A DNA stretch of 64,000 nt from Streptomyces sp. SUK 48 (lineage in GTDB: Bacteria; Actinomycetota; Actinomycetes; Streptomycetales; Streptomycetaceae). Position numbers and translations under genes: made by a program. Where the stretch lies: contig NZ_CP045740.1 of NCBI RefSeq assembly GCF_009650765.1, positions 2,604,001 to 2,668,000 on the forward strand, read 5' to 3'. Below the pieces are notes generated by a model that worked only from the letters and a program-made list of their open reading frames with translations, made no database searches and was not told where the DNA came from. Positions 1-64,000 of this stretch are shown piece after piece (the first letter of the stretch is position 1; each line of letters opens with the position of its first letter).

Positions 1-350
1 TGGCACTCGTCGCGCAGCCCGTCCATCATCTCGGTCGGCCAGCTGACCGGGAGTTCGGCCGGCACCACCAGACCCAGCAGCAGGGCGGTCGGTACGGCGC
101 CCATCGCGGCGATGTCCGCGAGGTTCTGCGCGGCCGCCTTGCGCCCCACGTCGTAGGCCGTGGACCAGTCGCGGCGGAAGTGCCGTCCCTCCAGCAGGAC
201 GTCGGTGCTCGCCACCACCCGCCGGTCCGGCGCGGCCACCACTGCGGCGTCGTCACCCGGGCCGATACGGACCGCCGGGGTGGTGGTGAGACGGGAGGTG
301 AGCTCCCTGATGAGCCCGAATTCCCCGAGCTCACCAACCGTGCCCTTCAT
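1..350 (-). CDS. thiL: Thiamine-monophosphate kinase ThiL, N-terminal part (cut by window edge)
   Basis: About 116 residues are visible, starting at an ATG (position 350) with MKGTVGELGEF; the rest lies left of the window. ThiL phosphorylates thiamine monophosphate to the diphosphate cofactor in the cytoplasm. The stretch RIGPGDDAAVV carries the Asp pair that binds Mg-ATP in this PurM/ThiL-like fold, followed by STDVLLEGRHF and KAAAQNLADIAAMGA, which are ThiL hallmarks. It diverges from the small Lrp-domain gene across a 254-base gap. Assignment is from motif recognition; the C-terminal half cannot be checked. Confidence 0.9.
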   Translation of the reverse strand, partial: MKGTVGELGEFGLIRELTSRLTTTPAVRIGPGDDAAVVAAPDRRVVASTDVLLEGRHFRRDWSTAYDVGRKAAAQNLADIAAMGAVPTALLLGLVVPAELPVSWPTEMMDGLRDEC

Positions 351-437
351 GTCCCTGACTCCCCTTCTCTGCCTTCGCCTGACCGTGCTGACTCGCGCCT
401 CATCAGTGTCCCCGATACCGTCGAGATGACCCCGACG

Positions 438-476
438 CGGTCGGGAACGACCGCCGATACGGTCCCGGACGACCGT
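438..476. promoter_or_regulatory. Two adjacent small palindromes between thiL and the Lrp-domain gene
   Basis: CGGTCG-ggaa-CGACCG (438-453) is followed by ACGGT-N8-ACCGT (459-476) in the divergent intergenic region 351-604. The two dyads share the half-site CGGTC/GACCG, as a dimeric regulator site would. No regulator is identified. In GC-rich DNA such short dyads can also arise by chance. Confidence 0.3.
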
Positions 477-604
477 CAACTTCCGTCGTGCCTGCACCCT
501 GGCGCGCAAGCCCGGTTCCCGCAGGTCTCCCCGCGGGGAGCGGCGACGCGATACCGTGGCGTTCCTTTTCCCCACATGATCCTCGTGGCCGCCCTGGAGG
601 TTCC

Positions 605-838
605 GTGGTACAGGCGTACATCCTGATCCAGACGGAGGTCGGCAAGGCGTCGACCGTCGCCGAGACCATCAGCAAGATCCCTGGAGTGATCCAGGCCGAG
701 GACGTCACGGGTCCGTACGACGTCATCGTGCGCGCCCAGTCCGAAACCGTCGACGAACTCGGTCGCATGGTGGTCGCCAAGGTCCAGCAAGTGGACGGCA
801 TCACCCGCACCCTGACCTGTCCGGTCGTGCATCTGTAG
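605..838 (+). CDS. Stand-alone Lrp/AsnC ligand-binding (RAM/ACT-like) domain protein
   Basis: 77 residues from GTG at 605, preceded by CTGGAGG at a 4-base spacing, which fixes this start over upstream ones. The protein (MVQAYILIQTEVGKASTVA...) matches the C-terminal effector-binding domain of Lrp/AsnC regulators, a beta-alpha-beta-beta-alpha-beta fold that binds small ligands, often amino acids, at oligomer interfaces. The N-terminal helix-turn-helix is absent, so it should not bind DNA alone. Such short proteins are recurrent in actinobacteria, so this is probably a genuine single-domain family rather than a truncation. The partner is unknown. Confidence 0.85.
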   Translation: MVQAYILIQTEVGKASTVAETISKIPGVIQAEDVTGPYDVIVRAQSETVDELGRMVVAKVQQVDGITRTLTCPVVHL

Positions 839-858
839 CCCCCGTCTACGCTTGGCCG

Positions 859-1389
859 GTGAACTTCTTCCGTCACCGGCCCCCCGCCCTGCTCGCCGCC
901 CTGTCCGCGCCGGTCCTGCTGCTCGCGGTCGCGGGCTGCGCCGCGGACGACAGCGCCACGGTCGCGGCTCCCCGGCCCGACGCGAAGACCGCCCCGCTGT
1001 GCCGGAGTCTGCACACGGTGCTGCCCGCCACGGTGGACGGGCAGCGGCGCGCCGACCCCGAACCCCGGTCCGTCTACACGGCGGGCTGGGGAAACCCGGC
1101 GATCATACTGCGCTGCGGGATCGTCCGGCCGCCGAAGATGATCGACCCCAAGGTGGCCGAGGGCCAGGACCCCGACGCGATCGCGGGCGGGGTCAACGGC
1201 GTGGACTGGCTGATGGAGAAGCAGGGCGACGGCACCTGGCGGTTCACGACCGCGAACCGCAGGGCGTACGTCCAGGTGACCCTGCCGAAGAAGCTGTCGG
1301 GCCCCGACGACAGCACCCAGGTGCTGGAGGATCTGGCCGCGGCCGTGAAGAAGGCCATCCCCGCGGGGATGGCCTCCATGCGCGGCTGA
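859..1389 (+). CDS. DUF3515 family lipoprotein
   Basis: 176 residues from a GTG start. The N-terminus has Arg/His residues, a hydrophobic stretch and the lipobox LAVAGC, so the mature protein should be lipid-anchored at Cys ~31 on the outer face of the membrane. The remainder (PLCRSLHTVLPATVDGQ, WGNPAIILRCG, VNGVDWLMEKQGDGTWRFTT) matches the actinobacterial DUF3515 family, whose function is unknown. It follows the Lrp-domain gene by 20 bases on the same strand and converges on ddlA with only 15 bases between stop codons. The family is nearly always found beside ddl and thiL in streptomycetes. Confidence 0.85.
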   Translation: MNFFRHRPPALLAALSAPVLLLAVAGCAADDSATVAAPRPDAKTAPLCRSLHTVLPATVDGQRRADPEPRSVYTAGWGNPAIILRCGIVRPPKMIDPKVAEGQDPDAIAGGVNGVDWLMEKQGDGTWRFTTANRRAYVQVTLPKKLSGPDDSTQVLEDLAAAVKKAIPAGMASMRG

Positions 1390-1404
1390 CCGCTCGCCCG
1401 CCGC

Positions 1405-2562
1405 TCAGCGCAGTCCGGTGGACCTGCGCAGCGCGGCCCGCACCAGCAGGTCGATCAGCTCGGGGTAGCCGACCCCGGTCGCCTGCCACATCTGCGGGTA
1501 CATCGAGATCGGCGTGAACCCGGGCAGCGTGTTGATCTCGTTGATCACGAACTCCCCGTCCTCGGTGAGGAAGAAGTCCGCGCGCACCAGCCCCTCGCAG
1601 GACGCCGCCTCGAACGCGTCCACCGCGAGCCGCCGGATCTCCGCGGTCTCCGCCTCGGTGAGCGGCGCCGGGACGATACCGGGCGTGGAGTCGATGTACT
1701 TGGCCTCGAAGTCGTAGTACGCGTGCGCGTCCGGCGGCGGGATCTCCGCCGGGACCGAGGCCCGCGGGCCGTCCTCGAACTCCAGGACGCCGCATTCGAT
1801 CTCGCGGCCGGTGATCGCCGCCTCGATCAGGATCTTCGGGTCGTGCGACTGGGCCTCGGCGATCGCCTCGTCCAGGCCGGAGAGGTCGTCGACCTTGGTG
1901 ATGCCGATGGACGAGCCGGCCCGGGCGGGCTTCACGAACAGCGGCCAGCCGTGCTCACCGGCGAAGTCCACGATCTTCCTGCGGGCGGCGGCCTCGTCCT
2001 GCTGCCACTCGCGGGGGCGGATCACCACGTACGGGCCGACCTTGAGCCCGAAGGAGGTGAAGACCCGCTTCATGTACTCCTTGTCCTGGCCGACGGCCGA
2101 GGCGAGCACGCCCGCGCCCACGTACGGCACCCCGGACAGCTCCAGCAGACCCTGGAGGGTGCCGTCCTCGCCGTAGGGGCCGTGCAGCACCGGGAAGACG
2201 ACGTCGACCTCGCCGAGCGCCTTGGGCACGGAGCCGGGCTCGCTGTAGACGACCTCGCGGTTGGCGGGGGCGACGGGGAGCACCACATCGCCCTCGTGCG
2301 ACTCCGCCAGGTCCTCGACGGCGGGCAGGGCGCGGTCGGTGATGGCCATCCGCTCCGGCTCGTCGGCCGTCAGCGCCCAGCGGCCGTCCCGCGTGATGCC
2401 GATCGGCAGGACGTCGTACTTCGTCCGGTCGATGGCCTTGAGGACGGCGCCGGCGGTGACCACGGAGATCCCGTGTTCGGAGCTGCGGCCACCGAACACG
2501 ACGGCCACGCGGGGCTTGCGCGACGGCTGCTCAGGGCTCTGGGGAAGGTTCTCGGTGCTCAT
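1405..2562 (-). CDS. ddlA: D-alanine--D-alanine ligase
   Basis: 385 residues from ATG at 2562 (MSTENLPQSPEQ). It joins two D-Ala molecules with ATP for peptidoglycan precursor synthesis in the cytoplasm. The N-terminal domain begins VAVVFGGRSSEHGISVVTAG, the Ddl signature. An ATP-grasp fold follows with FVKPARAGSSIGITKV (nucleotide and phosphate contacts) and DFFLTEDGEFVINEINTLPGFT (metal ligands and D-Ala site). Length is normal for the family. An upstream ATG at 2625 would add 21 non-conserved residues and is rejected. gpsA and plsC lie upstream on the same strand, 81 bases away, so co-transcription is possible. Confidence 0.95.
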   Translation of the reverse strand: MSTENLPQSPEQPSRKPRVAVVFGGRSSEHGISVVTAGAVLKAIDRTKYDVLPIGITRDGRWALTADEPERMAITDRALPAVEDLAESHEGDVVLPVAPANREVVYSEPGSVPKALGEVDVVFPVLHGPYGEDGTLQGLLELSGVPYVGAGVLASAVGQDKEYMKRVFTSFGLKVGPYVVIRPREWQQDEAAARRKIVDFAGEHGWPLFVKPARAGSSIGITKVDDLSGLDEAIAEAQSHDPKILIEAAITGREIECGVLEFEDGPRASVPAEIPPPDAHAYYDFEAKYIDSTPGIVPAPLTEAETAEIRRLAVDAFEAASCEGLVRADFFLTEDGEFVINEINTLPGFTPISMYPQMWQATGVGYPELIDLLVRAALRRSTGLR

Positions 2563-2643
2563 ATCGGGTTGAGAGTACCTGTTGGTAGAGCCCGGATACA
2601 GCGTCGACTCCGCCCCGGAACGCACAGAAACGGGCGGCTTCGC

Positions 2644-3654
2644 TCAGCGTCGTTCAGGCTTCGCGCTGCGCGACATCAGCTCCCTGAGCGCGACGACCGG
2701 CGGCTTGCCCTCGTGCACGATGCCGACGACCGTCTCGGCGATCGGCATGTCGACGCCGTGCCTGCGGGCCAGATCCAGCACCGACTCGCAGGACTTGACG
2801 CCCTCGGCGGTCTGGCGGGTGACCGCGATGGTCTCCTCCAGGGTCATGCCCTTGCCGAGGTTGGTGCCGAAGGTGTGATTGCGCGACAGCGGCGAGGAGC
2901 AGGTGGCGACCAGGTCACCGAGACCGGCGAGACCGGCGAAGGTCAGCGGGTCGGCGCCGAGCACGACCCCGAGCCGCGCGGTCTCCGCGAGGCCCCGGGT
3001 GATCAGCGAGCCCTTGGCGTTGTCGCCGAGCCCCATGCCGTCCGCGATGCCGACGGCGAGCCCGATGACGTTCTTCACCGCGCCGCCCAGCTCGCAGCCG
3101 ACCACGTCGGTCTCGGTGTACGGCCGGAAGTACGGCGTGTGGCAGGCCGCCTGGAGCCGCCGGGCCACGGCCTCGTCGGCGCAGGCCACCACGGCGGCGG
3201 CGGGCATCCGGGCGGCGACCTCGCGGGCCAGGTTGGGCCCGGTGACGACGGCGACGCGCTCCGGGCCGACCTTGGCGACGTCCTCGATGACCTCGCTCAT
3301 CCGCATCGCGGAGCCGAGTTCGACGCCCTTCATCAGGGAGACGAGCACGGTGTCCGGGGCGAGCAGCGGAAGCCACTCGGCGAGGTTCTGGCGCAGGGTC
3401 TGGGAGGGGATGGCGAGGACCGTGAACTCCGCGTCGCGCAGCGCCTCGGCGGCGTCCGCGGTGGCCCGCAGGTTCTCCGGGAGCTCCACACCGGCCAGGT
3501 AGTCGGGGTTGATCCGGGTGGAGTTGACCGTCTCGGCCAGCTCGGGCCGCCGGGCCCACAGGGTCACGTCGCAGCCGGCGTCGGCGAGCACCATGCCGAA
3601 GGCGGTGCCCCAGGAACCGGTGCCCATGACGGCCACCCGCACAGGCGTGCTCAC
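2644..3654 (-). CDS. gpsA: NAD(P)H-dependent glycerol-3-phosphate dehydrogenase
   Basis: 336 residues from GTG at 3654. It reduces dihydroxyacetone phosphate to sn-glycerol 3-phosphate, the backbone for phospholipids. The Rossmann motif VAVMGTGSWGTAFG opens the protein. The helical substrate domain carries GAVKNVIGLAVGIADG with the catalytic Lys, and GDNAKGSLITRG. The start GTGA overlaps the TGA of plsC by four bases, so the two are translationally coupled: glycerol-3-phosphate supply and acyl transfer are made together. Confidence 0.96.
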   Translation of the reverse strand: MSTPVRVAVMGTGSWGTAFGMVLADAGCDVTLWARRPELAETVNSTRINPDYLAGVELPENLRATADAAEALRDAEFTVLAIPSQTLRQNLAEWLPLLAPDTVLVSLMKGVELGSAMRMSEVIEDVAKVGPERVAVVTGPNLAREVAARMPAAAVVACADEAVARRLQAACHTPYFRPYTETDVVGCELGGAVKNVIGLAVGIADGMGLGDNAKGSLITRGLAETARLGVVLGADPLTFAGLAGLGDLVATCSSPLSRNHTFGTNLGKGMTLEETIAVTRQTAEGVKSCESVLDLARRHGVDMPIAETVVGIVHEGKPPVVALRELMSRSAKPERR

Positions 3655-4421
3655 TTGCTCTGCTCCTCTTCCTGCGCGACCTTGGCCTGCGCCTGCGTAC
3701 GGCGCCGCTGCTCGATCCGCTCGCGGCGCGGGTCGTAGGGCGTCTCGGGCGCCTTCTCGCCGCGGATGTCCTCCAGGAGGCGGGTGATCGCCGCCATGAT
3801 GACCTCGGTGGCCTCCTTCTGGAGGTCCGGGGTCAGCTCCTTGTCGTAGAAGCGCGACAGGTCCACGGGCGGGCCCGCCAGCACATGGTGGGTCTTGCGC
3901 GGGAAGATGTTCGGCTTCTTCGCATAGGCCGGCAGCAGTTCGTTGGCGCCCCACTGGGCGACCGGGATCACCGGGCACTTGGTCTGCAGGGCCACACGGG
4001 CGGCGCCGGTCTTCGCGGTCATCGGCCAGCCGTCGGGGTCGCGGGTCAGGGTGCCCTCGGGGTAGAAGGCGACGCACTCACCGCGCTCCACGGCGTCGAT
4101 CGCGGCGCGGAAGGCGCTCAGCGCGTCCGTGGACTCGCGGTAGACGGGAATCTGTCCGGTGCCGCGCATCGCGGCGCCCACGATTCCCTTCTTGAAAAGG
4201 CCGCTCTTCGCGAGGAATCGCGGAACCCGCCCGGTGTTGTACTGATAGTGCGCGTATGCGAAGGGGTCCACGTGGGAATTGTGGTTCACCACGGTGATAA
4301 ATCCGCCCTCGGCCGGAATGTGCTCCATTCCACGCCAGTCCCGCTTGATCAGAACCACCAGCGGCGGTTTGCAGATCACCGCGGCGAAGCGGTACCAGAA
4401 GCCGATTCTGCGGCGGGGCAC
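3651..4421 (-). CDS. plsC: 1-acylglycerol-3-phosphate O-acyltransferase (PlsC family)
   Basis: 256 residues from GTG at 4421, preceded by AGGAAGG at 7 bases. It should acylate lysophosphatidic acid, giving phosphatidic acid at the inner membrane face. The acyltransferase block I motif NHNSHVDPF (NHx4D) and the block III motif YPEGTLTRD are both present. A hydrophobic N-terminal stretch (FWYRFAAVICKPPLVVLI) can anchor it in the membrane. The C-terminus is a charged Lys/Arg/Gln tail typical of actinobacterial versions. It heads the plsC-gpsA pair. Exact acyl acceptor is inferred from family membership. Confidence 0.92.
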   Translation of the reverse strand: MPRRRIGFWYRFAAVICKPPLVVLIKRDWRGMEHIPAEGGFITVVNHNSHVDPFAYAHYQYNTGRVPRFLAKSGLFKKGIVGAAMRGTGQIPVYRESTDALSAFRAAIDAVERGECVAFYPEGTLTRDPDGWPMTAKTGAARVALQTKCPVIPVAQWGANELLPAYAKKPNIFPRKTHHVLAGPPVDLSRFYDKELTPDLQKEATEVIMAAITRLLEDIRGEKAPETPYDPRRERIEQRRRTQAQAKVAQEEEQSK

Positions 4422-4628
4422 AAGGACACCTTCCTCTAGGGGGATCCACGGGACTGACCCCGGCGGGGGCCGCACAAGTGTCGCCCCGGAGTGCCGGTCT
4501 GTCGAGAACACCGTACGCCCGCCCGTCGCCGGCCCCCGCCCTTCCAAGGCGCTTCGCGCGCCTGCCGAAAGCCCTGGGCCGACGGCCGCGGGTGACAATG
4601 ATCGCGACGAGAGAGGGGCGGTACGCCG

Positions 4629-5267
4629 GTGCAGTGGACGTTGGTCATCCCCCTGAAGCCCCTGTCCCGGGCCAAGAGCAGGCTCGCGGACACCGCGGCG
4701 GACGGGGTGCGCCCGGGGTTGGTCCTCGCGTTCGCCCAGGACACGGTGGCCGCGGGCCTCGCGTGTCCGGGGGTCGCGGATGTGGTGGTCGTCACGGACG
4801 ACGGGCGCGCCGGGCGCGAGCTGTCCGCGCTGGGCGCGCGGATCGTCCCCGACACCCCGGCGCGGGGCCTGAACGCGGCGCTGGCGCACGGGGCGGAGGC
4901 GGTGCGGCTGGTGCGCCCGGGGGCCGCCGTGGCCGCGCTGAACGCCGATCTGCCGGCGTTGCGGGCGGCGGAACTGGCACGGGTGCTGGGCGCGGCCGCG
5001 GAATTCCCCAGGGCGTTTCTCGCGGATGCGGCGGGGGTCGGTACGACCCTGCTCGCGGCGGGCGCGCACCGGGAATTGGACCCGCGGTTCGGCCCGGGGT
5101 CGCGGGCCCGGCACCGGGGATCGGGGGCGCGGGAGCTTGTGCTGCGGGGCGTGGATTCGGTGCGGCAGGACGTGGATACGGGGGACGACCTGCGGGCGGC
5201 GCTGGCGCTGGGGACCGGGCCGTACACGACCGCCGCGTGCGTCGGCCTGCTGGCACCCGGGGCCTGA
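4629..5267 (+). CDS. cofC: Phosphoenolpyruvate/2-phospholactate guanylyltransferase (CofC/FbiD), coenzyme F420 synthesis
   Basis: 212 residues from GTG at 4629. The CofC/FbiD family transfers GMP from GTP onto 2-phospholactate (archaea) or phosphoenolpyruvate (actinobacteria, FbiD), the first step of F420 side-chain assembly. Seen: the N-terminal nucleotide motif WTLVIPLKPLSRAKSRL, VVVVTDD, and AALNADLPALRAAELARVL, the NADLP metal/nucleotide site of this nucleotidyltransferase fold. It stands alone, diverging from plsC; the other F420 genes are outside the window. Preferred substrate (PEP) is inferred from work on mycobacterial FbiD. Confidence 0.9.
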   Translation: MQWTLVIPLKPLSRAKSRLADTAADGVRPGLVLAFAQDTVAAGLACPGVADVVVVTDDGRAGRELSALGARIVPDTPARGLNAALAHGAEAVRLVRPGAAVAALNADLPALRAAELARVLGAAAEFPRAFLADAAGVGTTLLAAGAHRELDPRFGPGSRARHRGSGARELVLRGVDSVRQDVDTGDDLRAALALGTGPYTTAACVGLLAPGA

Positions 5268-5313
5268 CCGCATCCCCGTACCTGGCCACCGACCAGGCAT
5301 TACCCTGAATCCC

Positions 5314-5517
5314 ATGCAGGCCACCGCGTACACGTACGACAGCGAGACCCGGAGCGGGCAGGTGCTGCTCGACGACGGGACCCCCGTGCCCTTCGACGCC
5401 GCCGCGTTCGACCGGGGCGGTCTGCGGCTGTTGCGGCCCGGACAGCGGGTGCGGATCGAGACGGAGGGGGCCGAGGGGTCCCCGCGAATCACCCTCGTCA
5501 CGCTCCAGACCCTGTAA
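5314..5517 (+). CDS. Small conserved protein, probable cold-shock/OB-like fold
   Basis: 67 residues from ATG at 5314 (MQATAYTYDSETRSGQVLLDDG). The alternation of short strands, with GQVLLDDGTPVPFD then GLRLLRPGQRVRIE, recalls the cold-shock/OB layout, but the RNP motifs of true cold-shock proteins are missing. It follows cofC by 46 bases on the same strand and ends just before a terminator. Function unknown; a nucleic-acid role is only suggested by the fold guess. Confidence 0.7.
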   Translation: MQATAYTYDSETRSGQVLLDDGTPVPFDAAAFDRGGLRLLRPGQRVRIETEGAEGSPRITLVTLQTL

Positions 5518-5536
5518 CTCCCCTCGCACACGCCGC

Positions 5537-5564
5537 GGGCCGGACTCCGGCGGGAGTCCGGCCC
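5537..5564. terminator. Bidirectional hairpin between the OB-like gene and hupS
   Basis: GGGCCGGACTCC (5537-5548) pairs perfectly with GGAGTCCGGCCC (5553-5564) across a 4-base loop. It lies between two convergent genes, 19 bases after one stop and 26 bases from the other. No U-tract follows, which is common for streptomycete terminators. Confidence 0.75.
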
Positions 5565-5590
5565 GGCGCGTGAGTGCCCTGGTCGACGAC

Positions 5591-6235
5591 CTACGCCTTG
5601 CGCGCGGTGGCCTTCTTCGCGGTGGTCTTGCGGGCCGTGGACTTCTTGGCCGGCGCCTTCTTCGCGGTGACCTTCTTGGCCGGGGCCTTCTTCGCGGTGG
5701 CCTTCTTGGCCGTGGTCTTCTTCGCCGTCGCGGTCTTGGCCGTCGCCGTGGTCTTCTTGGCGGTCGCCTTCTTCGTGGTGGCCTTCTTCGCCGCCGCGGT
5801 CGTGGTCTTCTTCGCCGTCGTCTTCTTGGCGGTGGTCTTCTTCGCGGCCGCCTTGGCCGTCTTCTTCGCGGCGGCCTTCTTCACCGTCGCCGCGGCGCCC
5901 CCGGTCAGGCTGCCCTTGGGCGCCTTCTTCACCGAGACCTCGCCACCGCGCGGGAGCTTCTTCGAGCCGCTCACCAGGTCCTTGAAGCCCTGACCGGCGC
6001 GGAAACGCGGCACGGAGGTCTTCTTGACCCGAACCCGCTCGCCCGTCTGGGGGTTACGGGCGTACCGGGCGGGGCGGTCCACCTTCTCGAAGGAACCGAA
6101 ACCGGTGACCGAGACCCGCTCGCCCGCGACGACCGCGCGGACGATGGCGTCCAGAACATGATCGACGGCTTCCGCCGCCTGCTGGCGGCCGCCAACCTTC
6201 TCGGCAATCGCTTCTACGAGCTGCGCCTTGTTCAC
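5591..6235 (-). CDS. hupS: HU-family nucleoid protein with long lysine-rich C-terminal tail (HupS)
   Basis: 214 residues. Residues 1-90 are a canonical HU fold: [38 protein letters not shown] with the DNA-intercalating Arg-Asn-Pro arm, and [14 protein letters not shown]. From residue ~105 the chain becomes about 100 residues of [13 protein letters not shown] repeats resembling histone H1 tails. This two-part architecture is that of HupS, the sporulation-associated HU of streptomycetes, which compacts spore chromosomes. The upstream region 6236-6371 is unusually AT-rich, with ATATATACCG near 6300, consistent with its own promoter. The tail DNA is low-complexity and prone to length variation. 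Confidence 0.95.
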
Positions 6236-6371
6236 GTCTTCCCCTTCGGAGACATCGCCAGAACGAATGTGTTCAAGCTTTTTCGCACGTTAGGCAGATA
6301 TATACCGCAAATCAAACACGAAACGGGCTTATCACCCTTGTGCCGCAACGGACTCGGCGTTCTCGGGCTGT

Positions 6372-6602
6372 TCAGCGGTCCTCGTCGGGGATCCGACCCT
6401 CGTCGAGGTCCGCGGTGAACCGCTCAAGCCGCCTTGCCGCACCGGCGAGATCGTGCTTGGCCGCGGCCGTAATGACCAGCAGCTTCCGGGTCAGCGCCAT
6501 CCGTACGCCCTCCGGGACTTGCAGTGCGCGCACTCTTGCGTGCGCTTCCTTGAGTTGGTTCGCGACCGCCGTATAGAGCTGGAGTTGGCCGTCGTGTTCC
6601 AT
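6372..6602 (-). CDS. Conserved hypothetical protein (76 aa)
   Basis: 76 residues from ATG at 6602: MEHDGQLQLYTAVANQLKEA. It is entirely alpha-helical in character, with many Ala, Arg and Leu (VANQLKEAHARVRALQV, AAKHDLAGAARRLERFTADL), suggesting a small helical bundle. No catalytic motif or membrane segment is visible. It sits between leuD and hupS, 136 bases upstream of hupS, on the same strand as both. A longer form starting at 6728 is rejected because the extra part has no conserved look and would overlap the leuD-side spacer. Confidence 0.75.
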   Translation of the reverse strand: MEHDGQLQLYTAVANQLKEAHARVRALQVPEGVRMALTRKLLVITAAAKHDLAGAARRLERFTADLDEGRIPDEDR

Positions 6603-6785
6603 GCACAGATTGTGCCATCTGGGGCGAGTTGTCGCCTGCCCAGGGGGCAACTCCCGCCACAAATGGCCTTCCAGGCCCTTGCGGACGGCGCGATCCTCTG
6701 CCCCATCTACCCTCCCAACCCCCTTCATAACACGCCAAGTTGAGAAGATCCCCAGCGCCAGGGGGTCCGTACGGGTCCGGACATG

Positions 6786-6820
6786 CCTGTACCCCCGATC
6801 GGGGCGATCGGGGGTACAGG
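6786..6820. terminator. Strong hairpin downstream of leuD
   Basis: CCTGTACCCCCGATC (6786-6800) pairs perfectly with GATCGGGGGTACAGG (6806-6820) over a GGGGC loop. It is 58 bases past the leuD stop and separates leuCD from the 76-residue gene. The rest of the 275-base gap 6603-6877 shows no gene. Confidence 0.8.
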
Positions 6821-6877
6821 GGGGTTTGTTGGGTGGCCGAAAGCCGACCCCTACGGGATGCGGGGCAGGCTACCGGG

Positions 6878-7471
6878 TCAGCCCTGGAGGGTCTGCGGCT
6901 TGTGGGAGGGCCGCCGCTGCTCGTACGCGGCGATGTCGTCCTCGTTCCGGAGGGTGATGGAGATGTCGTCCAGGCCGTTCAGCAGCCGCCAGCGGGAGTT
7001 CTCGTCCAGCTCGAAGGAGGCGGTGACGCCCTCGGCGCGCACCTCGCGCGCCTGAAGGTCCACCGTGATCTCGGCACTCGGGTCGGCCTCGGTCAGCTCC
7101 CACAGCGCGTCCACGATCTTCTGCTCCAGAACCACGGTGAGCAGGCCGTTTTTCAGCGAGTTACCACGGAAGATGTCCGCGAAACGGGAGGAGATCACGG
7201 TCTTGAAGCCGTAGTTCTGGAGCGCCCAGACGGCGTGCTCACGGGAGGAGCCGGTGCCGAAGTCGGGGCCCGCGACCAGCACGGTGGCACCCTCCCGCTC
7301 CGGGCGGTTGAGGATGAAGGCGGGGTCCTTGCGCCATGCCTCGAAGAGCCCGTCCTCGAACCCGTCCCGGGTCACCTTCTTGAGCCAGTGGGCGGGGATG
7401 ATCTGGTCGGTGTCGACATTGCTGCGGCGCAGCGGGACGGCCCGGCCGGTGTGGGTGGTGAAGGCTTCCAT
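6878..7471 (-). CDS. leuD: 3-isopropylmalate dehydratase small subunit
   Basis: 197 residues from ATG at 7471. With LeuC it isomerises 2-isopropylmalate to 3-isopropylmalate in leucine synthesis. The aconitase swivel-domain motifs are present: [15 protein letters not shown] near the start, [17 protein letters not shown] (substrate-binding loop) and [17 protein letters not shown]. The gene begins 5 bases after the leuC stop, so the two form one operon. Length is normal. Confidence 0.97.
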
Positions 7472-7476
7472 CGTTC

Positions 7477-8901
7477 TCAGACTCCAGCGGGCGTACGGTC
7501 GTCGGTCAGGTCGGCCGGGGAGGCCAGATGGCCCAGGACGGCGGTGGCCGCCGCGACCTGCGGCGACACCAGGTGGGTACGACCGCCCTTGCCCTGCCGG
7601 CCCTCGAAGTTGCGGTTGGAGGTGGAGGCGGAGCGCTCGCCCGGGGCCAGCTGGTCCGGGTTCATGCCCAGGCACATCGAGCAGCCCGCGTACCGCCACT
7701 CGGCGCCGGCCTCCTTGAAGACCACGTCCAGACCCTCGGCGGCCGCCTGGAGGCCGACCCGCGCGGAGCCCGGCACGACCAGCATCCGTACGCCGTCGGC
7801 GACTTTGCGGTCCTTCAGGATCTCGGCGACAGTGCGCAGGTCCTCGATCCGCCCGTTGGTGCACGAACCTACGAAGACGGTGTCCACCTCGATCGAGCGC
7901 AGCGGCGCTCCGGCCTCCAACCCCATGTATTCCAGGGCCTTTTCGGCGGCCAGGCGCTCCGATGCGTCTTCGTACGAAGCGGGATCGGGGACCTGGGCCG
8001 AAAGCGGCGCACCCTGGCCGGGGTTGGTGCCCCAGGTGACGAACGGGGACAGCGCGGCGGCGTCGATGACGACCTCGGCGTCGAATTCCGCGTCGTCGTC
8101 CGTGCGCAGCGTCCTCCAGTGCGCGACGGCCGCGTCCCACTCGGCGCCCTCGGGGGCGTGCGCGCGGCCCTTGAGGTAGTCGAAGGTGATCTCGTCGGGG
8201 GCGATCATGCCCGCGCGGGCGCCGGCCTCGATCGACATGTTGCAGATGGTCATCCGGGCCTCCATCGAGAGCTTCTCGATGGCGGAGCCGCGGTACTCCA
8301 GGACGTAGCCCTGGCCGCCGCCGGTGCCGATCCGCGCGATGATCGCCAGGATCAGGTCCTTGGCGCTGACGCCCTCGGGCAGTTCGCCGTCGACGGTGAT
8401 CGCCATGGTCCTGGGGCGGGTCATCGGCAGCGTCTGGGTGGCCAGGACATGCTCGACCTGGGAGGTGCCGATGCCGAACGCCAGCGCGCCGAACGCGCCG
8501 TGCGTGGAGGTGTGGGAGTCGCCGCAGACCACGGTCGTACCGGGCTGGGTCAGGCCCAGCTGGGGGCCGACCACGTGCACGACGCCCTGCTCCACGTCGC
8601 CCAGCGGGTGCAGCCGCACCCCGAACGCGGCGCAGTTCTTGCGCAGCGTCTCCAGCTGGGCGCGCGAGACCGGGTCGGCGATCGGCTTGTCGATGTCGAG
8701 GGTCGGGGTGTTGTGGTCCTCGGTCGCGATGGTGAGGTCGAGGCGGCGCACCTGGCGGCCGTTCTGGCGCAGCCCGTCGAACGCCTGCGGGCTGGTCACC
8801 TCGTGCAGCAGGTGCAGGTCGATGTAGAGGAGGTCGGGCTCGCCCTGGGCGCGCCGGACGACGTGGTCGTCCCAGACCTTTTCCGCGAGTGTCCTACCCA
8901 T
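7477..8901 (-). CDS. leuC: 3-isopropylmalate dehydratase large subunit
   Basis: 474 residues from ATG at 8901 ([15 protein letters not shown]). It is the 4Fe-4S-carrying large subunit of isopropylmalate isomerase. Seen: [22 protein letters not shown] (aconitase signature), [13 protein letters not shown] and [15 protein letters not shown], which supply the three cluster Cys residues. A mature protein of ~470 residues is standard. Its promoter lies in the 188-base divergent region shared with ndgR, placing it under likely NdgR control. Confidence 0.97.
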
Positions 8902-9089
8902 CGCTTTCCCTCCGGCCGGCAGGTGTGCGTCCGGCCCAACTAGAGATCTTGAGGGCGGCGCCCGCACCCCAGATTCCGGGCGTCCGCCGCCGGGCCCATC
9001 GATGGACGGGCCGCCGTGTCCATCCAGAGTGGCGCGTTCCGAGGAAAATTGAACTTGCGTTTCACAGAGTGAGACGTGAGTATCGTTGC
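8902..9089. promoter_or_regulatory. Divergent leuC/ndgR control region
   Basis: 188 bases separate the divergent leuC and ndgR starts. TTTCAC-aga-GTGAGA (9060-9074) is a near-perfect dyad 16 bases before the ndgR ATG. It is a plausible site for NdgR autoregulation and leuC control. TTGAAC at 9049 could act as a -35 element, but no well-spaced -10 is evident. NdgR binding to the leuC upstream region is known in S. coelicolor; the precise site here is inferred. Confidence 0.5.
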
Positions 9090-9806
9090 ATGGACAACAG
9101 TAGCGGCGTCGGCGTTCTGGACAAGGCGGCCCTCGTCCTGAGCGCTCTGGAGTCCGGTCCGGCCACCCTCGCGGGTCTGGTCGGAGCCACCGGACTGGCA
9201 CGACCCACGGCCCACCGCCTGGCCGTGGCTTTGGAACACCACCGCATGGTGGCGCGCGACATGCAGGGCCGGTTCATCCTCGGACCGCGCCTCGCGGAGC
9301 TCGCGGCGGCGGCGGGCGAGGACCGCCTGCTCGCGACGGCGGGCCCGGTGCTCACCCACCTCCGCGATGTCACGGGCGAGAGCGCGCAGCTCTATCGCCG
9401 CCAGGGTGACATGCGGATCTGCGTGGCCGCGGCGGAACGGCTGTCCGGTCTGCGGGACACCGTCCCGGTCGGCTCCACGCTCACGATGAAGGCCGGCTCC
9501 TCGGCGCAGATCCTGATGGCCTGGGAGGAGCCCGAGCGGCTGCACCGCGGTCTCCAGGGCGCCCGCTTCACGGCGACGGCGCTGTCCGGCGTGCGGCGCC
9601 GCGGCTGGGCGCAGTCCATCGGCGAGCGCGAGCCGGGCGTCGCGTCCGTCTCGGCCCCGGTGCGCGGCCCCTCCAACCGCGTGGTGGCCGCCGTCTCGGT
9701 CTCCGGCCCGATCGAGCGCCTGACGCGCCACCCGGGCCGGATGCACGCCCAGGCCGTCATCGACGCCGCGACCCGCCTCTCGGAGGCCCTGCGCCGCACG
9801 GGCTGA
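9090..9806 (+). CDS. ndgR: IclR-family regulator NdgR
   Basis: 238 residues from ATG at 9090. The winged helix at residues 5-65 ([22 protein letters not shown]...[19 protein letters not shown]) is followed by the IclR effector domain ([50 protein letters not shown]). NdgR-type IclR regulators control leucine synthesis and nitrogen- or antibiotic-related genes in streptomycetes, and orthologues (LtbR in corynebacteria) repress leuCD. The divergent position next to leuC is the diagnostic context. Confidence 0.93.
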
Positions 9807-9816
9807 GCGCCCTGTC

Positions 9817-9856
9817 CCGCGTGGGTCCGCCTCAACGCCGCGGTGGACCCACGCGG
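9817..9856. terminator. Hairpin between ndgR and the DUF4188 gene
   Basis: CCGCGTGGGTCC (9817-9828) pairs with GGACCCACGCGG (9845-9856). It lies 11 bases past the ndgR stop and 17 bases from the convergent DUF4188 stop, so it probably serves both. Confidence 0.75.
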
Positions 9857-9872
9857 GGTGCGGCAGCCGGCC

Positions 9873-10394
9873 TCAGGCGCTCTTCTCCCCCGCCCCGGCC
9901 CCCGCAGACGCGGACGCCGACCGGTAGGCGAACCGGTCCTTGGCGTACCGCCCGCGCTCGGCGAGCGGCACCTGGCCGTGCGCCCTCGCCAGCCCGAACG
10001 CCGGCATGTCCGCGTAGATCGCCTCGTACGACCCCTCCGGCACCACGTACGCCTCGTGCCAGATGCCGACCTCGCCGCGCAGCCTGCCCGCCCTCTCCTT
10101 GCGGTTCAGCTTCGCCCAGACCTTGTGGTGGAAGGCGTCGGGCGCCGTGGCGTAGGCGTACAGCTTCTCCTTGGACTCCCAGTACTGCACGACGTAGTAC
10201 GTTCGCGGCGACGCCGTGAGCAGCACCTTCTCCCGCAGCCCGCGCTCCGGGTCCTTCGCCAGCTCCCGCAGCATGCGGAGCATCGCGAGCATCACCGGCA
10301 CCCACAGATGCACCGCCCGGAAGCGGTTGATGCGCATCCCTATCAGCAGGACGACGACCTCGCCCTTCGCGTCGGCGGTCGTACGGGACACCAT
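9873..10394 (-). CDS. DUF4188 domain protein
   Basis: 173 residues from ATG at 10394, preceded by AAGGGGGAG at 4 bases; an in-frame ATG at 10409 is less well placed. Motifs RINRFRAVHLWVPVMLAMLRML and TYYVVQYWESKEKLYAYA mark the DUF4188 family, a dimeric alpha-beta barrel group related to haem-monooxygenase-like and antibiotic-biosynthesis monooxygenase folds. The biochemical role is unknown. It diverges from a MerR regulator across a perfect palindrome, so it is probably that regulator's main target. Confidence 0.85.
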   Translation of the reverse strand: MVSRTTADAKGEVVVLLIGMRINRFRAVHLWVPVMLAMLRMLRELAKDPERGLREKVLLTASPRTYYVVQYWESKEKLYAYATAPDAFHHKVWAKLNRKERAGRLRGEVGIWHEAYVVPEGSYEAIYADMPAFGLARAHGQVPLAERGRYAKDRFAYRSASASAGAGAGEKSA

Positions 10395-10415
10395 GGGCTC
10401 CCCCTTCATCGCGTG

Positions 10416-10438
10416 CTTGGATAGTGCTCTTATCCAAG
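10416..10438. promoter_or_regulatory. MerR-type operator between DUF4188 and merR genes
   Basis: CTTGGATA (10416-10423) and TATCCAAG (10431-10438) are perfect 8-base inverted arms around a 7-base spacer. The palindrome is in the 58-base gap between the divergent starts, 14 bases before the merR ATG. Dyads inside a stretched promoter spacer are the usual MerR-family arrangement. Binding by the neighbouring MerR protein is inferred. Confidence 0.75.
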
Positions 10439-10452
10439 AAGGGGCGCAAGAC

Positions 10453-11097
10453 ATGCGGCTGGCCGAACTGAGCAGACTCAGCGGGGTGTCCACCGCGACG
10501 ATCAAGTACTACCTGCGCGAGGGCCTGTTGCCGCCGGGCCGGCAGCTGAACGCGACCACGGCGGAGTACGACGAGGAGCATCTGCGCCGGCTGCGTCTGG
10601 TGCGGGCGATGATCCAGGTCGGGCGGCTGCCGGTGGCGAAGGTGCGCGAGGTGCTCGGGCATGTGGACGACGAGTCCCTGGGCAGCTCGATCCGGCTGGG
10701 CGCCGCGCTGTGGGCGCTGCCGCAGGTGCCGGAGCCGGACGAGGACGACGCGTACGTACGGGCCGCGCACGAGGAGGTCGCGGCGCTCGTGGACCGGCTC
10801 GGCTGGGAGAACGCCCAGTGCCTCGCGAGCCTCTCCCCGGCGTACCGCTCGCTGGTGGTGACGGTGGCCGCGTTCCGCCGGCTCGGCTACGACTGGGGGG
10901 CCGAACAGCTCGCGCCGTACGCGGAGTTGATGCACCGCACGGCCGTACTGGACCTGGACAACATGGAGACGCTGCCGCCGGGGGCGGAGCGGATCGAGTT
11001 CGCGATCCTCGGGGCGATCCTCAACGAGCCCGTGCTGCGGGCGCTGCACCGGCTCGCGCAGGAGGAGGAGACGACGCGGCGGTACGGCTTCGGGTGA
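10453..11097 (+). CDS. MerR-family transcriptional regulator
   Basis: 214 residues from ATG at 10453. The N-terminus MRLAELSRLSGVSTATIKYYLREGLLPPGR is a textbook MerR winged helix, followed by the wing (EEHLRRLRLVRAMIQVGRLPVAKVREVL). The C-terminal half is a helical effector domain without the metal-binding Cys residues of MerR/ZntR, so it likely senses an organic ligand or the cell state. It diverges from the DUF4188 gene, its likely target, around the palindrome at 10416-10438. The effector is unknown. Confidence 0.92.
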   Translation: MRLAELSRLSGVSTATIKYYLREGLLPPGRQLNATTAEYDEEHLRRLRLVRAMIQVGRLPVAKVREVLGHVDDESLGSSIRLGAALWALPQVPEPDEDDAYVRAAHEEVAALVDRLGWENAQCLASLSPAYRSLVVTVAAFRRLGYDWGAEQLAPYAELMHRTAVLDLDNMETLPPGAERIEFAILGAILNEPVLRALHRLAQEEETTRRYGFG

Positions 11098-11115
11098 GCG
11101 GGGCCGGAGAACGGC

Positions 11116-11145
11116 GAAGGCCCTCCGCCGAAGCGAAGGGCCTTC
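11116..11145. terminator. Hairpin between merR and the tRNA cluster
   Basis: GAAGGCCCT (11116-11124) pairs with AGGGCCTTC (11137-11145), followed on the plus strand by ATTCT. It lies 19 bases after the merR stop and 7 bases beyond the last tRNA, so it can end both convergent units. Confidence 0.7.
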
Positions 11146-11151
11146 ATTCTG

Positions 11152-11224
11152 TACCCCCGACCGGATTCGAACCGGCGCTACCGCCTTGAGAGGGCGGCGT
11201 GCTAGGCCGCTACACAACGGGGGC
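11152..11224 (-). tRNA. tRNA-Glu(CTC)
   Basis: 73 bases fold as a cloverleaf: acceptor GCCCCCG/CGGGGGT with discriminator A, anticodon stem CCGCC/GGCGG, anticodon loop CTCTCAA giving CTC (codon GAG), and T arm CCGGTTCGAATCCGG. CCA is not encoded. It is the last of five genes in the transcript. Confidence 0.96.
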
Positions 11225-11252
11225 CTGGACGCTGCGTTTCCGCAGGTCCGAG

Positions 11253-11324
11253 CTGGTCTACCTGGACTCGAACCAAGACTAACTGAACCAGAATCAGCCG
11301 TGCTGCCAATTACACCATAGACCA
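11253..11324 (-). tRNA. tRNA-Gln(CTG)
   Basis: 72 bases. Acceptor TGGTCTA/TAGACCA with discriminator G, anticodon loop TTCTGGT giving CTG (codon CAG), T arm TTGGTTCGAGTCCAG. It differs from the other Gln gene at 11541-11612 only around the acceptor stem and one anticodon-stem base. Confidence 0.95.
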
Positions 11325-11344
11325 ATGATGGTTTAGACCAGTCG

Positions 11345-11417
11345 TACCCCCGACCGGATTCGAACCGGCGCTACCGCCTTGAGAGGGCGGCGTGCTAGGC
11401 CGCTACACAACGGGGGC
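11345..11417 (-). tRNA. tRNA-Glu(CTC)
   Basis: 73 bases, identical to the tRNA-Glu at 11152-11224 through the whole mature sequence, including anticodon stem CCGCC/GGCGG and loop CTCTCAA. Confidence 0.96.
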
Positions 11418-11446
11418 CCTAGCGATCCCGACAAGATCAGGATCAG

Positions 11447-11519
11447 TACCCCCGACCGGATTCGAACCGGCGCTACTGCCTTGAGAGGGCAGCGTGCTAG
11501 GCCGCTACACAACGGGGGC
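11447..11519 (-). tRNA. tRNA-Glu(CTC), variant anticodon stem
   Basis: 73 bases. Same as the two other Glu genes except for a compensating base-pair change in the anticodon stem, TGCC/GGCA in place of CGCC/GGCG. The covariation keeps the stem paired and supports function. Anticodon remains CTC. Confidence 0.95.
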
Positions 11520-11540
11520 TTTGCAGATAAGCTCTGCGAG

Positions 11541-11612
11541 CTGGCCTACCTGGACTCGAACCAAGACTAACTGAACCAGAATCAGTCGTGCTGCCAATTA
11601 CACCATAGGCCA
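11541..11612 (-). tRNA. tRNA-Gln(CTG), first gene of the cluster
   Basis: 72 bases. Acceptor TGGCCTA/TAGGCCA, discriminator G, anticodon loop TTCTGGT. It is the promoter-proximal member of the minus-strand cluster Gln-Glu-Glu-Gln-Glu. Confidence 0.95.
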
Positions 11613-11702
11613 CTGGAACTCAACCCCCTGAAGGGTTCTTGTTCTAGTCTGCTCCTCCGGGTTCCGGCCTTTCGGCCCGTTCCCCTCGGCGCAGGAAGAA
11701 CA

Positions 11703-12074
11703 TTACCCGAAGGTGGACGGGGCTCCAAAACGAGTATCCGAGCGGAGCAGCGCGGGGAGTTCGGACAGGCTGGCGATGCGGTGCGCGACGACGTCCCCGG
11801 CGACCCGCACGGACGTCGTACCGCGATCGATCCACACGGACAGCAGCCCGGCCTCGGCGGCCCCGCGCCCGTCGATCTCCGGATGGTCGCCGACGTACGC
11901 CGCCTCGTGCGGGGCGAGGTCCAGCGCCGCGCAGGCGGCCAGGAAGGCGCCGGGGCACGGCTTGACGATGAGGCTCAAGTTCGTCAGGACCGCGTGCCGG
12001 TGCGTGTGCGCGAGCGCCTCCAGCGCGGGCAGCCCGTCCGGGAACAGTCCCCAGGCCGCCTCGTAGTGCCCCAC
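11703..12074 (-). pseudogene. HAD-superfamily hydrolase lacking its N-terminal catalytic motif
   Basis: 123 residues from a GTG at 12074. Motif II (VLTN), the motif III Lys in IVKPCPGAFLAAC and motif IV in YVGDHPEIDGRGAAEAG are all recognisable HAD phosphatase elements, ending with SVWIDRG. What is missing is motif I, the DxDGT/S segment with the nucleophilic Asp, which should sit about 60-90 residues upstream. The coding frame is instead interrupted by the divergent gene at 12140. I read this as a 5'-truncated, probably inactive remnant. A catalytic role would require another start and motif that I cannot find in any frame. Confidence 0.65.
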
Positions 12075-12139
12075 GTAGCGCTGCCCTCGGCATGAACCGT
12101 TCCCCGTTCCGTGGCGTACGGATGCCGTAGCGTGGGGCC

Positions 12140-12424
12140 ATGAGCGAGTACCGAATCCAGTTCACCGTCGAGGCCCGCTCGACCTACGACTCCCTGCCCG
12201 GCTCGCGCCAGGCGCAGCTGGACAAGGCCCTGCGGATACTGGCCCGCGATCCGTTCCGCAAGACCTCGACCGCCCAGCTCGGCCCGGACGAGCATCTGCG
12301 CAAGGCGTACGTGGCCCCGGGCGTGGTGCTGGAGTACATGGTGGCCGGCGCGATCATGGTCATCGTCGTGCTGGAGATCTTCGACGAGAGCGCCTACCTG
12401 GTCGACGAGGCCGACGCGCAGTGA
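12140..12424 (+). CDS. RelE/ParE-fold small protein, no antitoxin partner visible
   Basis: 94 residues from ATG at 12140 (MSEYRIQFTVEARSTYDSLP). The pattern of an N-terminal strand, helix hairpin (SRQAQLDKALRILARDP) and a C-terminal sheet ending VLEYMVAGAIMVIVVLEIFDE resembles the RelE/ParE toxin fold. RelE catalytic residues cannot be confirmed. No antitoxin-like ORF precedes or follows it, so it may be a domesticated, non-toxic family member. It starts 65 bases from the truncated HAD gene and ends at a strong terminator. Confidence 0.7.
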   Translation: MSEYRIQFTVEARSTYDSLPGSRQAQLDKALRILARDPFRKTSTAQLGPDEHLRKAYVAPGVVLEYMVAGAIMVIVVLEIFDESAYLVDEADAQ

Positions 12425-12432
12425 CCATGAGA

Positions 12433-12468
12433 CAGGGGCGGCACCCGGAGTCCCGGGTGCCGCCCCTG
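12433..12468. terminator. Bidirectional hairpin between the RelE-like gene and gltX
   Basis: CAGGGGCGGCACCCGG (12433-12448) pairs perfectly over 16 bases with CCGGGTGCCGCCCCTG (12453-12468) across a 4-base loop. It lies between convergent stops, 9 and 16 bases away. Confidence 0.85.
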
Positions 12469-12484
12469 CTGCGTGCGGTGGGCC

Positions 12485-13972
12485 CTACGCGGCGAGCCTC
12501 GTCAGGGCCGCGTCGATGCGGGCCAGGGTCGTCTCCTTGCCCAGGATCTCCAGGGACTCGAAGAGCGGGAGGCCGACGGTGCGGCCGGTGACGGCGACGC
12601 GCACCGGGGCCTGCGCCTTGCCGAGCTTGAGGCCGTGGGCCTCGCCGGCGGCCAGCACGGCCTCCTTGAGGGACTCGGGCGACGTCCAGTCCGCCGCCTC
12701 GAGCTTCTCGCGGGCCGTGCGCAGCAGGGCGTCGCTGCCCTCCTTCATCGCCTTGGTCCAGGACGCCTCGTCGAAGACCGGCTCCTCCAGGAACAGGAAG
12801 TCGACGTTCTCGGTGATCTCGGAGAGCACCTTCAGACGGGTCTGGGCGTGCGGGGCGATGGCCTGCCACTTGGCCTCGTCGAACGCCTCCGGCGCCCAGG
12901 GGGCGAACGGGGCCTTCAGCCAGGTGCGGCAGCGCTCGGTGAACTCCTTCACATCCAGCAGCCGGATGTGGTCGGCGTTGATCGCCTCGCACTTCTTCAG
13001 GTCGAAGCGCGCCGGGTTGGGGTTCACGTCGGAGATCTCGAAGGCCGCGACCATCTCCTCGATCGTGAAGATGTCCTGGTCCGCGGAGAGCGACCAGCCC
13101 AGCAGGGACAGGTAGTTGAGCAGGCCCTCGGGCAGGAAGCCGCGCTCGCGGTAGAGGTTCAGCGAGGACTGCGGGTCGCGCTTGGAGAGCTTCTTGTTGC
13201 CCTCGCCCATCACGTACGGCAGGTGGCCGAAGGCCGGGGTCTGCCGGGCGATGCCCAGCTCCGTCAGCGCCTTGTACAGCGCGATCTGGCGCGGGGTGGA
13301 GGAGAGCAGGTCCTCGCCGCGCAGCACGTGCGTGATCTCCATCAGCGCGTCGTCGACGGGGTTGACCAGCGTGTACAGCGGGGCGCCGTTGGCCCGGACG
13401 ATGCCGTAGTCCGGCACGTTCTCCGGGGTGAAGGTCAGCTCGCCGCGCACCAGGTCGTCGAAGGTGATCGTCTCGTCGGGCATCCGGAACCGGACGATCG
13501 GCTGCCGGCCCTCGGCCTGGTACCGCTCGACCTGCTCGGCGGACAGGTCCCGGCAGTGGCCGTCGTAACCGGAGGGCTTGCCGGCGGCACGGGCGGCCTC
13601 GCGGCGGGAGTCCAGCTCCTCCTGGGAGCAGTAGCAGTGGTAGGCGTACCCGCCGTCGAGGAGCTTTCGCGCGACGTCGGCGTAGATGTCCATGCGCTGC
13701 GACTGCCGGTACGGCGCGTGCGGGCCGCCGACCTCGGGGCCCTCGTCCCAGTCGAAGCCGAGCCAGCGCATCGCGTCGAGCAGCTGGTTGTAGGACTCCT
13801 CGGAGTCGCGGGCCGCGTCGGTGTCCTCGATACGGAAGACCAGGGTGCCCTGGTGGTGCCGGGCGAACGCCCAGTTGAACAGGGCGGTGCGGACCAGGCC
13901 CACATGGGGGTTGCCGGTGGGCGAGGGGCAGAAACGGACGCGGACGGGAGACGGGGAGGGTGCGCTAGCCAC
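12485..13972 (-). CDS. gltX: Glutamyl-tRNA synthetase
   Basis: 495 residues from GTG at 13972. It charges tRNA-Glu and, in actinobacteria, tRNA-Gln for later amidation. The class I signatures are present: [16 protein letters not shown] (HIGH-like) near the start, [16 protein letters not shown], and [10 protein letters not shown] (KMSKS-like). The start GTGGCTAG overlaps the end of the upstream FAH-family gene by eight bases, so the two are co-transcribed. A TTG three codons earlier is a weaker alternative. Its substrates, three tRNA-Glu and two tRNA-Gln genes, lie about 1 kb downstream. Confidence 0.96.
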
Positions 13973-14750
13973 GCTTGACAACCTTGTTGGTGAGAGTGCC
14001 GATGCCTTCGATGGTGACGGCGACGTCGTCGCCGGCGTTCAGGGGGCCGACCCCTGCCGGAGTGCCGGTGAGGATGACGTCGCCGGGCAGCAGCGTCATG
14101 GCCTCGGTGATGTTGACGATCAGGTCCTCGATGGGGTGGATCATCTCGCTGGTGCGGCCCAGCTGGCGCTGCTCGCCGTTGACGGTGAGCTGCACCGTGA
14201 GGTCGCCCGCCCGGGCGAGGTCGATGTCGGTCTCCACCCAGGGGCCGAGCGGGCAGGAGCCGTCGAAGCCCTTGGCCCGGGCCCACTGCTTCTCGCGGCG
14301 CTGGACGTCGCGGGCGGTGATGTCGTTGGCGCAGGTGTAGCCGAAGATCACGTCCTTGACGCGCTCGCGGGGCACCTCGCGGCACATGCGGCCGATGACG
14401 ACGGCCAGCTCGGCCTCGTGGTGCAGTTCCTCGGTGAACGAGGGGTAGCGGATCTCGTCCCCGGGGCCGATCACCGAGGTGGACGGCTTGAAGAAGGCGA
14501 ACGGGGCCTCGGGCACCTCGTTGCCCAGCTCCCGGGCGTGTTCGGCGTAGTTGCGGCCGAAGGCCACGACCTTGTTGGGGAGGACCGGCGGGAGCAGCCT
14601 GACCTTGCTCAGCGGCACCTTGGTGCCGGACAGCTCGTGGTCGGCGAAGGGAATGCCCTTGATGATGTCGAGGACGAGTTCGTCCTCCCTGTCGCCCTCG
14701 ACCGCGCCGAAGGCTACGTTCCCGTCGATGGAGAACCTGGCGATGCGCAC
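13965..14750 (-). CDS. Fumarylacetoacetate hydrolase (FAH) family protein
   Basis: 261 residues from GTG at 14750. The FAH core is complete: [43 protein letters not shown] with the metal-binding Glu residues, [14 protein letters not shown], and [18 protein letters not shown]. Members hydrolyse C-C bonds of 2-oxo acids or act as acylpyruvases or oxaloacetate decarboxylases. The real substrate cannot be told from sequence. It overlaps gltX by eight bases. Confidence 0.9.
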
Positions 14751-15084
14751 GGGTGCTTGCGCCCCTCACTGAGAACCGGCGTACTGACGCCCAAGGTTAA
14801 CCGGTCGGGCGGCGCGATGTTCGGCCGGGAGGGCATGGCGAGGGGCTTTTCCGGGGCCGTAATGCGCTTAAGGGGAATTCCCGTTTCCGGTGTTTTCGGG
14901 GGCACCGCCGGAGGGACGCCGAACCCGTGCCGGGAGCCTGACCTGCGGTGATGCTGTCAGCCCGGGTCGGACGCCGGGGAGCGGGAAGGCTACGGCACCC
15001 ACCGTCGCCGTAGCCGATAAACGCCGCGGCGCGAATGCGCCGGAAAAGGTGAGCGACCCGTCGCGGGGGCCGCCGAAAAGACGA
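14751..15084. other. Intergenic region upstream of the FAH gene, no gene seen
   Basis: About 330 bases between the FAH start and the terminator of the NPRRT peptide gene. It contains the self-complementary GGGAATTCCC near 14874 within a GC-poorer patch that may hold the FAH-gltX promoter. No reading frame with codon bias or recognisable sequence was found. Confidence 0.5.
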
Positions 15085-15131
15085 GCGCGGCCCGGAAGAT
15101 CATCGCCGTCGGGTGATCTTCCGGGCCGCGC
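15085..15131. terminator. Very strong hairpin downstream of the NPRRT peptide gene
   Basis: GCGCGGCCCGGAAGATCA (15085-15102) pairs perfectly over 18 bases with 15114-15131. It starts 28 bases beyond the stop of the minus-strand small gene, supporting that gene as a real transcription unit. Confidence 0.85.
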
Positions 15132-15158
15132 CCCGGGGTACCGCGGCCGCTTCGGCGG

Positions 15159-15353
15159 TCACTCGGCGGCGACGGCCACCGCGGCCTCGGGGAGGTCCAT
15201 CAGGATGGTGCGCCGGGGGTTGGCCGTCTGGGCGGGGAGTTCGACGGACTGCTCCGGCAGCGCGGGCGTCTGCAGCTCGCCGGCGTCGTCGAGGTGCGCC
15301 AGGGTCGTGCGTCGCGGGTTGGCTATGTTGCGGAACATCATCGTCGTCTTCAC
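15159..15353 (-). CDS. 64-residue peptide with two NPRRT motifs, function unknown
   Basis: Starts at GTG 15353 (MKTTMMFRNIANPRRTTLAH); ATGs at residues 5 and 6 are alternatives. It holds two copies of the motif ANPRRT-x-L-x-x-L, one at residues ~11-21 and one at ~45-55, joined by a Glu/Pro-rich linker (ELQTPALPEQSVELPAQT). There is no signal peptide, membrane segment or Cys. A short gene with an internal motif repeat and its own 18-bp terminator could encode a peptide precursor (RiPP-like) or a small adaptor, but no modifying enzyme is adjacent. It diverges from conservon 1. I do not recognise the family. Confidence 0.7.
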   Translation of the reverse strand: MKTTMMFRNIANPRRTTLAHLDDAGELQTPALPEQSVELPAQTANPRRTILMDLPEAAVAVAAE

Positions 15354-15935
15354 GGTTGTACGCGTCCTAGTCCTGTGTCGGCGGGTGACAGTGCGGGGTG
15401 ACAGATACGTCCCTCATGTAAAGCGTCAGGCTAAACATCCGATTCCCTGACCAACTCGCCAACCAGCCCTGATGGTTATGTGATTTTGCTCACCAACGTG
15501 GGGACATACAGGTCAATTCCGGCCTACAACCCGCCCTAACGAAACGGACATTGAGGGCGGGAAGCCCCCATTCCGCTGCCGATCATGGCGACTGGGACAC
15601 GTGCCACCGGGCGGCAACTCGCAGGGATACGTCCGTTATGGATGAGATCTACTTCCACGACTGGTGACCCGACATGCACACCCTGTCACGGTTGTCACAG
15701 CTCGGCACGCGGCCCTTGTTGGAGATCCGCCACTGTGCTGGAATTCCACGGACCGCCGCAGGATCGACCCGGCGCGCAGGGGCGCAACGCAGCGCCGAGT
15801 GGCGGCGAGACAAGGGGGAACCTGCGCCGGTCACTCAAGACCACCGGGGGGCGTTTTCAGGGCGCCTTCCACGACGCCGACACCGTGTTCGTCCGCTCGC
15901 GCGGAGGGACGCCTGGTCCAGAGGTTGCGACGCTA
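15354..15935. promoter_or_regulatory. Divergent control region between the NPRRT gene and conservon 1
   Basis: About 580 bases without a convincing gene. It is markedly AT-richer around 15410-15560 than the flanking DNA. A direct repeat GGGTGACAG occurs at 15383-15391 and 15396-15404 with a 13-base period, a possible activator site for the small gene. TGTCACGGTTGTCAC around 15684 is a second short direct repeat on the cvnA1 side. Promoter assignment is inferred. Confidence 0.4.
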
Positions 15936-18900
15936 GTGCAGGGACGTTTCAAGAGGGATGGCAGCGCTTCGGCGGAGCCGGAGCCGCACGACGGGACTGG
16001 CCCCATGAAGGGCAGCGCCTCTCCCCAGCACGCCCAGAACCCGGGCCCGACCCCGCCCGGTGAGGGCCCCGACCGCGCACGCCCCGGCGCGTCGGCCGCC
16101 TCCTCCAAGGGCGCCTCCCCCAAGGGCTCCGCCTCCGGCAAGAAGTCCGGCTCCGGCAAGGGCTCTGGCAAGGGCTCCGGCAAGTCCGCGGGCGGCGCGT
16201 CGGCCGCGAAGCCCGCCCCGGCCGCGAAGCCGGCGTCGGTGCCGGCCAGCTCCGGCTCCCGCATGGCGCTGCGCAACTGGCGCATCTCCACCCGTCTGGT
16301 CTCGCTGCTCGCGCTCCCCGTGGTCGCGGCGACCTCGCTGGGCGCCCTGCGCATCAACGAGAACCTGAACGACATCCAGCAGCTCGACAACATGAAGCTG
16401 CTGACGGACATGACCAAGCAGGCCACCGAGCTGGCCGCCGCGCTCCAGGAGGAGCGCGACCAGTCCGCCGGTCCCATGTCGCACGGGCTCAGCGCGAGCG
16501 ACTACACGGTCAAGGGCTACCAGCAGAAGACCGACCGGGCCCGCGCCAACTTCCTCGACGCCTCCGAGCAGATCGACGAGGCCAGCAAGGACGGCCAGCT
16601 CCAGGGCGTGCGCGACGCGCTCGTCGGCCTCGCCAACCAGCTGGACGACCTGGCGAAGATCCGCCGGTCCGCCTACGAGTCCACGGGCAACTCGACCCAG
16701 ACCATCGAGTCGTACCACCGGCTGATCACCCAGCTGATCGACCTGTCCCAGGACATGGCCGAGGCGTCCAGCAACCCCGAGATGATCTCGCGCACCCGCG
16801 CCCTGGCGGCGTTCTCCACCGCCAAGGAGTACGCGTCGGTGCAGCGCGCGACCATCGCCGCGGCGCTGCCCTCGACCACCACCAGCAAGGCCGACCTCTC
16901 GGAGAACGACCGCCTGTACGGCGAGTCGGCGTACGAGAGCGAGAACTCCGAGCTGGCGATCTTCCGCAAGATCTACGCGAGTCAGAACGCGGAGGAGCTG
17001 CTCAAGCCGATCGACGGTGGCAACAACCCGACGATCGAGTCCGCGGACACCTACGCCAAGCGCGCCTTCGCGCAGCGCGGCGGCCTGTCCGACCTGCCCC
17101 CGCGCTCCTACCGCGACTGGGTGGACGACAGCTCGACCAAGATCGAGCAGATGAAGAAGATCGAGCACACGCTGCTCGAGGACATGGAGCAGAAGGCGCG
17201 CGAGCTCAAGAGCGCCACCCAGCGCGACGCCATCATCTCCGGTGTGCTGATCCTGCTGGTGCTCGGTGTCTCGCTGGTCGGCGCGTTCGTCGTGGCCCGC
17301 TCCATGATCCGCTCGCTGCGCCGGCTCCAGGAGACCGCCACCACGGTCGCCCAGGAACGCCTGCCCGAGCTGGTCAAGCACCTCTCGGAGTCCGACCCGC
17401 AGGACGTGGACACCTCCGTCGAGTCGGTCGGTGTGCACTCCCGGGACGAGATCGGCCAGGTGGCCGCGGCCTTCGACGACGTGCACCGCGAGGCGGTCCG
17501 CCTCGCCGCCGAGCAGGCCCTGCTGCGGGGCAACGTCAACGCGATGTTCACCAACCTCTCGCGCCGCTCCCAGGGTCTGATCCAGCGCCAGCTGTCGCTC
17601 ATCTCCGAACTGGAGTCCCGCGAGGCCGACCCGGACCAGCTCTCCTCGCTGTTCAAGCTGGACCACCTCGCCACCCGTATGCGCCGTAACGGCGAGAACC
17701 TCCTCGTCCTCGCCGGTGAGGAGCCGGGCCGCCGCTGGACCCGTCCGGTGCCGCTGGTCGACGTGCTCCGCGCCGCCGCCTCCGAGGTGGAGCAGTACGA
17801 GCGCATCGAGCTGGCCTCCGTGCCGACGACCGAGGTCGCCGGCCGGGTCGTCAACGACCTCGTGCACCTGCTCGCCGAGCTGCTGGAGAACGCCACCTCG
17901 TTCTCCTCCCCGCAGACCAAGGTCAAGGTCACCGGTCACGCGCTGCCCGACGGGCGAGTGCTGATCGAGATCCACGACACCGGCATCGGCCTCTCCCCCG
18001 AGGACCTCGCAGCGATCAACGAGCGGCTCGCCTCGCCGCCCACCGTGGACGTCTCCGTCTCCCGCCGCATGGGTCTGTTCGTGGTCGGCCGGCTCTCGCA
18101 GCGGCACGGCATCCGCATCCAGCTGCGCCCCTCCGACTCCGGTGGCACGACCGCGCTGGTCATGCTGCCCGTGGACGTCGCCCAGGGCGGCAAGAAGGCT
18201 CCCGGCAAGGCCGGCGGCCCCGGCGCGGTCGGCGGTCCGGCCGCCGCGCAGGCCGCCGCCGGTGCGGCCGCGGCCCGCCGCGGTGGCGCGGGCGCCCCGG
18301 GCAACGGCGGTGGTCTGCTCGGCTCCGGCGGCAGCGGTACCCGCGGCCAGGTCGGCGCCGGCCAGGGTCCCCGGGCCGCGCTGCCCGGCACCGGCCAGGG
18401 CGGCCGTCCCGGCGCGCCCGGTGGTGCCCCCGGTGGCGCTCCGGGCGGCGCGCGCGGTCCGCAGCGCGGCGGTGCCCCCGGCTTCGGCGCCCAGGCGCCG
18501 AACGCCCCGCAGAACCTCCAGGCCGCCAACCCGGCCGTGCCGCAGGGCCTCCAGGCCGCCAACCCGGCCGGTCCCCAGCAGGACCTGTTCGGCGGCCGCG
18601 GCACTCAGCGCGGCCCCGGCGGCGGCGACCAGGGCCGCCAGCCCCAGCTGCCGCCGCGCGGCGGTCCGCGGGCCGAGCTGCCCGGTGGCGACTCCCGGCG
18701 CGGCCAGGACTGGAACGACGGCCGGGCCTCCCTCGACACCCCGCGCGGCCACGACGAGCAGGACCCGTCGGGCACCGCGCAGATGCCGGCGATCGACGAC
18801 CGGCAGGGTCCGGGCTCGACCGCGCAGATGCCGCGGATCGATCCGCACGGCCCCGTGCCCACGGGCGACTTCGGCCGTCCCGAGCTGCCCGGCTCCCAGG

Positions 18901-20120
18901 GCGCGGGCCAGTACGGCCGTCCGGAACTCCCGCAGCAGACCGGCCAGTTCGCCCGGCCCGACACCACGGGCCAGTACCAGCGCCCGGACGCCGGCCAGCA
19001 CACCGGACCGTTCCAGCGGCCCGAATCCCCGCAGGACACCGGCCAGTTCGCCCGGCCGGACACCACGGGCCAGTACCAGCGCCCGGACGCCGGCCAGCAC
19101 ACCGGACCGTTCCAGCGGCCGGAAGCGCCGCAGCACACCGGGCAGTTCCCGCAGGTGGACGCCAACCAGCACACCGGGCAGTTCCCGGGGGCCGATCAGC
19201 ACACGGGCCAGTTCCCGCAGGCGGAACTCCCGCAGCAGACCGGTCAGTTCCAGCGCCCCGACGCGGGCCAGTACCCGCACCCCGACGCCGCTCAGCAGAC
19301 CGGCCAGTTCCCGCGGCCGGACGCGGCGCAGCAGCCGGGGCGGTACGAGGCCCCGGCCGGTCAGCAGGACGACAACGCGTTCGTGCGCCCGGACGTCTTC
19401 GGGACGCCGGCCCGCCCGGAGCAGCCCGTCCAGGAGACCGGCCGGTACGCGGCCCCGGGTGCCTACGACAACAGCGGCACCGGTCAGCACGCGCTGCCCG
19501 GCCGTGCCGACCCGGCACACACCGGGCAGTTCGAGCGCCCGCAGCCGCCCGCCCGGGACGACTTCGGCGCCCCGCGCCCGCCGGCCCCGCAGCAGGCGCC
19601 GGTGCACCAGGAGCGCCCGGTGCGCGAGCCGGAGGCGCTGCCGCCGGCCAGCGGTCCCGGTGACGGCCGTACCCCGCTGTTCGACACGCTGGAGACCAAC
19701 TGGTTCCACGGCGCGGCCGGCCAGCAGCAGGGCCAGGAACAGGGTCAGGAACAGGGTCAGCAGCAGGGCGCGCCCGCCGAGCAGCAGCAGGCCGCGCAGC
19801 CCGAGGCGGCCCCCGCCACCGGCTCCTGGCGCGCCTCGCCGAACGACGAACTCGTACGGCAGGCGGAGCGGGTGCGCCAGCCCGCCGCGGGTGGTATCAC
19901 CACGTCCGGTCTGCCGCGCCGGGTGCCCCGGGCGAACCTCGTGCCGGGCACGGCTCAGCAGCAACAGCACCAAACCGGTCCGCAGGTCTCCCGTGCGCCC
20001 GACGACGTACGCGGCCGGCTGACCAATCTCCGTCGGGGCATCGCCCAGGGTCGTCAGGCCGGTACCGGTACCGGTCAGACGGGCAGCTACCCGAGCCCCA
20101 CTCACCAGCAGGAGCGTTAG
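15936..20120 (+). CDS. cvnA1: CvnA1, sensor histidine kinase-like protein of conservon 1
   Basis: 1394 residues from GTG at 15936 ([20 protein letters not shown]); ATG 16005 is an alternative. Order: Ser/Gly/Lys-rich cytoplasmic N-terminus, membrane segment ~121-140 ([20 protein letters not shown]), an extracellular helical nitrate/nitrite-sensing (NIT-like) region, second membrane segment ~433-457, HAMP, a helical region ([17 protein letters not shown]), then a GHKL ATPase domain with [19 protein letters not shown] and [14 protein letters not shown]. After ~residue 755 comes ~640 residues of Gly/Pro/Gln-rich repeats ending near [16 protein letters not shown]. Conservon kinases are thought to signal to the GTPase CvnD through CvnB and CvnC at the membrane; direct phosphotransfer is unproven. 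Confidence 0.93.
18942..19139 (+). repeat. 99-base tandem duplication inside cvnA1
   Basis: Two nearly identical 99-base units (18942-19040 and 19041-19139) encode two 33-residue copies starting [20 protein letters not shown]. They keep frame. Shorter degenerate relatives ([22 protein letters not shown]) extend to about 19340. The near identity points to recent slippage or unequal exchange. Confidence 0.85.
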
Positions 20121-20129
20121 TTGAGTCCG

Positions 20130-20542
20130 ATGAGCCAGGCGGCACAGAACCTGAACTGGTTGATCACCAACTTCGTGGACAACACCCCGGGGTGTCCCAC
20201 ACGGTGGTGGTCTCCGCCGACGGCCTGCTGCTGGCGATGTCCGAGGGCTTCCCGCGGGACCGCGCCGACCAGTTGGCGGCCGTCGCCTCCGGTCTGACCT
20301 CGCTGACGGCCGGGGCCTCCCGGATCTTCGAGGGCGGCACCGTGGCCCAGACGGTGGTGGAGATGGAGCGGGGGTTCCTCTTCCTGATGTCGATCTCGGA
20401 CGGGTCTTCCCTCGCGGTACTGGCCCACCCCGAGTGCGACATCGGCCTGGTCGGCTACGAGATGGCACTGCTCGTCGACCGCGCGGGGGCGGTCCTCACC
20501 CCGGACCTGCGCGCCGAACTACAGGGCAGTCTGCTTCACTGA
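20130..20542 (+). pseudogene. cvnB1: cvnB1, roadblock/LC7 protein with a one-base frameshift
   Basis: The gene starts at ATG 20130 (in-frame TTG 20121) with [21 protein letters not shown], then breaks: the G-run at 20189-20192 has four G, while the otherwise identical stretch in cvnB2 has five. The first frame then runs to a TGA at 20295. The remaining 116 residues ([20 protein letters not shown] to LQGSLLH) are intact in the next frame from 20192. A whole protein would be 137 residues of the roadblock/LC7 (MglB-like) fold that acts on the CvnD GTPase. It may be a real mutation, a homopolymer sequencing error, or translation could restart at the GTG at 20192. Confidence 0.85.
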
Positions 20543-20653
20543 CCGGCCCCGGCACCACCCAGCTCACGAAAACACCGTCCGGCCGCCACAAACCCCCCAC
20601 CGGCCCCGTCAGACGGCTTGACTGACCGACTTGCTGTCCCGCCCGGAGGATCC

Positions 20654-21052
20654 ATGACCCCGCCCACCGCCCATCACGATCCGTACGCGGAACCGTACGG
20701 GGACGAGGGCGACCAGCCGCTGGTGCGGCCCTACGCCATGACCGGCGGCCGGACCCGGCCGCGTTACCAGCTCGCCATCGAGGCGCTGATCAGCACCACG
20801 GCCGACCCCGCCGCGCTCATGGGGCTGCTTCCCGAGCACCAGCGGATCTGCCACCTGTGCCGTGAGGTCAAGTCGGTGGCCGAGGTCTCCGCACTGCTGA
20901 ACATGCCGCTGGGCGTGGCCCGAATCCTGGTCGCCGACCTGGCCGAGGCCGGCCTGGTCGCCATCCACCAGCCGGGCGGGGACGAGAACAACGGCGGCGC
21001 TCCGGACGTGACGCTGCTCGAAAGGGTGCTCAGTGGACTTCGCAAGCTCTGA
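20654..21052 (+). CDS. cvnC1: CvnC1, DUF742 protein of conservon 1
   Basis: 132 residues from ATG at 20654 with GGAGGA just upstream; a TTG at 20618 is less likely. The DUF742 core follows a short acidic N-terminus: LVRPYAMTGGRTRPRYQLAIEALI, LPEHQRICHLCREVKSVAEVSALLNMPLGVARILVADLAEAGLV, a winged-helix-like domain. Conservon CvnC proteins bind CvnD and CvnB in a complex at the membrane. The last 20 bases overlap cvnD1. The gap to cvnB1 (111 bases) is longer than usual within the cluster. Confidence 0.93.
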   Translation: MTPPTAHHDPYAEPYGDEGDQPLVRPYAMTGGRTRPRYQLAIEALISTTADPAALMGLLPEHQRICHLCREVKSVAEVSALLNMPLGVARILVADLAEAGLVAIHQPGGDENNGGAPDVTLLERVLSGLRKL

Positions 21053-21608
21053 CGCGGGACGGGCCACCACCTCGGCGAAGATCGTGGTGGCGGGCGGCTT
21101 CGGCGTGGGCAAGACCACGTTCGTCGGCGCCGTCTCGGAGATCAACCCGCTGCGCACCGAGGCCGTGATGACCTCGGCCTCGGCCGGCATCGACGACCTC
21201 ACGCACACCGGGGACAAGACCACCACCACGGTGGCCATGGACTTCGGCCGTATCACCCTGGACCAGGACCTCATCCTGTACCTCTTCGGTACGCCGGGTC
21301 AGGACCGCTTCTGGTTCATGTGGGACGACCTGGTGCGCGGCGCCATCGGCGCCGTCGTCCTCGTCGACACCCGCAGGCTCGCCGACTGCTTCCCGGCCGT
21401 CGACTACTTCGAGAACAGCGGCCTGCCCTTCGTCATCGCCCTCAACGGCTTCGACGGCCACCAGCCGTACACGCCGGACGAGGTGCGCGAGGCGCTCCAG
21501 ATCGGGCCCGACACCCCGATCATCACCACCGACGCCCGGCACCGCGCCGACGCGAAGAGCGCGCTGATCACGCTGGTCGAGCACGCGCTGATGGCGCGGC
21601 TGCGGTGA
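21033..21608 (+). CDS. cvnD1: CvnD1, small GTPase of conservon 1
   Basis: 191 residues from GTG at 21033, overlapping cvnC1 by 20 bases. Ras-like/MglA-related GTPase: P-loop GGFGVGKTT (residues ~22-30), switch II FGTPGQDRFWF, and NGFDGHQPY in place of the usual NKxD base-recognition motif. It ends TLVEHALMARLR. It should cycle between GDP and GTP under control of CvnA/B/C. It is nearly identical to CvnD2, with a 109-base fully identical stretch (21064-21172). Confidence 0.95.
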   Translation: MDFASSDAGRATTSAKIVVAGGFGVGKTTFVGAVSEINPLRTEAVMTSASAGIDDLTHTGDKTTTTVAMDFGRITLDQDLILYLFGTPGQDRFWFMWDDLVRGAIGAVVLVDTRRLADCFPAVDYFENSGLPFVIALNGFDGHQPYTPDEVREALQIGPDTPIITTDARHRADAKSALITLVEHALMARLR

Positions 21609-21649
21609 CCGGACCCGGTCGCCGCTCGCGGTAGCACTCAAGTGCGACG

Positions 21650-21675
21650 CCCCGTACGGCAGTTGCCGTACGGGG
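21650..21675. terminator. Hairpin after conservon 1
   Basis: CCCCGTACGGCA (21650-21661) pairs with TGCCGTACGGGG (21664-21675), 42 bases past the cvnD1 stop. The rest of the 406-base gap to cvnA2 (21609-22014) has AT-richer DNA around 21810-21880 that may hold the cvnA2 promoter; no gene is seen. Confidence 0.7.
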
Positions 21676-22014
21676 GTGCGCGGGGCCGACTGTGGCCTTT
21701 GACACGGTCGGCCGCGGTGTTCATAACAGTTCGGGAGAGGAATCGCCCGAGTCCACCACGCGACGCGGTCACCCGATGCCGCTGCGCGCACGATTGCCCC
21801 GCCTTTTGGCGGGGCTCGCTCTTTATGACCGTTTTATCTCTCGTTTACAGCCGAACCGGCACAGGTTTTCCACTGTTTGGAAGTGCGCTGGTCCACGTGC
21901 TGGAATGCCTGAACTGCCCCATGGTCCCTGACGTACTGCGTCGTCGTCGGCCGAGCGGGCTCTGAGAGACTGCGGCACGACGTAGGTGCCGACCGCCGAG
22001 AGGTTGTTGGTCGA

Positions 22015-25000
22015 GTGAGGCGAAGCAAGAACGGTCCCGAGCCGTCGGCACGGGGCAACTTCACCCCGCCGCCGCGCGCCGCGGCGCCCGCGCTGGTGCC
22101 GGACGCGGAGCCGGCGGACACTCCCGCGTCGGGCGGCGGCCGTTTCTCCCCGCGCAACTGGCGGGTGCCCACCAGACTGAACGCCATCCTGCTCATACCC
22201 GCGGCCGTCGGCCTGGTCATGGGCGGCTTCCAGGTGAACAGCTCCATCGACACCTGGCAGCAGGCCCGTGACGCCGAGAACACCGCCCGGCTGGTGCGCG
22301 CGGCCCTCGTCTACGCGGACGCCGTGGAGAACGAGCGCGACATCACCGCCGCGCCGCTCCTGCTGAACAAGAAGGACAGCAAGAGCAAGGCGACGATCGA
22401 GAACGCGCGCAGGAACACCGACGAGGCCGCCGCCGGTTTCACCGAGGCGACGAAGAGCATGCCGCACACGCCCGGTCTGGAGCGTCGGCTGAAGCTGTTC
22501 CGCAAGGCCGAGCCCGAGATCCAGGTCCTGCGCAAGACCGCCTACACCTCCAAGCTCACCGGCGTGCAGACCGAGGAGGCGTACGTCGAGGTCGCCCACC
22601 CCCTGATGGAGTTCGCCAACGAGCTCGGTCTGGGCACCGGCAACATCACGTCGTACGGCCGTACCGTCTACGCCATGTCGCTGACCAAGGCGGCGCTGTC
22701 GCTGGAGCGGTCCATCGGCACGCATCTGCTGGTCAAGCCGGGTCCGGACGCGCCGAACCTGTCCACCCAGCGGGTCTCCCTGTCCTCGTACGCCTACCTC
22801 GAACGCATCGCCATCGAGGAGTACCAGGGCGGTGGCACCGCGCAGGACTCGCAGGTGCTGGCCGACGCGCAGAAGAAGGTCGCGGCGGACGCCAAGGCCG
22901 AGGCCGCGCAGGCCAAGGAGGACGACCCGAACTACGTGCCGCCGCCGAGCAACCCGAACACCATGGTCGCGGCGCTGGCCACCATGAAGGACACCAGCCC
23001 GGCCACCCGTGACGCGCTCGCCGCGAACGGGGTCAGCGCGCAGAACTGGTACGCGGTCAACACGCTCAAGTACAAGGCGTACCGCACGATCGAGTCGAAC
23101 ATGGCCGACAAGGCCGTGAACGAGGCGTCCGGCATCGCCGACGACGCCCGTACCTCCGCGATCATCACCGGCACCATCGTGGTCATCGCCCTGCTGCTCG
23201 CCTTCCTGCTGGCCGGCGCGGTCGCGCGGCAGATGAGCCGCTCGATGCGCCAGCTGCGCAACGCGGCCTTCGGCATCGCCGAGCAGCGCCTGCCGATGCT
23301 GGTCGACCAGCTCTCGCGCACCGACCCCGGCCGGGTCGACACCCGGGTCGCGCCGATCCCGATCCACACCAAGGACGAGATCGGCGAGGTCGCCCGCGCC
23401 TTCGACCAGGTGCACCGCGAGGCGATCCGGCTCGCCTCCGAGCAGGCCCTGCTGCGGGGCAACATCAACGCGATCTTCACCAACCTGTCGCAGCGCAACC
23501 AGTCGCTGATCGAGGGCCAGTTGACCCTGATCACCGACCTGGAGAACAACGAGGCGGACCCGGACCAGCTGGAGAACCTCTTCAAGCTGGACCACCTGGC
23601 CACCCGTATGCGCCGCAACGGCGAGAACCTCCTGGTCCTCGCCGGCGAGGAGCCCGGCCGCCGCTGGGACCAGCCGGTCCCGCTGGTCGACGTGCTGCGC
23701 GCCGCCTCCTCCGAGGTGGAGCAGTACGAGCGCATCGAGCTGTCCGGTGTCCCGGACGCGGAGATCCACGGCCGCGCGGTCACCGACCTCGTGCACCTGC
23801 TGGCCGAGCTGCTGGAGAACGCCACCACGTTCTCCTCGCCGCAGACCAAGGTCAAGGTCACCGCGACCCGGCTGCCCGACGGCCGCGTCATGGTCGAGAT
23901 CCACGACAAGGGCATCGGTCTGACCGCCGAGGACTTCGCGGACATCAACCACAAGCTGGCCAACCCGCCGACCGTGGACGCGGCGATCTCCCAGCGCATG
24001 GGCCTGTTCGTGGTCGGCCGGCTGTCCGACCGGCACGGCATCCGGGTCCAGCTGCGCCCCTCGGGCGAGCAGGCCGGCACCACCTCGCTGGTCATGCTGC
24101 CGGACGCGATCACGCACGGCGGTGGCGGCGACACCGCGCTGGACCGCGAGGAGTTCACGGTCTCGCAGATCATCCCGGAGCAGCAGTTCCGGGCGGAGCA
24201 CCCGGAGGCGCAGCCGCTGCGCACGGCCGCCGAACTGGGCTTCGACGACAGCCAGTACACCGAGGTCCCCGACGACATCCGCGAACTGGACCCGGTCGGC
24301 CGCTCGTTGCTGCGCGAGGGGCGCCGTGCCGCCCTGGAGGCGCAGACCCACGGCCAGCCGCAGCCGGCCGAACCGCGCCAGGACACCGGCGAGACGTACG
24401 CACAGCCGCTGTTCGACGGGCAGCAGCAGCACACCGGCTACCCCGCGCAGCCGCAGCAGCCGTACGAGGAGACTCCGTACCAGGAGCAGCCGTACCAGGA
24501 GCAGGCGTACCAGGAGCCGTACACGGAGACGCCGTCCGCGTCCTACGAGCGGTCGTACGACGGGCAGTACTACCCGCAGAACGGTGAGCCGGCGGGCACG
24601 CAGGGCTACCCGGCGAACGGCGGCTACCCGCAGAACGGCTATGCGGAGCCCGCCTACCAGGGCGACTGGCAGCAGCAGGGCGCCTATCAGAACGGCTACC
24701 CGGCCCATTACGCTCCGGAAACGGAATCCGCGCCGGCCGACACGGGAGAGCAGAACCGCGTAGGCTTCGACAGTCCCGGAGCGGGCGTTCCCGGCGCGCA
24801 CGGGCTGACCGGCGCCGGGCTGCCCCGCCGGGGTTCCGTCCCGAACGGTTTCGACGGCGCGGCCCCCGCGCAGCAGGAGACGCCGGCTGCCGCACCGGAG
24901 CACCACGGTGACGGCGCGGAGCATCCGGCGAACGACGGCGGCAAAGACGACGACTGGCGTTCGGCGAACGACGAGCGCTGGCAGCAGGCTTCCCAGCTGC

Positions 25001-25257
25001 GCAAGCCCAAGGCAGGCGGGGTCACCGCCTCCGGGCTGCCGCGGCGGGTGCCCAAGGCCAACCTGGTCGAGGGCAGCGCCGAGTCCACCCCCCAGGGAGG
25101 CCCCCAGGTCTCCCGCGCCCCGGAGGACGTCCGGGGCAGGCTGAGCAACCTGCGCCGAGGCGTCCAGCGCGGACGCACCGCAGGCAGTGAAACGAACGGC
25201 CAGGCCACTGGGAATCAGCACAGTGGTCCTGACAGCACCTACAACCAGGAGCGTTAG
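22015..25257 (+). CDS. cvnA2: CvnA2, sensor histidine kinase-like protein of conservon 2
   Basis: 1080 residues from GTG at 22015. Same plan as CvnA1: cytoplasmic start, membrane segment ~55-74 (LNAILLIPAAVGLVMGGFQV), external helical sensing region, second membrane segment ~380-405 (IITGTIVVIALLLAFLLAGA), [24 protein letters not shown], and a GHKL ATPase domain ([33 protein letters not shown]). The tail is ~370 residues, Gln/Tyr/Pro-rich with PYQEQ-type repeats around 24465-24530, closing with [15 protein letters not shown]. The external domain differs strongly from CvnA1 while the kinase core is highly similar, implying different signals. Confidence 0.94.
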   Translation: MRRSKNGPEPSARGNFTPPPRAAAPALVPDAEPADTPASGGGRFSPRNWRVPTRLNAILLIPAAVGLVMGGFQVNSSIDTWQQARDAENTARLVRAALVYADAVENERDITAAPLLLNKKDSKSKATIENARRNTDEAAAGFTEATKSMPHTPGLERRLKLFRKAEPEIQVLRKTAYTSKLTGVQTEEAYVEVAHPLMEFANELGLGTGNITSYGRTVYAMSLTKAALSLERSIGTHLLVKPGPDAPNLSTQRVSLSSYAYLERIAIEEYQGGGTAQDSQVLADAQKKVAADAKAEAAQAKEDDPNYVPPPSNPNTMVAALATMKDTSPATRDALAANGVSAQNWYAVNTLKYKAYRTIESNMADKAVNEASGIADDARTSAIITGTIVVIALLLAFLLAGAVARQMSRSMRQLRNAAFGIAEQRLPMLVDQLSRTDPGRVDTRVAPIPIHTKDEIGEVARAFDQVHREAIRLASEQALLRGNINAIFTNLSQRNQSLIEGQLTLITDLENNEADPDQLENLFKLDHLATRMRRNGENLLVLAGEEPGRRWDQPVPLVDVLRAASSEVEQYERIELSGVPDAEIHGRAVTDLVHLLAELLENATTFSSPQTKVKVTATRLPDGRVMVEIHDKGIGLTAEDFADINHKLANPPTVDAAISQRMGLFVVGRLSDRHGIRVQLRPSGEQAGTTSLVMLPDAITHGGGGDTALDREEFTVSQIIPEQQFRAEHPEAQPLRTAAELGFDDSQYTEVPDDIRELDPVGRSLLREGRRAALEAQTHGQPQPAEPRQDTGETYAQPLFDGQQQHTGYPAQPQQPYEETPYQEQPYQEQAYQEPYTETPSASYERSYDGQYYPQNGEPAGTQGYPANGGYPQNGYAEPAYQGDWQQQGAYQNGYPAHYAPETESAPADTGEQNRVGFDSPGAGVPGAHGLTGAGLPRRGSVPNGFDGAAPAQQETPAAAPEHHGDGAEHPANDGGKDDDWRSANDERWQQASQLRKPKAGGVTASGLPRRVPKANLVEGSAESTPQGGPQVSRAPEDVRGRLSNLRRGVQRGRTAGSETNGQATGNQHSGPDSTYNQER

Positions 25258-25267
25258 TGTGAGCCCG

Positions 25268-25681
25268 ATGAGCCAGGCGGCACAGAACCTGAACTGGTTG
25301 ATCACCAACTTCGTGGACAACACCCCGGGGGTGTCCCACACGGTGGTGGTCTCCGCCGACGGACTCCTTCTGGCGATGTCCGAAGGCTTCCCCCGTGACC
25401 GCGCCGACCAGCTCGCCGCCGTCGCCTCCGGTCTGACCTCGCTGACCGCCGGTGCCTCGCGCATTTTCGAGGGCGGCAGCGTCAACCAGACGGTTGTGGA
25501 GATGGAGCGGGGATTCCTCTTCCTCATGTCCATCTCGGACGGATCGTCCCTCGCGGTGCTGGCCCACCCGGAAGCGGACATCGGCCTCATCGGGTACGAG
25601 ATGGCCCTGCTGGTGGACCGCGCGGGCACGGTCCTCACCCCGGATCTCCGCGCGGAGCTCCAGGGAAGCCTTCTCAACTAG
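25268..25681 (+). CDS. cvnB2: CvnB2, roadblock/LC7 protein of conservon 2
   Basis: 137 residues from ATG 25268, or 140 from GTG 25259 which lies one base after the cvnA2 stop. Intact roadblock/LC7 domain: [41 protein letters not shown] start, [40 protein letters not shown]. It is the reference copy that exposes the frameshift in cvnB1; the first 63 bases of both genes are identical. It likely regulates nucleotide exchange or hydrolysis on CvnD2. Confidence 0.95.
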   Translation: MSQAAQNLNWLITNFVDNTPGVSHTVVVSADGLLLAMSEGFPRDRADQLAAVASGLTSLTAGASRIFEGGSVNQTVVEMERGFLFLMSISDGSSLAVLAHPEADIGLIGYEMALLVDRAGTVLTPDLRAELQGSLLN

Positions 25682-25775
25682 TAATCGGACGGTGCGTATT
25701 CGTGTCCCGGGGCCTTAAGGTTTCGGGACGCGGCTCCACACGGATGGGTGCCCGACGCAGTCGGAGGAGGAGAAA

Positions 25776-26357
25776 GTGGCAACACCCCCAGGAGGTTCGC
25801 CCTCGGGCAACTGGTCGTACGGCCCTGCCCAGGGCCACGGCGACGGCTCGGCGAACCCGTACGACTTCCCCTCCGCCCCGCAGCACCGGCGTCCGTACGC
25901 CCCCTCGCCGTACGACCGGCCCCAGGGTCCCGGCCCCTCGCCGTACGACCAGCCGCCGGCCCCGCGCATCCAGCCGGTGCAGCCGCAGCGCCGCGCCGAG
26001 CCGGCGCCCGCGGCGAACAACCCCCTGGTGCGTCCGTACGCCATGACCGGCGGCCGGACCCGCCCGCGCTACCAGCTCGCCATCGAGGCGCTGGTGCACA
26101 CCACCGCTGCTCCGCACCAGATGCAGGGCCAACTGCCCGAGCATCAGCGGATCTGCAATCTCTGCCGGGAGATCAAGTCGGTGGCCGAGGTCTCGGCCCT
26201 GCTGACGATCCCCCTCGGCGTGGCCAGGATCCTCGTCGCCGACTTGGCGGAGGCGGGCCTGGTCGCCATCCATCAGCCCGGCGGCGACGAGAACGCCGGT
26301 GGCCAGCCAGACGTGACACTGCTCGAAAGGGTGCTCAGTGGACTTCGCAAGCTCTAG
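25776..26357 (+). CDS. cvnC2: CvnC2, DUF742 protein of conservon 2
   Basis: 193 residues from GTG at 25776 with GGAGGA 4 bases upstream. The first ~85 residues are a Pro/Tyr/Gln-rich extension (RPYAPSPYDRPQ, SPYDQPPAPR) absent from CvnC1. The DUF742 core follows (LVRPYAMTGGRTRPRYQL, LPEHQRICNLCREIKSVAEV, GVARILVADLAEAGL). It overlaps cvnD2 by 20 bases, as in conservon 1. The proline-rich extension may reach the Pro/Gln-rich tail of CvnA2; this is a guess. Confidence 0.94.
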   Translation: MATPPGGSPSGNWSYGPAQGHGDGSANPYDFPSAPQHRRPYAPSPYDRPQGPGPSPYDQPPAPRIQPVQPQRRAEPAPAANNPLVRPYAMTGGRTRPRYQLAIEALVHTTAAPHQMQGQLPEHQRICNLCREIKSVAEVSALLTIPLGVARILVADLAEAGLVAIHQPGGDENAGGQPDVTLLERVLSGLRKL

Positions 26358-26928
26358 CGGAGGGCCGGTTTCTCAGAGTCGCTCCACCACCTCGGCGAAG
26401 ATCGTGGTGGCGGGCGGCTTCGGCGTGGGCAAGACCACGTTCGTCGGCGCCGTCTCGGAGATCAACCCGCTGCGCACCGAGGCCGTGATGACGTCCGCTT
26501 CGGCCGGCATCGACGACCTCACCCACACCGGAGACAAGACCACCACCACGGTGGCCATGGACTTCGGCCGTATCACCCTCGACCAGGACCTCATCCTGTA
26601 CCTCTTCGGTACGCCGGGTCAGGACCGCTTCTGGTTCATGTGGGACGACCTCGTCCGCGGCGCCATCGGCGCCGTCGTTCTCGTCGACACCCGGCGGCTC
26701 GCCGACTGCTTCCCGGCTGTCGACTACTTCGAGAACAGCGGTCTGCCCTTCGTCATCGCCCTCAACGGCTTCGACGGCAATCAGCCGTACAACCCGGAAG
26801 AGGTGCGCGAGGCGCTGCAGATCGGCCCGGACACCCCGATCATCACGACGGACGCGCGGCATCGGGCCGACGCCAAGTCGACGCTCATCACGCTGGTCGA
26901 GCACGCGCTGATGGCCCGTCTGCGGTAG
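26338..26928 (+). CDS. cvnD2: CvnD2, small GTPase of conservon 2
   Basis: 196 residues from GTG at 26338. Same motifs as CvnD1: GGFGVGKTT, FGTPGQDRFWF, NGFDGNQPY. Compared with CvnD1, only a short N-terminal segment (SSGGPVSQSRS against SDAGRA) and a few other positions differ. It is the last gene of conservon 2, followed by a strong terminator. Confidence 0.96.
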   Translation: MDFASSSGGPVSQSRSTTSAKIVVAGGFGVGKTTFVGAVSEINPLRTEAVMTSASAGIDDLTHTGDKTTTTVAMDFGRITLDQDLILYLFGTPGQDRFWFMWDDLVRGAIGAVVLVDTRRLADCFPAVDYFENSGLPFVIALNGFDGNQPYNPEEVREALQIGPDTPIITTDARHRADAKSTLITLVEHALMARLR

Positions 26929-27000
26929 TCCGGATCGCGGCTTGTCGGGCTGCCCCGGATGGCTGTACGCCGTCCGCGGGCAGCTCTTTGCTCGGCACAA

Positions 27001-27034
27001 AAGGCAGGGCCCCTCCGAAGAGGGGCCCTGCCTT
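27001..27034. terminator. Bidirectional terminator between conservon 2 and accE
   Basis: AAGGCAGGGCCCCT (27001-27014) pairs perfectly with AGGGGCCCTGCCTT (27021-27034) around CCGAAG. A-rich (ACAAAA) upstream and TTCATGTCTTC downstream give weak U-tracts on both strands. It lies 15 bases from the convergent accE stop. Confidence 0.9.
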
Positions 27035-27048
27035 CATGTCTTCTTCGC

Positions 27049-27243
27049 TCAGCCGTGCCAGCTGTGCGGGGCGCGGAAGCCCGGCTCGCGGTCCAGGCGG
27101 CGCCAGCCGGCCTTGGGGTGCGGGCGGTGGTGGCTCGGCTCGGCGGGGCGGGCGGCGGCGCGGGCGAGGAGGACGGCCGTGATGGCGGCGACCTCTTCGG
27201 GGTCGGCGTGGCCCTTCTCGACGCGGATGTCGGCAGTGCTCAT
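27049..27243 (-). CDS. accE: Acyl-CoA carboxylase epsilon subunit
   Basis: 64 residues from ATG at 27243 (MSTADIRVEKGHADPEEVAA). Actinobacterial epsilon subunits have this layout: IRVEKGHADPEEVAAITAVL, a variable linker rich in Arg/Pro/His, and a C-terminal WRRLDREPGFRAPHSWHG. They bridge the biotinylated alpha chain and the beta chain and stimulate activity. It follows accB by 35 bases in the same transcript. Confidence 0.92.
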   Translation of the reverse strand: MSTADIRVEKGHADPEEVAAITAVLLARAAARPAEPSHHRPHPKAGWRRLDREPGFRAPHSWHG

Positions 27244-27278
27244 GGGTGTCAGTCTCCGTAAGAGAGATGTCCGCTCGG

Positions 27279-28874
27279 TTACTGCGGGGGGTTGCCGTGC
27301 TTGCGGGAGGGGAGGTCGGCGTGCTTGGTCTGGAGCATCGCCAGCGACTTCACCAGCACCTCGCGGGTCTCGGCCGGGTCGATGACGTCGTCGACCAGAC
27401 CGCGCTCGGCGGCGTAATAGGGGTGCATCAGCTCGGACTTGTACTCCTTGACCATGCGGGCTCGCATGGCCTCGGGGTCCTCGGCCTCCGCGATCTGGCG
27501 GCGGAAGATGACGTTGGCCGCGCCCTCCGCGCCCATCACGGCGATCTCGTTGGTGGGCCAGGCGTAGGTGAGGTCGGCGCCGATCGACTGGGAGTCCATG
27601 ACGATGTAGGCACCTCCATACGCCTTGCGCAGGATCAGCGAGATCCGCGGCACGGTGGCGTTGCAGTAGGCGTACAGCAGCTTCGCGCCGTGCCGGATGA
27701 TCCCGCCGTGCTCCTGGTCGACGCCGGGGAGGAACCCGGGCACGTCCAGGAAGGTCACGATCGGAACATTGAAAGCGTCACACATCTGGACAAAGCGCGC
27801 AGCTTTTTCACTCGCCTCGATGTCCAGGACGCCGGCGAGGACCTGCGGCTGGTTGGCGACGATGCCGACCACCTGGCCGTCGATGCGGGCGAGGGCGCAG
27901 ATGATGTTGCGCGCCCAGCGCTCGTGGACCTCCAGGAACTCACCGTCGTCGACGATCTCCTCGATGACCTTGGTCATGTCGTACGGCCGGTTGCCGTCGG
28001 CGGGGACCAGGTCGAGCAGGACGTCCGAGCGGCGGTCGGCCGGGTCGGAGCACTCCGTGCGCGGCGGGTTCTCGCGGTTGTTCTGCGGCAGCAGCGACAG
28101 GAGGTAGCGCACCTCGGCGAGGCAGGTCTCCTCGTCGTCGTACGCGAAGTGGCAGACACCGCTCGTCTCGGCGTGCACGTCCGCGCCGCCGAGGCCGTTC
28201 TGGGTGATCTCCTCGCCCGTCACGGCCTTGACCACGTCCGGGCCCGTGATGAACATCTGCGAGGTCTCGCGGACCATGAAGACGAAGTCCGTGAGGGCCG
28301 GCGAGTACGCCGCGCCGCCCGCGCACGGGCCCAGCATCACGGAGATCTGCGGGATGACGCCCGACGCCTTCGTGTTGCGCTGGAAGATGCCGCCGTACCC
28401 GGCGAGCGCGCTGACGCCCTCCTGGATGCGGGCGCCCGCGCCGTCGTTCAGGGAGACCAGGGGCGCGCCGGCCGCGATGGCCATGTCCATGATCTTGTGG
28501 ATCTTGGTGGCGTGGGCCTCGCCCAGCGCGCCGCCGAAGATGCGGAAGTCATGGGCGTACACGAAGACCGTACGGCCCTCGACCGTGCCCCAGCCGGTGA
28601 TGACACCGTCGGTGTAGGGCTTCTTGGCCTCGAGGCCGAAGCCGGTGGCCCGGTGCCGGCGCAGCTGCTCGACCTCCTGGAAGGAACCCGGGTCCAGGAG
28701 CAGCTCGATCCGCTCCCGCGCCGTCAGCTTGCCCTTGGCGTGCTGCGCCGTGGTCGCCTTCTCGCTGGGGCCGGCCACGGCCTGCGCACGGATGTCGTGC
28801 AGTTCGGCGACCCGTCCGCGCGCGTCCGTCGGCTCGCCGGTCGGCTCACCCGTCGTCTCTTCCAAAACGGTCAT
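27279..28874 (-). CDS. accB: Acyl-CoA carboxylase beta (carboxyltransferase) subunit AccB
   Basis: 531 residues from ATG at 28874. Complete crotonase-fold carboxyltransferase pair: GKLTARERIELLLDPGSF, VYAHDFRIFGGALGEAHATKI, MLGPCAGGAAYSPALTDF (first oxyanion hole) and LDVPGFLPGVDQEHGGIIRHGAKLL with RKAYGGAYIVMDS (second). The residue after KAYGGAY is Ile (~424). In S. coelicolor Ile at this position marks AccB, which takes acetyl-, propionyl- and butyryl-CoA, while PccB has Asp. It supplies malonyl-CoA for fatty acids and polyketides. The biotin subunit is encoded elsewhere. Confidence 0.94.
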   Translation of the reverse strand: MTVLEETTGEPTGEPTDARGRVAELHDIRAQAVAGPSEKATTAQHAKGKLTARERIELLLDPGSFQEVEQLRRHRATGFGLEAKKPYTDGVITGWGTVEGRTVFVYAHDFRIFGGALGEAHATKIHKIMDMAIAAGAPLVSLNDGAGARIQEGVSALAGYGGIFQRNTKASGVIPQISVMLGPCAGGAAYSPALTDFVFMVRETSQMFITGPDVVKAVTGEEITQNGLGGADVHAETSGVCHFAYDDEETCLAEVRYLLSLLPQNNRENPPRTECSDPADRRSDVLLDLVPADGNRPYDMTKVIEEIVDDGEFLEVHERWARNIICALARIDGQVVGIVANQPQVLAGVLDIEASEKAARFVQMCDAFNVPIVTFLDVPGFLPGVDQEHGGIIRHGAKLLYAYCNATVPRISLILRKAYGGAYIVMDSQSIGADLTYAWPTNEIAVMGAEGAANVIFRRQIAEAEDPEAMRARMVKEYKSELMHPYYAAERGLVDDVIDPAETREVLVKSLAMLQTKHADLPSRKHGNPPQ

Positions 28875-29274
28875 GTAGCGACCTTACGAAGGACACCAAG
28901 GAAAGCGAGCCGTCGACTCCGTACAGTCTCACGCCCGTTTTCCTGGTACGAGTGAACAGAACCACAGCGAAGTGCAGCCGTTCCGACTGCTCAGAGGCGC
29001 CTTGCGTTGTGGGAACACCACAACGGCAGCACCGGGGAAGCATCCCGCATTCGTGGGAACGGGCATGCCATCCCTGGAGTGACGGCACCCCTCGGACGGC
29101 CCTCGGCCGCGACCCGGCCCCCACCGTATGCGCATCTCCCGGCCGACGCGCATAGTGACTTTGAGTCATCGGTACGCCACGCTGCGGATGAGGTTGAAAA
29201 CCGAACGGAATAGGTCTACCGTCTGAGTCACCGGATTCGTTGAACGTTAAACAGAATGGCTCCAGGAGGACGTC
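28875..29274. promoter_or_regulatory. Divergent control region between accB and the YceI gene
   Basis: 400 bases without a convincing gene. Dyads seen: CGTTGTGG-gaaca-CCACAACG (29005-29025, perfect 8-base arms, ~130 bases from the accB start), TGACT-ttg-AGTCA (29156-29168), and GTTGAACGTTAAAC (29239-29252), which is nearly self-complementary and lies 22 bases before the YceI start. The first may regulate accB and the last the YceI gene. Binding proteins are unknown; the nearby MarR regulator is one candidate for the last. Confidence 0.45.
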
Positions 29275-29877
29275 ATGGGCATCTTCGGCCGCAAGGACGA
29301 CACGACCACCACCCCCGCGCAGGGCGCAGGACCCGATCTGGCCGCACTGACCGGCGACTACACGATCGACCCCGCGCACACCACGATCGAGTTCGTGGCC
29401 CGCCACGCGATGGTCACCAACGTGCGCGGCAGCTTCCAGGACTTCACCGGCAGCCTTCACCTGGACGGCCAGGATCCGGCCAAGTCCACCGCCACCCTCG
29501 ACATCGCGATGGCGAGCATCGACACCGGCAACGCCGACCGCGACGGCCACCTGAAGTCGGCCGACTTCTTCAAGATCGACGAGTTCCCGACCATGACGTT
29601 CCGCTCCACCAGGGCGGAGTCCCTGGGCGGCGAGGACTACCGCATCACCGGCGACCTCTCGCTGCTCGGCGTCACCAGGCCGATCACCATCGACCTGGAG
29701 TTCAACGGCGTCGCCAAGGACCCGTTCGGCAACGAGCGGGCCGGTTTCGAGGGCAAGGCCGAGCTGCTGCGCTCCGAGTGGGGCCTGACCTGGAACGCGG
29801 CGCTGGAGACGGGCGGTGTCCTGGTCTCCGACAAGATCAAGCTGAACTTCGACGTCTCCGCGATCAAGAACGCGTGA
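29275..29877 (+). CDS. YceI family protein
   Basis: 200 residues from ATG at 29275 with CAGGAGGA at 5 bases. The lipocalin-like YceI core is clear: LTGDYTIDPAHTTIEFVARHAMVTNVRGSF, ADFFKIDEFPTMTFRST, ITGDLSLLGVTRPITIDLEF, FGNERAGFEGKAELLRSEWGL. YceI proteins bind polyisoprenoid or amide lipids in a beta-barrel. There is no signal peptide, so it is probably cytoplasmic, unlike the periplasmic E. coli protein. A MarR regulator lies 203 bases downstream on the same strand, a common pairing. Confidence 0.92.
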   Translation: MGIFGRKDDTTTTPAQGAGPDLAALTGDYTIDPAHTTIEFVARHAMVTNVRGSFQDFTGSLHLDGQDPAKSTATLDIAMASIDTGNADRDGHLKSADFFKIDEFPTMTFRSTRAESLGGEDYRITGDLSLLGVTRPITIDLEFNGVAKDPFGNERAGFEGKAELLRSEWGLTWNAALETGGVLVSDKIKLNFDVSAIKNA

Positions 29878-30080
29878 GCCGGGCCGGTGACCTTCCGGCG
29901 GCGCCCGCCGGTGACGGGGCGCCGCCCGGGAGAGCGGGGCGGCCCTCGCGGTCACGGCGGCCGCACCGGCCCGTCGTGGTCCGGCCGCTTCATAAGCGCT
30001 GCTGATCGGTCTCCGGCGCACTGTCCGAGAACAGCGCTTGGAGGTCGGCCCTTTGATAAGCACGTGCGTACGATCCGCGG

Positions 30081-30521
30081 ATGGATCATCTCGCCGACGC
30101 CGCCGCTCTGCGCAGTGCCGTCGTCCGGATCAACCGGCGGCTGCGACAGGAGCGCGGAGAGGGGGGCCTGAGCCCCAATCAGCTCGCGGTGCTGGGACAT
30201 CTGCACGCGCACGGGCCCGCCACGCCGGGGCGGATCGCGGCACGGGAGCGGCAGCGGCCACAGTCGCTGACGCGGGTGTTCGCGGAGCTGGAGGCGGAGG
30301 GGCTGATCGCCCGGGAGCCGGACGAGGGCGACCGCCGGCAGTCCGTGCTGACCCTCACCGCGCCGGGGCGGCGGGCCCTGGAGCGGGACATGGCCGAGCG
30401 GGACATCTGGCTCGCCGCGGCCCTGAGCACGCTCGGGGAGACGGAGCGGGGGGTGCTGACGCTGGCGGCGGCGCTGCTGGAGCGGGTCGGGTCGATGGAG
30501 ATACCGGGCACGGAGGTCTGA
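30081..30521 (+). CDS. MarR-family transcriptional regulator
   Basis: 146 residues from ATG at 30081. Winged helix: LSPNQLAVLGHLHAHGPATPGRIAARERQRPQSLTRVFAELEAEGLIAREPDEGDRRQSVLTLT, typical MarR with the wing Asp-Arg-Arg. Dimerisation helices flank it. Upstream, AAGCGCTG (29994-30001) and CAGCGCTT (30032-30039) form an inverted pair separated by 30 bases that could be its own operator. The ligand is unknown. Confidence 0.92.
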   Translation: MDHLADAAALRSAVVRINRRLRQERGEGGLSPNQLAVLGHLHAHGPATPGRIAARERQRPQSLTRVFAELEAEGLIAREPDEGDRRQSVLTLTAPGRRALERDMAERDIWLAAALSTLGETERGVLTLAAALLERVGSMEIPGTEV

Positions 30522-30561
30522 CCGCCCCGCATGCGCGGGGAAGACCCCTGACGGGTACGGC

Positions 30562-31944
30562 TCAGTCCCCGAACCCGCCCCCGAAATCGCCCCCGTCTCC
30601 CCCGCCGAAGCCCCCGCCGTCGCCGAATCCGCCGCCGAAGTCGCCGGGGTCGAAGTCGGTGCCGGAGACATCGCCGCCCTGGAAGCCGGTGCCGCCGAAG
30701 TCGCCGTACCCGGCGCCGTAGTCGGCCGCGTAGGAGGGCGTGGACATCATGCCGCCGAGCACGGTGCCGAAGAGGAGGCCGGGGAGGATGCCGCCGCCGA
30801 AGTAGCCGCCGGCCCAGGGGCCGTAGGCGGGGCCCGCGTCCCAGTAGGGGCGCCGGCCGTACTCCGTGTCGACCTCGCGGACCACGGGATCGCGGCCGTC
30901 GGCGAGGCGGGTGGCGTCGGCGGCGCAGACCGGCACCTCGCGCGGGGCGCCGCCGGGCGGCCGCCAGGCGGCGTCGGCGACCGAGGGACCGTGGCGGGGG
31001 TCGAAGAAGCAGGGCGGCCGGCGCTCGGGCAGCGGGCGGCCCGCGCGGCGCGCGGCCAGCCGGGCGAGCGAGAAGCGGCCGTCCTCCAGCGCCTCGGTGA
31101 CCGGCCGGACGTCCTCCGGTCTGCCCGCCTCGGCCATCCGCTGCTTCGCGCGCTCGTAGGCGTCCAGGGCGTGCTCGTAGTCGCCGCGCATCGCGTCGTC
31201 GGCGCCGGGCTCGGCCGGGTGGAAGTCGAGGCGGTCGAGCTCCTCGCCGAACGCGGTGATGTCCTCGTCCACCACCACCCGCAGCCGCTCCAGGGCGGCC
31301 CGCTGCTCCCGCTCGCGCCGTCGCCGGCCCCGCCGCACCAGCGTGTACGCGCCCGCGGCGCCCGCCACCAGCACCGCGGCGACCGCGATCAGGCCCGCGC
31401 CGGAGCCGCCCTGGCTGCCCGCCGTGTGCCAGCTGCGGGGCGCGCGGCCGCCCATGTCGGCCAGCGCGCGGTCGGTGAAGTCGGTCAGCTGGGCCTTGGC
31501 GCTCTCGCCGCGGACGCTGGTCACCAGGTTCTGCCGGGCGGTCGGCGACATCACGGAGGCGTCGGCGCGGGCGTCGAAGCGGTCGCCGAGCCGGATGCCG
31601 TACAGGCCGGTGATGCCGGTGGCGGCCCGCAGGTCGGAGAAGAGGCCGGTGGTGGGGTAGCCGGCCGGCAGGACGGCGATGAACAGCGGTTTGTTCGCGT
31701 CCTTGATCCGTTTCGCCAGCGCGTCGGCGTCCGCGCGGGACAGCTGCGCGGAGGCCGCCGGGTCGACGTAGACCGGGCCGGCGCGCAGGGCGCGGGCGAC
31801 GGCGGAGACGCCGGTGTCCGCACTCGCGGCGGGGGCGGGAGCGGTGGCCGCGCTCGCACCGGGGGCGAGACCGGTCGCGAGGACCAGGGCGAGCACGGCG
31901 AGCAGCAGGGCGGGGAGGCTTCGGGTCCGCGGGACGGCCTTCAT
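30562..31944 (-). CDS. Secreted/membrane protein with one membrane anchor and Gly-rich tail
   Basis: 460 residues from ATG at 31944. An N-terminal signal peptide (LPALLLAVLALVLATGLAPGASA) leads into an extracytoplasmic domain of ~140 residues (RAGPVYVDPAASAQLSRADADALAKRI, LFIAVLPAGYPT) that resembles the TPM-type fold. A membrane segment (GAGLIAVAAVLVAGAAGAYTLV) is followed by Arg residues, a coiled-coil-prone cytoplasmic part (EREQRAALERLRVVVDEDITAFGEEL), and a Gly/Asp/Phe-rich end (GGGFGDGGGFGGGDGGDF). Function unknown; such proteins are common in streptomycetes. The C-terminal DNA is low-complexity. Confidence 0.8.
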   Translation of the reverse strand: MKAVPRTRSLPALLLAVLALVLATGLAPGASAATAPAPAASADTGVSAVARALRAGPVYVDPAASAQLSRADADALAKRIKDANKPLFIAVLPAGYPTTGLFSDLRAATGITGLYGIRLGDRFDARADASVMSPTARQNLVTSVRGESAKAQLTDFTDRALADMGGRAPRSWHTAGSQGGSGAGLIAVAAVLVAGAAGAYTLVRRGRRRREREQRAALERLRVVVDEDITAFGEELDRLDFHPAEPGADDAMRGDYEHALDAYERAKQRMAEAGRPEDVRPVTEALEDGRFSLARLAARRAGRPLPERRPPCFFDPRHGPSVADAAWRPPGGAPREVPVCAADATRLADGRDPVVREVDTEYGRRPYWDAGPAYGPWAGGYFGGGILPGLLFGTVLGGMMSTPSYAADYGAGYGDFGGTGFQGGDVSGTDFDPGDFGGGFGDGGGFGGGDGGDFGGGFGD

Positions 31945-32009
31945 GTCTCGACGCTACCCGAAGCCTCCCTTAGGGGGTGATTCAGGGCGGACCGGTCAGG
32001 GGGTACCGG

Positions 32010-35000
32010 TCAGGCCGCCCGGTACGCCTGCGCCAGCTTCGCCAGCGCCTGCCCGTAGTGGCCGGTCAGCAGCAGATGGTCCGCGTCCGCGAAGGGCTTC
32101 GCCACGGCCGCCGTCATCCGCTGCCCCACCTTCCGCTGGACCAGCAGCCGGGCCTGGTCGACCAGGTACGCCCCGGTCGCCCGGTCCCCGTGCCGCTGCG
32201 CCGTCGCCGCCCGCGCGGCCAGCGAGGTCCACGTGCCCGCGCCGTCGTGCGGGACGGTGGTGCGGGTGGTCAGGCCCCACCCGTAGGGGAACTGCGGGTC
32301 GTACGCGGCGTCGCCCACGTTGATCGGCAGCTGGGACTCGGACCTCGGCCAGGTGACCGGGAGCTGTCCGGTGAAGGGGCGGGCGCCGTAGAGGACGTCG
32401 GCGACGCCCTCGCCCTCGCTGCCGGGCAGCCAGGAGGCCACCAGGGAGTCGATCTCGCCGAGCCGGTCGCCGATGAGCTGGGGCCGGCCGGAGACGATCA
32501 GCACCACGCATTTCATGGCTCCGCACACGGTGTCCACCGCCGCTTGGTCGGCCGCCGACAGGGACAGCGAGTGGCCGTTGCCCACGTCGCCGACGCCCTC
32601 GGCGTAGGGGGTCTCCCCGACGACGACCACGCCGACGTCGTACCCGGCGGTCGGGGCGGAGGCGTCCTTGGAGTAGGTGACGTCGCCGCCGGCCTGCCGC
32701 ATGCCCTGGAGGATGGTGGTGCCGGGGACGGTGCTGCCCGAGGCGCCCTGCCAGGTGAGGGTCCAGCCACCGGTCTGGTTGCCGATGTCGTCGGCGTTGG
32801 ACCCGGCGACGTACACCTTCTCGCTCTTCTTCAGCGGCAGCAGCCCGCCGTCGTTCTTCAGCAGCACCTGCGACTCGGCGGCCGCCCGGCGGGCGACGGC
32901 ACGGTGGGCCGGGGAGCCGATGGCGGCGGCGCCGCTGGTGTCGGCGTACGGGTGCTCGAACAGGCCCAGTTCGAACTTCTGGGTGAGGATGCGGGAGACC
33001 GCGTCGTCGATCCGCGCCTCGGAGACCCGGCCCGCCTTCACCTCGTCGGCCAGCGTGGAGCTGAAGTCCTTGTAGGTGTACGGGACCATCATCATGTCGA
33101 CGCCCGCGTTCACGGCCGTACGGACGTGGTCCGGGTAGTCGCCGGGGAGCTGGTCGATGGCGTTCCAGTCGCTGATGACGAAGCCGTCGAAGCCCAGCTT
33201 GCCCTTGAGTTCACCGTTGATCATGTCGCCGCGGGCGTGCATCTTGACCGGCCCCTTGCCGTCGCCGGTGAGGTCGAGGGAGGAGTACGACGGCATCACG
33301 GTGCCGATCCCCCGCTTCACCGCGCTCTTGTACGGCGCGAGGTGGATGTCCTCCAGCTGCTGCCGGGTGACGGTGGTGACGCCCTGGTCGATGGTGTAGC
33401 TGCCGGTGGTGGAGGAGCCGTAGGCGGTGCCGCCGTCGCCGACGAAGTGCTTGGCGGTGGCGAGGACCTTGTCGTCGCGGCTCAAGTCGCCGCCGTCGGC
33501 CCGGCCCTGGAGGCCCTGGATCATCGTCTCCATGGACTCCACGAGCGCGGGGTCCTCGCCGAAGGACTCGTAGGAGCGGCCCCAGCGTTCGTCGCGGCTC
33601 ACGCACAGGCAGGGCGCGAAGTCCCAGGGGACGCCGGTCGCGCGCACCTCGGCGGCGGTCACCGCGCCGCTCCGCTCGGCCAGTCGGGGGTCCCTGGTGG
33701 CGCCGATGCCGATGTTGTGCGGCATGACGGTGGCGCCGTAGAGGTTGTTGTGGCCGTGCACCGCGTCCACGCCGTAGATCAGCGGGATCTGGAATCTGGT
33801 CGCCCGCGCCTGGAGCTGGAAGCCGTCGATCATCCGTGCCCAGCCCTCGGCGGTGTTGGGCGTGGGTGTGGAGCCGCCGCCGGACAGCAGCGAGCCGAGA
33901 TCGTACGCGGCGATGTCGCCCGGGGTGGTCAGGCCCGCGCGTTCGGCCTGGGTCATCTGCCCGGCCTTCTCCGCGAGCGACATCCGGGACAGCAGATCGG
34001 CGACCCGCTTCTTCACCGGCAGCTTCGGGTTCAGGTACGGCAGTCCGTGGGCGTCGATGACGACCTGCGGGGTCTCGGTGGGGGCCTTGGCGCCGTCGAC
34101 GGTGAGCTTCAGCGGGATGGTCTCGGCGGACTCGGCGGTCCGGTCCTTGCGGGTGGGCACCGCGATGGTCCGCGTACTGCCGGACGGTGTGCCCGCCGGG
34201 AAGGTGAGGGTGCCGGAGACCGGGGTGTAGTCCTGGCCGGCGGTGGCGGTGCCGCCGCCGGTGGCGTAGGTGACGGTCACCGGGTCGTCGACCGGCTTCG
34301 CTCCCGTGGTGGCGAGGGTGACCCGCACGTGGGCGGTGCCGCCCTCGGTCACCGGGTAGACGGAGGCGTCGGTGGCGACGGAGGCGTGCAGCGCCTGGTC
34401 TGCCTTGCCGTACAACTCCACGTCGTCCATGGCGAAGTCGCCCTTGAGGCCGACGGGCAGCGTGACCGCGTACCCCCACATCCGGGTCAGCCCGAGGATG
34501 TGGTCGATGCCGCCGACCGGCTGGTAGTCGGTGCGGTAGGTGAAGTCGCCGAACGGGATCCGGATCTGCTTCCAGCCGGTGAAGTCGTCGGTGAAGGACG
34601 TCGTCCACAGCTCGGACGCCTCGCCGTTCGCGCCGCCGTCCTTGATCTCGAAGGCGATCTTCTTGCCGTTGTCGTGCCCCTCCCACCAGAAGCGGATGCC
34701 CTGGTGGGCGGACCAGTCGTGGGCGGGCCGGTCCGCGGCGAAGTCATGGGTGAAGCCGCCGTAGCCGCTGATGTCGTAGCTGCCGGTGAGCACCTTGGCG
34801 CCCTCGGGGGCGTCGGCGCGGTCGGCGAGGCTCAGCGTGGGCGGGTCGTCGCTGTCGCCGCCCCAGGTGAAGATGCCGTCGGCGGGCTGGGACGCGAAGG
34901 GCACCTCGCCCTCGAAGCGGTCGACGGGCACCGGCGGCGGATCGGCGGCGGCGTGTGCCGCGGCGGACAGGGGCAGCAGGGCGGCGAGCAGTGCCCCGGG

Positions 35001-35030
35001 GACGAGCAGGGCGGTTCTTGGCCTGCGCAT
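32010..35030 (-). CDS. Secreted glycoside hydrolase family 3 enzyme with N-terminal carbohydrate-binding and Calx-beta-like domains
   Basis: 1006 residues from ATG at 35030 with GAGGGAAGG just upstream. Signal peptide to ~residue 29 (ALLAALLPLSAAAHAAA). Then a CBM-like jelly roll (FEGEVPFASQPADGIFTWGGD to AMDDVELYG), a Calx-beta-like domain (VTEGGTAHVRVTLAT, GQDYTPVSGTLTFPAG), and both GH3 domains: NPKLPVKKRVADLLSRMSLAEKAGQM, IPLIYGVDAVHGHNNLYGAT, KHFVGDGGT, GFVISDWNAI with the nucleophile Asp in SDW, and the C-terminal PFTGQLPVTWPRSE. It ends in an extra helical region (ATAQRHGDRATGAYLVDQARLL). Likely an exo-beta-glucosidase on exported or environmental glucans. It diverges from the GH30 gene. 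Confidence 0.92.
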   Translation of the reverse strand: MRRPRTALLVPGALLAALLPLSAAAHAAADPPPVPVDRFEGEVPFASQPADGIFTWGGDSDDPPTLSLADRADAPEGAKVLTGSYDISGYGGFTHDFAADRPAHDWSAHQGIRFWWEGHDNGKKIAFEIKDGGANGEASELWTTSFTDDFTGWKQIRIPFGDFTYRTDYQPVGGIDHILGLTRMWGYAVTLPVGLKGDFAMDDVELYGKADQALHASVATDASVYPVTEGGTAHVRVTLATTGAKPVDDPVTVTYATGGGTATAGQDYTPVSGTLTFPAGTPSGSTRTIAVPTRKDRTAESAETIPLKLTVDGAKAPTETPQVVIDAHGLPYLNPKLPVKKRVADLLSRMSLAEKAGQMTQAERAGLTTPGDIAAYDLGSLLSGGGSTPTPNTAEGWARMIDGFQLQARATRFQIPLIYGVDAVHGHNNLYGATVMPHNIGIGATRDPRLAERSGAVTAAEVRATGVPWDFAPCLCVSRDERWGRSYESFGEDPALVESMETMIQGLQGRADGGDLSRDDKVLATAKHFVGDGGTAYGSSTTGSYTIDQGVTTVTRQQLEDIHLAPYKSAVKRGIGTVMPSYSSLDLTGDGKGPVKMHARGDMINGELKGKLGFDGFVISDWNAIDQLPGDYPDHVRTAVNAGVDMMMVPYTYKDFSSTLADEVKAGRVSEARIDDAVSRILTQKFELGLFEHPYADTSGAAAIGSPAHRAVARRAAAESQVLLKNDGGLLPLKKSEKVYVAGSNADDIGNQTGGWTLTWQGASGSTVPGTTILQGMRQAGGDVTYSKDASAPTAGYDVGVVVVGETPYAEGVGDVGNGHSLSLSAADQAAVDTVCGAMKCVVLIVSGRPQLIGDRLGEIDSLVASWLPGSEGEGVADVLYGARPFTGQLPVTWPRSESQLPINVGDAAYDPQFPYGWGLTTRTTVPHDGAGTWTSLAARAATAQRHGDRATGAYLVDQARLLVQRKVGQRMTAAVAKPFADADHLLLTGHYGQALAKLAQAYRAA

Positions 35031-35065
35031 AGACCTTCCCTCGGCTCTCATGGTTCACTCATGGC

Positions 35066-35086
35066 TTAGCTCACGGCGTGAGTTAA
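35066..35086. promoter_or_regulatory. Palindrome between divergent GH3 and GH30 genes
   Basis: TTAGCTCACG (35066-35075), a central G, then CGTGAGTTAA (35077-35086): 9 of 10 arm positions are complementary. It lies 36 bases before the GH3 start in the 177-base divergent spacer, a fitting place for a LacI-type sugar repressor acting on both genes. It is not the TGGGAGCGCTCCCA site of CebR. No regulator gene is adjacent. Confidence 0.6.
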
Positions 35087-35207
35087 CTGACGCCTCCCCA
35101 ACTCGTCAAGACCGCATGTCAGTTGCTCCGCCCCGCACACCACCCCTCAGCACCGCTCACCACCGCCCGTCATCGTTCTGTCGACCCGAGAGGAAGGGCG
35201 ACGCACC

Positions 35208-37073
35208 ATGAGGAGATCCCCCCGCGCGCTCCGGCTGCTGCTGGCCGGGCTGCTCTCCGCCGCCGGATTCACCGCGGCCGTACCCCCCGCCCATGCCGCC
35301 GGTGAGCAGGTCACCGCGTGGCTCACCACGACCGACGACTCCGGCGGCCGCCATGTCGTGCGCGGTCTCGAAGCGCAGGCGCCGTTCGCCTTCCAGTCCG
35401 GGACCGGCGGTGGCGGCACCGACATCACCGTGGACGAGAACACCCGGTACCAGACCTTCACCGGCGCCGGTGCCTCGTTCACCGACACCGCGGCCTGGCT
35501 GCTGAACAGCAGCGGCGCCCTGTCCCAGGCGACCCGGGACGCGACGATGCGCAAGCTGTTCTCGCCGACGGACGGCATCGGGCTGTCCTTCCTGCGCAAC
35601 CCGATGGGCGCCTCGGACCTCGCCCGCTACGGCTACACGTACGACGACGTGCCGGCCGGGCAGAGCGACCCGGACCTGAACCGGTTCTCCCTCGCGCACG
35701 ACCTCGCGGACGTCGCGCCGCTGACCAGGCAGGCGCTCCAGCTGAACCCCGCGCTGACCGTGATGGCCTCGCCGTGGACCGCCCCGGCCTGGATGAAGGA
35801 CAGCGGCTCGCTCGACGGGGGCTGGCTGAAGGCGGAGGACTACGGCGCCTACGCGTCCTACTTCGTCAAGTATCTCCAGGCGTACCGGGACCAGGGGATC
35901 GACGTCTCGTACGTGACCCCGCAGAACGAGCCGACCTGCTGCTCCGGCTACCCGTCGATGAGCTGGAACGCGAGCGGTCTCGCCTACTTCCTCAAGAACG
36001 ACCTGCTGCCGCAGTTGCAGTCGGCGGGCCTGAGCACCAAGGTCCTCGCGCACGACTGGAACTGGGACAGCTACGACTCCTACGCCGCGCAGTCCGTGGA
36101 CGATCCGGCGATCCGCGACCACCCCAACTTCGGCGGCATCGCCTGGCACGGCTACGGCGGTGACGTCTCCGAGCAGTCGACGATCCACGCCAAGTACCCC
36201 TCGCTGGACGCCTTCGGCACCGAGCACTCCGGGGGCACCTGGATCGCGGACCAGCAGCACGAGGACATGGCGAACATCATCGACTACACCCGCAACTGGG
36301 CGAAGTCGGTGACCAAGTGGTCGCTGGCCGTGGACCAGAACATGGGCCCGCACAACGGCGGTTGCGGCACCTGCACCGGCCTGGTCACCGTGCACGACGG
36401 GGACGGCAGGAGCGGGAGCGTGGACTACACCGTCGAGTACTACGACATGGGGCAGCTGACCAAGTTCGTACGGCCCGGCGCCCAGCGGATCGCCTCCACC
36501 GCGTCCAGCGCCGTGCCCAACGTGGCCTGGCGCAACCCGGACGGCAGCAAGGCGCTGATCGCCTACAACGGCTCCTCCGCCGCGCAGACGGTCACCATCG
36601 ACTGGGGTTCTCAGCACGCCACTTACTCGCTGCCCGGCAGGACCTCGGCGACCTTCACGTGGTCCGGCACGCAGTCCGGGGGCGGCGCGACCGGCGGTGC
36701 CTTCACCGGCCTGGCCGGCAAGTGCCTGGACGTGGCCGGCGCGTCCGGCGCCAACGGGACGGCCGTACAGCTCTACGACTGCAACGGCAGCGCCGCCCAG
36801 CAGTGGACCGTGCGGCCCGACGGCTCCGTGCGGGCGCTCGGCAAGTGCCTGGACGTCACCTCGGGCTCGACGGCCGACGGGGCGAAGACGCAGCTCTACG
36901 ACTGCAACGGGACCGGCGCCCAGCAGTGGTCGTACAACGCCTCCACCCATGACGTGGTGAACCTCGCCGCGAACAAGTGCCTGGACGTCACCGACAACTC
37001 CTCGGCCAACGGGGCCCGCGCGCAGATCTGGTCCTGCACGGGCGCCGCCAACCAGAAATGGCAGCTTCGGTGA
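35208..37073 (+). CDS. Secreted glycoside hydrolase family 30 enzyme with ricin-type CBM13
   Basis: 621 residues from ATG at 35208. A signal peptide ends near AHAAG (residue ~31). The GH30 (beta/alpha)8 barrel plus side beta-domain runs to ~residue 490: QTFTGAGASFTDTAAWLL, GIGLSFLRNPMGASD, MASPWTAPAWMKDSG, YVTPQNEPT (acid/base Glu) and AFGTEHSGG (nucleophile Glu). After a Gly-rich linker, ~125 residues of ricin-B trefoil follow with three QxW-type repeats (LAGKCLDVAG, CNGSAAQQW; LGKCLDVTS, CNGTGAQQW; ANKCLDVTD, CTGAANQKW). Likely an endo-beta-1,6-glucanase or related activity, working with the GH3 partner. Exact linkage is inferred. Confidence 0.92.
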   Translation: MRRSPRALRLLLAGLLSAAGFTAAVPPAHAAGEQVTAWLTTTDDSGGRHVVRGLEAQAPFAFQSGTGGGGTDITVDENTRYQTFTGAGASFTDTAAWLLNSSGALSQATRDATMRKLFSPTDGIGLSFLRNPMGASDLARYGYTYDDVPAGQSDPDLNRFSLAHDLADVAPLTRQALQLNPALTVMASPWTAPAWMKDSGSLDGGWLKAEDYGAYASYFVKYLQAYRDQGIDVSYVTPQNEPTCCSGYPSMSWNASGLAYFLKNDLLPQLQSAGLSTKVLAHDWNWDSYDSYAAQSVDDPAIRDHPNFGGIAWHGYGGDVSEQSTIHAKYPSLDAFGTEHSGGTWIADQQHEDMANIIDYTRNWAKSVTKWSLAVDQNMGPHNGGCGTCTGLVTVHDGDGRSGSVDYTVEYYDMGQLTKFVRPGAQRIASTASSAVPNVAWRNPDGSKALIAYNGSSAAQTVTIDWGSQHATYSLPGRTSATFTWSGTQSGGGATGGAFTGLAGKCLDVAGASGANGTAVQLYDCNGSAAQQWTVRPDGSVRALGKCLDVTSGSTADGAKTQLYDCNGTGAQQWSYNASTHDVVNLAANKCLDVTDNSSANGARAQIWSCTGAANQKWQLR

Positions 37074-37177
37074 CGAGCGGCCCGGGGCCGGCCGGGGGAC
37101 GATGAGGGAGCCGGTCGTCCCCCGGCCGGTCCGCCGCTCGCCGATGAGTCCCGTCGCCACCCCGCTGGAGTCCTCTC

Positions 37178-37780
37178 ATGACCACACCGCAGGATCTGTT
37201 CCTCGTCAGCGTGGACGTGCCCGGCGCGCGCCCCGTCGAGCAGGGCGATCTGTCGCTGGCCCTCGCGGGGGCCGAGCTGATCGATCTGCTGGGGACGCGG
37301 GCGCTCACCCTGGACGGCGAGCGCGTCGTGCCGGGGGCGGAGCTGAGCACGGGTGACCGGATGCTGGACGAGGCGGGCGCGGCGCTGGTGCGCGCGGAGC
37401 CGTACGAGAGTGTCGAGGACTGGCTGTGGCGCCGGGGCCGCGGGCTCGCCGCCGCCTACAGGGACGACCTGGACCGCGCGGGTCAGCTCACCGGGGAACG
37501 CCGGCGCCTGCTGCCCCGGCGCGGCGGGGACGCCCCGCAGCCGGACACGCCCGCCCGCCGGCACGCGGCCGAGCGCTGGTGGTCCCACGAGCCGGTCCTG
37601 ACCGCCCTCGCCGTCCCGCTGGGCATCGGCGAGGACCGCACGGACGGCAACGAGAACGCCGACGACGCGGTCCTCACCGTCCTGGCCACCGTCGGCGACG
37701 CGATCACCGAACTGACGGCGGTCCGGGAACGCCGGCGCATCGAGAACGCCGCGTTCGACAACATCTGGCGCGCGCCCTGA
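37178..37780 (+). CDS. GPP34 (GOLPH3-like) family protein
   Basis: 200 residues from ATG at 37178 with GGAG 7 bases upstream. LFLVSVDVPGA...LSLALAGAELIDLLG and DRMLDEAGAALV match the GPP34 fold, and the tail VLTVLATVGDAITELTAVRERRRIENAAFDNIW fits the family. Eukaryotic GOLPH3 binds phosphatidylinositol 4-phosphate; the bacterial role is unknown. Streptomycetes carry many copies. It converges on cimA with a 78-base gap. Confidence 0.88.
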   Translation: MTTPQDLFLVSVDVPGARPVEQGDLSLALAGAELIDLLGTRALTLDGERVVPGAELSTGDRMLDEAGAALVRAEPYESVEDWLWRRGRGLAAAYRDDLDRAGQLTGERRRLLPRRGGDAPQPDTPARRHAAERWWSHEPVLTALAVPLGIGEDRTDGNENADDAVLTVLATVGDAITELTAVRERRRIENAAFDNIWRAP

Positions 37781-37858
37781 GGACGGGGCGTCCCCTCTTC
37801 ACGGGGGCGCCCCGGACCCCTCACGGCGGGGCGCTCCGGTCGTCGTACCCGTGGAGCG

Positions 37859-39466
37859 TTACGCCGGTACCACGCCCGCGCGCAGCAGGCCGTAGGTGTA
37901 CGCGTCCTCCAGGGCCTGCCAGGAGGCGGCGATGACGTTTTCCGCGACGCCCACCGTGGACCACTCGCCGGTGGTGTCGGAGGTGGAGATGAGGACGCGG
38001 GTGGTGCTGGAGGTGCCGTGGCGGCCTTCCAGGATGCGGACGCGGTAGTCGACCAGTTCGAGGGCGGCGAGCTGGGGGTAGATCTTCTCCAGGGCGACCC
38101 GCAGGGCGCGGTCGAGGGCGTTGACCGGGCCGTTGCCCTCGGCGGTGGCCACGATGCGCTCGCTCTTGGCCCACAGCTTGACCGTGGCCTCGTTGGCATG
38201 GCTGCCGTCGGGGCGGTCTTCGGCGATCGCCCGCCAGGACTCCACGTCGAAGTACTTCAGCGCCTTGCCCTCGACCTCGCCGCGCAGCAGCAGCTCGAAG
38301 GAGGCGTCGGCCGCTTCGTAGGTGTAGCCCTTGAGCTCGCGCTCCTTGACCCGGGCCACCACCCGCCCGATCAGCTCGCGGTCGCCGCCGAGGTCGACGC
38401 CGAGTTCCTTGCCCTTGAGCTCCACGGAGGCGCGGCCCGCCATGTCGGAGACCAGCATCCGCATGGAGTTGCCGACCCGCGCGGGATCGATGTGCTGGTA
38501 CAGGTCCGGGTCGACCTTGATCGCGGAGGCGTGCAGCCCGGCCTTGTGCGCGAACGCGGAGACACCCACGTACGGCTGATGCGTGGACGGCGTGAGGTTG
38601 ACGACCTCGGCGATGGCGTGCGAGATCCGGGTCATCTCGCGCAGCCGGCCCTCGGGCAGCACCTGCTTGCCGTACTTCAGCTCCAGCGCGGCGACCACCG
38701 GGAACAGGTTGGCGTTGCCGACCCGCTCGCCGTAGCCGTTGGCCGTGCACTGCACATGCGTGGCACCGCCGTCGACCGCGGCCAGCGTGTTGGCGACCGC
38801 GCAGCCGGTGTCGTCCTGGGCGTGGATGCCGAGCCGGGCGCCGGTGTCGGCGAGCACGGTGGCGACGACGGCGTGCACCTGGGCGGGCAGCATGCCGCCG
38901 TTCGTGTCACACAGCACCACCACGTCGGCCCCGGCCTCGGCGGCGGCGCGGACGACGGCCTTCGCGTACTCGGGGTTCGCGCGGTAGCCGTCGAAGAAGT
39001 GCTCGCAGTCCACGAAGACCCGGCGGCCCTGCTCGCGCAGGTGCAAGACGGTGTCGCGGACCATCTCCAGGTTCTCGTCCAGCGTGGTGCGCAGCGCCAT
39101 CTCGACATGCCGGTCGTGCGCCTTGGCGACCAGCGTGATCACCGGGGCGCCGGACTCCAGCAGCGCCCTGACCTGCGGGTCGTCGGCGGCCTTGGCCCCG
39201 GGGCGGCGGGTGGCACCGAAGGCGACGAGCCGGGCGGTGCGGAATGCGATCTCGTTCTTGGCGCGGGCGAAGAACTCGGTGTCGCGGGGGTTGGCGCCGG
39301 GCCAGCCGCCCTCGATGAAGCCGACGCCGAAGTCGTCCAGGTGCCGGGCGATGGCGAGCTTGTCCGCGACGGTGAGGTTGATGCCCTCGCGCTGCGCGCC
39401 GTCGCGCAGCGTGGTGTCGAAGACGTGGAACGAGTCGTCGAGCTCGCTGGTTGCCGTCTCGGTCAT
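37859..39466 (-). CDS. cimA: (R)-citramalate synthase
   Basis: 535 residues from ATG at 39466 (MTETATSELDDSFHVFDTTLRDG). It condenses acetyl-CoA and pyruvate to citramalate, a threonine-independent entry to isoleucine. The HMGL-like barrel has FDTTLRDGAQREGINL (metal Asp) and the metal ligands in GIHAQDDTGCAVANTLAA. Helical linkers (AFAHKAGLHASAIKVDPDLYQHI) lead to a C-terminal LeuA-type allosteric domain (LELVDYRVRILEG, SSTTRVLISTSD) that senses the end product. FIEGGWPGANPRDTEFF distinguishes CimA from LeuA. Its 5' leader carries a terminator-like hairpin with a U-run (39577-39602), suggesting attenuation. Confidence 0.93.
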   Translation of the reverse strand: MTETATSELDDSFHVFDTTLRDGAQREGINLTVADKLAIARHLDDFGVGFIEGGWPGANPRDTEFFARAKNEIAFRTARLVAFGATRRPGAKAADDPQVRALLESGAPVITLVAKAHDRHVEMALRTTLDENLEMVRDTVLHLREQGRRVFVDCEHFFDGYRANPEYAKAVVRAAAEAGADVVVLCDTNGGMLPAQVHAVVATVLADTGARLGIHAQDDTGCAVANTLAAVDGGATHVQCTANGYGERVGNANLFPVVAALELKYGKQVLPEGRLREMTRISHAIAEVVNLTPSTHQPYVGVSAFAHKAGLHASAIKVDPDLYQHIDPARVGNSMRMLVSDMAGRASVELKGKELGVDLGGDRELIGRVVARVKERELKGYTYEAADASFELLLRGEVEGKALKYFDVESWRAIAEDRPDGSHANEATVKLWAKSERIVATAEGNGPVNALDRALRVALEKIYPQLAALELVDYRVRILEGRHGTSSTTRVLISTSDTTGEWSTVGVAENVIAASWQALEDAYTYGLLRAGVVPA

Positions 39467-39576
39467 GGTCTCAAGGCTCCTGTTGTGGATCTTCGGTCTT
39501 ACCGGAATGACCGGCTCCACCGTCCCCCCAATAATCCCCCGCGCTCGGTTCACGGCTGAAGGTGGGCCGTAAAACG

Positions 39577-39602
39577 AAAAAACCCCTCGCGGATGCGAGA
39601 GG
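39577..39602 (-). promoter_or_regulatory. Attenuator-like terminator in the cimA leader
   Basis: Read on the minus strand, CCTCTCGC-atcc-GCGAGGGG is followed by TTTTTT, 111 bases before the cimA ATG. The U-run and hairpin are nearly the same as those before ilvB. A GTG at 39662 opens a frame with codons for Val-Thr-Ile then Val, Val, Val, but this frame does not stop before the hairpin, so the sensing peptide is uncertain. GATTAT near 39690 may be a -10 element. Confidence 0.65.
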
Positions 39603-39752
39603 TCTGCGCGCGGGTCGAGGACGAACGGTGGCCACCCGCACCTGGTCGTGCGAGATGGTCACTGCGGACCGGCGCGCCTGCTGCCAATAATCGTGGCGAA
39701 CGTAAGCACGGGGGAAGTCTGGCACAGCACCGCCCCCGGCTCACCGTCCGTC

Positions 39753-41063
39753 TCAGGATGCGGTCGCCGCGCTGGACTCCGCCACTCCACCGGCCCCGCG
39801 CGTCCCGGCCAGATCCAGGTCCTTCGTCTCCCGCATGGTGACGTACACGATGAGCGATACGGCCGCGCATCCCGCCACGTACCAGAAGAACCCGGACTCG
39901 ATCCCGGCCTTCTTGAACCACAGCGCGATGTATTCGGCGGTGCCGCCGAAGAGGGCGTTGGCGAGGGCGTACGGGAGGGCGACGCCCAAGGAGCGGACAC
40001 TCGTCGGGAACAGCTCGGCCTTCACACAGGCGTTGATCGAGGTGTAGCCGGTGACGATCACCAGCGCGAGCAGCGCGAGGCCGAGCGCGGACCAGTAGCC
40101 GCCGGCGTGCCCCAGCAGGGTCATGATCGGCACGGTCAGGACGGTGGAGCCGACCGCGAAGGTGATCAGCAGCGGCCGGCGCCCGATCCGGTCGGACAGG
40201 GCCCCGGCGAGCGGCTGGAGCGCGGCGAAGACGATCAGCGCGGTGAAGGAGACGAGGGTCGCGGTGTCCTTGGACAGGCCCGCCGAGTTGGAGAGGTACT
40301 TGGTCAGGTAGGTGGTGTACGTGTAGTACGCGACCGTGCCGCCCATGGTGAGCGCGATGACGAGGAACGCCTCGCGCCGGTGCCGCCACAGGGCGCGCAG
40401 GGTGCCGCGCTCCTCGGCGGCCGAGGCGTCCTCGTCGTACACCTCGCTCTCCGGCATGGTGCGGCGCAGATAGAAGACGACGGCCGCGCCGAGGGCGCCG
40501 ACGACGAAGGGGATGCGCCAGCCGTAGCTGTGCAAGGCGGAGTCGGACAGGGTGCGCTGGAGGACGATCTGGAGGCCGAGGCCGATGATCTGGCCGACGG
40601 TCATGGACACGTACTGGAAGCTGGAGGCGAAGCCGCGCCGCTTCGGATCGGTGGCCTCGGTGAGGTAGGTGGCGCTGGCCGCGTACTCGCCGCCCACCGA
40701 CAGGCCCTGGAGCAGCCGGGCGACGAGCAGGACGAGGGCGCCGCCGTACCCGGCGACCGCGTACGTGGGCGCGACGGCGATCAGCACCGCCGAGGCCGAC
40801 ATCAGGGTGACGGTCAGCGTCAGCGCCGCCTTGCGGCCCCTGCGGTCGCCGACCCGCCCGAGCAGCCAGCCGCCGACGGGCCGCATGAAGAACCCGACGG
40901 CGAAGATGCCGGCGGTGTTCATCAGCTGCGCGGTGGGGTTCCCACTCGGGAAGAACGCCCCGGCGAAATAGGTGGCGAAGCTGGCGTACACGAACCAGTC
41001 GAACCACTCGACCATGTTCCCCGCCGACCCGACCCAGATCTTCTTCCAGTGGTGGATTCCCAT
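39753..41063 (-). CDS. MFS transporter, metabolite:H+ symporter (MHS/KgtP-like) family
   Basis: 436 residues from ATG at 41063 with 12 predicted membrane segments. MHS signatures: AGNMVEWFDWFVYASFATYFAGAFFP in helix 1, GRVGDRRGRKAALTLTV in the 2-3 loop, LLQGLSVGGEYAASATYLTE in helices 4-5, and GALSDRIGRRPLL in the 8-9 loop. Relatives carry 2-oxoglutarate, citrate, proline/betaine or shikimate with protons. It lies 106 bases after the TetR gene on the same strand, so its substrate may relate to the urease/agmatine genes. This is inferred. Confidence 0.88.
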   Translation of the reverse strand: MGIHHWKKIWVGSAGNMVEWFDWFVYASFATYFAGAFFPSGNPTAQLMNTAGIFAVGFFMRPVGGWLLGRVGDRRGRKAALTLTVTLMSASAVLIAVAPTYAVAGYGGALVLLVARLLQGLSVGGEYAASATYLTEATDPKRRGFASSFQYVSMTVGQIIGLGLQIVLQRTLSDSALHSYGWRIPFVVGALGAAVVFYLRRTMPESEVYDEDASAAEERGTLRALWRHRREAFLVIALTMGGTVAYYTYTTYLTKYLSNSAGLSKDTATLVSFTALIVFAALQPLAGALSDRIGRRPLLITFAVGSTVLTVPIMTLLGHAGGYWSALGLALLALVIVTGYTSINACVKAELFPTSVRSLGVALPYALANALFGGTAEYIALWFKKAGIESGFFWYVAGCAAVSLIVYVTMRETKDLDLAGTRGAGGVAESSAATAS

Positions 41064-41169
41064 GGGCCCTTACCTGCCCGCGAGTTGAACGGACGATGCG
41101 CCCCACAGAGGCGCGGAGAACCGCGCGAGCCACCACGACGCACCCGCACCCGCCGAACCACCGACATCC

Positions 41170-41787
41170 CTAGGGCAAGCGGGCGACCAGACCGTCCTCG
41201 ATGAACTCCCTCACATGCGCGAGCACTTGCTCCCGCGAAACCCCCCGCAGCCCGATGGCGACATGGATCGAGAACCCGTCCAGCAGCGCACGCGTCCGCG
41301 TCGCGAAGCGGTCCGCGTCCACCGCCCTGAACTCCCCCCGCGAGACGCCCTCCGCGATCAGGGCGACGAGGTCCCGGTGCCACGCCCCCTCGATCGCGGA
41401 CTGGCGGGCGCGCGCGTCGTCGTCGGCGTTCTGGGAACGGTTCCAGACCTCGAGCCACAGGGTCCAGTGCGGATCGCGGTGGCCCTCGGGGACGTACAGA
41501 TCGACGTACGCCGCCAGCCGTTCCCGGGCCGAGCCCTCCCCCGCGAGCAGCCGGCCGCGCGCCGCCCCGAGCCGGCCCTCGCTCCACTCCAGGGTCTGGA
41601 GCAGCAGTTCGTCCTTGGAGCGGAAGTAGTAGAGGAGGTGCCCGCTGCTCATCCCGACCTCGCGGCCGAGCGCCGCCATGGTGAGCTTCTCCAGACCGCG
41701 CTCGGCGATCATGCCCATGGCCGCGGCGAGCAGCTCCTCGCGGGGCGGGGCGGGGGTGCGCCGGCGCGGCGCGGACGCCTCGCTCAC
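41170..41787 (-). CDS. TetR-family regulator
   Basis: 205 residues from GTG at 41787, whose GTGA overlaps the stop of the preceding gene. The N-terminal helix-turn-helix is REELLAAAMGMIAERGLEKLTMAALGREVGMSSGHLLYYFRSKDELL. The ligand domain (LWLEVWNRSQNADDDARARQSAI, FATRTRALLDGFSIHVAIGL) resembles BetI/RutR-like TetR_C groups that respond to nitrogen compounds. As the fifth gene of the ureAB-led run, it probably feeds back on the palindromes at 45945-45984. The ligand is unknown. Confidence 0.92.
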   Translation of the reverse strand: MSEASAPRRRTPAPPREELLAAAMGMIAERGLEKLTMAALGREVGMSSGHLLYYFRSKDELLLQTLEWSEGRLGAARGRLLAGEGSARERLAAYVDLYVPEGHRDPHWTLWLEVWNRSQNADDDARARQSAIEGAWHRDLVALIAEGVSRGEFRAVDADRFATRTRALLDGFSIHVAIGLRGVSREQVLAHVREFIEDGLVARLP

Positions 41788-42278
41788 GCGGGGACCAGCC
41801 GTACGGCGGTGGGCAGGAAGTGGGTCTCGTACGGCCCGTAGCACTCGGCGAACAGCGTCGCCACCGGCGTCCGGCAGCCCGGGCAGAGGAAGTTGGGCCC
41901 CTGCTGTCCGGTGGGTCCGCAGCAGCCGGAGTCCCGGCAGTCGTCGTTGCCCAGGAGGTGGCCGCGGGTGTCCTCGGGGTGGACGACCAGGGTGTCCCGG
42001 GGGCCGGCGGACATCAGGAAGCCCGGGCCTTCCGGGTCCGCGACGCAGACGCCGGGCACCGCGGCCCCGATCCACTCGGGATCCGGGTGCGGCACGAACG
42101 GCGCCCCCGACGGCTCGGGGTCCACCGCGCAGGTCCCGCGCGGCACGGTGGGGGGCGCCTCCCGGAACCCGTCGGCGTTCTTGGCCCCGCTGTTCGGGGG
42201 GCGTTCGGGCAATTCGGCCAGCAGGCGCACCGGCTCACAGAGCCGGCGGCCGCAGCCCGCGCAGACCAGGACGTTCAT
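41784..42278 (-). CDS. Cys-rich hypothetical protein (possible zinc ribbon)
   Basis: 164 residues from ATG at 42278 (MNVLVCAGCGRRLCEPVRLL). CxxC pairs occur at the N-terminus (CAGC) and near the C-terminus (CRDSGCCGPTG, LCPGC), spaced for two zinc knuckles. The middle is Pro/Gly/Asp-rich (HPDPEWIGAAVPGVCVADPEG, TLVVHPEDTRGHLLGNDDC). No enzyme family is recognised. It lies 9 bases after the agmatine deiminase gene and overlaps tetR by four bases, so it belongs to the operon. Confidence 0.8.
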   Translation of the reverse strand: MNVLVCAGCGRRLCEPVRLLAELPERPPNSGAKNADGFREAPPTVPRGTCAVDPEPSGAPFVPHPDPEWIGAAVPGVCVADPEGPGFLMSAGPRDTLVVHPEDTRGHLLGNDDCRDSGCCGPTGQQGPNFLCPGCRTPVATLFAECYGPYETHFLPTAVRLVPA

Positions 42279-42287
42279 CCGTATGTT

Positions 42288-43340
42288 CTACCCGACCCGG
42301 AGCGTCGACGGCTGCTGCTGGGTGATGCAGTGGATGCCGCCCCCGGCCGCGAAGATCTGGCGGGCGTCGACCAGGGTGACGGTGCGGTCGGGGAAGAGGC
42401 GCCGGAAGAGGACGGCGGCCGTCTCGTCACGGGGGTCGTCGAAGGCGCACAGGACGACGCCGTCGTTGCAGAGGTAGTGGTTGATGTAGGAGTAGTCGGC
42501 CCAGTGGCCGTCGGCCTCCAGGACGGTCGGCGCGGGGACCTCCACGACCTCCAGGGGGCGGCCCTGGGCGTCGGTCGAGGACCTGAGGAGGCCGATGATC
42601 TCCTTGCTGACCTCGTGGTCGGGGTGGGCGGGGTCCGGCTGGTGGTGGGCGAGGACGACGCCGGGACGGGCGAAGGCGGCCACGATGTCGACATGGCCCA
42701 GGGTGCCGAAGCCGTACGGCGGATAGTCGGCGGTCAGGCCGCGCGGCAGCCAGATGGCCTTGCTGGTGCCGAGGTGGGCGTGGATCTCCGCCTCGGCCCG
42801 CTCCCGCGTCCAGTGCGGGTTGCGCTCGGGGCCCAGCTGCACGGTCTCGGTGAGCAGCACGGTGCCCTCGCCGTCGACATGGATGCCGCCGCCCTCGTTG
42901 ACCAGCGCCGAGGCGTACGTCCTCGCCCGGGCGAGGTCGGCGACATGGCCGCCGATCTTCGCGTCGTGCTCCCAGCGGGCCCAGTCCTGGGCGCCCCAGC
43001 CGTTGAACGTCCAGTCCACTGCGGCCAGTTCACCCTCGTCGTTGGTCAGGAAGGTGGGGCCGATGTCGCGCATCCAGGCGTCGTCCAGCTCGCGCTCCAC
43101 GAGGTCGATGTCCGGCCCGAGCAGCTCCCGCGCCCCGGCCGACGCACCGGGGCCGCAGACCACGGTCACCGGTTCGAAGCGGCGCACGGCGCGGGCCACC
43201 GAGGCCCAGGCGTGCCGGGAGGCGGCGAGGTCGTCGGCGTCGTCGAAGGTGGGGTTGGGGCCCGGCCACGCCATCCAGGTGCGCTCGTGCGGGGTCCACT
43301 CGGCGGGCATGCGGAAGCCGTCGGCGGCAGGGGTGCTCAT
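42288..43340 (-). CDS. aguA: Agmatine deiminase
   Basis: 350 residues from ATG at 43340 (MSTPAADGFRMPAEWTPHER). It hydrolyses agmatine to N-carbamoylputrescine and ammonia. The pentein-fold signatures are complete: WMAWPGPNP, DDAWMRDIGPTFLTNDEG, NEGGGIHVDGEGTVLLTE, GTLGHVDIVAAFARPG (His), and the catalytic Cys ~338 in GGGIHCITQQQP. It starts 60 bases after the ureC stop. Ammonia release next to a urease suggests a nitrogen-scavenging unit; the second polyamine enzyme (N-carbamoylputrescine amidase) is not in the window. Confidence 0.95.
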   Translation of the reverse strand: MSTPAADGFRMPAEWTPHERTWMAWPGPNPTFDDADDLAASRHAWASVARAVRRFEPVTVVCGPGASAGARELLGPDIDLVERELDDAWMRDIGPTFLTNDEGELAAVDWTFNGWGAQDWARWEHDAKIGGHVADLARARTYASALVNEGGGIHVDGEGTVLLTETVQLGPERNPHWTRERAEAEIHAHLGTSKAIWLPRGLTADYPPYGFGTLGHVDIVAAFARPGVVLAHHQPDPAHPDHEVSKEIIGLLRSSTDAQGRPLEVVEVPAPTVLEADGHWADYSYINHYLCNDGVVLCAFDDPRDETAAVLFRRLFPDRTVTLVDARQIFAAGGGIHCITQQQPSTLRVG

Positions 43341-43399
43341 CTGGGGGTCCGTTTCGGGGTTCACAGGAGGGGTGCCAGGTTCACAGGCGTCTTCGAAGG

Positions 43400-45124
43400 T
43401 CACAGGAAGTAGAGGCGGTTGAGGGAGACCGAGTCGGCGGGCTCCGAGCGCAGCGGGTCGCCGTCGAGGGTGACCAGGCCGGTGCGCTGGTCGACGTCGA
43501 CCGCTCCGGTACGGGCGTTCAGCCGCAGGTCGGCGGGGCCGATGCCGCGGGTGCCGCGCACCGCGACCCGGCGGCGGCGCGTCGGCATGGTGTCGTTGCC
43601 CTGGTCCACGGCCGCCTGTGCGACGAACGCGACCGAGAGGTCGGCCGCCGTCGCGCCGTACGCCCCGAACTGCGGCCCCAGGACGAGGGGTTCGCAGGTG
43701 TCGGTGGCCGCGTTGGGGTCGCCGACGACGCCGTACGCGGGGAAGCCGGACTTGAGGACCAGCTGCGGCTTGGCGCCGAAGTACTCGGGGCGCCAGAGCA
43801 CGAGGTCCGCGAGCTTGCCGACCTCGATGGAGCCGACCTCGTGCGAAAGGCCGTGCGCGATCGCGGGGTTGATGGTCAGCTTGGCCATGTAGCGCAGCAC
43901 GCGGGCGTTGTCGTCGCCCTCGCCGTCACCCTCCAGCGGGCCCAGTTCGGTCTTCATCTTGCCGGCCATGGCGAAGGTCCGGCGTACCGTCTCGCCCGCG
44001 CGGCCCATGCCCTGGGCGTCGGAGGAGGTGATGCCGATCGCGCCCAGGTCGTGCAGCACGTCCTCGGCGCCCATGGTGCCGGCCCGGATGCGGTCGCGGG
44101 CCATGGCCGCGTCGCCGGGCAGCTCGGGCTTGAGGTCGTGGACGGAGACGATCATGCCGTAGTGCTCGGCGACCGCGTCCCGGCCGAAGGGCAGGGTGGG
44201 GTTGGTGGAGGAGCCGATGACGTTCGGCACCCCGGCCATCTTCAGCACGTTGGGGACGTGTCCGCCGCCGCAGCCCTCGATGTGGAAGGCGTGGATGGTG
44301 CGGCCCTCCAGCACCCTGAGGGTGTCCTCGACCGAGAGGCACTCGTTCAGCCCGTCGCTGTGCAGGGCGACCTGGACGTCGTGTTCCTCGGCGACCCGCA
44401 GCGCGGTGTCCAGGGCGCGGGTGTGGGCGCCCATGTCCTCGTGCACCTTGAAGCCGCTCGCGCCGCCCTCGGCCAGCGCCTCGATCAGCGGTGCCTCGTG
44501 CGAGGACGAACCCCGGCCCAGGAAACCGATGTTGACCGGCCAGGCGTCGAAGGCGTTGAAGGCGTGGCGCAGTGCCCAGGGGGAGTTGACGCCGACGCCC
44601 CACACCGGGCCGAACTCCTGCCCGATGATCGTGGTCACGCCGGAGGCGAGGGACGCCTCCATGATGCGCGGCGACAGCAGGTGGACATGGGTGTCGACGG
44701 CGCCCGCGGTGGCGATCAGCCCCTCCCCGGAGACGATCGAGGTGCCGGTGCCGACCACGACGTCCACGCCGTCGAGGGTGTCCGGGTTGCCCGCGCGGCC
44801 GATCGCGCTGATGCGGCCCTCGCGGATGCCGATGGACACCTTGCGGATGCCCTGCACCGCGTCGATCACCACGACGTTGCTGATCACGACGTCGCAGGTC
44901 TCGCGCACGGCGGCGGCCTTGAGGTGCAGTCCGTCACGGGCCGTCTTGCCGAACCCGGCGAGGAACTCGTCGCCGTAGCGCTGCGCGTCGGACTCCACCC
45001 GGATGGTCAGGCCCGAGTCGCCGAGCCGGACGCGGTCGCCCGCGCGGGGGCCGTGGGTGGCGGCGTAGGCGCCCGGGTCGACATGGATGGCCCGGCTGAT
45101 CTCGCGCCCCTTGGAACGGCTCAT
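43400..45124 (-). CDS. ureC: Urease alpha subunit (UreC), atypical flap
   Basis: 574 residues from ATG at 45124, overlapping the ureAB stop (ATGA). Nickel-site residues are present: HVH (146/148), the carbamylated Lys 226 in SGFKVHEDMG, His 255 in ALHSDGLNE, His 281 in FHIEGCGGGHVPN, and Asp 369 in TSSDAQGMGR. In the mobile flap, where K. aerogenes urease reads VCHHLDP, this protein reads SVHDLKP: the flap Cys319 is Val 328 while catalytic His320 is kept (His 329), by a gapless alignment of the surrounding 40 residues. No ureD, ureE, ureF or ureG lies in the window. It is probably a nickel amidohydrolase, but classical urease activity is uncertain. Confidence 0.92.
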   Translation of the reverse strand: MSRSKGREISRAIHVDPGAYAATHGPRAGDRVRLGDSGLTIRVESDAQRYGDEFLAGFGKTARDGLHLKAAAVRETCDVVISNVVVIDAVQGIRKVSIGIREGRISAIGRAGNPDTLDGVDVVVGTGTSIVSGEGLIATAGAVDTHVHLLSPRIMEASLASGVTTIIGQEFGPVWGVGVNSPWALRHAFNAFDAWPVNIGFLGRGSSSHEAPLIEALAEGGASGFKVHEDMGAHTRALDTALRVAEEHDVQVALHSDGLNECLSVEDTLRVLEGRTIHAFHIEGCGGGHVPNVLKMAGVPNVIGSSTNPTLPFGRDAVAEHYGMIVSVHDLKPELPGDAAMARDRIRAGTMGAEDVLHDLGAIGITSSDAQGMGRAGETVRRTFAMAGKMKTELGPLEGDGEGDDNARVLRYMAKLTINPAIAHGLSHEVGSIEVGKLADLVLWRPEYFGAKPQLVLKSGFPAYGVVGDPNAATDTCEPLVLGPQFGAYGATAADLSVAFVAQAAVDQGNDTMPTRRRRVAVRGTRGIGPADLRLNARTGAVDVDQRTGLVTLDGDPLRSEPADSVSLNRLYFL

Positions 45125-45897
45125 CGGTCCTGCCCCTTCTCCTCGTCGCTCAGGTCGTCCTGGTCACTTAGGTCGCCCTGGTCGCTCAGGTCGCCCTCGT
45201 CGCTCAGGTCGTCCTCGTCGCCACTGACCCCCAGATAGCCGCAGGCCGCGGCCCTGCGCAGGGCCTCCGCCCGCGCGCCCGGCGCGTCCAGCGGCCCGTC
45301 GACCAGCCCGGCGAAACCGATCGCGATCCGCTCCCCGCCGATCGGCACCAGGCCGACCTCCTCGCTCTCGCCCGGCCCGAAGCGCACCGAGGAGCCGGCG
45401 GGTACGGCGAGCCGCATGCCGTAGGCGGCCGCGCGGTCGAAGTCGAGGCGCGGGTTGGCCTCGAAGAAGTGGAAGTGGGAGGTGACGGAGACCGGCACGG
45501 TCGCGGTGTTGGTGACGGTGAGCCGGAGCACCGGCTCGGGGTCGGCGTGCGCCGGGCCGGGCAGCAGCGCGCCGGGGGCGTCCGCGCCCAGGCCGCCGCC
45601 GATCGGGTCGGAGACCACCGCGAGCCGGGAGCCGTCGTCGAAGACGGCCTCGACCATCACCTCGGTCACCACGTCGGCGACCCCGGGCAGCACGTCCGCG
45701 GGCCCGAGCACGCCGCGCGCCGCCTCGACGGCCTCCGCGAGGCGCCGGCCGTCCCGGGCGGCCTCGCAGACGGTGTCCGCGATCAGCGCGGTCGCCTCCG
45801 GCACGTTCAGCCGCAGGCCCCGGGCCCGGCGGGCGCGGGCCAATTCGGCGGCGCCGAAGAGCAGCAACCGGTCACGTTCCGTGGGGGTCAGTCGCAC
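45121..45897 (-). CDS. ureAB: Urease gamma-beta fusion subunit (UreAB)
   Basis: 258 residues from GTG at 45897 with AGGAGG at 9 bases; an upstream in-frame start at 45942 would run into the operator region and is rejected. Residues 1-100 are UreA (LTPTERDRLLLFGAAELARARRARGLRLN, PEATALIADTVCEAARDG). Residues ~105-220 are UreB (VTNTATVPVSVTSHFHFFEANPRLDFDR, RLAVPAGSSVRFGPGES). The fusion resembles H. pylori UreA. A repetitive acidic tail (four DLSD-type hexapeptides) is unusual and might bind metal; that is a guess. It opens the operon. Confidence 0.92.
   Translation of the reverse strand: MRLTPTERDRLLLFGAAELARARRARGLRLNVPEATALIADTVCEAARDGRRLAEAVEAARGVLGPADVLPGVADVVTEVMVEAVFDDGSRLAVVSDPIGGGLGADAPGALLPGPAHADPEPVLRLTVTNTATVPVSVTSHFHFFEANPRLDFDRAAAYGMRLAVPAGSSVRFGPGESEEVGLVPIGGERIAIGFAGLVDGPLDAPGARAEALRRAAACGYLGVSGDEDDLSDEGDLSDQGDLSDQDDLSDEEKGQDR
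45146..45217 (-). repeat. Four 18-base tandem repeats in the 3' end of ureAB
   Basis: Four units (45146-45163, 45164-45181, 45182-45199, 45200-45217) encode an acidic hexapeptide repeat of the type DLSD-E/Q-D/G. Units differ at a few positions. Frame is preserved, so the copy number can vary without breaking the gene. Confidence 0.85.
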
Positions 45898-45944
45898 GGC
45901 GCGGGCCCTCCTTCTCGTCAACCCTGGCGAGCGCGCACCCACTT

Positions 45945-45984
45945 TTAGAGTGACGCTCTAACCGTTTAGAACAGCACTCTAAAC
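45945..45984. promoter_or_regulatory. Twin palindromes upstream of the ureAB operon, probable TetR operator
   Basis: TTAGAG-tgacg-CTCTAA (45945-45961) is followed directly by GTTTAGA-N7-TCTAAAC (45964-45984). The outer copies also form an inverted pair TTTAGAGTG...CACTCTAAA. They lie 48-87 bases before the ureAB start in an AT-rich patch. The TetR protein encoded at the far end of the same run is the natural candidate to bind here, giving autoregulation. Binding is inferred. Confidence 0.7.
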
Positions 45985-46049
45985 GGAGATTCCGAGGAAG
46001 AGAAGGGGTGCGGTGGTGGGCGGGCACGTGACGGATCGAACACCGATCC

Positions 46050-46100
46050 AAAAAACGCGCAGGGCCGCCGCGATCCCCCGAAGGGAATCCGCGGCGGCCC
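46050..46100 (-). terminator. Intrinsic terminator of ilvE
   Basis: GGGCCGCCGCG (46062-46072) pairs with CGCGGCGGCCC (46090-46100). On the minus strand the stem is followed by TGCGCGTTTTTT, a true U-run. It begins 19 bases past the ilvE stop. Confidence 0.9.
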
Positions 46101-46119
46101 AGCGTGAGGGAGCCGGTCG

Positions 46120-47208
46120 TCAGCCGATCTTGTGCATCCAGCCGTGCTTGTCCTCGGTCATGCCCCGCTGGACGCCCAGCAGGGCCTCGCGCAGCCGCAT
46201 GGTGACCGCGCCGGGGGTGCCGTCGCCGTGGGTCCACTCGTCGGACTTGGTCTTCACATGGCCGATCGGGGTGACCACCGCGGCCGTACCGCAGGCGAAG
46301 ACCTCGGTCAGCGCGCCGGAGGCCGCGTCCGCGCGCCACTGCTCCAGGGTGACCACGCCCTCCTCGGCCTGGTAGCCGAGGTCGCGGGCGACCTGGAGCA
46401 GGGAGTCGCGGGTGATGCCCTCCAGGATGGAGCCGGTCAGGGCCGGCGTGACGATCCGGTCGCCGTAGACGAAGGCGACGTTCATGCTGCCGCTCTCCTC
46501 CACGTTGGTGCGGGTGACCGCGTCCAGGTAGACGACCTGGTCGCAGCCGTGGGACGCGGCCTCGGCCTGCGGGAGCAGGGAGGCGGCGTAGTTGCCGCCG
46601 GTCTTGGCGTCACCGGTGCCGCCGGGGACGGCGCGGACATGGTCCTCGGCGACCCAGATGGTGACCGGCTTGACGCCGCCGGCGAAGTAGGCGCCGGAGG
46701 GCGAGGCGATGAGCAGGAACATGTATTCGTTGGCCGGGTGCACGCCGAGGGCGGCCTCGGTGGCGATCATGAAGGGGCGCAGGTAGAGGGACGCCTCGCC
46801 GCCGTGCGGCGGGACCCAGTCGGCGTCCTGGACGAGCAGCGCGTCCAGCGCGGCGATGAACAGGTCCTCGGGCAGCTCGGCCATCGCCATACGGCGGGCC
46901 GAGGTGCGGAAACGGCGGGCGTTGGCCTCGGGACGGAACAGCGCGATCGAGCCGTCGGGCTGGCGGTACGCCTTCAGTCCCTCGAAGATCTCCTGGCCGT
47001 AGTGCAGCACCTGGGTGGAGGGGTCGAGGGAGATCGGGCCGTACGGCACGAGCTGGGCGTCGTGCCAGCCGCGGCCCTCGGTCCACCGGATCGTCACCAT
47101 GTGGTCGGTGAAGTGGCGGCCGAACCCGGGGCTGGCCAGGATCGCCTCGCGCTCGGCGGCGGCGAGGGGGCTGGCGGAGGGCTTGAGCTCGATCGTGGGC
47201 GTCGTCAT
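46120..47208 (-). CDS. ilvE: Branched-chain amino acid aminotransferase
   Basis: 362 residues from ATG at 47208. It exchanges the amino group between glutamate and the 2-oxo acids of Val, Leu and Ile using PLP. Fold type IV signatures: [32 protein letters not shown] N-domain, the PLP Lys in [16 protein letters not shown], and [24 protein letters not shown]. The 265-base upstream gap to leuB has an AT-rich GATTATCG near 47320 that may be its promoter. It stands as its own unit, with a terminator on each side. Confidence 0.96.
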
Positions 47209-47419
47209 GAGTGATTGTCCTTCACCGGTTGTCGTGACGGGCCGCGCTCACGCCTGACACCGGCTGGCGGCCGGTGCTCGGGCGTCCGAGCTTTCCCTCA
47301 TACCGCGGCTCCGCGTTCGATTATCGCGCGCGGGCCCCGGCCGATGGAATCGGGTGGGCGGCGGCCCTGGGGTCGTGGTGGCGGCCCGGGGCGATCGTTT
47401 CACCCGGCGCAGACATGCG

Positions 47420-47454
47420 GAAGCCGCCGGGCGGTCGGGCGACCCGGCGGCTTC
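47420..47454 (-). terminator. Terminator of leuB
   Basis: GAAGCCGCCGGG (47420-47431) pairs with CCCGGCGGCTTC (47443-47454), 20 bases beyond the leuB stop. The remainder of the gap 47209-47419 holds no gene. Confidence 0.8.
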
Positions 47455-47473
47455 TTACGAGGGGAGCGCCGGA

Positions 47474-48517
47474 TCAGCCGGCTACTCGGGAGGCGAGCGC
47501 GTCGCCGATCTCGGAGGTGCTCCGGGCGGGCCGGCCCGCGCGCTCGGTGAGGTCGGCGGCGACCGCCGCGTCGATGCGGTCGGCCTCGGCGTCGTAGCCG
47601 AGGTGACGCAGCAGGAGGGCGACGGAGAGGACCGTGGCCGTGGGGTCGGCCTTGCCCTGGCCCGCGATGTCCGGGGCCGAGCCGTGCACCGGCTCGAACA
47701 TGGACGGGTACGCGCGGCCCGGGTTGATGTTGCCGGACGCGGCCACGCCGATACCGCCGGAGACGGCCGCGGCGAGGTCGGTGATGATGTCGCCGAAGAG
47801 GTTGTCGGTGACGATCACATCGAAGCGCTCGGGCTGGGTGACCAGGAAGATGGTGGCCGCGTCGACGTGCAGATAGTCGGTCGAGACTTCGGGGAACTCC
47901 TGGGCGACCCGGTTGAAGATGTCGGTCCACAGGTGGCCGGCGAAGGTCAGCACGTTGTTCTTGTGGACCAGCGTCAGCTTCTTGCGCGGGCGGGCCTGGG
48001 CGCGGGCGAAGGCGTCGCGGACGACGCGCTCGACGCCGTACGCCGTGTTGACGGACACCTCGGTGGCGACCTCGTGCGGGGTGCCCTTGCGGATGGTGCC
48101 GCCGTTGCCGGTGTACGGGCCTTCGGTGCCCTCGCGGACGACGACGAAGTCGATCTCCGGCTGTCCGGCCAGCGGGGTGGACACGCCCGGGAGCAGCTTG
48201 CTCGGCCGCAGGTTGACGTGGTGGTCGAAGGCGAAGCGGAGCTTGAGCAGGAAGCCGCGCTCCAGGACGCCGGAGGGCACCGACGGGTCGCCGATGGCGC
48301 CGAGCAGGATGGCGTCGTGCCGCTTCAGCTGCGCGAGGTCCGCGTCGGTGAGGGTCTCACCGGTGGCGTGGTAGCGCCGGGCGCCGAAGTCGTAGTCCTG
48401 GGTCTCCAGCTTCACATCCTGCGGAAGGACGGCGGAGAGGACCTTCAGACCTTCGGCCACGACCTCCTGGCCGATGCCGTCACCGGGGATCACTGCGAGA
48501 TTGATGCTGCGAGACAT
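47474..48517 (-). CDS. leuB: 3-isopropylmalate dehydrogenase
   Basis: 347 residues from ATG at 48517 ([20 protein letters not shown]). It oxidatively decarboxylates 3-isopropylmalate with NAD in leucine synthesis. Seen: [66 protein letters not shown], and the signature [42 protein letters not shown] lies 13 bases before the ATG. An upstream start at 48553 lacks conserved sequence. A perfect 16-bp hairpin lies only 30 bases upstream of the ATG. Confidence 0.96.
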
Positions 48518-48546
48518 GCGGGCGACCCTACTCCTCGTCCCAGTTG

Positions 48547-48585
48547 ATGACACGGGCCGTCCAGTATCCGGACGGCCCGTGTCAT
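48547..48585. terminator. Perfect 16-bp hairpin between the 43-residue gene and leuB
   Basis: ATGACACGGGCCGTCC (48547-48562) pairs with GGACGGCCCGTGTCAT (48570-48585) around a 7-base loop. It is 53 bases past the small gene's stop and 30 bases before the leuB ATG, with no U-run. It can terminate the small gene, leaving leuB with a very short leader, or sit inside the leuB leader. Confidence 0.75.
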
Positions 48586-48637
48586 GGCGAGCGGCTCGAA
48601 AGGCTGTGGCGGTCGGAAGGTCCGGCGGCCTGGCTGG

Positions 48638-48769
48638 TCAGTGGCCGGTCTGGCCGCCGTTGTCCCGGCGGTCGAGGGCGCGCTGGAGGGCGGCGGCGGC
48701 GTTCTTGCGGTCGGACTCGCCGGTGCGGGGCACGTGGCGGACGCGGCGGCGGACGGTCGTCTCGGCCAT
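48638..48769 (-). CDS. Small basic conserved protein (43 aa)
   Basis: 43 residues from ATG at 48769, preceded by GAGGAG at 9 bases. It begins MAETTVRRRVRHVPRTGES and ends AAAALQRALDRRDNGGQTGH. Strongly basic N-terminus followed by a short amphipathic helix; no Cys or signal. I recall similar short proteins between leuB and the P5C dehydrogenase gene in other streptomycetes, but the function is not known. It ends ahead of the 16-bp hairpin. Confidence 0.7.
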   Translation of the reverse strand: MAETTVRRRVRHVPRTGESDRKNAAAALQRALDRRDNGGQTGH

Positions 48770-48875
48770 GGAAATCGACTCCTCGGCATGAAGGGAACAC
48801 GGCAATGGGGAGTGTTCGAGACGCCGGAGCAGGCGGGGAGCGCTGGCCGCAGGGGTTGCCTGCACGGGGCCCGGC

Positions 48876-48953
48876 TCACGACCGCCATTCGCTGGATCGA
48901 GCGAGACGTTCGGCTTCCTCCAAGCTAAGGGAGTGGCCCGCGTCTGTCTGCAT
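48876..48953 (-). CDS. Possible 25-residue upstream ORF
   Basis: ATG at 48953 opens MQTDAGHSLSLEEAER and closes after SSEWRS at a TGA. It directly follows an AT-rich element (TAGTAGGAAGTCC, 48959-48971) that is out of character with its surroundings and could be a promoter. The ATG has no Shine-Dalgarno, so translation would be leaderless-like. It precedes the 43-residue gene by 106 bases. It may be a leader peptide, a remnant of a lost gene or chance. Confidence 0.35.
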   Translation of the reverse strand: MQTDAGHSLSLEEAERLARSSEWRS

Positions 48954-49097
48954 AGTTACTCGGACTTCCTACTATCTGAGACGGCGAACCTCCCCGAACG
49001 GCTCTGAGCTGCGCTTACGCGCGTTCGAGTGCGGGCTGTCCGAGGCGTCGGGGCTCCCGGGGACCGCCGGGCAGCTCCAGCGAGCACAGGGTCCGGA

Positions 49098-49295
49098 TCA
49101 GGGCGCGGACGGCGGCGGCCGGCTCCGGGGCGGCGACGCAAGCAGACGGCACAGGACCGCCCCGTCGCCCTCGACCACGTCGCAGTGGTGGCACGCCGGC
49201 TGCGCGTCGAGGGCTTCCCGGTCTCCGACCACCTTGACGCGCAGGAGGAGTTGTACGACTTCGCCGTACCGCATCTGCGCAGCGGGCAAGGTCAT
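49098..49295 (-). CDS. Doubtful small ORF with CxxC motif (65 aa)
   Basis: 65 codons from ATG at 49295 with high third-position GC; it contains MRYGEVVQLLLRVKVVGDRE and PACHHCDVVEGDGAVLCRLL. The CHHC pair plus a later Cys could bind a metal, and an internal ATG at residue 8 is possible. No Shine-Dalgarno is obvious. The surrounding stretch 48972-49494 otherwise shows no gene. An overlapping plus-strand frame from 49029 lacks conserved features. Confidence 0.4.
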   Translation of the reverse strand: MTLPAAQMRYGEVVQLLLRVKVVGDREALDAQPACHHCDVVEGDGAVLCRLLASPPRSRPPPSAP

Positions 49296-49494
49296 GATGC
49301 GAAAGGCGGATTGACGCCGTGTCAGGCTGGCGCGCCCGGCACCGCCCCGTCGATCGGGTCCCCGACCCCGACGGTTCGAGGGCGACCTGCTGTCAGTACG
49401 CCGAGCACAGCCGGTCCGTCCGCCAGTCGTCGGTCATGGGACGGAACCTACCCCGGTCGCGGTCATCGCCCCGCCCGGGGTGCCCGGCAATGGA

Positions 49495-49538
49495 AACGGG
49501 CCGGGAAGCCTGCTCGGGGGCAGGCTTCCCGGCCCGTT
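49495..49538. terminator. Terminator of pruA
   Basis: AACGGGCCGGGAAGCCTGC (49495-49513) pairs perfectly over 19 bases with 49520-49538 around TCGGGG. It lies 19 bases past the pruA stop. Confidence 0.9.
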
Positions 49539-49557
49539 GCTCGGGTCAGGGCGAGGG

Positions 49558-51189
<1,632 letters not shown>

Positions 51190-51227
51190 GAGATCCGAAC
51201 TCCTTGTACGTGAGCGGGTGGGTGGGC

Positions 51228-52154
51228 TCAGCCCTTGCTGACCATGCTGCGGAGGAAGAAGCGCAGGTTCGCCGGCTTCTCCGCCAGGCGGCGCATGAAG
51301 TAGCCGTACCAGTCGGTGCCGTACGCCGTGTAGACGCGCATGCGGTGGCCCTCGGCGGCCAGCCGCAGGTGCTCGTCGCCGCGGATGCCGTACAGCATCT
51401 GGAACTCGTACTCGTCGAGCTTACGACCGGCCTTGTGGGCGAGCTCCTGCGCGATGGAGATCAGGCGCGGGTCGTGGGACCCGATCATCGGGTAGCCCTC
51501 GCCGTCCATGAGCGTCTTCAGGACGCGCACGTACGCCTTGTCGATCTCGTGCTTCTGCTGGTAGGCGACCTCGGCGGGCTCCTTGTAGGCGCCCTTGACC
51601 AGGCGGACCCGGCTGCCCGCGTCGGCGAGCCGCTTGGCGTCGGCCTCGGTGCGGAACAGGTACGCCTGGATGACGCAGCCCGTCTGCGGGAAGTCCTTCC
51701 GCAGCTCCTCGTGGATGGCGAACATCGAGTCGAGGGTGGTGTGGTCCTCCGCGTCCAGCGTCACGGTCGTACCGATCGCGGCGGCGGCCTCGACGACGGG
51801 GCGGACGTTGGCGAGCGCCAGTTCGTGGCCGCCCTCCAGCGCTTGGCCGAACATCGACAGCTTGACCGACATCTCGACCTTCTCGCCGAGCTCCAGGTCC
51901 TTGAGGTGGTCGACCAGCGCGAGGTAGGCGTCGCGGGCGTGGGCGGCCTGCTCGGCGGTGGTGATGTCCTCGCCGACGACGTCCATCGTCAGCTGAAGAC
52001 CCTGGCCCGTCAGGTCCTTGATGATCGGGACGATGTCGGACACCGTCTCACCCGGGATGAAGCGGTCGACGACCTGCTTGGTCACGGGGGCCGCCGAGAT
52101 CAGGCGACGCATCCGGTCGCTGCGCGAAGCGGCGAGAATCACGGGACCCAGCAC
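51228..52154 (-). CDS. putB: Proline dehydrogenase (monofunctional, FAD-dependent)
   Basis: 308 residues from GTG at 52154 with GGAGG at 6 bases; the longer frame to 52214 lacks a good site. It oxidises L-proline to pyrroline-5-carboxylate at the membrane surface, passing electrons to quinone via FAD. Seen: TMDVVGEDITTAEQAAHARDAYL, VTLDAEDHTTLDSMFAIHEEL, VIQAYLFRTEADAKRLA, RVRLVKGAYKEPAEVAYQ, MIGSHDPRLI, FQMLYGIRGDEHLRLA, and YTAYGTDWYGYFMRRLAEKPAN. It diverges from a PucR-family regulator that probably activates it in response to proline. Confidence 0.95.
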   Translation of the reverse strand: MLGPVILAASRSDRMRRLISAAPVTKQVVDRFIPGETVSDIVPIIKDLTGQGLQLTMDVVGEDITTAEQAAHARDAYLALVDHLKDLELGEKVEMSVKLSMFGQALEGGHELALANVRPVVEAAAAIGTTVTLDAEDHTTLDSMFAIHEELRKDFPQTGCVIQAYLFRTEADAKRLADAGSRVRLVKGAYKEPAEVAYQQKHEIDKAYVRVLKTLMDGEGYPMIGSHDPRLISIAQELAHKAGRKLDEYEFQMLYGIRGDEHLRLAAEGHRMRVYTAYGTDWYGYFMRRLAEKPANLRFFLRSMVSKG

Positions 52155-52337
52155 GGGGCACCTCCACAGACAAGCACCAAATGAGGCCATCACCCGACGA
52201 TTCGGGTACGGCACGGAGAACCACCGTGAAACCTACGGATCGCTTTGATCGTCGGCCATCGACAGCTGTCACGCATCCGTGCCCGGGATCTCAGACATCT
52301 GTATGAAGATGGCCGGAAAATGGGGGAGAATGCCCGG

Positions 52338-53759
52338 GTGGCGGCGGATTACAAGGGTGATTACCAGGAACTGGTCGACGAGATCTCGGAGCTGCTGGGC
52401 GCGCCCGCGACCCTGGAGAACCGCGACTTCGAGCTGCTCGCCTTCGGCACGTACGACAGCGAATCCGAGCTGGACGCCTCGGCGCTGGACCCGGTGCGCA
52501 CCCGCTCGATCCTGACCCGGCGCTCCACGGCGGGGGTGCGCACCTGGTTCGAGGGCTTCGGCATCACCCGCGCCACCGGTCCGGTCCGTATCCCGCCGAG
52601 CCCCGAGGCCGGGGTCTACCGCGGCCGGATCTGCCTGCCGGTGCGGCACCGGGGCGTCGTCGTCGGCTACGTCTGGCTCCTGGAGGGCGAGCCCGGGCCG
52701 GCGGACGACCAGCTCGACGCCGCGATGCGGGTGGCCGGCCGGATCGGCGCGCTGCTGGCGGACGAGGCGGAGGCCGGGGCGGGCCTGAGCCGGGAACTGC
52801 GGGCGGTCCTCACGGCGGAGGGCGGCTGGCAGCGGGACATGGCGGTGGCCGAACTGCGCACCGCGCTCGGCCCCCGCGCGGACGGCCCCCACACCCTGAT
52901 CTGCGTGGCCCCCTGGCCCTCCCCCGACCCGGACGACGCCCCCTCCACCCGCTCCGTCCCGCATGCGGCGGCCCTGTGCACGATCCCCTGGGGCACGGCG
53001 GCCCAGAGCCTCGCGGTACTGGTCCGGCTCCGCTCCACGGCGGTCGCGGCACCGGCGCTGGCGGCGGCGGGCCGGGTGCTGGAGGAGGCGGAGGGGGCCT
53101 GGGGGGACTTCGGACAAGGGGGCGCGCGGGGCGGTTCGGCGGCGGCCCCGGCGGAGGAGGGCCCGGAACCGGGTGGTTCCGGCACCGGGACGCGGGGCAC
53201 CTCGGGCAAGGGAGCCGGGGGGACGTCGGGCAAGGGGGCGCGCGGGGCGGTGCCGCGGGGGGCCGGGGCCGCCGTGGCGGCGGCGGTCGCCGCGGGAGCC
53301 GCCGGGGCGGGCCGGTACGGCGGCGGCCTCGGGGCGGCCGGGTTCGGCGGGCCCGCCGCCGGGATCGGGGACCCCCGCACCGGGCTGGCCGAGCTGGGCA
53401 CGGTCTGGCAGGAGGCGCGCGCCGCGGCGCAGGCCGCGCTGGCCGAACGGCACCTCGGGCCGGTCGCGCAGTGGCGGGGCATCGGACCGTACCGCCTGCT
53501 GACGTCGCTGCCCCCGGAATCCGCGCAGGACCCGGCGGCCGGCCCCCTCCTCTCCCCCGCCCACCGCGAACTGGCCCGCACCGCCGAGGTCTATCTCGAC
53601 TGCGCGGGCCAGGCCGGCCGTACGGCATCCGAGCTGGGCATCCACCGGCAGACCCTCTACTACCGCCTCAACCGCGTGGAACAGCTGACGGGCCTCGATC
53701 TGGACGACGGCGAGGACCGGCTGCTGCTGCACATGGCGCTGAAGAGGGCGCGGCTGTAG
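52338..53759 (+). CDS. PucR-family regulator of proline catabolism
   Basis: 473 residues from GTG at 52338, chosen because GGGGGAG lies 9 bases before it; ATG 52320 is an alternative. N-terminal sensory region: [54 protein letters not shown]. The C-terminal PucR helix-turn-helix is [44 protein letters not shown]. Between them, about residues 252-350 are a Gly/Ala/Arg-rich low-complexity stretch. PucR proteins next to putA/pruA genes activate them with proline. It diverges from the proline dehydrogenase gene across a 183-base spacer. Confidence 0.92.
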
Positions 53760-53799
53760 GGGCGGCACGGCGGTGAAAGAGCGCGGGCCGGAAGACGGC

Positions 53800-53845
53800 G
53801 GAAGGCCGGACGCGCCGAGGAGGTCCTCGGCGCGTCCGGCCTTCC
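53800..53845. terminator. Bidirectional terminator between pucR and serA
   Basis: A 22-base perfect stem, 53800-53821 with 53824-53845, rich in GGCCGG and CGCGCC, sits between convergent stops at 53759 and 53868. It is one of the longest stems in the window. Confidence 0.92.
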
Positions 53846-53867
53846 GTCCGGTCTTCTTCGAAGCGGG

Positions 53868-55457
53868 TCAGACCAGGTTGACCGAGCGGGCCGACGCGGC
53901 GCCGATCTCGGCGGCGACCTCGGCCAGTACGTTCGGCGTCACCGTGTCGTCCACCGTGAGGACGGCGAGGGCCTCGCCGCCCACCGCGGCACGGGCGACC
54001 TGCATGCCGGCGATGTTCAGACCGGCCTCGCCGAGGATGCGGCCGACGGTGCCGACGACACCGGGACGGTCCTCGTAGCGCAGCACCAGCATGTGATCGG
54101 CGAGGGCGAGGTCGACGTCGTACTCTCCGACCGCGACGATCTTCTGGATGTGTTTCGGGCCGGCCAGGGTGCCGGAGACCGACACCTCCTCGCCGGTGCC
54201 CAGGGTGCCGCGCACGGTCACCACATTGCGGTGCTCGCTGGCCTCGGAGCTGGTGGTGAGGCGGACCTCGACACCGCGCTCCTGGGCGAACAGCGGCGCG
54301 TTCACGTACGACACCGTCTCGTCGACCACGTCCTCGAACACGCCCTTGAGGGCGGAGAGTTCGAGCACCTTCACGTCGTGCTGGGTGATCTCGCCGTAGA
54401 CCTCGACATCCAGGCGCACGGCCACCTCACCGGCGAGCGCGGTGAAGATGCGGCCGAGGCGCTCGGCCAGCGGCAGGCCCGGCTTGACGTCCTCGGCGAT
54501 GACCCCGCCCTGCACGTTGACCGCGTCCGGGACCAGTTCGCCGGCGAGGGCGAGGCGCACCGAGCGGGCGACCGCGATGCCCGCCTTTTCCTGGGCCTCG
54601 TCCGTGGAGGCGCCCAGGTGGGGGGTGCACACGACCTCGTCCAGCTCGAACAGCGGGGAGTCGGTGCACGGTTCCTTCGCGTACACATCGAGGCCGGCGC
54701 CGGCGACGCGGCCCTCCTTCAGCGCCGCGTACAGCGCCGCCTCGTCCACGATGCCGCCGCGCGCGGCGTTGACGATGCGCACGCTCGGCTTGACCTTGCG
54801 CAGCGCCTCGTCGCCGATGAGGCCGAGGGTCTCGGGGGTCTTCGGCAGGTGGACGGTGATGAAGTCGGAGACCTCGAGGAGCTCGTCCAGGGACAGCACC
54901 TTGACGCCCATCTGGGCGGCGCGGGCCGGCTGCACATACGGGTCGTAGGCGACGACCTTCATGCCGAAGGCGGACATCCGCTGCGCGACCAGGGCGCCGA
55001 TGCGGCCGAGGCCGACGACGCCGAGGGTCTTCTCGGCCAGCTCGACACCCGTGTACTTGCTGCGCTTCCACTCGCCGTTCTTGAGCGCGGCGTTGGCCTG
55101 CGGGATGTTGCGGGCGGTGGACAGCAGCAGACCGCAGGCCAGCTCGGCCGCGGTCACGATGTTGGAGGTCGGGGCGTTGACGACCATCACGCCGGCCTTG
55201 GTGGCGGCGGACACGTCCACGTTGTCCAGACCGACGCCCGCGCGGGCGACGACCTTGAGCTTCCTGGCCGCGGCGACGGCCTCGGCGTCGACCTTGGTGG
55301 CGGAACGGATCAGGATCGCGTCGACGTCGGCGATGGCGGGCAGCAGCTCGGCCCGGTCGGCTCCGTTGCAGTGCCGGATCTCGAAGTCCGGGCCCAGGGC
55401 GTCGACGGTCGCGGGCGAAAGCTCTTCGGCGATGAGTACGACGGGTTTCGAGCTCAC
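53868..55457 (-). CDS. serA: D-3-phosphoglycerate dehydrogenase
   Basis: 529 residues from GTG at 55457 with GAGGA at 5 bases. It oxidises 3-phosphoglycerate as the first step of serine synthesis. Catalytic domain: GVGLDNVDVSAATKAGVMVVNAPT, GVVGLGRIGALVAQRM (NAD), NAARGGIVDEAALYAAL (Arg), LDVYAKEP (Glu), TPHLGAST (His). It has both the allosteric substrate-binding (ASB) domain and a C-terminal ACT domain (MLVLRYEDRPGVVGTVGRILGEAGLNIAGMQV), the long type I form known in M. tuberculosis, which is serine-inhibited. It stands 249 bases downstream of ilvC. Confidence 0.96.
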   Translation of the reverse strand: MSSKPVVLIAEELSPATVDALGPDFEIRHCNGADRAELLPAIADVDAILIRSATKVDAEAVAAARKLKVVARAGVGLDNVDVSAATKAGVMVVNAPTSNIVTAAELACGLLLSTARNIPQANAALKNGEWKRSKYTGVELAEKTLGVVGLGRIGALVAQRMSAFGMKVVAYDPYVQPARAAQMGVKVLSLDELLEVSDFITVHLPKTPETLGLIGDEALRKVKPSVRIVNAARGGIVDEAALYAALKEGRVAGAGLDVYAKEPCTDSPLFELDEVVCTPHLGASTDEAQEKAGIAVARSVRLALAGELVPDAVNVQGGVIAEDVKPGLPLAERLGRIFTALAGEVAVRLDVEVYGEITQHDVKVLELSALKGVFEDVVDETVSYVNAPLFAQERGVEVRLTTSSEASEHRNVVTVRGTLGTGEEVSVSGTLAGPKHIQKIVAVGEYDVDLALADHMLVLRYEDRPGVVGTVGRILGEAGLNIAGMQVARAAVGGEALAVLTVDDTVTPNVLAEVAAEIGAASARSVNLV

Positions 55458-55666
55458 GTGGGTCCTCACAAGTCCAATGCGGACGGCCGTCCCGACGGCC
55501 GCTGGCGGAGGGGTGCTAGCCGCGTGGAAGACGCACGACGCTGTGGGCCTGACGCGTATGTTGTGCAGCAGTCTAGTGGCGCCGTGCGCTACGGATTGCG
55601 CCGCTGCGGAAGGATCACCCGGACGGGGAACTCCAATGTGGAGTGCTGTCGGAGATCGTGGCGAAT

Positions 55667-55695
55667 GGGGGCCGGAGCAGCATGCCCCGGCCCCC
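55667..55695. terminator. Terminator of ilvC
   Basis: GGGGGCCGG (55667-55675) pairs with CCGGCCCCC (55687-55695), 12 bases after the ilvC stop on the minus strand. The rest of the gap 55458-55666 likely holds the serA promoter; no gene is seen. Confidence 0.75.
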
Positions 55696-55706
55696 TGACG
55701 TGAGGC

Positions 55707-57360
<1,654 letters not shown>

Positions 57361-57382
57361 GGTCTTTTTACGTCTCTCTCGC

Positions 57383-59248
57383 TCAGTCGTCTTCGCTGTC
57401 GCCGAAGTCGGGGCGGACGTCCCGGGCGGCCATGATCTCGTCGTTCGAGGTGCCGGCGGCGACCATCGGCCACACCATGGCGTCCTGGTGGACGATGAAG
57501 TCCACGACCACCGGACGGTCGTTGATGGAGTTGGCCTCCTCGATGACCTTGTCCAGGTCCTCGGGGCGCTCGCAGCGCAGCCCCACGCAGCCCATCGCCT
57601 CGGCCAGCTTCACGAAGTCCGGCACCCGCGTACCCCGGGCCTCGGGGTCGACGTCGTCGGGACCGCTGTGCAGGACGGTGTTGGAGTAGCGCTGGTTGTA
57701 GAACAGAGTCTGCCACTGGCGGACCATCCCGAGCGCGCCGTTGTTGATGACGGCGACCTTGATGGGGATGTTGTTCAGGGCGCAGGTGGTCAGTTCCTGG
57801 TTGGTCATCTGGAAGCAGCCGTCGCCGTCGATCGCCCAGACCGTCTGCTCGGGCCGGCCGGCCTTGGCGCCCATGGCGGCCGGGACCGAGTAGCCCATGG
57901 TTCCGGCGCCGCCGGAGTTCAGCCAGGTGGCGGGCCGCTCGTACTGGATGAAGTGCGCGGACCACATCTGGTGCTGACCGACGCCCGCCGCGAAGATGGT
58001 GCCCTCGGGGGCGAGCTGTCCGACGCGCTCGATGACGGCCTGCGGGGACAGCGAGCCGTCCTCGGGCCGGTCGTAGCCGAGCGGGTAGGTCTCGCGCCAC
58101 CGGTTGAGGTCCTGCCACCAGGCGGCGTATCCCGTGCGGGCGGCCTCGCCCTGGTTGCCCTCGCTGTGCTCCTTCTGCACCGCCTGCACCAGGTCGGCGA
58201 TGACCTCGCGGGCGTCGCCCACGATCGGCACGTCCGCCTCGCGGTTCTTGCCGATCTCGGCCGGGTCGATGTCGGCGTGCACGATCTTGGCGTACGGCGC
58301 GAAGCTGTCCAGCTTGCCGGTGACGCGGTCGTCGAAGCGGGCTCCGAGGGCGACGATCAGGTCGGCCTTCTGCAGCGCGGTGACGGCGGTGACCGCACCG
58401 TGCATGCCCGGCATTCCCACGTGCAGCGGGTGGCTGTCGGGGAATGCGCCGAGCGCCATCAGGGTGGTGGTGACGGGCGCTCCGGTGAGTTCGGCGAGGA
58501 CCTTCAGCTCGGCGGTCGCCTTGGCCTTCAGGACGCCGCCGCCGACGTAGAGGACCGGCCGCTTGGCGGCGGTGATCAGCTTGGCGGCCTCGCGGATCTG
58601 CTTGGCGTGCGGTTTGGTGACCGGGCGGTAGCCGGGCAGGTCCATGACCGGCGGCCAGGAGAAGGTGGTCTTCGCCTGGAGGGCGTCCTTGGCGATGTCG
58701 ACCAGCACCGGGCCGGGGCGCCCGGTGGAGGCGATGTGGAACGCCTGCGCGATGACCCGCGGGATCTCCTCGGCCTTGGTCACCAGGAAGTTGTGCTTGG
58801 TGATCGGCATCGTGATGCCGACGATGTCCGCCTCCTGGAAGGCGTCGGTGCCGATCGACTTCGACGACACCTGGCCGGTGATCGCGACCATCGGCACCGA
58901 GTCCATGTGGGCGTCGGCGATCGGGGTGACCAGGTTGGTGGCGCCCGGCCCGCTCGTCGCCATGCAGACGCCGACCTTGCCGGTGGCCTGCGCGTACCCC
59001 TCGGCCGCGTGGCCCGCGCCCTGCTCGTGGCGGACCAGGACGTGGCGCACCCGGGTGGAGTCCATCAGCGGGTCGTACGCCGGCAGGATCGCGCCGCCGG
59101 GAATTCCGAACACCGTGTCCGCCCCGACCTCCTCGAGGGAGCGGATGAGGGACTGCGCGCCCGTGACGTGCTCGACGGGGGCGGAGTGCTGCCCGCCGGA
59201 TCGGGGCCGGGGCTGCGGATGATGGGCCCCGGTGGCCTGCTCGGTCAT
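57383..59248 (-). CDS. ilvB: Acetolactate synthase large (catalytic) subunit
   Basis: 621 residues from ATG at 59248. It decarboxylates pyruvate and condenses it with pyruvate or 2-oxobutyrate, using ThDP, Mg and FAD. N-terminal Pyr domain: [40 protein letters not shown] (catalytic Glu), [24 protein letters not shown]-binding middle: [18 protein letters not shown]. ThDP motif: [33 protein letters not shown]. The first ~25 residues are a His/Pro/Gln-rich extension. A 210-base leader with leader peptide and attenuator precedes it. Confidence 0.97.
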
Positions 59249-59327
59249 CGGCTTCTCTTCTCGATGCTGAGGGTTTTTGCGAGGTTCGGGCGGAGTTCGT
59301 CGGTCGTACGAGGGTCGCTCGTGCAAC

Positions 59328-59361
59328 AAAAAACCCCTCGTGCCGTGAGGCAAGCGAGGGG
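59328..59361 (-). promoter_or_regulatory. Attenuator terminator in the ilvB leader
   Basis: On the minus strand CCCCTCG pairs with CGAGGGG, enclosing an inner TGCC/GGCA stem, and is followed by TTTTTT. It lies 55 bases after the leader-peptide stop and 79 bases before the ilvB ATG. It is the expected Rho-independent element of a branched-chain amino acid attenuator. Confidence 0.92.
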
Positions 59362-59416
59362 AGCGCGCCGGTGAGGGTCGCTGGGGATTCCGGATCGCAT
59401 TCCGGTGGGTCCCAGC

Positions 59417-59458
59417 TCAGCCGACGCGCTGTCCAAGTACGAGAATTCGGGTGCGCAT
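59417..59458 (-). CDS. ilvB leader peptide
   Basis: 13 residues, MRTRILVLGQRVG then TGA, with GGGAGGG 8 bases before the ATG. The run Ile-Leu-Val-Leu plus a later Val gives five branched-chain codons, so stalled ribosomes at low charged tRNA would favour an antiterminator and readthrough into ilvBHC. Peptides of this type precede ilvB in other actinobacteria. Confidence 0.92.
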   Translation of the reverse strand: MRTRILVLGQRVG

Positions 59459-59491
59459 GGCACTGACCCTCCCCCCGGGGCGCACCACGTG

Positions 59492-62400
59492 TCAAGTGGG
59501 TGGGACGGGCGTCTCAGAATGTGAGCGAAGGGCACTGCCGCCTCCGAAAACAGCGGGTACTCCTCCGGTGTACACCCCCGCGGCACCCAGCCGCCCCTGG
59601 GTTTCCCGAACTCTGCCCGCGAACGCCGGTTCGGCCGACGCGTGGGGCCCGCTCGGCGCGTGCAGAGCGGTCCCCGCGTGGGCTCCGGCCGAGGCGTGCG
59701 CTCCACCCGAGGCGTGCGCTCCACCCGAGGCATGCGCTCCGGCCGGTGCGTGCGCGCCGGTTCCGGGGTGCGGCACCGGGACGGAGCCGGCGCCGAGCGC
59801 CCGGCGCAGCCGGTACTCGTCCAGCGGTCCGGAGAACGCCGCGCCGGTGCCATGGGTGCAGCCCATCGCGCGCAGCGCCACCGCCTGCTCGGGCAGGTCC
59901 ACGCCCTCGGCCACGGACTGGATGCCGAGGTCGTTGGCGATCCGCAGCAGCCCGCTGGTGATCTTGTGCAGCCGCGCGGAGTCCACCACGCCCTCGACCA
60001 GAGCGCGGTCGAGCTTGAGGATGTCCACGGGCAGCCGCCGCAGCGCGGTGATCGCCGCGTGGCCGCTGCCGAAGCCGTCCAGCGCGATGCGCACCCCGAG
60101 CCGGCTCAGCGCGGTCAGCCGCCGCTCCAGCTCGTCCAGGCCGAGCCCGGGATCGGTGTCGGACAGCTCGATGACCAGCGCCCCGGGCGGCAGCCCGTAT
60201 CTGGTCAGCAGCGCCTCCACGGAGCCGGGCGGCAGCGAGCGGTCCAGCAGCCGCCGCGCGCTCATCCGCACCGTCACCGGGACGACGAGCCCGCTCGCGG
60301 CCCGCTCGGCGGCCCCCGCCACGGCCTCCTGGAGGATCCAGCGGTCCAGCTCGGCCGTCTTGTCGCCGTCCTCGGCCACCCGCAGGAACTCGGCCGGGGT
60401 GAACAGCACCCCCTGCGAGGAGCGCCAGCGGGCCTGTGCCGAGACCGCCGTGATCCGGCCGTCGTCCAGCCGCACCACGGGCTGGTGCAGCAGCGCGAAC
60501 TCCCCGTCGTGCAGCGCGGCGCGCAGCCGGGTGGCCAGCTCCGCCTTGCGTACGACGTCCTGCTGCATCTGCGGCTTGTACAGCTCGACCCGGCCCTTTC
60601 CGGCCGATTTCGCGCGGTACATCGCGAGGTCGGCGTTGCGCAGCAGCTCACCTGCGCCGAGGCCGGGTTCGGCGAAGGAGACACCGATGGAGGCGTTGAC
60701 CCGGACATCGTTGCCGTCGATCGCGTAGGGCTGGGAGAGGGTCATCCGGAGACGGTCGGCGAGCTCCAGGATGTTGCGCTCCCGGGCGGCGCGGTCATGG
60801 GTGCCGTCCCCGACGATGAGGGCCGCGAACTCGTCGCCGCCCAGCCGGGAGGCGGTGTCGCCCTGGCGGACCGCGTCCTGGAGCCGTCGGGCGGCCTGGA
60901 CGAGGAGTTCGTCGCCCGCCTGGTGCCCGATGGTGTCGTTGACGGCCTTGAAGCCGTCGAGGTCGATGAAGAGCACCGCGGTGCCGCGCAGGGCGGCGCC
61001 CCGGTCGGTGGCCCGGCGGCCGGACAGGGCCTGCTGGACGCGCCGGGTGAACAGCGCGCGGTTGGGCAGGTCGGTCAGCGGGTCGTGCTCCGCGTTGTGC
61101 TGCAACTGCGCCTGGAGGCGCACGCGTTCGGTGACGTCCCGGCTGTTGAAGATCAGGCCGCCGTGGTGGCGGTTGACCGTGGACTCCACGTTCAGCCAGC
61201 CTCCGCCGCCGCCGGAGCGGAAGCGGCACTCGATGCGGGTGGTGGGCTCGGTCAGCGGGCTGGCCGCGAGGAAGCGGCGCACCTCGTGCACCACGCAGCC
61301 CAGGTCCTCGGGGTGGATCAGGGCGGCCAGCTCGGTGCCCACCAGCTCCTCGGCGGGACGGCCGTAGACCCCGGCGGCGGCCGGGGAGACGTAGCGCAGG
61401 ATGCCGTTGGGCGCGGCGATCATGATGACGTCGCTGGAGCCCTGCACCAGGGAGCGGAAGTGGTTCTCCTGCTGCGCCAGTTCCTGGGTCAGGGTGATGT
61501 TGTCCAGCAGCATGATGCCCTGGCGGATCACCAGCGCCAGCACCACGCAGCCCGCGGTGATCAGCACGACGTGGTCGGGCCGGCGGCCGTTCAGGACGTT
61601 GTACAGGATGCCCAGGGTGCACACCGCCGCCGCGAGGTACGGGGTGAGCGCGGCGAGCGAGCCGGTGATCGGGCGGTCGGCCGGGTGGCGGACGGGGTCG
61701 GCACCGGCGTCAGGAGCGGGGTCGGTGGGGTCGGGGGCCGGGTGCGGACCGTGCCCGGCGCCGGCGAACGGGCCGTCCCCGGTGTCCGCGTGGCGGCTCG
61801 GTTCCTGGTCCGAATACCCGCCGTGCCCGGCGCCCTGGTACGCGTCGCGCCCGGCGCCCGCGTACCCGTCGTGCCCGGAACCGGCGTCCTGCCCGGTGCC
61901 CGCGTCCCGGCTGTGCTCGGCGGTCGGGACGGGCGCGCTCGGGGCGGCCGCGGACGGTGCCCCGTGCCCGGCGGCGCGCGGTGCGGGCAGGTGCCCGGAG
62001 GCCGCGCGGGTGCGCCCGTGCGGCGGCGCCGGTGTGCTCCCGGGCCGGGGTGTGGCCCAGGGGGCGTAGGCGAGGAGCAGCGAACCGGCGAACCAGCCCG
62101 CGTCCAGCAGCTGCCCGGAGCGGTAACTGCTGTGCAGCAGCGGCGAGGTGAACAGCGCGTCGCACATCACGGTCAGGGCGAGCGCCCCGATCGCGGTGTT
62201 GACGGCGGTGCGGTTGCCGGGCGCGCGCCGGAAGTGCAGCGCGAGCACCATGCTGACCAGCGCGATGTCCAGCAGCGGGTACGCCAGCGACAGCGCGGTG
62301 TGCGCCACGCTCGGCCCGTCGAACCGGGCCGCCTGGGCGAGCGCGAGGCTCCACGACAGAGTGAGCAGGGAACCGCCGATCAGCCAGGCGTCCAGGCCCA

Positions 62401-63070
62401 GACAGATCCAGCCCGCCCGGGTCACCGGACGGCTGGCGAGCACCAGCAGGCCCACGATCGCGGGCGGCGCGAAGCACAGGAAGAACAGATCGGCGTACGA
62501 CGGGCTGGGCACGGGCCGGCCGAGCACGACCTCGTACCAGCCCCAGACGGCGTTGCCCAGGGACGCCATGGCCGAGGAAAGGCCGAACAGCAGCCAGGCG
62601 GGGCGGTAGCGCACCCGGAGGCCGCGGGCGTAGAGGAAGCAGGAGACGGCGGCGGCGCCGGCCGCGGCGCTGAGCCCGAAGTCGCCCATGACCAGCGCGA
62701 TCTCGTCGGTGCCCCAGTCGAACGCGGCGCCGACGGCGTACGCAGCGCACACGAGGGCGAGGACGAGTTGCTCGGAGGCGCGGGTGCGCCCGATGCGGAC
62801 CCGGCCGCGCACCGGCGGGTCCTGGTGCGGGTGCGGCGCGCGCACCTCTGCGTGGACGGTGGTGGTCGGCGTGGGCGCGTTCACCGGGGCCTCCCGGTGG
62901 GTGAGGCGCTCGTGTCCCGCCGCACCCGGCGGACCGGGCGTGTGTGCCTGCGGGGGCCGGCCGGCCGGCGCGGGTGGTGGGTGTGGTGAGCGGTGTGCCG
63001 GCCGCGGCTGCCCGCGGCCGTACGCCAGGGCCGCCTTCGGCGGCTCCATCGCGTCGGATCGTTCGTCCAT
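59492..63070 (-). CDS. Membrane PAS-GGDEF-EAL protein with degenerate EAL domain
   Basis: 1192 residues from ATG 63070; GTG 63175 (35 residues longer) and ATG 63049 are alternatives, none with a good Shine-Dalgarno. Eight or more membrane helices (~residues 100-350, e.g. LVLALVCAAYAVGAAF, LFFLCFAPPAIVGLLVLAS), a Gly/His/Asp-rich insert, a further membrane segment, PAS (~533-655), then GGDEF (~665-820) with SRLGGDEFAALI and an upstream RQGD (RxxD inhibitory site). The EAL part (~833-1065) has SAQ where EAL belongs, DGFGSG for DDFGTG, and GCTHGTGAAF for the QGYxFSRP region. It should make c-di-GMP and bind rather than cleave it. The C-terminus has GAHASG repeats. Confidence 0.9.
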   Translation of the reverse strand: MDERSDAMEPPKAALAYGRGQPRPAHRSPHPPPAPAGRPPQAHTPGPPGAAGHERLTHREAPVNAPTPTTTVHAEVRAPHPHQDPPVRGRVRIGRTRASEQLVLALVCAAYAVGAAFDWGTDEIALVMGDFGLSAAAGAAAVSCFLYARGLRVRYRPAWLLFGLSSAMASLGNAVWGWYEVVLGRPVPSPSYADLFFLCFAPPAIVGLLVLASRPVTRAGWICLGLDAWLIGGSLLTLSWSLALAQAARFDGPSVAHTALSLAYPLLDIALVSMVLALHFRRAPGNRTAVNTAIGALALTVMCDALFTSPLLHSSYRSGQLLDAGWFAGSLLLAYAPWATPRPGSTPAPPHGRTRAASGHLPAPRAAGHGAPSAAAPSAPVPTAEHSRDAGTGQDAGSGHDGYAGAGRDAYQGAGHGGYSDQEPSRHADTGDGPFAGAGHGPHPAPDPTDPAPDAGADPVRHPADRPITGSLAALTPYLAAAVCTLGILYNVLNGRRPDHVVLITAGCVVLALVIRQGIMLLDNITLTQELAQQENHFRSLVQGSSDVIMIAAPNGILRYVSPAAAGVYGRPAEELVGTELAALIHPEDLGCVVHEVRRFLAASPLTEPTTRIECRFRSGGGGGWLNVESTVNRHHGGLIFNSRDVTERVRLQAQLQHNAEHDPLTDLPNRALFTRRVQQALSGRRATDRGAALRGTAVLFIDLDGFKAVNDTIGHQAGDELLVQAARRLQDAVRQGDTASRLGGDEFAALIVGDGTHDRAARERNILELADRLRMTLSQPYAIDGNDVRVNASIGVSFAEPGLGAGELLRNADLAMYRAKSAGKGRVELYKPQMQQDVVRKAELATRLRAALHDGEFALLHQPVVRLDDGRITAVSAQARWRSSQGVLFTPAEFLRVAEDGDKTAELDRWILQEAVAGAAERAASGLVVPVTVRMSARRLLDRSLPPGSVEALLTRYGLPPGALVIELSDTDPGLGLDELERRLTALSRLGVRIALDGFGSGHAAITALRRLPVDILKLDRALVEGVVDSARLHKITSGLLRIANDLGIQSVAEGVDLPEQAVALRAMGCTHGTGAAFSGPLDEYRLRRALGAGSVPVPHPGTGAHAPAGAHASGGAHASGGAHASAGAHAGTALHAPSGPHASAEPAFAGRVRETQGRLGAAGVYTGGVPAVFGGGSALRSHSETPVPPT
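59676..59747 (-). repeat. 18-base tandem repeats near the 3' end of the GGDEF-EAL gene
   Basis: Four 18-base units (59676-59693, 59694-59711, 59712-59729, 59730-59747) encode GAHASG-type hexapeptides in the Ala/His/Gly-rich tail. The two middle units are identical. Frame is kept. Confidence 0.8.
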
Positions 63071-63267
63071 AGGCCGTGCATCGCCCGTCGCCCCCCTCAC
63101 AAGATCTGAAATGTCATCCCCGGCGCCGATGTAGGCGGCGCTGCCCCTGTCGGGACGATACACCAGGTTCGTCACTCAGGGACATAGCTTCTCTACGCTC
63201 CGTGACGACCAGCGGGGATGCGGGCACGGGCCGCGTCCGAGAGGTCGCGGAGGGTGCCGGAAAAGCC

Positions 63268-64000
63268 CTAACGCCCGTTCGTTCCCGGGGTGTCCGGGCC
63301 CTCCGGATCTGTTCCGGCCGGATCTTCCGGGGCCGTTTTGACCGGGTCCTTCGCGTCCGGACCCGTCGTCAGGATCACGTTCCGCAGCGGCTCGTGGTTC
63401 ACGAACCGGGTCAACTGATCGACCAGCAGCCGCTGGGCGCGCGGCAGGAAGGCGGACGTGGGTCCGCCGACATGCGGGGTGATCAGTGCGCCGGGGGCCT
63501 TCCAGAGGGGGTGGCCGGGCGGCAGCGGCTCGGGGTCGGTGACGTCCAGGGCGGCCAGGAGCCGGCCCCGCTCCAGCTCCGCGAGCAGCGCGTTCGTGTC
63601 CACGACCGGCCCTCGGGAGACGTTCACCAGGAGGGCCCCGTCCTTCATCCGGGAGAGGAACTCGGCGTCCACCAGACCGTGGGTGGCGTCGGTGAGGGGG
63701 GTGGACAGAATCACGACATCGGCTTCCGGAAGCAGAGAAAGCACATCGGCGATCGGATGCACGGGACCGCGCGCCGTGGTGCGCCGGGAGCGTGCGACGC
63801 GCGCCACCCGCGCAAGCTCGAAGGGCGTGAGCCGGTCCTCGATGGCGGCGGCGATCGAGCCGTAGCCGACGATGAGCACGTTCTTGTCGGCGAGCGCGGG
63901 CCGGAACGCCCCCTGCCAGTGCCCCTGTTGCTGGGCCCGCACGAAGTCCGGGATGCCGCGCAGCGCGGCCAGGGTCAGGGTGAGCGCCAGCTCGGCGGTG
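63268..64000 (-). CDS. D-isomer-specific 2-hydroxyacid dehydrogenase (N-terminus outside window)
   Basis: About 244 residues are visible; the start lies right of the window. NAD site NVLIVGYGSIAAAIEDRL, then DVVILSTPLTDATHGLVD, NVSRGPVVDTNALLAEL (Arg), LDVTDPEPLPPGHPLW (Glu) and ALITPHVGGPTSAF (His) give the catalytic Arg-Glu-His set. The C-terminus is extended by a Pro/Asp/Thr-rich tail of ~30 residues (ILTTGPDAKDPVKTAPEDPA). Substrate is unknown; glyoxylate/hydroxypyruvate reductases are the nearest type by eye. It shares strand with serA but is a distinct paralogue without ASB/ACT domains. Confidence 0.9.
   Translation of the reverse strand, partial: TAELALTLTLAALRGIPDFVRAQQQGHWQGAFRPALADKNVLIVGYGSIAAAIEDRLTPFELARVARVARSRRTTARGPVHPIADVLSLLPEADVVILSTPLTDATHGLVDAEFLSRMKDGALLVNVSRGPVVDTNALLAELERGRLLAALDVTDPEPLPPGHPLWKAPGALITPHVGGPTSAFLPRAQRLLVDQLTRFVNHEPLRNVILTTGPDAKDPVKTAPEDPAGTDPEGPDTPGTNGR

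Follow-up and report, generated by a model that had tools for sequence, protein, structure and literature searches.

A one-base frame break in cvnB1 of a tandem conservon locus in Streptomyces, most probably a residual assembly error

The tandem conservons and the reading frame of cvnB1

The window, the 64,000-nucleotide stretch that was analysed, spans bases 2604001-2668000 of an 8.34 Mb genome assembled as one contig. It carries two conservons in tandem, cvnA1-B1-C1-D1 and cvnA2-B2-C2-D2, and Pfam searches recovered the domains expected of them. Both follow the conservon order of cvnA (kinase-like ATPase), cvnB (roadblock), cvnC (DUF742) and cvnD (small GTPase), conservon 1 doing so only when both cvnB1 frames are counted together; the numbers 1 and 2 are labels taken over from the first-pass annotation. 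The features in window coordinates are as follows.

15585-20120, forward strand: cvnA1, sensor-kinase-like protein with NIT, HAMP and HATPase_c domains (open reading frame as listed, putative start; Pfam)
20121-20542, forward strand: cvnB1, roadblock/LC7 protein, out of frame in the assembly (sequence, Pfam; TTG 20121 the likely start)
20130-20297, forward strand: upstream section of cvnB1 as it stands in the assembly, 55 codons closed by the stop TGA at 20295-20297 (reading frame)
20182-20195, no strand: ACACCCCGGGGTGT, perfect palindrome at the junction (sequence)
20192-20542, forward strand: 3' open frame of cvnB1, 116 aa, covering positions 16-91 of the 91 in the Robl_LC7 profile (open reading frame, Pfam)
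20654-21052, forward strand: cvnC1, DUF742 protein (Pfam)
21033-21608, forward strand: cvnD1, conservon-type small GTPase (Pfam ATP_bind_1)
22015-25257, forward strand: cvnA2 (open reading frame, Pfam)
25268-25681, forward strand: cvnB2, roadblock protein with an unbroken frame, 137 aa when begun at ATG 25268, with GTG 25259 the likelier start (Pfam, structure match)
25776-26357, forward strand: cvnC2 (106 of 132 residues identical to CvnC1)
26338-26928, forward strand: cvnD2 (184 of 191 residues identical to CvnD1)

An AGGAG motif lies six bases upstream of TTG 20121 in cvnB1 and seven upstream of GTG 25259 in cvnB2, and these codons, each three codons upstream of the corresponding ATG, are probably the true starts of the two genes; two database proteins (P0004 and P0006) begin with MSPMSQ, in accord with such upstream starts. 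Apart from the break in cvnB1, the locus is a pair of ordinary tandem conservons, and the same gene order beside acyl-CoA carboxylase genes is presumably present in S. coelicolor.

With its two tandem cvnA-B-C-D operons and their domains, the locus resembles the published conservons, the actinobacterial cvnA-D G protein systems, and it is in having cvnB1 out of frame in the assembly that it departs from them (PMC8510531; PMC13343842). These sources also discuss a GAP or GEF role for CvnB proteins as partners of CvnD, and report that deletion of cvnB8 has a phenotype of its own (PMC8510531; PMC13343842). At the structural level, CvnB2 aligns with two solved CvnB-type roadblock proteins, over residues 7-124 with 3leq (named cvnB5) and over residues 7-123 with 9hef (Rv3364c), whereas CvnB1 as written has its first 21 residues in the other frame.

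The first-pass annotation had described cvnB1 as identical to cvnB2 over its beginning and then broken by a single missing G. Alignment bears out the identity over exactly 63 bases, counted from ATG 20130 and ATG 25268, and places GGGG at 20189-20192 where cvnB2 has GGGGG. Past the junction the cvnB1 frame reads C-P-T-R-W-W before reaching its stop (55 aa in total), and the remaining roadblock domain does continue without a stop in the next frame, between GTG 20192 and 20542. The Robl_LC7 profile (PF03259) matches CvnB2 over positions 1-91 (92.3 bits) and the cvnB1 3' frame over positions 16-91 only (77.2 bits); the 5' frame gave no Pfam match.

The description of the lost base as a G holds against the paralogue cvnB2 only, as the nearest orthologue carries five C followed by four G; it comes from G003, the closest relative, whose DNA is 96% identical over the query. 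In L007-L009, the three relatives that follow, the third position of the proline codon is T, C and T. Given these tracts, it is to the proline codon that the absent base is best assigned, and thereby to the C run rather than the G run. The resulting ACACCCCGGGGTGT, a perfect 14-base palindrome, is one base shorter than in cvnB2 and in the orthologues among the matches listed. Between the cvnB1 3' frame and CvnB2 there are 50 base differences, distributed over codon positions 1, 2 and 3 as 6, 4 and 40, and six residue changes, a pattern that, judged from the alignment, is the mark of purifying selection. This exceeds chance, and any real break would thus have to be very recent.

The junction in relatives and in other public records

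The cvnB1 locus was sought in 61 genomes, of which 56 gave matches, and the best 30 loci were compared, one being the window itself; the other 29 loci among the matches listed (L006-L034) all read through the junction, in a frame that stays open for 129 codons counted from the conserved NWL. In a survey of 392 genus genomes, one per species, the shifted form occurs in two, this genome and G248, and an intact site in 338; the intact form was sought with a fixed flanking pattern that misses any site with a substitution in those bases, so that a genome without a match may still have the gene. The G248 assembly is rated 88% complete and carries the shifted copy in the cvnB2 position, its contig measuring 5.4 Mb or more, while the other copy is intact.

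A contig scan returned three matches, from Streptomyces sp. DHE7-1, Streptomyces sp. P3 and S. diastatochromogenes ATCC 21481 (L035, L036 and L037), all with the shortened string of cvnB1 and all in the cvnB of the second conservon. CvnA2 is also split across frames within the same 8 kb in each of the three, and these cvnB2 and cvnA2 frame breaks are probably errors in public records. G248 shares the cvnB2 flank and the CvnA2 tail with the S. diastatochromogenes record, which suggests that the two are probably one genome. The name of one matching contig contains "pilon", a polishing tool, four times.

A protein database search with the 55-aa out-of-frame product yielded six matches (E up to 1e-5) from 31 candidates, none of which contains the junction, a result that, with a search limited by shared words and 90% clustering, does not prove its absence from the database. 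The six are CvnB N-termini that continue past the junction site and leave the frame further on.

Other frame breaks in the assembly

An 800-kb region of this assembly (G000; 2.42-3.22 Mb) was compared with G003 (324 kb) and a further relative, G013 (800 kb), by an automatic rule applied in both directions, which demands an isolated gap, at least 75% identity in the 30 bases on each side and a third-position pattern on both sides. Three rows passed against one relative and four against the other, corresponding to six distinct sites at which G000 breaks the relative's frame, all six as one-base deletions; all lie outside the window, at the following chromosome positions.

2430993: EccD (against G003 alone)
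2488747: acyl-CoA dehydrogenase (against G003 alone)
2700128: Gly_transporter-family protein (against both relatives)
2752058: GlgB, with poor conservation on the 5' side of the site (against G013 alone)
2808038: luciferase-like monooxygenase (against G013 alone)
2994015: AroA (against G013 alone)

Applied to the comparison genomes, the same rule found a deletion and an insertion in G003 and two insertions in G013; by eye these four appear to fall near the start of a reading frame (2573783 and 3022501), near the end of one (2801708) and at an overlap between two reading frames (2614408). With six events in G000 against four in the comparison genomes, the excess in number is modest and the contrast lies mainly in direction; it is the uniform occurrence of deletions, six of six, that points to miscalled homopolymers. 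The automatic rule does not pass cvnB1, whose break lies too near the start of the gene and has on its 5' side only a short flank free of substitutions. Counted as a seventh break in 0.8 Mb, cvnB1 brings the figure scaled to the genome to about 70, a rough estimate. The first frameshift lists, which held many false events at the starts of reading frames and in low-complexity regions, were set aside. When G000 was the target, a looser test passed 6 and 19 rows, of which three and four respectively were kept by eye; for G003 and G013 in that role it passed 10 and 15.

Over 276,768 bases aligned with G003, clean single-base gaps are nearly even, with 42 bases lacking in G000 and 35 in G003, or 18 and 11 within G/C runs of three or more, a slight asymmetry that taken alone is no proof of a poor assembly. 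Among 17 C/G tracts of at least eight bases, 14 are equal in length, three, including that of cvnB1, are shorter in G000 and none is longer. The assembly is a single contig rated 100% complete; it is mostly good, with some errors probably left in it, and a part of the other frame breaks may mark genuine pseudogenes.

The case of aroA is particularly informative. A family search found one copy (chromosome 2993035-2994299; L137 and L138), split at 2994012-2994024 into two frames scoring 257.9 and 99.8 bits, neither of which exceeds the cut-off of 287.25 that 14 of 14 control genomes pass; the remaining family matches in the assembly (60.6 and 42.1 bits) are probably of the related MurA type. Loss of AroA would make a strain dependent on aromatic amino acids; a miscall is a likelier reading of the split gene than such auxotrophy.

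Weighing the explanations

Altogether, we consider it very probable that the cvnB1 frameshift stems from one base wrongly left out of the assembly, a residual error located where a C run meets a G run, and that in the living strain cvnB1 would most likely encode an ordinary full-length CvnB, a roadblock/MglB-type regulator of the conservon GTPase; that the deletions are errors, and that cvnB1 is intact in vivo, are the parts we infer. Sequencing error was one of several possibilities raised in the first-pass annotation and is the one that gained support, from the intact frame in all 29 relatives' loci listed, from further one-base deletions in conserved genes (six sites in 0.8 Mb) and from the recurrence of the shortened string. 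The even-handed test shrank the contrast with the comparison genomes, and our confidence in an error was accordingly lowered, by a small step. Published experience is of a similar kind: C and G homopolymers of Streptomyces lead to base-calling and assembly errors, and three PacBio Streptomyces assemblies differed from their short-read-corrected versions at 70, 295 and 335 positions, the vast majority being single-base insertions in homopolymers, with the corrected form giving the better protein hit twice as often in one of these assemblies (PMC6923854). A tool paper describes errors in long-read assemblies as mostly false deletions linked to homopolymers (PMC12007338). This assembly shares with these reports single-base homopolymer differences that break genes conserved in relatives, with probably false deletions the most frequent type, and differs from them in that the cause is read from the pattern (PMC6923854; PMC12007338).

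A functional CvnB1 could in principle be made regardless of the break, by -1 ribosomal frameshifting on C-CCG-GGG, polymerase slippage, phase variation or restart at GTG 20192, readings that are together highly improbable. The heptamer formally fits the pattern X_XXY_YYZ, and the 116-aa product retains Robl_LC7 positions 16-91. With a continuous frame in 29 of the 29 listed loci, there is no conserved shift to programme, and the RNA downstream of the junction (20196-20290), where a stimulatory structure was sought, folds no better than shuffled sequence (z -0.28; 68 of 200 shuffles fold as well). For slippage or phase variation, both proposed in the first-pass annotation, runs of four plus four bases are generally regarded as short; moreover, none of the 29 listed loci is out of frame, and the one other shifted case in 392 genus genomes sits in the cvnB2 position of an assembly rated 88% complete. 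The internal restart suggested in the first-pass annotation fares no better, as GTG 20192 is preceded by only a three-base Shine-Dalgarno-like match and its product is without profile positions 1-15. The ribosome-binding test is a weak one, because by the same crude measure ATG 20130 scores three bases, no better than GTG 20192 (ATG 25268 scores four). Phase variation, ribosomal slippage and internal restart were dropped for want of a signal in conservation, structure or ribosome binding.

A genuine and recent one-base deletion, leaving cvnB1 a pseudogene whose role is covered by CvnB2 and its near-identical partners, is unlikely but deserves more weight. Junctions between a C run and a G run are natural slippage sites, the undecayed 3' frame of cvnB1 is also what a very recent mutation predicts, and frame breaks in G000 are only modestly more frequent than in the two genomes used for comparison. 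The earlier suggestion that CvnB2 substitutes is itself plausible in view of the identity between the conservons (CvnB tails 110 of 116, CvnD 184 of 191, CvnC 106 of 132), while being unneeded if cvnB1 is intact. Against a true mutation stand the six other conserved genes in 0.8 Mb with the same kind of lesion, all deletions and including the only aroA, the recurrence of the shortened string in assemblies that bear further frameshifts, and the absence of frame loss from all 29 relatives' loci among the matches listed. That the deletion is real and conservon 1 signals through a CvnB1 without its first helix, or borrows CvnB2, appears slightly more doubtful still; if the break were true, it would constitute a natural test of CvnB sharing and cross-talk between tandem conservons.

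Under the assembly-error reading, which we prefer, the cvnB1 break is most likely not a real feature and the biology of the locus is ordinary. Several genes of this assembly, aroA among them, have probably been miscalled, which calls for caution in attaching biological readings to its single-base breaks. At least three further Streptomyces entries in public databases also have a shortened CCCCGGGG junction in a cvnB gene.
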